Position numbers and translations under genes: made by a program. The notes below the pieces were generated by a model, which was given only the letters and a program-made list of their open reading frames with translations, did not search any database and had not been told where the DNA came from. Shown here in pieces: positions 1 through 23,413 of a DNA stretch of 23,413 nt. The first letter of the stretch is position 1; the number at the start of each line of letters is the position of its first letter. The DNA is taken from the IMG/VR virus record IMGVR_UViG_3300046465_000082, positions 1 to 23,413 of that record. The stretch is one strand, 5' to 3'. The DNA comes from a virus.

Positions 1-376
1 CTACAAATCAGATTTAGAAATATTAATGCGTGAGTTTCCAGACGCTGTTGTTATCGATAATGACAACTCTGTACTGGATAAATGGAATGCAGGTGAGATA
101 CCTATCTTACTCGCGCATCCCGCGTCAGCCGGTCATGGCCTAAATCTCCAGAAAGGTGGCAGTCTCATTGTCTGGTATGGACTGTCATGGAGTCTTGAAC
201 TATATCAACAATTTAATGCAAGGCTTCATCGGCAGGGTCAAACCAAGCCCGTAAGAATTTTACATGTTTTGGCAGAGAACACGGCAGACGATGCTGTGCT
301 TTCAGCGTTGCTGTCAAAAACAGAAACGCAAGACACGCTACTTGATGTTGTTGAATCCTTGAGAAAGAAAAACTAA
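1..376 (+). CDS. SNF2-family DNA helicase, C-terminal part (5' end outside window)
   Basis: The reading frame is open from the left edge (frame beginning at position 2, residues YKSDLEIL) to TAA at 374-376, so only the last ~125 residues are present. They match the end of the second RecA-like lobe of SNF2/SWI2 helicases: an ASAGHGLNLQ stretch (motif V) and QQFNARLHRQGQ (motif VI, carrying the arginine finger), then a short tail after TADDAVLSAL. Phage proteins of this type are DNA-dependent ATPases of the replication/recombination module; this one acts on phage DNA in the cytoplasm, but its exact task cannot be told from the C-terminus. The next gene begins 11 nt downstream, so it is probably the leading gene of the same operon. 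Family call is confident; specific function is not. Confidence 0.85.
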   Translation, partial: YKSDLEILMREFPDAVVIDNDNSVLDKWNAGEIPILLAHPASAGHGLNLQKGGSLIVWYGLSWSLELYQQFNARLHRQGQTKPVRILHVLAENTADDAVLSALLSKTETQDTLLDVVESLRKKN

Positions 377-387
377 CAGGGTATAAA

Positions 388-1113
388 GTGAATCTACAAC
401 ACAAAGTGGTAAGCCCTAAAATGACGACTTTCGCTCAACGTCTGCAAATGGCGTGTTCCGAACATCCTGACATCCCTGATTACGGCAAAGGGTTACAGAC
501 TGAGATAGCCAAGCAAATGAAGGTCAGCCAAGAGGCTGTACGCAAATGGCTTTCGGGAGAATCTACACCAAGGCAACCCGCAATGATCCGCTTGGCAAAA
601 ATGCTTGGCGTTGAGTATGTGTGGCTTGCGCTTGGAACTTCTGAAACAGAGTTCGCTCATCTAAAACAAATATCAGCCCGACACGATGGTGCTGTACACG
701 CGCTGATATCATTTTTAATTTTACGAGGCTACAACGTAGCTTTTTCAAACGATGATACAGACCGCGCTGACGTCCACGCCATCGGTCACGGTGTGCAGAG
801 AAATCTCGCACTGTGTTTGACTGAGTATATTGGTGATTGGACATGCAATGTGGTCACGCCAATGCCCGATGACAGCATAAGCCTCATAGCCGCGATTCCG
901 CTACATGAAACTCATGATGAACTAGAGGAAAACTATCCAGATTTAGTTTGTTCTTTGGTCTACGACTTCCTCTGGATCAATTCCGACATGCTGAAAAAAC
1001 ACGGTCAGCGTAGCGGAGCGAATTGGACGTTACCAATAACCTACGATTTGGAGAAACATTATTGGGTGGTCAACGGAAAAGAGATTCCCTTATTTTTGGA
1101 GAGGTACGAATGA
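388..1113 (+). CDS. XRE-type helix-turn-helix transcriptional regulator with unknown C-terminal domain
   Basis: A 241-residue protein. Residues ~13-85 form an XRE/Cro-CI-like DNA-binding domain: LQTEIAKQMKVSQEAVRKWL is the helix-turn-helix, followed by SGESTPR and a typical LAKMLGV helix. The remaining ~150 residues contain no recognisable LexA/S24 peptidase signature, so it is not an ordinary RecA-cleavable CI repressor; I do not recognise this domain. I chose the GTG at 388 because CAGGG lies 6 nt upstream. An ATG at 421 (MTTFAQRL) is a credible alternative that loses 11 residues and starts like many XRE proteins, but has no clear ribosome site. The stop overlaps the next start (ATGA), implying coupling to the small DNA-binding protein. 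Likely controls phage gene expression or lysogeny; inference only. Confidence 0.8.
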   Translation: MNLQHKVVSPKMTTFAQRLQMACSEHPDIPDYGKGLQTEIAKQMKVSQEAVRKWLSGESTPRQPAMIRLAKMLGVEYVWLALGTSETEFAHLKQISARHDGAVHALISFLILRGYNVAFSNDDTDRADVHAIGHGVQRNLALCLTEYIGDWTCNVVTPMPDDSISLIAAIPLHETHDELEENYPDLVCSLVYDFLWINSDMLKKHGQRSGANWTLPITYDLEKHYWVVNGKEIPLFLERYE

Positions 1114-1319
1114 TCGAAAAACCATATTACACAATGCCAGAACTAGCAGAGTTGATGAGTATGTCCCTCAAAGGCTTACACAACGCTCTGCATCACGAAT
1201 CATTCCCAATACCAACCTACAAGCTAGGTAAGTTTAGAGTGGCTGATAAAGAAGTTGTCAGCTATTACTTTGAACAGAAACGGGCTGAAGGAATGTCAGA
1301 ATTTACAACCAGAAAGTGA
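1110..1319 (+). CDS. Small AlpA/excisionase-like DNA-binding protein
   Basis: A 69-residue protein starting MIEKPYYTMPELAEL. The start is set by ATGA overlap with the upstream regulator and by a strong GGAGAGG ribosome site (1098-1104) 5 nt before the ATG. The pattern YTMPELAELMSMSLKGLHNALH...FPIPTYKLGKFRVADKEVVSYYFEQK is that of MerR-like winged-helix proteins of the AlpA/Xis group: a helix-turn-helix, a wing with K-x-G-[KR]-x-R-V, and a final helix. Such proteins direct excision by bending attachment-site DNA or regulate int transcription. With an integrase 0.3 kb away, a role as excisionase or directionality factor is plausible but not proven. It could equally be a simple transcription regulator. 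Confidence 0.7.
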   Translation: MIEKPYYTMPELAELMSMSLKGLHNALHHESFPIPTYKLGKFRVADKEVVSYYFEQKRAEGMSEFTTRK

Positions 1320-1328
1320 GGATACAAC

Positions 1329-1634
1329 ATGAGTAACGAAGCTGAATGGATAAAACTAAGGGAAGATTTCCCTGCAATAGAACCAAGTGGGAAGGATGAT
1401 GTGAACCACCCCGCTCACTACAATCACGGTGAGATCGAATGCATCACATACCTTCGAGACAATCTAGGGGACGGGTTTGAATATTACCTCGAAGGTAACA
1501 TCAAGAAGTACCTCCACAGGTGGAGATACAAAAGCGACAGCAGAGCAAAGCAGATTGAGGATTTGCGTAAGGCCGCTTGGTATCTAGGTGAGTTGCTTAA
1601 CTCTCAGGTTTTCGACAAAGAATCCAAAACCTGA
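1329..1634 (+). CDS. DUF3310 family phage protein
   Basis: A 101-residue protein whose residues ~24-95 carry the DUF3310 hallmarks: VNHPAHY near the start of the domain, GEIECITYL, then EGNIKKYLHRW and EDLRKAAWYLGEL. The family is very common in phage early regions (sometimes annotated as nucleotide-kinase-like) but its biochemical function is not established. The ribosome site GAGG (1318-1321) overlaps the stop of the preceding gene and sits 7 nt before the ATG, so it is the last member of the early operon. Its final ~10 codons overlap the 3' end of the convergent integrase by 31 bp, and its stop lies in an inverted repeat. Family call is secure. Confidence 0.9.
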   Translation: MSNEAEWIKLREDFPAIEPSGKDDVNHPAHYNHGEIECITYLRDNLGDGFEYYLEGNIKKYLHRWRYKSDSRAKQIEDLRKAAWYLGELLNSQVFDKESKT

Positions 1635-2590
1635 ACAGCACTCCTGTGCGTGTAGCGTTTGAGCATGTTCATGTCTTGATGACCGCTGAACAGGCTCACC
1701 GCTGACATATCTAACCCGCGCTCAAACAGGCGGGTACACCCCTCATGGCGCAAGTCGTGCCATCTGACATCTTCTATACCCGCCTTTAGTCTTGCTTTCC
1801 AAAAAGCGTGGCTGACTGATTTTCCGTTTTGAGGGAATATTTTTTCTGAAATTCTAGGTTGTTTACTAATTATTTCTTGAGCTTCTGGTAAGAGCGGCAC
1901 ACGCTCATCTCGTTTTTTCTTCGGGTGTTTGCGTTGCCTAATCAAAATAGATCGGCCTTCGTCACCTAAGTCGCTCCAAAGCAAACTGAACTGCTCACCC
2001 TGACGCATAGCCGTATTCACCGCAAAGCTCATAAGGTCAGCCATTGGGAAATAATCATTGCAAGTTTCCGCAATGATTCGCATTTCTTCGTCAGATACTC
2101 TGCGATCCCTGTGATTAGATTCTGCTATGACTCCAAGCTTCTTGAGGATCTTCATCGCCTTCTTGTAATCATCCATACGAGGCTGTGCCTCCCACATAGA
2201 TTCGGCTGTATCAAACACGACACCTATGTATATGAAGTCCTGCATGACTGTAGAAGGGGCTACACCGCGCTCTATGGCGTAGTTTGTCAACGTAGGGCTG
2301 TCTAATTCATCCAGATTAAAATGCCCCAGAGAACGCCTCAGAGCCTCTAAGGTGTTACCTTTCGTCCTGCCTATCGGTTTGATGCGTCCAATCTCGTTGA
2401 TATAGCGTCTTATCAGCCCACCAAAATTGCTATCATCTTGCGTGTATCTACCAGATTGAATGTCTGATTCCGTGTCAGTCATCCAGTTTTTAGCATCGGC
2501 TTTTTTGATAAAGGTTTTTGATATGGGCTTCATACCCTTCTTGCGGATAAGGACTCTGTATTTGCCGTTACGAGCTTCAATCATTCCCAT
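1604..2590 (-). CDS. int: Tyrosine recombinase / phage integrase
   Basis: A ~328-residue site-specific recombinase that joins phage attP to a bacterial attB. Numbering from the upstream GTG at 2596: residues 5-50 are an arm-binding-like N-terminus (ARNGKYRVLIRKKG), ~55-150 the core-binding SAM-like domain, and 165-330 the catalytic domain. The catalytic set is complete: R198 in NTAMRQGEQ, a basic strand with candidate Lys at 223-228, H280-x-x-R283 in WHDLRH, H306 in SGHQD, and nucleophile Y315 in LKRYTH. Start is uncertain: GTG 2596, ATG 2590 (preferred) or ATG 2584, none with a clear ribosome site. It is transcribed opposite to the early operon and convergent with it. A promoter is visible at 2625-2652. 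Length and residues indicate an active enzyme. Confidence 0.93.
   Translation of the reverse strand: MGMIEARNGKYRVLIRKKGMKPISKTFIKKADAKNWMTDTESDIQSGRYTQDDSNFGGLIRRYINEIGRIKPIGRTKGNTLEALRRSLGHFNLDELDSPTLTNYAIERGVAPSTVMQDFIYIGVVFDTAESMWEAQPRMDDYKKAMKILKKLGVIAESNHRDRRVSDEEMRIIAETCNDYFPMADLMSFAVNTAMRQGEQFSLLWSDLGDEGRSILIRQRKHPKKKRDERVPLLPEAQEIISKQPRISEKIFPQNGKSVSHAFWKARLKAGIEDVRWHDLRHEGCTRLFERGLDMSAVSLFSGHQDMNMLKRYTHRSAVQVLDSLSKT
1605..1633. repeat. 8-bp inverted repeat spanning both stop codons of convergent genes
   Basis: CAGGTTTT (1605-1612) and AAAACCTG (1626-1633) are perfectly complementary around a 13-nt loop. The integrase stop (TCA on the plus strand, 1604-1606) lies in the left arm and the DUF3310 stop (TGA, 1632-1634) in the right arm. 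A transcript from either strand could fold this stem and slow converging polymerases, but neither side has a U-tract, so a classical bidirectional terminator is not demonstrated. The arrangement of two short arms about a spacer at the 3' end of int also resembles a recombinase core site. Confidence 0.5.
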
Positions 2591-2593
2591 TTT

Positions 2594-2797
2594 CACTGCA
2601 CCATTTGGTTCATCAACAAAAGGCAGTGTAATGAAGAATGTAGGTATATCAAGGGTTTTGGTGCAGTTTGGTTCAGCACATCATGGAGATAAGTGATTGA
2701 AAAGTAACAAATTAATCTCTGTCGCTCCCATGATGGCTTGTAGCACTTATCTTATAAATCAATGAGTTAGGAGCGATGGTGCGCTGTGGGTGCAGTG
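2594..2797. repeat. Cluster of short direct and inverted repeats upstream of int (candidate attP arms/operators)
   Basis: Repeated words in the 224-bp non-coding gap 2597-2820 and the first bases of int: GGTGCAGT occurs at 2660-2667 and 2789-2796 (plus) and at 2595-2602 (minus), extended to GGTGCAGTG at 2789-2797 and 2594-2602. TTTGGTTCA is directly repeated at 2604-2612 and 2667-2675. AGATAAGTG (2687-2695) pairs with CACTTATCT (2744-2752). CATCATGG (2679-2686) pairs with CCATGATG (2728-2735). TCGCTCC (2722-2728) pairs with GGAGCGA (2770-2776). This density in a short non-coding region next to int fits integrase/Xis arm sites or regulator operators; which is inference. Confidence 0.5.
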
Positions 2798-2820
2798 TTT
2801 TTCTATGATATACTTACGAC
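2597..2820. other. Non-coding int-proximal region
   Basis: This 224-bp gap is the only large non-coding stretch in the window. It holds the int promoter, the repeat cluster described separately, AT-rich ATAAAT/TTTTC stretches and a TATGATA box before the small ORF. No ORF on either strand seems plausible, and no tRNA-like fold was found, so it is best read as control and possible attachment-site DNA. Confidence 0.6.
2625..2652 (-). promoter_or_regulatory. Putative sigma70-type promoter of int
   Basis: Read on the minus strand: -35 TTGATA (2652-2647, 5 of 6 consensus), 16-nt spacer, -10 TACACT (2630-2625, 4 of 6). Predicted start of transcription is near 2618, about 20-30 nt before the int start. 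Copies of TTTGGTTCA lie on both sides, one just downstream of the start site and one upstream of -35, which suggests repression or loop control by a bound protein. Confidence 0.5.
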
Positions 2821-2988
2821 ATGGACAAAAGTGAACTATCAGAGAATGCGTTAGAGTGGCTTCAAGTTGTCGAGGACAGCCCCGAAGATTGGGAACCTGA
2901 CATGCTTGATCATTGCCTTGAGAGAGATGGTGTCTGCAAAGAAGACAAAGACTTTATATTAAGGAGCCACAAAGCCCTTCTTCACTAG
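2821..2988 (+). CDS. Small acidic hypothetical protein (55 aa)
   Basis: ATG at 2821 to TAG at 2986-2988 encodes 55 residues beginning MDKSELSENALEWL and rich in Asp and Glu. I do not recognise it. Amino-acid composition and helical pattern (ENALEWLQVVEDS, DMLDHCLERDG) look like a genuine small phage protein rather than a random frame. No Shine-Dalgarno is visible; instead TATGAT (2804-2809) and TATACT (2809-2814) lie directly upstream, so a nearly leaderless transcript is possible, though no good -35 is seen. It is divergent from int and its last 30 bp overlap the 3' end of the opposite-strand late operon. It might be a regulator linked to int control; function unknown. Confidence 0.5.
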   Translation: MDKSELSENALEWLQVVEDSPEDWEPDMLDHCLERDGVCKEDKDFILRSHKALLH

Positions 2989-4824
2989 CTCCTCGACAGT
3001 ACGCTCATCAAGAACTCCAATCAATCCCGTTTGCATGGTCTTGCCAACTGGGGCAGGAACCTTCGCGGCATTAACGTCATGACCTCTGCGGGTCATCTCA
3101 TCTACAAAATTTAAACCCTTCGTTCGGATAACAGGGTTCATGTCTGTTAGTACATTTACGCCCTGCCCAAATCGTCCCATGTGACTGCCCATGATGTCGG
3201 TGTTGTAGGTAGAGTGAAGCCCTGAAATCGGATCTCTATTCATGTCGAACACACCAACATTCTGCAAGTTTCCAACTCTTGGATTTATTTGATTCGGATC
3301 TACTACCATTGCTCTTGCTTGCGATAAGTTAAGAGAACCCTCACCTCTAAACTCGTCCAAAGCTTTCGCTACTGCTTTTCTGCCTGAACCCGCCTGACGC
3401 AACCATTTCTCTGCGTCAGGGCTATCTATTCCAACCCAATCAGGTTGAGGAGCCATGCTGTCTTTCATGTTTCCCGCACCTTCTCTGATTCTTTTATCTA
3501 CAAGCTTCTTGGCTTTTTTGCTCATATTGCGTTTGGCGTAAGGAACCATCAAGTCAGTAGTCATGGTTGCAAAGTCGGTTGAAGTCCCGCCCATTTGATA
3601 TGGCATAAATAAGGGTGCACCTTTTGCTCCCTCTAACTTCATTGCACCTTCCGCGTTATTCATCATGGTAGTTATCGCGCCTTTGTCTGAAGCCCAAAGG
3701 ACTCCGCGATCTACGTTTCTACCTTGACGCATGTAATCCTGACCGCCTTCCATCAACACTTTGTACTCGTCACCGTTGATAGACTCCAGAGTTTCTAACG
3801 CGCCTCTGGACGTGTCGGCCATACCTGTAACAAATGGCCTGTTAACAATTTGATCCGCAGTGACCATAGGGTTATCGACAAGATCGTCACCACCTGAATA
3901 CTCTACTTCCAAGTTGTTAACTGAATCGGGATCTCCAACCCGCTGTAAAAGATCAGTGTCTCTGTTTACTTCAGGAACACCATCTACAGCGTTCATTACA
4001 CCTTTATACCCTGCTCTGCCGAAAGGTATTGCTGAGGCCAAAGTGCCTAACGCACCAAGACCCATCCCCAAGTAATCGTCATTCTTGTATGCGTCATATG
4101 TTTCGGAGATACCCTTTGCCGCGCCAAGGAACGGAACAAAATCCATAGCCATAGAAAGGTATTCCGCATTTCTGCGATCTTTTTCTGTGCCGCCCATTTG
4201 ATCTGCAAGGGCATCTATCATTTGATTCGTCAGGCCGTTGTGCTCACCAGTTGGTGCTACAGCGGAAGGTGCTGACAGAGCAGAGTTAACAGTGGCTTCC
4301 TTTAAGCCGCCACCACCCTCAAAGCTCATAATGTTTGGGTCGTTCTTTTTGGAAGGATCAAAGTCTGCGTGAACTGAGCGAAGATCCTTTGAATCAAAAA
4401 TATTAATTTCAGGTTGCGCCCCGCCAACCTCAACGCCTGTGAAACCCTGATCCTGAAGTATGCGGTTGGTTTCAGCTTTCCACTCCTGAGAACTAAAACC
4501 CGCGCCTCTACCACCTAAATTAGCAATAGCTTGCTCACTGGCCGCATCTTTGTCTGCGGCCTTTGCTATTGGCTGTCTGGCGTATAAAGGAAGGACGTTA
4601 GCTTTCCCAGATTTTAAATTTACATATCGCTCACCCTGATTGGGAACAGGTGCGGTATAGATACCCGCGCCTAGCTTGCCGCGGCTAGAAGGCTTAAAAG
4701 ATTGAATGTCATCTGCTTCAGTCCAGTGATAAAGGACACGATCAGTATCTAAGGTTGGATCATCAACCGCACGTTGTAATCTTGCAGACCGCGTACCATT
4801 AGCGACAACGTCAAAAAGGCTCAT
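2959..4824 (-). CDS. Large late protein with N-terminal ADP-ribosyltransferase-like (polyvalent-type) domain
   Basis: A 621-residue protein, last gene of the late operon. Residues ~28-168 look like the ART domain found in phage polyvalent proteins: LYHWTEADDIQSFKPS (Y32-H33), a GAGIYTAP strand (53-59), VLPLYARQP, GFTGVEV, INIFDSKDLRS and the closing DFDPSKKNDPNIM. ARTs transfer ADP-ribose from NAD+ to a target; the usual third catalytic residue cannot be assigned with confidence. Residues ~225-275 (VPFLGAAKGISETYDAYKN...GMGLGALGTLASAIPFG) are hydrophobic, Gly/Ala-rich and resemble pre-toxin or membrane-crossing segments. The C-terminal ~300 residues are unassigned. Position after the tail nozzle and beside other long proteins suggests it is packaged and ejected with the DNA. 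ATG is 4 nt after the preceding stop. Confidence 0.7.
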   Translation of the reverse strand: MSLFDVVANGTRSARLQRAVDDPTLDTDRVLYHWTEADDIQSFKPSSRGKLGAGIYTAPVPNQGERYVNLKSGKANVLPLYARQPIAKAADKDAASEQAIANLGGRGAGFSSQEWKAETNRILQDQGFTGVEVGGAQPEINIFDSKDLRSVHADFDPSKKNDPNIMSFEGGGGLKEATVNSALSAPSAVAPTGEHNGLTNQMIDALADQMGGTEKDRRNAEYLSMAMDFVPFLGAAKGISETYDAYKNDDYLGMGLGALGTLASAIPFGRAGYKGVMNAVDGVPEVNRDTDLLQRVGDPDSVNNLEVEYSGGDDLVDNPMVTADQIVNRPFVTGMADTSRGALETLESINGDEYKVLMEGGQDYMRQGRNVDRGVLWASDKGAITTMMNNAEGAMKLEGAKGAPLFMPYQMGGTSTDFATMTTDLMVPYAKRNMSKKAKKLVDKRIREGAGNMKDSMAPQPDWVGIDSPDAEKWLRQAGSGRKAVAKALDEFRGEGSLNLSQARAMVVDPNQINPRVGNLQNVGVFDMNRDPISGLHSTYNTDIMGSHMGRFGQGVNVLTDMNPVIRTKGLNFVDEMTRRGHDVNAAKVPAPVGKTMQTGLIGVLDERTVEELVKKGFVAP

Positions 4825-4828
4825 TCAT

Positions 4829-5359
4829 TTATTCCGCTAGAGTCGTAGGATTAGCTTTGGGCGTGTAGGGAAGTTCTTGTGCAGGTTCGTAGATGAAACC
4901 TTGATCCACACCTTCTTGATTCTGCGCTGTGATTTGTTTTTCCCTTTCAGCTTGTTCGGCTTTGTTTAACTCGTCCAAGTAAAGATCTCTCTCCTCTTGG
5001 ATTATCGGAGCCATTGAGTTCGATTGAGGCAGAGGCATTAAAGGAGCTTCACCACTACCGCCTACAAGCTGACCTGCCGCGGGATTATAAATACCTGTCT
5101 TGCCAATCAGCTTTTGCATCTCTGCATTTGAATCTGTGTACGGAGCGGCCTCACCCATAAAAGAAGGTGGCGCACTTGACCCACCAAAAGCTTGATTCCA
5201 TTGCGAGTTTTCAAACGAAGAAGCCAATTTACCAAGTGGTGATTCCATAGCGGCAGTCTTCAAAGCTTGAAGACCAGTAGCCCCCATAGCGGCTTGCGAT
5301 GCTGTGGCGGCTTGCGTTGCCGCACCCGAAGCGGCTTTCATTATTGCGGCTAATAACAT
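4829..5359 (-). CDS. Hypothetical late virion-associated protein (176 aa)
   Basis: A 176-residue protein I do not recognise. The first ~35 residues are Ala/Gly/Thr-rich and moderately hydrophobic (MLLAAIMKAASGAATQAAT), which could be a membrane-active or signal-like helix. The middle is low-complexity, and residues ~125-160 form a charged helix (ERDLYLDELNKAEQAEREKQ). The start overlaps the upstream stop by one base (TAATG), so it is translationally coupled. Its place among the long genes between tail nozzle and ART protein suggests a small internal virion protein or a chaperone for one of them. Confidence 0.65.
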   Translation of the reverse strand: MLLAAIMKAASGAATQAATASQAAMGATGLQALKTAAMESPLGKLASSFENSQWNQAFGGSSAPPSFMGEAAPYTDSNAEMQKLIGKTGIYNPAAGQLVGGSGEAPLMPLPQSNSMAPIIQEERDLYLDELNKAEQAEREKQITAQNQEGVDQGFIYEPAQELPYTPKANPTTLAE

Positions 5360-7377
5360 TACTCTTCTAGTGCTCCTGTTATGTCTGTCTTGCTAAAGTC
5401 GGCAAAGCCATCAAGCCAAGCGTCATATACGTTTGCTATGTTTTGGTTAACTGCAATCCTGCGACCTGCCTTGTACCATTCGGCTTTCGCTTTCTCATTT
5501 CCTTCCTTCGGTGCTTGCCGAACCCAACGTGTAAACGCATCTGACTGCAAACCTCTTGCCGACAGATAGTTAGCGAACAAAGCACCGCCCGCTTTTAAGG
5601 CGGGCATGATGTCGCCCTGAAGCAAACTTGTTGCGGCAACACCAGTTGCGCCAAGTGCTTCACCCGCCTGTACAAACACACCAGAGTTTGAGCGGTTAAC
5701 ATTTCGTTCAACATCTGCAACGCCTTCCGCAAAGGCTCTCATGTCTGCAAGAATTGCTTTTGAATCTTGACTGAGAAAAGTTTCTGCGGCCTCATCACTT
5801 ACCTTGTTTGATTGCGACAGGACTCTTGAGGGTGATAGACGATCTCCTGCCGCGTTTTGGGCAGAAGGAGCCGCTAACGCAATATCGTCAAAAACCGCTG
5901 AAGTGACAGCCTTGAAATCGTTTTCATCTAACAGACCGGAATTCTTTAAAGACTTTGCGGTTTCTGGTTTCTGCATCAGACCCCCTACGCGCTTTGTCAC
6001 TTCAGCAGGATCTACCCAATTACCGTTCGTCATCATGTACGGCTGAACAAAATTCTCCTGAATCTCCATGCCTGTGCGGTAGTGATCGTTGAACTTTTTA
6101 GCAAGCTCACCTACGTCATCACCCATGCCGCTTGCGGCATTGAATTTGTCCTCGGTCATTGCTTTGTACATTTGCTTCAACTCACCCTGAGTTACATCGC
6201 TAATTGTATCGTTAGATTTTATTAAGCTACCGATACGAGTACGCAACGCGCTCAATGCGTGATACGAAATTTGACCACCCTGTTCCTCAAAAGCGTCACC
6301 CAACAAAGCGGGGTAAGCGTTTTGCACAATCTTTTGAAAAGCAGGATCATTCTTGAAAGCGTCACGGTACTGCGCCAAATAGCTTATTGTGTTTTCAGCG
6401 TTGAGCATCGTTCCTTCAGGTATTAGACCGTCTAATTCTTTCTGCAACGCATCTGACGTATCGATGAACTGGCTTTGATAGTTCTTAGCTTTTTCGAGTA
6501 GCTGTATTCCTGCCGTTGTCGCGGTGCGTCTTCCACCAAGCGAGGCGTGGAAGTTATTGACCATATCTCCAAAACCCTCAAGCATTTCATCGTAACGCTT
6601 CTGCCAAAGGTCAACGGTTGCTAGTGACTTTTGATGATAGGCATCCAAAAGACCAACCATTTTGTTGCCAACAACACCTGCGGTTGTATCTATGCCGTAC
6701 TTATTAACGACATCGTGAACTGCTTTGCTTGTGTTCGCGAACCAACTAGACACTGTGGGTGAGACTTTATCGAAAGCTTTTTTTGCCGCTTCAGGTATGG
6801 GCAATGAGTTCATAGCGAACTCAACCGCCATGTCTCCCGCATACTCGCCAAAATCTCTAGTGTCAGTTCCTCCTAAAGCTTGACGAACACCCGCTTCATA
6901 AATATTTTCCGCGGCTGTCGCTCCTGCACCTGCGGCAAGAAAAGGTGCGCCAGTAGGTGCGGTTGGACTAGTGACAGCCGCACTAGCCGCACCTCCGAAC
7001 ATCGCAGGGATCATCCCAGAGTTTTCAGCCAGATCACCTGTGATCGTATCCATTCTGAAAAAGCCTTCGGGGTTGTAGATTGTTGGCCTACCCTCTTCAC
7101 GATCAAAAAAGGCGTAGTTGTCATCACCAACAGGCATTGCTTCTGGGAAGTGCCTCCGTAAATTTGTCAGGCGATCTTGCCCATCCGAAGCACCCACCAA
7201 CATGCGGGTTGTGATTGGTGCGCCTTTATCACTCAAATCTTCAAAAGAAGCAGGGTTATAGTCTGGGGATATTCGTCTTGCTTTCTCAGCCAAGGCCGAG
7301 GCTAACTGATGATTGTTTGCCTTTGCCGCGGCATCCATTCTTGCAAGGACGTTCATCAAATTACTATCGGTTGCCAT
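5359..7377 (-). CDS. Large putative internal virion (ejection) protein (672 aa)
   Basis: A 672-residue protein without a recognised enzymatic motif. The N-terminus is helical (NVLARMDAAAKANNHQLASAL). Residues ~120-165 hold a long Gly/Ala-rich hydrophobic stretch (AMFGGAASAAV...LAAGAGATAAENIYEAG) that could cross or insert in a membrane. The remainder is predicted helical and charged. Near the C-terminus a second hydrophobic Ala/Gly patch (LGATGVAATSLLQGD) occurs. These are common traits of short-tailed phage ejection proteins that form a trans-envelope channel, but the assignment rests on size, composition and location after the tail genes. The start overlaps the upstream gene by 14 bp. Confidence 0.65.
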   Translation of the reverse strand: MATDSNLMNVLARMDAAAKANNHQLASALAEKARRISPDYNPASFEDLSDKGAPITTRMLVGASDGQDRLTNLRRHFPEAMPVGDDNYAFFDREEGRPTIYNPEGFFRMDTITGDLAENSGMIPAMFGGAASAAVTSPTAPTGAPFLAAGAGATAAENIYEAGVRQALGGTDTRDFGEYAGDMAVEFAMNSLPIPEAAKKAFDKVSPTVSSWFANTSKAVHDVVNKYGIDTTAGVVGNKMVGLLDAYHQKSLATVDLWQKRYDEMLEGFGDMVNNFHASLGGRRTATTAGIQLLEKAKNYQSQFIDTSDALQKELDGLIPEGTMLNAENTISYLAQYRDAFKNDPAFQKIVQNAYPALLGDAFEEQGGQISYHALSALRTRIGSLIKSNDTISDVTQGELKQMYKAMTEDKFNAASGMGDDVGELAKKFNDHYRTGMEIQENFVQPYMMTNGNWVDPAEVTKRVGGLMQKPETAKSLKNSGLLDENDFKAVTSAVFDDIALAAPSAQNAAGDRLSPSRVLSQSNKVSDEAAETFLSQDSKAILADMRAFAEGVADVERNVNRSNSGVFVQAGEALGATGVAATSLLQGDIMPALKAGGALFANYLSARGLQSDAFTRWVRQAPKEGNEKAKAEWYKAGRRIAVNQNIANVYDAWLDGFADFSKTDITGALEE

Positions 7378-8722
7378 TCAATGCACCCTCCTGCTCATTA
7401 ATGTAAGCATCTAAATCAGAGTCACCTAAACCTGAAAAGTCATAGTTTTCTGGCAACTGCACTTGAGGATCGAAAGCAGGAGTTGCGTCATCTGGTCTTC
7501 GTAACAGTTCGGGTACAGTTGTTACCGGAGGACGGTTTGCCATTTGTGCTGAGAAATCCGGTAGCACCTTTTCGTCGCCTAAGAACAATGTGATGTCTTC
7601 AGGGTTCTGCGTTAGTGCGCCAACTCTACGCTCGTAGTTCTTCCTTACTGCGCTGTAACCGTCTTCCCAATGACCAACCAAACGGGTAGCTAAGCCCATC
7701 ATGTCTCTGCGCGTTGTATCAGGAAGGATCTCACCGTTCTTAACTTTCTTTCTCAGGTTCCAAAATTCTTCCCATATACCAGAAGCACCTGCGGCCATCT
7801 GGAATTCGCTGTCTCTAACTACAGAGTTAGGATCAAGAGACTTCATAAAGCTAAATATTGCCGCCACATCTGCGATACCAGACGGATCAGACAGAGACTC
7901 CATAAGAGCCTTGTAACCCGCGTAAGCTTCTGTGGCTTTTTCAGCTTTTGTTTCAAACCGAACACCGAACTCGTTAGCTTTTTCAAACACACTCTTGAGC
8001 ATGACTCTGCCAGAGTCACCGAGATAGAAAGCCTCACCGTCAAATACTTTTTGTTGATCTGAAAGATATTTCAAACCTTCAGGAGTTTGCTGATTCCAAA
8101 TACCCAACTGGCTAGTGTTTACAGCGTGGTCATAAATTTTCTTAGACTCAGGGCTTACACCACCTCGAAGATCCATTTGCTGTTTTTGCAAGGTGTTGGC
8201 CGCATCAATTCTTGACTGTCTCGCGTTCGCTACTTTTGTGTAAAGAGCGGCTCTGTACTCTTCAGATTTCTGGAACTGGCTTCTGTATCCAGAGTCAACT
8301 CTGGCCGATGGGTCGTACTGCGTTGTGTCCATCCCACCCAACCAAAACAACGGAGACAAAAAGAAACGCCCCGTGTCAGCCAAGGTGTCGCCAACTTTAA
8401 AAAGAAAGTTGTTCTTTATCTCATCCCGTTTATCGAAACGGGCTTGCTGTAATCCTCTCTCACGCTGATCCATGTATTGAGCAATTGGATTTGATGGCGT
8501 GACGAAAGTCGGGGGAGCATCTGGGTTGTTTGGATCTACGGGTTGTTGAACGAAGCCTGATCTTTGAGCGAAAGCTTGTTGTGCAGGATCAGTTATCTCT
8601 ATCGGTGAGAGATAATCTTCATACGCTTTCGTGATTACATCGTTAGGTGTGTACTGATCCCTAAGTTGTTGATCGGCTTCAGTAGGCTCTCTTAACGTGT
8701 CGAAAAATCTATTTGCGGGCAT
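7364..8722 (-). CDS. Hypothetical internal virion protein (452 aa)
   Basis: A 452-residue, largely charged and helical protein that I do not recognise. It begins MPANRFFDTLREPTEADQQL and has a short hydrophobic/aromatic patch around FLSPLFWLGGMD (residues ~115-130). The C-terminal ~50 residues are proline- and acid-rich with FDFSGLGDSDLDAYINEQE-like character. AGGA lies 9 nt before the ATG. It sits between the Asn/Gln-rich protein and the 672-residue protein, overlapping the latter by 14 bp. Together these look like a set of proteins packaged with the DNA; a structural or lytic role cannot be told from sequence alone. Confidence 0.65.
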   Translation of the reverse strand: MPANRFFDTLREPTEADQQLRDQYTPNDVITKAYEDYLSPIEITDPAQQAFAQRSGFVQQPVDPNNPDAPPTFVTPSNPIAQYMDQRERGLQQARFDKRDEIKNNFLFKVGDTLADTGRFFLSPLFWLGGMDTTQYDPSARVDSGYRSQFQKSEEYRAALYTKVANARQSRIDAANTLQKQQMDLRGGVSPESKKIYDHAVNTSQLGIWNQQTPEGLKYLSDQQKVFDGEAFYLGDSGRVMLKSVFEKANEFGVRFETKAEKATEAYAGYKALMESLSDPSGIADVAAIFSFMKSLDPNSVVRDSEFQMAAGASGIWEEFWNLRKKVKNGEILPDTTRRDMMGLATRLVGHWEDGYSAVRKNYERRVGALTQNPEDITLFLGDEKVLPDFSAQMANRPPVTTVPELLRRPDDATPAFDPQVQLPENYDFSGLGDSDLDAYINEQEGALNGNR

Positions 8723-8734
8723 TTATGTGATCCT

Positions 8735-10300
8735 TTAGAACAAGCTGAAACCGCTATTCTTGCCTTTGGTATTTGAGGTTGCAGTGCTTAGATTATTTGG
8801 CGCACCCACTATCTGGTTGTAGAAGTTCAGAGAGTTGTATGGCGACATTGCGGTTTGATACTGGTTCTGCAACAAGGACTGATCGTAGTCACGGCCATAC
8901 TGACCAACAGCTTGTGACATACCGATGCCAGTGTTCATCATGTTCTGCCCTGCTTGCATGTTGGCAAGACCCTGCTGACCAATGTTCTGCGCCATGCTTG
9001 CGCCAAATTGTTGGTTCTGCTGATTTGTGTTGAACGCGCTCTGTCCGACACCTGTGCCGAATTGACGCGCTGAGTTATAGGCTGATTGGTTTGCCGCGTT
9101 AGATTGCTGAACTCTGTTTAAATTAGAATCCAACTGGTTAGCACCGATCCCATATCCCTGACCGATAAGCGCGTTCTGCGCTCCCATGTTTGCGGTGTTA
9201 GCTTGTTGCGAGAAACCTGCATTTTGATTTGCCGCACCTGACGCAACATTGACACCTTGAGACATCATGCTGTTAGCCGCGTTCTGATTTGCTATGTTGG
9301 TTTGCTGATTGAATCCTGCGTTCATTCCCGCCTGATTACCTGCAATCCCAAGACCCTGTGAGGTTAAATTGTTGATAGCACCTGCGTTGTACTGACTTCC
9401 GCTCTGCGCTAACTGCGCGTTCTGAGAAGCACGGTTAGCTTCAATACCAAGACCCGTCTTATACGCATCACCCCTCATCTGAGATGAAACATCGGCAACC
9501 CGATCTGCGGCTCCACGCCTAGCAATTGCTTCAGCAACTCCTGCACGACTGCTACCCATACCACCTGCGGCAACAGCGTTACTGTCAATATTGACCAATT
9601 CGTTTTCGTTTAGGTTTCGGGATATGTCTCGACTAACTGCATCTATCTGACCATTTAAAACATCGTTGTTTATGTAACTACCCAGATTGGTTTGATTAAT
9701 CCCGTTGTTTTGAGCGATGTTTGCTGTAGCCGCCAAATTACCCGCTTGCGTAGCGAGTCCACTGTTATATCCATCGACCGAAGCGGCTTGAGAGTTTTGA
9801 GATAATCCACCAATACCCCGCGCCTGATTCAGATTTATACCGTTGTTAAATGCCGCATTCATTTGAGAAGCGTTGCTTCCCATTGCATTTGCCATGTTGT
9901 GGTTGACACCCGAACCAGTAGCCGCACCCATTCCGCGAGTGCCTTGTGCGAACCTGTTTCCTGTTCGTAATGCCGTTCCTATTCCTCGTCCCGCCCCACC
10001 ACGCATTGCCATGTTTGAAAAATTTAGAGCAGAGCCAGAGCCACGGGTGAGGCCGGAGCCTTGAGACATAAGATCAGCACCTGCACCGGCTTGCATCAAA
10101 CCAGACTGATTGCCTAACGCTAAAGCATTACCAAGTGTTGGGTTTATATCAGCAACACCTTCAACTGGCATACCGCCCATGTTCAAGCTTCTTGCTTGAT
10201 TTCGTATGTCGCCAAGATACGGAGCTTGAGCGCGATCAACGTAAGTGTTGGCCGTACTGTTTGAACTGTTGCTACTTTTATTTCTGCTGAATAAGCCCAT
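8735..10300 (-). CDS. Asn/Gln/Ala/Gly-rich repetitive virion protein (521 aa)
   Basis: A 521-residue protein of extreme composition: Asn, Gln, Ala, Gly, Ser and Met dominate and Cys, Trp and Lys are nearly absent. It starts MGLFSRNKSSNSSNST followed by YLGDIRNQARSL, an opening common in short-tailed phage proteins found after the tail nozzle. From residue ~290 to 400 imperfect repeats of about 33 residues appear (NAGFNQQTNIANQ..., NAGFSQQANTANM...), alternating N-Q-A helices with SQG/GQG turns. I infer a long fibrous or coiled internal/tail protein involved in DNA ejection. The ATG has only a weak AGG ~10 nt upstream and the gap to the previous gene is 9 nt. Confidence 0.7.
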   Translation of the reverse strand: MGLFSRNKSSNSSNSTANTYVDRAQAPYLGDIRNQARSLNMGGMPVEGVADINPTLGNALALGNQSGLMQAGAGADLMSQGSGLTRGSGSALNFSNMAMRGGAGRGIGTALRTGNRFAQGTRGMGAATGSGVNHNMANAMGSNASQMNAAFNNGINLNQARGIGGLSQNSQAASVDGYNSGLATQAGNLAATANIAQNNGINQTNLGSYINNDVLNGQIDAVSRDISRNLNENELVNIDSNAVAAGGMGSSRAGVAEAIARRGAADRVADVSSQMRGDAYKTGLGIEANRASQNAQLAQSGSQYNAGAINNLTSQGLGIAGNQAGMNAGFNQQTNIANQNAANSMMSQGVNVASGAANQNAGFSQQANTANMGAQNALIGQGYGIGANQLDSNLNRVQQSNAANQSAYNSARQFGTGVGQSAFNTNQQNQQFGASMAQNIGQQGLANMQAGQNMMNTGIGMSQAVGQYGRDYDQSLLQNQYQTAMSPYNSLNFYNQIVGAPNNLSTATSNTKGKNSGFSLF

Positions 10301-10309
10301 CGTTTATGC

Positions 10310-10561
10310 CTATGCTATGTGAACCCAACCGGAGGTGTCGTAGTAGTAAAGACCACGGCCAGAACTTGGGTTCCAATTTGTGCCGTCTGCAAATACAACT
10401 TGTCCTATCTGCGGCTTTGCAGGTGCGGCTGTTAAAACTGGAAGTGTGGTTGTTTGCGAGGAGGTGGTGAATGCATTAGAAACGCGAGTTAGCTCGTTAC
10501 TAATCCATGTTCGCAAATCCGCAACGGTTGTTGCTGAAGTGGACGAAGGCAAAAAACTCAT
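10310..10561 (-). CDS. Small conserved-looking tail-associated protein (83 aa)
   Basis: An 83-residue protein: a Ser/Thr-rich start, helical segment VADLRTWISNELTRVSNAF, then a Pro-rich linker (PVLTAAPAKPQIGQ) and an aromatic C-terminus (GRGLYYYDTSGWVHIA). The final part, with VVFADGTNWNPSSG, resembles the short beta-hairpin that ends many phage fibre-linked proteins. The ATG overlaps the stop of the tail nozzle gene (ATGA), so the two are coupled and probably function together. Specific role unknown. Confidence 0.7.
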   Translation of the reverse strand: MSFLPSSTSATTVADLRTWISNELTRVSNAFTTSSQTTTLPVLTAAPAKPQIGQVVFADGTNWNPSSGRGLYYYDTSGWVHIA

Positions 10562-12114
10562 CGTCCGGCTACCTCTTGAACATCTATATCAAGACCCGTG
10601 AGTCTCCAATAGTCAGAGGAGCTTGTGCTTTCTATCCGGAGGGCAAAGTATCTGCCTGAAGAACGCACATCGATCTTGTGATCTGTTTCGATATTATAAC
10701 TTGTCGTTGACTGCCATGTCACGCCATCCTGTGGCGCATTCGATACCCCAACAGATATGTTAACTGATCCCTGACCCTCAATCTGAGGCATGATGCCGTT
10801 GATCTGCTTGATGTTGTTTGTTGCTTTACCCAACACCTCGTCAAGATCGATCTTTGTAGCTTCAAGGAAAGAGTCAATCGAAGCACCGTCTGATCCATGT
10901 GACTCATTCATTTGATAAATCTTCGAGGCTTCACTACCTGCCGCAAAAACTCTTAGGCTATTCGCCTGTGTCGTTTGTGAAGAATTAGACCAGTAGTTAG
11001 ATGATTCACCCCAAGATCCAGAAACATCGTCCCAACCGCCATTTGGGTCTAGCTTCTCAGCAACGGCCAAAGCTTTTACGTTTGGTAAATCAATAAATGA
11101 AAAAGCATTTTGCGCCCAGTTATAGACCAAAGCCCTGTTTGCTGATTCTGTGTTTGGTGCATCGGCATCTGCGTAACAAATCCAAATCTCAGATCGATCA
11201 TTCAGTGTCTGACAGAATACACTGCGCGTGTCAGCCACCTCGTTGTAAAAAGTTCTGCGTACACGCTTATCGACAACACTTTGCTTTTGGTTACCGTCAT
11301 GCACATAAATATCGTTGTGACCAACTACCAAATGTTTGTTAAAGAACTCAGCGACAGCACCCCTATTTATGATCCCATCGTCTGAGAAAACTTCACGAAA
11401 AGAAAAGACAAATGGTGCGCCTACGTAGTCCATCGCAAACACACCACGCTCTGCATATATCATTTGCGAGTTATTGAGTGTTAGCTGATCAACCAATGAC
11501 CCGTTGTTTCCAGAAAGGACATTTTCACCTGCAAGGTTTGTAGTGCTTGTGATGTCATAGTCGTTCGGAACACCAGTAGGGTCATAAGCGTCAGACCAAC
11601 GAACTGTATACGGGTATTTTGTAGACCCATCTTCGTATCCGGCCATAACTAAAAACGACCTGTAAGGTTTTAAGCAGTTAGTTATTACGTTTGTGGGCCA
11701 AGCAGGTAAGTCAGCAAAACGTGTACCGTTAGGGAACATGTACTGAGGAGTTTGCGCCCCGTTGTTCATCATAACCGCAGTACCTAACTGCTCACTCTGC
11801 CATCGTGGTGAGTTGCTATAGTTAGTCGAGTCTGACGTTTTTGTTACGTTGACGAGGTTCGAGCCATCGTATCGATATAGCTTTTGAAGCGTACCAACAA
11901 TAAGTGTGTTATCACCTTGATACAGCCAACCTTGAACGTGGGTCGGATAACTTGGCACAGTGGTTCGTGATATGTGACCTAACGCTTTACCAATACGGCC
12001 ATCGTGAAACTGCACGTTGTTACCGGCAGGGAACTGCGTAAGTTCTAAGTCGTATGGGTTTTGGTCAGTGACTAAACCGCCTGATCCGATTTGTCTTAGC
12101 GGAATGTACGTCAT
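10558..12114 (-). CDS. Tail nozzle / tail tube stabilisation protein (T7 gp12-like role)
   Basis: A 518-residue protein with features of the beta-propeller nozzle proteins of short-tailed phages: N-terminal GGLVTDQNPYDLELTQFPAGNNVQF (strand-loop entry), repeated YxxDG/LYRYDG blades, VRWSDAYDP, a catalogue of alternating strands with aromatic and Asp-Gly turns, and a C-terminal jelly-roll-like segment (RSSGRYFALRIESTSSSDYWRLTGLDIDV). Such a protein forms the end of the tail through which DNA exits. Length is somewhat below T7 gp12 (~794 residues), similar to shorter environmental phage homologues. It overlaps the upstream gene (ATGA) and is coupled to the 83-residue protein. Family assignment is by pattern and position. 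Confidence 0.75.
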   Translation of the reverse strand: MTYIPLRQIGSGGLVTDQNPYDLELTQFPAGNNVQFHDGRIGKALGHISRTTVPSYPTHVQGWLYQGDNTLIVGTLQKLYRYDGSNLVNVTKTSDSTNYSNSPRWQSEQLGTAVMMNNGAQTPQYMFPNGTRFADLPAWPTNVITNCLKPYRSFLVMAGYEDGSTKYPYTVRWSDAYDPTGVPNDYDITSTTNLAGENVLSGNNGSLVDQLTLNNSQMIYAERGVFAMDYVGAPFVFSFREVFSDDGIINRGAVAEFFNKHLVVGHNDIYVHDGNQKQSVVDKRVRRTFYNEVADTRSVFCQTLNDRSEIWICYADADAPNTESANRALVYNWAQNAFSFIDLPNVKALAVAEKLDPNGGWDDVSGSWGESSNYWSNSSQTTQANSLRVFAAGSEASKIYQMNESHGSDGASIDSFLEATKIDLDEVLGKATNNIKQINGIMPQIEGQGSVNISVGVSNAPQDGVTWQSTTSYNIETDHKIDVRSSGRYFALRIESTSSSDYWRLTGLDIDVQEVAGR

Positions 12115-12593
12115 ACGAACTCCACCGCTTTTGTAACGCCAGTTGTAGTTCCAAAGGGGTTGGTCGTTACGTTATTCCACTGCCAAAATGTGCGGTAACT
12201 GCCAGAACCATTTAGTGGATTTGGATAAGTGTTAACATGCGTCGCGTCCGTTCTTAGGAAGCTTTGCCCCCCAACACGCATTGTAGTCCACCCCCCGTTG
12301 CCATGAGTCTGATAGAGACTGAAAACTAACTGATTAGCGGCACTCCAAAGAATACGTTCTATCGTATTGAATGAACCTGTCGCCAGATCAAACGTGCCGT
12401 CGGAAATACTCCCAAAACTAGCCGCGTTATAACCATAATGGGTTGTGGATGAATACGTCTGACTTCCAACCGTGACGGTCTGCGTTTCGAGAACACGATC
12501 CCAAACCTTGTTGCCACCAACCCAAACTTCGTTGATTTCACTGCTACCGATTTTTATTTCGGTAATCTCATTGCTTCCGATATAGATAGGCAA
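12111..12593 (-). CDS. Small beta-rich fibre-associated protein, TTG start
   Basis: A 160-residue protein that opens with three short beta repeats (IGSNEITEI, IGSSEINEV, VGGNKVWD), a pattern found at the N-terminus of phage appendage proteins and thought to mediate attachment. The rest is Gly/Thr/Asn/Tyr-rich beta sequence without Cys. The start codon is TTG (plus-strand CAA 12591-12593). AGGA in the last codons of the upstream fibre gene lies 8 nt before it, and no ATG is placed to give the complete repeat. Located between a fibre and the nozzle, overlapping the nozzle gene by 4 bp (ATGA). Probably a tail-tip or receptor-binding component; inference. Confidence 0.7.
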   Translation of the reverse strand: MPIYIGSNEITEIKIGSSEINEVWVGGNKVWDRVLETQTVTVGSQTYSSTTHYGYNAASFGSISDGTFDLATGSFNTIERILWSAANQLVFSLYQTHGNGGWTTMRVGGQSFLRTDATHVNTYPNPLNGSGSYRTFWQWNNVTTNPFGTTTGVTKAVEFV

Positions 12594-12596
12594 TTT

Positions 12597-13559
12597 TTAT
12601 GTCCTAAAGTAGATCGTGTCTGAGCTTGCGCCAGTGGCACTTGTAGATAGCTTGTATGTGTTCCACTTTGTGGAGTTAGCGGCTGTTCCAGATGTGGAAA
12701 GCTTACCCGCCAACGCAGATGTCAGCCCTGTGATCATGCTCATTGAATGGCTACTTGGATGTGAGTAAACCGTGTTTGTGTCCGTGCTTGATATTGTGAA
12801 GTTGGGATATGAACCGGAGACACTGGTCGCGCCACTTCCAGAGATGCTTACCACGCGATCAGGAGACGCATTTACAAACTGAGTACCGTTTAGGGACATC
12901 CCGCTTCCCGCACTGTACGTTGTGTCTGTGTTTGTATCGGTGAACACTGCCCCGCTAGGCACGTTCGTGAGAACTTGCGAATTATCCACCTTGCCGTTCA
13001 AAGCAGTTTGTAACCCTGTGACATTCGCTATCGTATGAGCATGAGAGTTGTTCGAGACTTGCGCTGTCAAAGTAGCGTTAGCATCGCCACGGACACTGAC
13101 GCTACCAGTTAAATCACCGCCTAATGTGATTGTCCTTGCTGTAGCCCATCTAGATGAAGTGTTCGCATTACCAGTTACATTGCCTGTTACATTACCTGTT
13201 AGGTTTCCTGTGACATTGCCCGTAACATTTCCAGACACATCGCCTGTCAGATTACCTGTGACGTTGCCCGTCACATTACCCGTCAATGCGGCTGAAACAG
13301 TTCCCGCTGAGAAGTTGCCGCTTGCGTCACGTTTAACGACAGCAGATGCAGTGTTAGCGTTTGTTGCCGAGTTAGCAGTGACAACTGCTGAATTTATGGC
13401 GGTATGTGTTCCACTTACTGCACCAGATAGGTTTGGAAAAGTTGCTTTAATACTGCTTTTCAACAAACGGATATGGTTATCTCCGTCACCCACATTGTCT
13501 GTAGATGTAGGATTAGTGGCGACAAGGCCGTTTATGTATGTTGCAGTTTCTAATGCCAT
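12597..13559 (-). CDS. Tail fibre protein with GNVT tandem repeats
   Basis: A 320-residue phage fibre. The N-terminus (MALETATYINGLVATNPTSTDNVGDGDNHIRLLKSSIKATFPNL in part) is the classic attachment module of short-tailed phage fibres. Residues ~90-130 are a run of four-residue GNVT/GNLT/GDVS repeats likely forming a trimeric beta-helix stalk. Then come HAHTIANVTGL-type and TDTNTDTTYSAGSG motifs common in tail fibres, and a short C-terminal KWNTYKLSTSATG...DTIYFRT domain that could contact receptor or metal. Located downstream of the holin genes by 18 bp. As a second fibre distinct from the collagen-like one, it suggests two appendage types. Confidence 0.82.
   Translation of the reverse strand: MALETATYINGLVATNPTSTDNVGDGDNHIRLLKSSIKATFPNLSGAVSGTHTAINSAVVTANSATNANTASAVVKRDASGNFSAGTVSAALTGNVTGNVTGNLTGDVSGNVTGNVTGNLTGNVTGNVTGNANTSSRWATARTITLGGDLTGSVSVRGDANATLTAQVSNNSHAHTIANVTGLQTALNGKVDNSQVLTNVPSGAVFTDTNTDTTYSAGSGMSLNGTQFVNASPDRVVSISGSGATSVSGSYPNFTISSTDTNTVYSHPSSHSMSMITGLTSALAGKLSTSGTAANSTKWNTYKLSTSATGASSDTIYFRT
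13171..13284. repeat. 12-bp tandem repeat encoding GNVT units
   Basis: About nine imperfect copies of a 12-bp unit (plus strand CCTGTTACATTG and variants), each coding for one Gly-Asn-[Val/Leu]-Thr unit of the fibre stalk. Third-position changes between copies are mostly silent. Copy number can therefore change in frame and alter fibre length. Confidence 0.85.
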
Positions 13560-13577
13560 TCGTAGTTACCCTGTAAA

Positions 13578-13961
13578 TTATCTATCGCGCTGAACGCCTT
13601 TAACTTTTTCTGCGGAGCGCATCGCGCCAAGCCCAAGCATTCCCATAAGAACAGTTGTCAATAAAGAGCTATCAACAGCAGGAACGGTGAGCCAGATGCC
13701 AAGTATTGGCGCAAGAATCGTGGAATAGACTAAGGCGAAACAGCATGACCAACCGACCGCAGGTCGCCATCCAGAAACAAAAAGACTCTTGTGTGCCGCC
13801 TCAACTTTGTTTACTTCTAGCTGTGCCAATGCACTTTCATGCGCTTGTTTTGCCGCTAATGTCGCAATTTCATGCGCCAAAGCATTTTTCTGATCCTTGT
13901 CCTCAATGAACTTATCTAAAAGACCAGTAACTGGAGCGATCAAAGACCCCAAGATATTCAT
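13578..13961 (-). CDS. Holin of the GTA three-TM type
   Basis: A 127-residue protein matching the holin family named for gene-transfer-agent release (three-TM type): an N-terminal hydrophobic LGSLIAPVTGLLDKF segment, a long charged helix (residues ~20-58, rich in Ala, Lys, Glu), then SLFVSGWRPAVGWSCCFALVYSTILAPILGIWL and a last membrane helix LLTTVLMGMLGLGAMRSAEKV. The GWRPAVGW motif is the family signature. It would form inner-membrane lesions timing release of the endolysin. The start overlaps the stop of the upstream small holin (ATGA). The family is frequent in alphaproteobacterial phages, which supports the host guess. Confidence 0.85.
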   Translation of the reverse strand: MNILGSLIAPVTGLLDKFIEDKDQKNALAHEIATLAAKQAHESALAQLEVNKVEAAHKSLFVSGWRPAVGWSCCFALVYSTILAPILGIWLTVPAVDSSLLTTVLMGMLGLGAMRSAEKVKGVQRDR

Positions 13962-14125
13962 TCAGATTTGCCTAACAATTTTTGTATTGTGTCTGACTCA
14001 AAAATTCTGATCGCCATCCATATGCATGTGAAGAGCGAAGCGAGTGGGGGTAACCAAGCAACTAAAGATCCGACTGCTGTGCTTGCGGCCACAATATCAA
14101 CCGCCTGTTTAGCTTCTTCTGTCAT
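13958..14125 (-). CDS. Small T7-type (class II) holin
   Basis: A 55-residue membrane protein. I start it at ATG 14125 (MTEEAKQAVDIV) because AGGA lies 7 nt upstream; an earlier ATG at 14149 would overlap the endolysin gene by 13 bp. It has a short hydrophobic helix (VAASTAVGSLVAWLPPLASLF) and a second one (TCIWMAIRIF) followed by the charged tail ESDTIQKLLGK, the T7 gp17.5-like layout. It would permeabilise the inner membrane for lysis. It sits between endolysin and the three-TM holin, so two holin-like genes are adjacent: one may serve as antiholin or pinholin. Confidence 0.75.
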   Translation of the reverse strand: MTEEAKQAVDIVAASTAVGSLVAWLPPLASLFTCIWMAIRIFESDTIQKLLGKSE

Positions 14126-14136
14126 CCTATTTCCTA

Positions 14137-14490
14137 TTAGTAAGTCCATACGACAGGCGTGTCCTCTCGTATGTCCACGTGTACAAATGTCTTGGCTATG
14201 CCCACGCCACTAAATCCAAGAGCCATTGCGTGTTTCACTATCTCGTGTCGTTGCTTCCCATTTGTAACCTTGATGTCACAGGCAATCCCTTTGGTGTGAC
14301 TACCTCCACCAGAACTTTTCTTTATCTCCAAACTGTGGCTTGGACTTCTGTACCCACTAGTAACAATGAAAGGCCAACCGCAAGCGGTTCGTAGGTGATC
14401 AAGTTTGTGAATAAACTCGTCTTCCATGCGGTTTTCGCCTGTCTCTTGGCAGTCGAAGTCTTCTCGCTTGAAATATTTAAAGTCGCTCAT
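14137..14490 (-). CDS. Endolysin: M15-family D-Ala-D-Ala carboxypeptidase-like peptidase
   Basis: A 117-residue cell-wall peptidase of family M15 (M15_3 type). Numbered from ATG 14490: SGYRSP (45-50) is the family strand, H65 in SHTKG, D72 in ACDI and H104 in FVHVD (with D106) are the expected zinc and catalytic residues, in correct order and spacing. It cleaves peptide stems of peptidoglycan. No signal peptide is present, so export relies on the adjacent holins. The start is set by the TGATG overlap with the upstream gene; a GTG three codons earlier is possible. Being single-domain and small it fits phages of Gram-negative hosts. Confidence 0.9.
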   Translation of the reverse strand: MSDFKYFKREDFDCQETGENRMEDEFIHKLDHLRTACGWPFIVTSGYRSPSHSLEIKKSSGGGSHTKGIACDIKVTNGKQRHEIVKHAMALGFSGVGIAKTFVHVDIREDTPVVWTY

Positions 14491-14885
14491 CACAGCCACT
14501 CGCCTAAAGTTTGTTGCAAAGTTTGTGCTTCGTTATGAAACGTAGCGTCATCTAGCTTCACTCTGAACTGCCCCCCAGTGACGTTATCCGGCAACGCAAA
14601 AACGACAGTTCTTGCCTGAAGGATTACAAAAGCAAAAAAGTCACAATCCTTAGACGTGTACGCGCCTGATTCTCTTGTCGCGTGAAATCGCCAGTAGTCA
14701 TAACCCTTCACAGACCAAATAACGTCGGTAGTTTTCACTTGGCAACGTAGGAACTCGTTGCTCATCGTTTCAACGAGCAGGTCGTAAGAAGTAGGGATAT
14801 CGGGGAAAGCTATCGCCTTGACGTGGCGTTGTAGCACTGAAGCGGCAAGGTATTCCCCTGCCTGACCAATTTGTGTACTGTCCAT
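14490..14885 (-). CDS. PD-(D/E)XK nuclease-like protein
   Basis: A 131-residue protein with the core of the PD-(D/E)XK fold seen in archaeal Holliday-junction resolvases and group I intron endonuclease-like proteins: GQAGEYLAASVL (E11), a central TSYDLLVE (D35), and FLRCQVKTT (Q49-x-K51). Family members use these acidic and lysine residues to coordinate metal and cut DNA. Position immediately before the endolysin is unusual; it may process DNA at packaging or degrade host DNA, or be a resolvase. A strong GAGG-type site (14891-14896, CACCTC on plus) lies 5 nt before the ATG, and a good promoter is upstream. Confidence 0.75.
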   Translation of the reverse strand: MDSTQIGQAGEYLAASVLQRHVKAIAFPDIPTSYDLLVETMSNEFLRCQVKTTDVIWSVKGYDYWRFHATRESGAYTSKDCDFFAFVILQARTVVFALPDNVTGGQFRVKLDDATFHNEAQTLQQTLGEWL

Positions 14886-14906
14886 GAATACACCTCATGG
14901 AAGTAC

Positions 14907-14935
14907 ATTCTACCGCAAGTTGTATTTATCCCCAA
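14907..14935 (-). promoter_or_regulatory. Putative sigma70-type promoter ahead of the lysis block
   Basis: Read on the minus strand: -35 TTGGGG (14935-14930, 3 of 6), 17-nt spacer, -10 TAGAAT (14912-14907, 5 of 6). It lies in the 58-bp gap upstream of the PD-(D/E)XK gene, the largest non-coding gap inside the late operon apart from the terminator region, and the predicted start (~14900) leaves a short leader to the ATG at 14885. It could give separate expression of lysis, second fibre and ejection genes. Confidence 0.5.
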
Positions 14936-14943
14936 AAATCCGC

Positions 14944-15114
14944 TCAATCACCGTCAGCCATCGCGTACTGGTCACAAATATCGACTTGCTTCTGTAAATG
15001 CGACTGAATGCCATCGTCTGGGATACTCGTCAAAGGCACTTCCAAGTTCATGTCGTTTGCCTTGAAAACTGCCATTGTCACGTCACCGTCTTGCTTTGTT
15101 TCGTATGTGATCAT
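14944..15114 (-). CDS. Small hypothetical protein (56 aa)
   Basis: ATG 15114 to TGA 14944 encodes 56 residues starting MITYETKQDGDVTMAVF and ending in an acidic AMADGD. I do not recognise it. The ATG lies 2 nt after the stop of the upstream gene, and GAGG is 5 nt before it, so it is well placed as a translated operon member. The beta-like start and acidic end resemble small phage tail or accessory proteins. It is followed by the promoter-containing gap. Confidence 0.65.
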   Translation of the reverse strand: MITYETKQDGDVTMAVFKANDMNLEVPLTSIPDDGIQSHLQKQVDICDQYAMADGD

Positions 15115-15116
15115 AT

Positions 15117-15794
15117 CTACCTCGCTACTCGTACATAGCCTTTCACGGCTCCGTACTCCAATGTGTTTTTGTTAAAAACGAAGCCCCAACACCAGATATT
15201 CTGGGCATCTGTCTCAGACAAATCTTCAGGCATTGGGTATTTCAAACCTTTGTCTTCGCAGAAAGCCCTTATTTTTTCTGCCTCAACGCCAGACACATAG
15301 TAATCAACCCAATCTGACATGCTTTTGTCAGGGGTGTGGGTTGTTGCAAAGAACTGGTCAATACCGTTCGGCAACTCTGGCTTATCGCCATCTAAGTTTT
15401 TAATAACGCACTTGAACATCACCTCATTTTTGGTGAGATCAAACTTTAAGCCATACCAAGGCTGAAGGTTTTCCGTAGCTTCCGCGACTCCGTATTTTTC
15501 CCGAATATCGGCAGATGGTTTTGTGTGCATATCATAAAAGCTGACGCTTGAATTCTCATACGGCTCACGATATCCGTCATACGCGCCTACGAGATTAGTG
15601 TTACTGAAGGGTAACCTTGAATAATCTGGATAGGCTGACTTTATTTTGGCGCAAAGATTCTTACCCTCTGTGGAACTCATAGGGTAGTCCTGTCGAGCAA
15701 TTATCTCGTCAACATACATATCATCTCTGCCTACGAGAACTTGCCAACCATCTTGTATCGTATTAGACAGGTTTCTTGGCCCAACCTTGATCAT
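15117..15794 (-). CDS. Hypothetical protein (225 aa)
   Basis: A 225-residue protein with no recognised family. I start it at ATG 15794 (MIKVGPRNLSNTI): it follows the upstream stop by one base (TAGCATG) and has GGAG ~9 nt before it; an earlier ATG at 15833 would only add residues read out of the neighbouring gene. The sequence is mixed alpha/beta and rich in aromatic residues (QPWYGLKFDL, NIWCWGFVFNKNTLEYG), with two cysteines near the C-terminus. It lies between two small fibre-neighbourhood genes. Function unknown; could be a tail accessory or a host-takeover factor. Confidence 0.7.
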   Translation of the reverse strand: MIKVGPRNLSNTIQDGWQVLVGRDDMYVDEIIARQDYPMSSTEGKNLCAKIKSAYPDYSRLPFSNTNLVGAYDGYREPYENSSVSFYDMHTKPSADIREKYGVAEATENLQPWYGLKFDLTKNEVMFKCVIKNLDGDKPELPNGIDQFFATTHTPDKSMSDWVDYYVSGVEAEKIRAFCEDKGLKYPMPEDLSETDAQNIWCWGFVFNKNTLEYGAVKGYVRVAR

Positions 15795-15795
15795 G

Positions 15796-16155
15796 CTATT
15801 GCTCCGGTATTGCAGTAACGTCTTTTTCTTCAACGTCTTTTAGTGCCATCTTTACTGCCAATTCAGCTTCGTGATGCGGCCTTAAAAACTCGTCAATAAA
15901 TTCGTCACCGCCCTGCTGATCAAAAGCCATTTGTAATATTTGCTGTTGTGTTAGATCATCAAACTCAACAAAACTGTCAGGCAGTGCATCGGTGTCTAAT
16001 ATGGTTTCGACTCCTGCAACGCTCCAAACCTGATCAGGATAAGTGGTATCAAAAAAGTTGATCTCCCACTGAACTAATTTACAGATATCGGTTTTTCCGT
16101 CTTGTTCTGGGATTGTTTTCAGTGCGACTAGAGTCGCGGCATAATCAATGTTCAT
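15796..16155 (-). CDS. Hypothetical fibre-neighbourhood protein (119 aa)
   Basis: A 119-residue acidic protein. The first half has a strand-rich core with KLVQWEINFFDTTYPDQVWSVAGVE, and the second a helix after SFVEFDDLTQQQILQMAF. Similar small proteins with W-x-(aromatic) and G-V/G-T turns occur beside tail fibre genes of marine phages, so it may be a fibre assembly or adaptor protein, but I cannot name a family with confidence. The ATG overlaps the upstream stop by one base (TAATG). Confidence 0.65.
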   Translation of the reverse strand: MNIDYAATLVALKTIPEQDGKTDICKLVQWEINFFDTTYPDQVWSVAGVETILDTDALPDSFVEFDDLTQQQILQMAFDQQGGDEFIDEFLRPHHEAELAVKMALKDVEEKDVTAIPEQ

Positions 16156-16625
16156 TAGTTTCGGCCTCCATAAAACTGGCTCATTGAAATCTGGCCGGAG
16201 CTCGGGATGCCAGTGTTTATGTTCGTAGTAGTGGTTGAAGAAGACGTGGTCGTTTGTTGGCGGTAGAGCCTGTAATAGTTGAAACTATATGAGTTACCAA
16301 CATATGTGCTTCTATAATACGTCCAACCTCCACTCGTGAATGAAGTGGCTGTAGAGGCCGCGCTATTAGAAATAGTTGTGCCGGCCCAGACAACAGCTAC
16401 GCCAAGACCAGACGCAGTCCAACGATATGCTGGCGCAAGAACACTATAGTTGCTTCCCGAAGAAGGCTGTCGGGTTGTAGTCGTAGTCGTGGTGGTTTCA
16501 GTGTAAATGCTCGGGACGTAGCTACCATTACGGTAGTACTCGCTCATAGAAATCGGATTCCCACCACCCCAGTGACCCTGTACCTGAGAAAGCGAGATCG
16601 CGCCTGATGAATGCAGGTATCCCAT
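16155..16625 (-). CDS. Small tail/fibre-associated protein with ISxS repeats and poly-Thr runs
   Basis: A 156-residue protein of fibre-like composition. The motif [S]SGxIS[LM]SQ occurs at both ends (GAISLSQVQGHWGGG near the start, GQISMSQFYGGRN at the end) with a middle copy ISMSEYYRNG; this motif is common in phage appendage proteins that follow a fibre gene. Between them are two Thr/Ser-rich tracts (eight consecutive Thr near residue 45 and a TTTSSSTTTT tract near 130) enclosing an aromatic beta segment. No enzyme motif is visible. Coupled to both neighbours by TAATG overlaps. Probably a small virion surface protein. Confidence 0.7.
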   Translation of the reverse strand: MGYLHSSGAISLSQVQGHWGGGNPISMSEYYRNGSYVPSIYTETTTTTTTTRQPSSGSNYSVLAPAYRWTASGLGVAVVWAGTTISNSAASTATSFTSGGWTYYRSTYVGNSYSFNYYRLYRQQTTTSSSTTTTNINTGIPSSGQISMSQFYGGRN

Positions 16626-16873
16626 TAAACTGGAGCACCGTTAGCTATCGCTTGGAACTTTACATTCGTTGCATCGGCATCGTAGTTACCTTCTTCATCA
16701 AACAAAACGTCGAGGTGCATGTTCCATGATCTACCAGATGCACCATCAGTAAATCGTGCTAACACGTTGGTAGTGTTCTCGGTGTAAACAACCATCTCAT
16801 GGGTTTCTCCGTCTGGCGCGGAATACTCCCGTGTACCTGTAAACTCCTCTAACAGTTCAAATGTAACGGCCAT
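16625..16873 (-). CDS. Small hypothetical protein next to tail fibre (82 aa)
   Basis: An 82-residue, acidic, beta-type protein beginning [19 protein letters not shown]. It has VVYTENTTNVLARF and MHLDVLFDEEGNYDADAT strands separated by Gly/Asp turns; no known domain is recognised. The ATG overlaps the stop of the large fibre gene by one base (TAATG), the position normally taken by fibre chaperones or a fibre-attached small protein. A chaperone role is only a suggestion because the fibre has its own intramolecular chaperone. Confidence 0.7.
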   Translation of the reverse strand: MAVTFELLEEFTGTREYSAPDGETHEMVVYTENTTNVLARFTDGASGRSWNMHLDVLFDEEGNYDADATNVKFQAIANGAPV

Positions 16874-19305
16874 TACTTCGCCTCCAATTGCGCTTTAAGG
16901 TCATCGACCTCTGCTTTGAGTTCTTTGATTGATTCGATCAGTAGACCGACCATGTTCCCGTAGGCCACTGAGTAGTGACCTTCTTCATCTCCAAGAACGG
17001 CTTCGGGTAATACTTCTAATACTTCTTGAGCGATAACACCTGTCTGTCGTACTGGAGTTTCAGGCTCACCATGCTCGTCAAAAGTCACATCTGTCCTGTC
17101 AAACGTGTATCCGTTTAACTGACAAACCTTATCTAGCGCATTAGGTATATGCTCGATGTTGGTTTTGACTCTGATATCTGAATAGGCTGTGACGTTGCCA
17201 GAAGTCCAGATGTTTGTTCCCAGAGAACATTTAGCACTTCCGTTTTGACACCAAACCATCTGGTGACTGCCGCCCATCGTGCCGCCAGTTGAGTTGTTGG
17301 TGTGCTTGTAGGCTAGTCCGTAGAGGTTGCCGAAGTTAGTACCAGAAGAATGGTTGCGGTAGGCCGTGCCCATCGACCATATTTGGTCTGTTTTAGTGGA
17401 ACTATAAACACCAAAACAGCTTCTGTTTCTCGCATTAACAACAATGTCGCGTGTTGTAGTGAGGTCACCACCTGAACTAATGGTGAACCCGTTGTGCGTT
17501 ACCGTGTTGCCACGAAAACGAACGGTGTCCCCAGAGGTGTTACCTAAGTAGATGTTGGTGGCGTAGTTGTAGTAGTTACCTACGCTAGTCTGAATATAAA
17601 AATCACCGCTTGAGTAGGCTGTGCGAGTACTGGTGTCGTTATAGAAGTAACCAGACGAACCATCGTTGTTTGAATAGATTCTGTCACCACGCAGATAGTT
17701 TGCATTCACATTCCCCGCTACCGTTAAGTGATCACCCGTTCCGTTAAACTTGATACCCGCATTCGAGTAATAGTTGGTCGCACCGACTGAAACAACCATA
17801 GGGTATTCGCCAGAAAAATCTGTGCCTCCCTGTATTATCGCCCCTGTTGGGTTTGTACCGGCAGGGCCAGTTGCACCTGTAGCTCCTGTCGCTCCCGTAG
17901 CACCTGTCGGCCCTTGAGGGCCAGTTGCTCCTTGTGGGCCTTGTGGCCCTTGTGGGCCTGTTGCACCAGTGGCTCCGTCATTACCATCAGCACCTGCGGG
18001 GCCAGTAGCTCCCGTTGGGCCTTGCGGACCTGTTGCTCCATCAGCACCTGTTGCTCCGTCAGCACCCGCAGGGCCAGTTGCACCTTGCGGCCCCTGTGGG
18101 CCAGTTGCACCTTGTGGGCCAGTAGCACCGTCAGCACCAGTAGCTCCATCTGCACCCGCAGGGCCAGTAGCACCATCAGAACCATCAGAACCATCAGCAC
18201 CATCAGCACCATCAGCACCTGCCGCTCCAGTTGCGCCTTGTGGCCCTGTTGCACCTTGTGGCCCTGTAGCTCCTGTTGGCCCTGTCAAAGCGGCTAACTG
18301 GGTGGACGTGAAATCGGAGTATTCAAACGCATCTCCTGTCGGCCCTTGAGGGCCAGTTGCGCCTTGTGGCCCCGTGGCTCCAGTAGCTCCGGTTGCTCCT
18401 GTATCACCACGAGGCACGGTAAGAACACCCGTACTACTGTTGTAGGACGCAGAAGATCCTGCCGCACCAGTGGCCGCAGTCAGTGAAGTGATGTTGCTTA
18501 ATGTAGTTGCCGCACTAGACGCTGACGTTGCCGCCTCTGATGCTTTAGTCGTAGCAGTAGACGCAGAGGTAGCGGCAGACGTTGCGCTTGATGCCGCATT
18601 AGTTTCTGACGTTGCCGCATCTGACGCTTTAGTTGTAGCAGTGGCCGCAGAGTTTGATGCAGATGTTGCACTGGATGCCGCATTGCTTTCTGAAGTCGAG
18701 GCATTAGACGCAGAGGTAGATGCCTCTGACGCTTTAGTTGTTGCAGTGGTTGCCGCTCCAGATGCAGACGTTGCAGATGATGCAGAATTTGTTTCTGATG
18801 TTGCCGCATTACTCGCAGAGGTAGATGCCTCTGACGCTTTAGTGGTTGCAGTCGATGCAGAGGTAGCCGCAGACGTTGCACTAGATGCCGCATTCGTTTC
18901 GGCAGTCTCAGCGTTAGTTTCGGCAGTCTCAGCATTTGTTTTCGCTGTCTCAGCCGCATTCTTCGATGCAAGTGCAGATGCCGCTGAAGCTGTTGCCGCT
19001 GACGCATCACCTGCAATAGATGATGCTACGTTAGATGCATTTGTAGCTGACGTTGCGGCATTTGTTTCAGATGTAGCCGCATTAGCCGCAGAAGTAGCCG
19101 CATTAGCTTCAGATACAGAGGCCGCGTTTTTAGATGCTAGGGCATCGGCTGTGTAGGCATCGGTTGTGGTTTGCTCTGGCGACCCTTGATAAAAGCCACT
19201 TGCTGTGTCCGTTTGCTCGACTGCATCTTCTGCAATCGTTGATTCTGTCGCGTCCGTAGACCCAACGACTGTGTCTGCCGGATTGTCGCCAAAAAAACCA
19301 CCCAT
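16873..19305 (-). CDS. Collagen-like tail fibre with C-terminal S74 self-cleaving chaperone
   Basis: An 810-residue fibre. Residues 1-55 are an attachment-type N-terminus; ~59-272 an Ala/Ser/Thr/Asn stalk of degenerate coiled-coil repeats ([20 protein letters not shown]); ~299-486 collagen Gly-X-Y repeats ([16 protein letters not shown]), broken once by a [16 protein letters not shown] insert; ~490-705 the globular receptor-type domain (YYSNAGIKF...NGFTISSGG); 709-810 the peptidase S74 chaperone. S709 and K714 in SDIRVK form the catalytic pair, so the last ~102 residues, which end in a coiled coil ([17 protein letters not shown]), are expected to be cut off after trimer folding. It lies downstream of the head-tail adaptor, one base from its stop. 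Confidence 0.92.
17850..18412. repeat. Collagen Gly-X-Y coding repeat array
   Basis: A ~560-bp array of 9-bp multiples coding for Gly-X-Y triplets, with longer near-identical blocks (GGGCCAGTTGCACCTTGTGG-like on the plus strand) recurring. One non-repeat interruption of ~55 bp falls at about 18290-18345. The array is GC-rich relative to its surroundings and prone to in-frame length change. Confidence 0.85.
18490..19130. repeat. Ala/Ser/Thr stalk coding repeats
   Basis: Imperfect repeats on the order of 40-100 bp coding for the alanine-rich coiled stalk. The block GCAGAGGTAGATGCCTCTG followed by ACGCTTTAGT recurs nearly identically near 18713 and 18818 with looser copies near 18540 and 18620. 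The array creates long spurious open frames on both strands. Confidence 0.8.
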
Positions 19306-19306
19306 A

Positions 19307-19906
19307 TTAGTACCCGCTGTTTACTTGTGATGTGGCTCCTGAAAACTCAGATTCCCTCGCGTGTTTGATCAACCTCGCATAAGCTTGTTGATATCCTACT
19401 TCCCACTTCTGTGAATCAGACCCCAAGAAGTTTGCCGCCTCGACTAACGAGCCATACAGATACAATTCTGGTGCTAACGACAGCATTACGTTTGATGTGT
19501 CAGTGCTACTTAATCGACCAACATCGTAGTAATAAATCATTCGCATCTCATCGGACGCACCTACCGTTGGTGTGGGGAAGAATTTGAGCCTGTATGTTTC
19601 ACGCGCAAACATTGCGGGTTTACCCGCCTGTGGCGTGTATCCATACAACTCACTTAACGAGACACGTTTCAAAGGCTCGTAATTAAAGAAGACATCTTTC
19701 AACTCTAAAAAGTCACTTGGTAACGTGGCGTAACCATCACTGTTAACAGTCAGTAGAATTGTTTTTTCGTTCGTAGGAACTCGAACTTCGTGAAATATTC
19801 TGTTTTCAGCAAGTTCAATAAAATCTGGTATTTCGCTAGTCAGGTCAGTTCTATTTAACCAGTTAGCGATTGAGGCTTTGAGGCCATCATATGTGGTCAT
19901 ACTCAC
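19307..19906 (-). CDS. Head-tail adaptor (SU10 adaptor / T7 gp11-like)
   Basis: A 199-residue protein with the pattern of short-tailed phage adaptor/tail-tube A proteins: a helical start ([34 protein letters not shown]), strand [16 protein letters not shown], the [14 protein letters not shown] and [16 protein letters not shown] motifs, a [10 protein letters not shown] loop, and a C-terminal helix pair ([18 protein letters not shown]..., [14 protein letters not shown]). It connects the portal to the tail. Start GTG 19906 overlaps the upstream stop (GTGA) with GGAGG 9 nt before it; ATG 19900 is the alternative. Strong assignment by motif and gene order. Confidence 0.85.
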
Positions 19907-20202
19907 AGTCTGCCGCCTCCTGTACGCAAGTAAGCATACTCAGGTGAATTGAGTTTCTTTTTCATGCGTCTTAAATCTTCGCGGTTCGGTGACATCACGT
20001 TGATGCCTTCGTTCATCCATGCGATAGCTACTACGTCAGGGATGCTTGCGACACGAACCATGTCGCCCATTTTCTTTCCTCTAGCCTCCTCCCTTGCCCT
20101 TTTGTTAGCCGCCAAAACAGCACTAACATCTTGCAGATGCTGAATGTGAAATTTGTCTTCGCTTACATCGTGATGAATCTTTGTTTTCAACTCACTGGAC
20201 AT
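19903..20202 (-). CDS. Small basic late protein (99 aa)
   Basis: A 99-residue, Lys/Arg-rich protein. I start it at ATG 20202 (MSSELKTKIHHDV) because GAGG lies 7 nt upstream; the longer frame from 20247 would run through the terminator hairpin. It has helices EDKFHIQHLQDVSAVLAANKRAREEA and a MVRVASIPDVVAIAWMNEGI strand-helix that often recurs in short phage proteins between capsid and adaptor, plus a basic EDLRRMKKKLN segment. It may be a head completion or DNA-binding virion protein; family not named. Confidence 0.7.
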   Translation of the reverse strand: MSSELKTKIHHDVSEDKFHIQHLQDVSAVLAANKRAREEARGKKMGDMVRVASIPDVVAIAWMNEGINVMSPNREDLRRMKKKLNSPEYAYLRTGGGRL

Positions 20203-20220
20203 GGAGAACCTCAGAAAAGA

Positions 20221-20249
20221 AATAAAAGGATGGCTCCGAAGAGCCACCC
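20221..20249 (-). terminator. Strong intrinsic terminator after the major capsid gene
   Basis: On the minus strand a stem GGGTGGCTC / GAGCCATCC (9 bp including one G-U pair) closes a TTCG tetraloop (20237-20240) and is followed directly by TTTTATTTC. The capsid stop is at 20263-20265, 14 nt upstream of the stem. Such a hairpin would lower transcription of downstream tail genes relative to capsid. Confidence 0.85.
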
Positions 20250-20262
20250 AGTTTTGTTGCTG

Positions 20263-21162
20263 TTAAGCAGTAAGTGCTTCGATAAGACCGGAAGCCTTGT
20301 CGTTTTCACAAACCAAAGTTAGCTCAGTGAGCATCTGACGCTTGTCAGAGTCACCTTGCTTGGCGAGGACGATAGTCTGCATTGGACGCAGAACTGCGCG
20401 TGACCAATACTCTGTGTCCAAAACTAGAGCCGTGTTATTTTGGAGAAATCTATTAGGAACCACCGAGCACTCTCCGAACGGACTCACGTATAGATCCACG
20501 CTGTTCACAATTTTTGTGCCAGTGCTGAAGTCACGCTCACGACCCGCTGATGCCGCAAAATTGGCAACAGTTACAGAGTGAGATGGAGTAACTTGGATCT
20601 GGTTGGGATCGCCACCCGCTTCATAAACGCTCTGCAAAGTTCCAAGCAGAAGAGTTTCAGTGAAGGCACGATTTGAACCTGCGGTGCTAGTTGTAGAAGC
20701 ATCGATCTGGTTCTGGGCAGAAGTTAGCTGACGAGCAGTTGTTGCGTTACCCGCAGTCCCTGCTTGCAGAGCACCCACAAATGCGTGTTCTATGTCACGA
20801 CGCATTTCTTTTCCTTTCATCGCGATGTTCATCTGCAAATCGGAATTTCTACCGTAGGTGGCAACCGCTTCAGAAGTACCTGAAGACTGCACAACCTTGG
20901 TGAAAATCTGCGTGTTAGCATTTTTCATGGTTGTGACGTTGTTGCTTGCCGCACCCGCGTCTGCTCCTTCTACTGCCGCATTGGTTCCGACACTTGAAAG
21001 CTCTGATTGTTGCCACTGGTGTAAAGTGGCTGACGCTGAGCTAGTGCCGATTGAAGAGGTAAAAGGAGTCAAAGTGGGACTAATGTCATAAATTATGTCC
21101 TCGATACTCTCTTTTTTACCGACTTGATCATAAGTTTTTAAGGTATTTGCTACTGATGGCAT
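20263..21162 (-). CDS. Major capsid protein, DUF5309/SU10 type
   Basis: A 299-residue HK97-fold capsid protein of the DUF5309 (SU10-type) family. It opens MPSVANTLKTYDQVGKKESIEDIIYDISPTLTPF in the family style, then GTSSASATLHQWQQ, the conserved TKVVQSSGTSEAV and MRRDIEHAF segments, and closes with VDLYVSPFGECSVVPNRF and LALTELTLV-type strands (LTELTLVCENDKA). It builds the icosahedral shell. AGGA is ~9 nt before the ATG. It is preceded by the scaffold gene (16-bp gap) and followed by the terminator, a combination expected for the most abundant virion protein. Confidence 0.9.
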   Translation of the reverse strand: MPSVANTLKTYDQVGKKESIEDIIYDISPTLTPFTSSIGTSSASATLHQWQQSELSSVGTNAAVEGADAGAASNNVTTMKNANTQIFTKVVQSSGTSEAVATYGRNSDLQMNIAMKGKEMRRDIEHAFVGALQAGTAGNATTARQLTSAQNQIDASTTSTAGSNRAFTETLLLGTLQSVYEAGGDPNQIQVTPSHSVTVANFAASAGRERDFSTGTKIVNSVDLYVSPFGECSVVPNRFLQNNTALVLDTEYWSRAVLRPMQTIVLAKQGDSDKRQMLTELTLVCENDKASGLIEALTA

Positions 21163-21178
21163 GATTAAATTTCCTGAG

Positions 21179-22147
21179 TTAAGTTCTGTTCAAGAGGGCT
21201 TGTACAGCGTCTTCCATAGATCCAGATTTCTTCAGACGGTCACGCGCTTTGCGATAATTGTCTTTCTTACCTAAGTCTTTGGGTTCAGCTTTCTTGCCCG
21301 ATAAAGTTTTCTTCGGAGTCGCTTTCACTTTCTTTTGCGTTTCCGTTTTAGCCCTATCAAATTGCATTGCCTTGTAGAGTGCCGTTATGGATCGGTGATC
21401 ATGGATACCGTTAAATTCTTCTGCGGTTATTCCCATGCTTTCCTGCGCGTACTCACCTATTGAGTAGTACAGGTCGTTGTTCCAATTCGGGATCGTAGAC
21501 TTGAGAACAGTCAGGCTCTCTTTGGCACTTTCTTTCATTGCCGCCTGTTGCTGTGCTTCAGCGCGTTGTTGATGCTCTTGAGCTTGAGCACGAATAAAGT
21601 CGTGCGTCTGCTTCGTCTGCTCGAACATCGCCTTGGCTTGCTTATATTGATCTGGGTTTTCTACCGCGGCTTGTTCCCAGTTCACGTTGTCGAAACGCGA
21701 AAGGTCGGCTCCTGCGGCAGTAAGAAGTGCATTAAGTGTGGATTCGTAATTAGCAGTTTGATCTTCTGCGGCCTTACGCTGTTCGGCAACTGCTTGCGTC
21801 TTCTTGGTGTAATCAGCTTGTCGCATATACCCAAGTTTGATTTCGTCAACGGAAATATTTTCTCCGTCAATCTCAATCATGCCTTCGGTAATGACATCAG
21901 GCTCATCTTCAGATTCTTCTTCAGTATCTTCGGTTGGGTCTTCGACCTCCTCAGATTCTTCCGTTTCTTCCTCGACTTCCTGTGACTCGTCGATCACTTC
22001 ATCAGTAGTCTCTTCAACTACTTCTTGCTCTTCTTCAGGCGATGGGGGTTGTCCATCTGGGGATTCCAACACTGCCGTAAGTCTAGCGATAATATCGTTA
22101 TCACCTGCTTCAGCCGAGTCCGGTACTACGGTTTGTTCGTCTGACAT
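21179..22147 (-). CDS. Capsid scaffolding protein
   Basis: A 322-residue protein with scaffold layout: very acidic N-terminal third (residues ~35-85, long Glu/Asp runs), a short conserved strand MIEIDGENISVDEIKLGYMRQADYTKKTQ, a long helical Gln/Ala coiled region (~110-205), and a strongly basic C-terminus (~265-310, KATPKKTLSGKKAEPKD), which in scaffolds binds the capsid protein. It guides procapsid assembly and is lost or degraded on maturation. Directly upstream of the capsid gene in the operon. Assignment is by architecture and position. Confidence 0.8.
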   Translation of the reverse strand: MSDEQTVVPDSAEAGDNDIIARLTAVLESPDGQPPSPEEEQEVVEETTDEVIDESQEVEEETEESEEVEDPTEDTEEESEDEPDVITEGMIEIDGENISVDEIKLGYMRQADYTKKTQAVAEQRKAAEDQTANYESTLNALLTAAGADLSRFDNVNWEQAAVENPDQYKQAKAMFEQTKQTHDFIRAQAQEHQQRAEAQQQAAMKESAKESLTVLKSTIPNWNNDLYYSIGEYAQESMGITAEEFNGIHDHRSITALYKAMQFDRAKTETQKKVKATPKKTLSGKKAEPKDLGKKDNYRKARDRLKKSGSMEDAVQALLNRT

Positions 22148-22162
22148 GGGTATTCTCCTATT

Positions 22163-22417
22163 TTACACAACTTCGTCTTGTGTCGCCAACTCGTAGTTGT
22201 TAATGAGTCCGGCAAATTGTTGTACAAACATCTGTCCCGCTTTAAACATGGAATACAGACGCTCCCTTTCAGCATCAGCTTCTGGTGGTGTTGCGAGTAT
22301 TTGCTCAATGATCGATTTGTTCATATCTTCAAACGCTCTGTTAAACACCGCGCTGTTCAACATTTCTTGTGCGGCTTCCGCAATGGATGCCATTTCTCCA
22401 ACATCTTCGTTGTTCAT
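22163..22417 (-). CDS. Small helical head-region protein (84 aa)
   Basis: An 84-residue all-helical protein beginning MNNEDVGEMASIAEAAQEML with a QMFVQQFAGLINNYE helix. I do not know its family. GGAG precedes the ATG. It lies between portal-linked and scaffold genes in a slot where environmental podophages carry short head proteins, and may assist portal or scaffold function. 15 bp separate it from the scaffold gene. Confidence 0.7.
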   Translation of the reverse strand: MNNEDVGEMASIAEAAQEMLNSAVFNRAFEDMNKSIIEQILATPPEADAERERLYSMFKAGQMFVQQFAGLINNYELATQDEVV

Positions 22418-22427
22418 ATAAACTCCA

Positions 22428-22631
22428 CTATGTGGTTGGTTTAGCTTTGGGTTTAGCTTTAGCCATTCGCCCCCTTGTTGGGGGCTTTGGTAAAGTCGTT
22501 TCAGGGTCTAGCTTTCCGTCTTTCCACTTTGCAAAATCATCAAACGCCTGTTTCCGCGTTTTCTTTTTGGCGTACTTCTTTTCGTTCGCCTTCTTGATAA
22601 AGTCTTCAAATGCTTGTTCGTTTATTGGCAT
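22428..22631 (-). CDS. Small very basic protein (67 aa)
   Basis: A 67-residue Lys-rich protein (MPINEQAFEDFIKKANEKKYAKKK in part, then a Pro/Thr/Lys tail ending KPKAKPTT). The start is 3 nt after the portal stop (TGA TTT ATG). It could bind DNA or the acidic scaffold, or act as a small decoration/assembly factor. No family recognised. Its basic composition and location suggest it accompanies portal assembly. Confidence 0.7.
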   Translation of the reverse strand: MPINEQAFEDFIKKANEKKYAKKKTRKQAFDDFAKWKDGKLDPETTLPKPPTRGRMAKAKPKAKPTT

Positions 22632-22634
22632 AAA

Positions 22635-23413
22635 TCACCCGACTGATACGTTACGTTTCTGAACCTTTTCGACAGCGAGTTCCTTCTCGTCCATCTCCAT
22701 GTCGTGGTTTTGTTTTTCCACATCCATAAGTAGGCGGCTGTCTTTTTGTTCTTGATCGTGTTCCAACTTCTCCATTTCCAAGAGCATCTTGTTTTGCTCT
22801 TTCATCACATCAAGCTCCAACTGCCCTTCTAGTACAGCCACCTGTCTGGCAGTCATACCTGCTTGGAACTTCTCAACTTCAGCGGCTTTCGCTTCAGCTT
22901 GCTGTTGCTGTTCTTGCATCGCTTGTTGTTGCTGTTGGTATTCAGGACTGTTTGGATCGAACAAGAACGAAGCACCGTTCTTTATGTTCAACAACTCAAA
23001 GGCTCGACTGATCATCGCGTGACGTTGCGGTGCGCTATACATACCGCCAAGAGTTGGATCGTTTGGATTCATACTGAACTGCTGATCTAACATCAGAAGC
23101 ATCTGTGCTTCTTGCGCTTGCTCTTCAGGTGTTAGCGCAACTGCAACCGACATCTCTGTGCGATCACCCAAGAACTGAGGATTCACTGGCACAAACTGGC
23201 CGTCTAACTGGATCATCTTCTCTTGGCTTTCGTTTTCGATAGCCAATCGGTAGATGTCATGCATCAGTGGCTTTAAGAAGTTCTCCGCGAAATTCCTAGC
23301 CATAACCATGATTCTGCGATTACTCGCATTCATAAACTGAGTAATCAGGTCAGAACTGTTTTGTTTGCTAACAACAGTGCTGTCCATGCCTCGCGCCATA
23401 CGACTCATGCCGC
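22635..23413 (-). CDS. Portal protein, C-terminal part (5' end outside window)
   Basis: The frame is open to the right edge, so the last ~259 residues of a portal are present. QFMNASNRRIMVMARNFAENFLKPLMHDIYRLAIENES is the crown/stem pattern of SU10-like portal proteins, followed by VPVNPQFLGDRTEMSVAVALTPEEQ, a Gln-rich linker (residues ~160-175) and a long charged coiled coil of Glu/Lys/Met/Gln (QLELDVMKEQNKMLLEMEKLEH) to the end. The portal forms the 12-mer ring for DNA packaging and exit. First gene of the late series visible here. Confidence 0.85.
   Translation of the reverse strand, partial: GMSRMARGMDSTVVSKQNSSDLITQFMNASNRRIMVMARNFAENFLKPLMHDIYRLAIENESQEKMIQLDGQFVPVNPQFLGDRTEMSVAVALTPEEQAQEAQMLLMLDQQFSMNPNDPTLGGMYSAPQRHAMISRAFELLNIKNGASFLFDPNSPEYQQQQQAMQEQQQQAEAKAAEVEKFQAGMTARQVAVLEGQLELDVMKEQNKMLLEMEKLEHDQEQKDSRLLMDVEKQNHDMEMDEKELAVEKVQKRNVSVG

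Follow-up and report, generated by a model that had tools for sequence, protein, structure and literature searches.

An attachment site that very probably targets dusA, with arm-type and IHF-like sites, beside the integrase gene of an environmental podovirus-like phage

Overview

Our analysis indicates that positions 2594-2797 of the window (the whole 23,413-nt stretch of virus record IMGVR_UViG_3300046465_000082 analysed here) very probably constitute the attP of a dusA-specific tyrosine integrase, together with arm-type sites, IHF-type sites and a replacement dusA start. Targeting of dusA by an element that supplies a new dusA start is a known strategy, and published dusA elements show the same behaviour (PMC4482086; PMC8409611). 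Here it appears in an environmental genome resembling those of short-tailed phages, with the layout of binding sites resolved. The initial annotation had read this region as arm-type sites or as operators for an XRE or AlpA-like protein. The former reading is supported and the latter is not, and the attP core and the dusA mimicry were absent from that annotation.

The integrase and its family

The int gene (1604-2590, minus strand), which has 2594-2797 immediately upstream, encodes a tyrosine integrase of the DAI type (PF00589, E 1.3e-22). Its start is likely the ATG at 2590 rather than the GTG at 2596, judging from relatives whose proteins begin MGVIQKR. The RHRH/Y residues of a tyrosine recombinase are present, with R198, H280, R283, H306 and Y315 invariant in an alignment of 8 relatives, and the closest relatives (L001 and L002) encode an Int that is 75% identical. 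Phages mEp460, BcepMigl, BcepIL02 and H66 have been named among dusA-associated phages (Farrugia 2015, PMC4482086). Int matches theirs at E values of 4e-46 (mEp460), 8e-49 (BcepIL02), 1e-48 (BcepMigl) and 1e-45 (H66), beyond the family threshold of 1e-20, the comparison being made via phages in the founding paper and not with that paper's query protein. The window holds several of the traits by which DAI elements are recognized: the tyrosine recombinase residues, the DAI similarity, a dusA-matching core adjoining int and an open replacement dusA 5′ end. A prtN/rdfN homologue occurs in 64% of DAI islands and is not strictly defining. No prtN-type gene was seen in the window, which is an incomplete fragment and encodes instead an AlpA-like protein with only a weak HTH_17 match. 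A nucleotide search against known phages gave only a short integrase match and was set aside.

The DAI elements share with the window a tyrosine integrase, a core in the dusA 5′ end, an int gene adjoining dusA and the provision of a new dusA 5′ end by the element (PMC4482086). The window differs from them in coming from an environmental phage whose structural genes resemble those of podoviruses, in its TTG start codon and in the prtN-type gene not being seen. Environmental podovirus-like phages are now placed among the dusA-hijacking elements.

A dusA-like frame at the attP core

The putative attP core, the dusA-like GTCGCTCCCATGATGG, lies at 2721-2736 on the plus strand, and the similarity may extend to 2740. 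It falls within a plus-strand frame at 2697-2735, TTG KSNKLISVAPMM, which translates as a DusA N-terminus and is common to relatives. The TTG and 12 further codons are open, and a GGAG at 2685-2688 (plus strand), 8 nt before the TTG, would serve as Shine-Dalgarno sequence for dusA after integration. Over the core the frame reads VAPMM, which matches the conserved 5′ part of dusA, and it adjoins int. A DusA-like frame is also found in the free-phage attPs of nine relatives (L001, L003, L004, L093, L094, L097, L098, L100 and L101). It reads (M)INNKLLSVAPMM in L001 and L002, which keep the same arrangement, (M)KINRKFCVAPML or nearly so in L003, L004, L093, L094, L097 and L098, and (M)KTK(K/R)IISVAPMM in L100 and L101. 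At the Shine-Dalgarno place, GGAG is present in L001, L003, L004, L100, L101 and L104, and is replaced by AAGG in L093, L094, L097 and L098.

When the frames of ten sequences were compared, pairwise differences numbered 77, 114 and 239 at codon positions 1, 2 and 3 (239 of 430 at the third; P 0.004), and one clade alone showed the third-position bias (P 0.003), although the attP and integrase sequences compared are related and these P values overstate their independence. Differences that fall mostly at third positions fit the dusA-like stretch being translated at times. Since in the free phage this stretch belongs to no longer gene, the prophage is presumably where it comes under selection. 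Promoter prediction found no plus-strand promoter for the rebuilt dusA.

Bacterial genomes were scanned by alignment to Int, which yielded loci at 30-40% identity. In about 40 of the scanned loci a full dusA lies directly against the int region, reading VAPMMDWTDRHCR... Second core copies were looked for in 15 genomes with int-dusA loci, and in several a second copy joins a DusA-like native 5′ end to element DNA, at distances of 61 kb in Brevundimonas albigilva, 110 kb in a second Brevundimonas and 25 kb in Phenylobacterium. Judged by their sequence, these far-side copies are the expected attL/attR pair, and in these relatives dusA adjacency and att pairs occur together. No integrated copy of the window phage, or of a relative with an Int more than 45% identical, was found in the bacterial genomes scanned, so attL/attR are seen only in the relatives at 30-40% identity.

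It might be argued that the resemblance of this stretch to dusA arose by chance or is a relic, and that the actual attP core is at another place near int, given that the window phage itself was not seen integrated and that some close relatives (L005 and L006) have other cores, with a tRNA in L006. However, the nine relatives' attPs show the same frame in the same place with third-position variation, and bacterial genomes carry members of the integrase family within dusA. We consider this alternative very improbable and take 2721-2736 as the core.

Based on the core frame, the host-side target to seek is a dusA reading VAPMM, perhaps VAPMMAW. Genes of the latter kind are rare, with 5 of 274 genomes in a gammaproteobacterial draw and 2 of 289 in an alphaproteobacterial draw, and one of the two alphaproteobacterial matches does not look like dusA. 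For the host of the window phage we lean towards Gammaproteobacteria. The minority of dusA genes reading VAPMMAWT in the gammaproteobacterial draw are L198, L199, L200, L201 and L202; that of L201, ATGATGGCTTGG with GCTTGG next, matches the window core up to 2740.

A tRNA as attachment target was rejected for the window, which contains no tRNA and whose core translates as DusA. In L006 (positions 2680-2800), whose integrase is 47% identical and whose arm word is AGTTGA, attP has the 3′ half of a tRNA gene beside it, with CAT in the anticodon loop, which indicates that close relatives use other targets.

Arm-type sites

The repeated words listed in the initial annotation were all present in 2594-2797 where it had put them. 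GGTGCAGTG lies at 2789-2797 (plus strand) and its complement CACTGCACC at 2594-2602, a third copy of GGTGCAGT is at 2660-2667, and TTTGGTTCA occurs at 2604-2612 and 2667-2675, 63 bp apart. These words are rare in the rest of the 23.4 kb, where GGTGCAGT has one copy and TTTGGTTCA and AGATAAGTG have none. Sequence comparison indicates a single degenerate arm-type word, TTGGTNCAGT, of which GGTGCAGT and TTTGGTTCA are two forms. Its copies stand in pairs to either side of the core, 10-12 bp apart within a pair: at 2777-2797 beyond the core, at 2659-2677 on its int side, and at 2594-2612 at the int start, the window having one copy of this last pair inverted.

Beyond the core, the predicted plus-strand sites are TGGTGCGCT at 2777-2785 (TGGTACACT in L001) and, 11 bp from it, GGGTGCAGTG at 2788-2797 (TGGTACAGT in L001). 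On the int side, also on the plus strand, TGGTGCAGT at 2659-2667 is conserved in L001 and is followed 10 bp on by TTTGGTTCAGC at 2667-2677 (TTTGGTACAGT in L001). At the int start, TGGTGCAGTG at 2594-2603 (minus strand) covers the int ribosome-binding region, and TTTGGTTCA at 2604-2612 (plus strand) aligns with TTGGTACA in L001; an arm word is also found at the int start in L001, L093, L094, L098, L099, L106 and L109. A weak, degenerate arm-like GGCAGTGT at 2622-2629 (plus strand) overlaps the int -10 and is aligned with GTGCAGTGT in L001.

With up to one mismatch, the motif TGGTNCAST shows no genome-wide enrichment (32 observed against 35 expected), but 5 copies fall within 2594-2797, whereas no other interval of 204 bp has more than 3; the Poisson P of 5e-6 is optimistic because the motif was picked after the relatives were seen.

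The arm-type reading gained from the relatives, in which words recur at matching positions and the word varies with the integrase N-terminus. L001 has TTGGTACAGT-like words at the corresponding arm places, and these are less degenerate than the words of the window. Spaced from int in a matching way are 5 copies of GGTACA in L001, and GGGGGA in L003, GGAGCA in L098, TGTGAC in L100 and GGCACA in L121. GGTACA is shared by L001, L093, L094, L099, L106 and L109, and the other words are TTGTAC (L095), GGAGCA (L096 and L098), TGTGAC (L100 and L104), GGCACA (L121 and L127) and GGGGGA (L003). The word differs among relatives while the layout is constant. Among 22 integrases, the first ~46 residues of Int are more alike in pairs that share a word, with the rest of the protein allowed for (0 of 5000 label permutations), which is support and not proof because the labels were assigned by the analyst and the sequences share ancestry. 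Owing to the degeneracy of its outer pair, the window itself yielded no pair in a tandem test with exact words. The arm word and the Int N-terminus change together, which provides a natural data set on arm-binding domain specificity.

Inverted pairs

Relative to dinucleotide shuffles, inverted 8-mer pairs are in excess (7 pairs, P 0.0006), and the excess in 2594-2797 is greater than in all 465 other 204-bp intervals tested; inverted 9-mer pairs alone give a weaker signal (P 0.03). The three nested pairs that had been singled out were not conserved as pairs, since one arm of each lies in a functional element and its partner changes freely. In CATCATGG/CCATGATG (2679-2686 and 2728-2735) the core is paired with the area of the Shine-Dalgarno sequence. 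Of the arms of AGATAAGTG/CACTTATCT (2687-2695 and 2744-2752), one overlaps the left IHF-like site and the other is an unconserved stretch, and GGAGCGA/TCGCTCC has one arm in the core and the other in an unconserved stretch. Neither L001 nor L003 keeps any of the three. They were dropped as functional inverted pairs for want of conservation, and we treat them as coincidental.

The crossing helices formed by CATCATGG, AGATAAGTG and GGAGCGA suggested a pseudoknot, and the folding z-scores were -1.9 and -2.4. Nevertheless, Rfam has no match for the region, and neither L001 nor L003 preserves the pairings. A folded RNA or ribozyme was rejected as an exceedingly remote explanation of the repeats.

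IHF-like sites

Two predicted sites flank the core. The left one, TTTCAATCACTTA at 2690-2702 (minus strand), has one mismatch to WATCARNNNNTTR, the published IHF consensus (PMC9820253), and overlaps the TTG start. The right one, AATCAATGAGTTA at 2757-2769 (plus strand), matches it exactly. Of 18 attP/attR sites, 17 had WATCARNNNNTTR with at most one mismatch 20-21 bp after the core, and about half of the 18 had it exactly; the number expected to have it anywhere in 60 bp is ~1.3. On the left, within a 62-base flank, the best IHF-like site mostly falls at a small set of positions spaced by ~10 bp (offsets 7-8, 17-19 and 28-31).

The AATCAATGAGTTA-type inverted sites could conceivably be extra integrase or RDF sites. 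They are near the core and conserved, and in L003, L093, L094, L097 and L098 the half-sites recur as a further, compact inverted pair, which is unusual for IHF. We nonetheless find this the less likely reading, as the 17 of 18 matches to the consensus extend even to distant relatives where the AlpA-like RDF type is not found, and we retain the IHF reading. The compact pairs (e.g. AAGTGATTAATCGTTATAAATCAATCACTTA in L098) lie between the left arm pairs of those five relatives and are absent from the window and L001.

The int promoter and candidate regulators

The predicted int promoter (2625-2652, minus strand) has a -35 TTGATA (2652-2647), a 16-bp spacer and a -10 TACACT (2630-2625). Its count was no better than in shuffles; L001 has near-identical hexamers (TTGATT and TACACT) with the same 16-bp spacer. 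Arm pairs lie just upstream of the -35 and between the -10 and the int ATG. The 63-bp spacing noted earlier is real, and we read it as a by-product of these two arm groups flanking the promoter. KplE1 intS/TorI offers a parallel, with an att region that overlaps the int promoter and arm sites near the -10/-35, although its integrase group and target are different; there, IntS and the RDF TorI repress int (PMC2951348), which serves as a model here. Since the groups at 2594-2612 and 2659-2677 bracket the predicted -10/-35 in the KplE1 manner, with arms overlapping the int promoter, Int probably represses itself.

A small AlpA-like HTH protein (1110-1319, plus strand; HTH_17 at E 0.22 only) is a candidate excisionase. 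Of the ~35 closest relatives, nearly all have a homologue next to int, and on this ground the protein is the best RDF candidate and the likely directionality factor for excision. Excision of IMEVchUSA3 and other dusA-specific mobilizable elements needs an RDF (PMC8409611). IMEVchUSA3 uses the PrtN homologue RdfN as its RDF, and attP lies between int and rdfN there (PMC8409611), whereas the window's candidate is AlpA-like and lies on the int side. An XRE-type regulator (388-1113, plus strand; HTH_3 E 4e-8, phrog_2967), which is not tied to the arm words, is the probable lysogeny repressor.

Both regulator genes are nearby and travel with int, and TorI also binds beside the int promoter (PMC2951348), which would be in keeping with GGTGCAGT/TTTGGTTCA acting as XRE or AlpA operators that control int, as first proposed. 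However, the words are absent near the XRE and AlpA genes, the outer copies at 2777-2797 lie beyond the core and away from the promoter, and among relatives the word tracks the integrase N-terminus. We regard operators as improbable and the words as arm-type sites, to which the AlpA-like protein may bind as RDF.

Proposed mechanism

We propose that Int would join the core at 2721-2736 to the matching stretch near the host dusA 5′ end. Its N-terminal domain would hold the TTGGTNCAGT arm sites that flank the core, with the DNA bent at 2690-2702 and 2757-2769 by IHF or another bending protein. In the integrated state, dusA would take its Shine-Dalgarno sequence, TTG start and first codons from the phage side and stay readable with a new N-terminus. 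Int bound at 2594-2612 and 2659-2677 would limit its own expression, and the AlpA-like protein would direct excision.

The founding DAI paper describes only the core, with arm sites and IHF not mentioned (PMC4482086), and the present arm and IHF map for the family is finer than its site description. A search of freely readable literature found no paper combining dusA, attP, arm and integration host factor. More tentatively, one ~200-bp stretch in these phages might combine recombination core, spare start for dusA as a tRNA-modification gene of the host, int promoter and Int/IHF docking, with arm words repeatedly swapped along with the Int arm-binding domain in a fixed layout. The left IHF-like site would also serve as the start region of the rebuilt dusA, and Int/IHF binding could tune DusA in lysogens.

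Other features of the window

Beyond attP, a 55-aa acidic ORF (2821-2988) has no homologue in any fetched locus, and a variable neighbour adjoins the int module on this side. The 621-aa ORF at 2959-4824 has an N-terminal part (LYHWTEADDIQSFKPSSRGKLGAGIYTA) that we presume, on impression only, to resemble ADP-ribosyltransferase-type polyvalent phage proteins. An 810-aa tail-fibre-like protein (16873-19305) contains collagen-like GATGPQG and alanine/serine/threonine-rich repeats. The major capsid protein (20263-21162) is closest, at 37-41%, to those of uncultured spring phages, a large group of Pseudomonas aeruginosa podoviruses and Pelagibacter phage HTVC106P.
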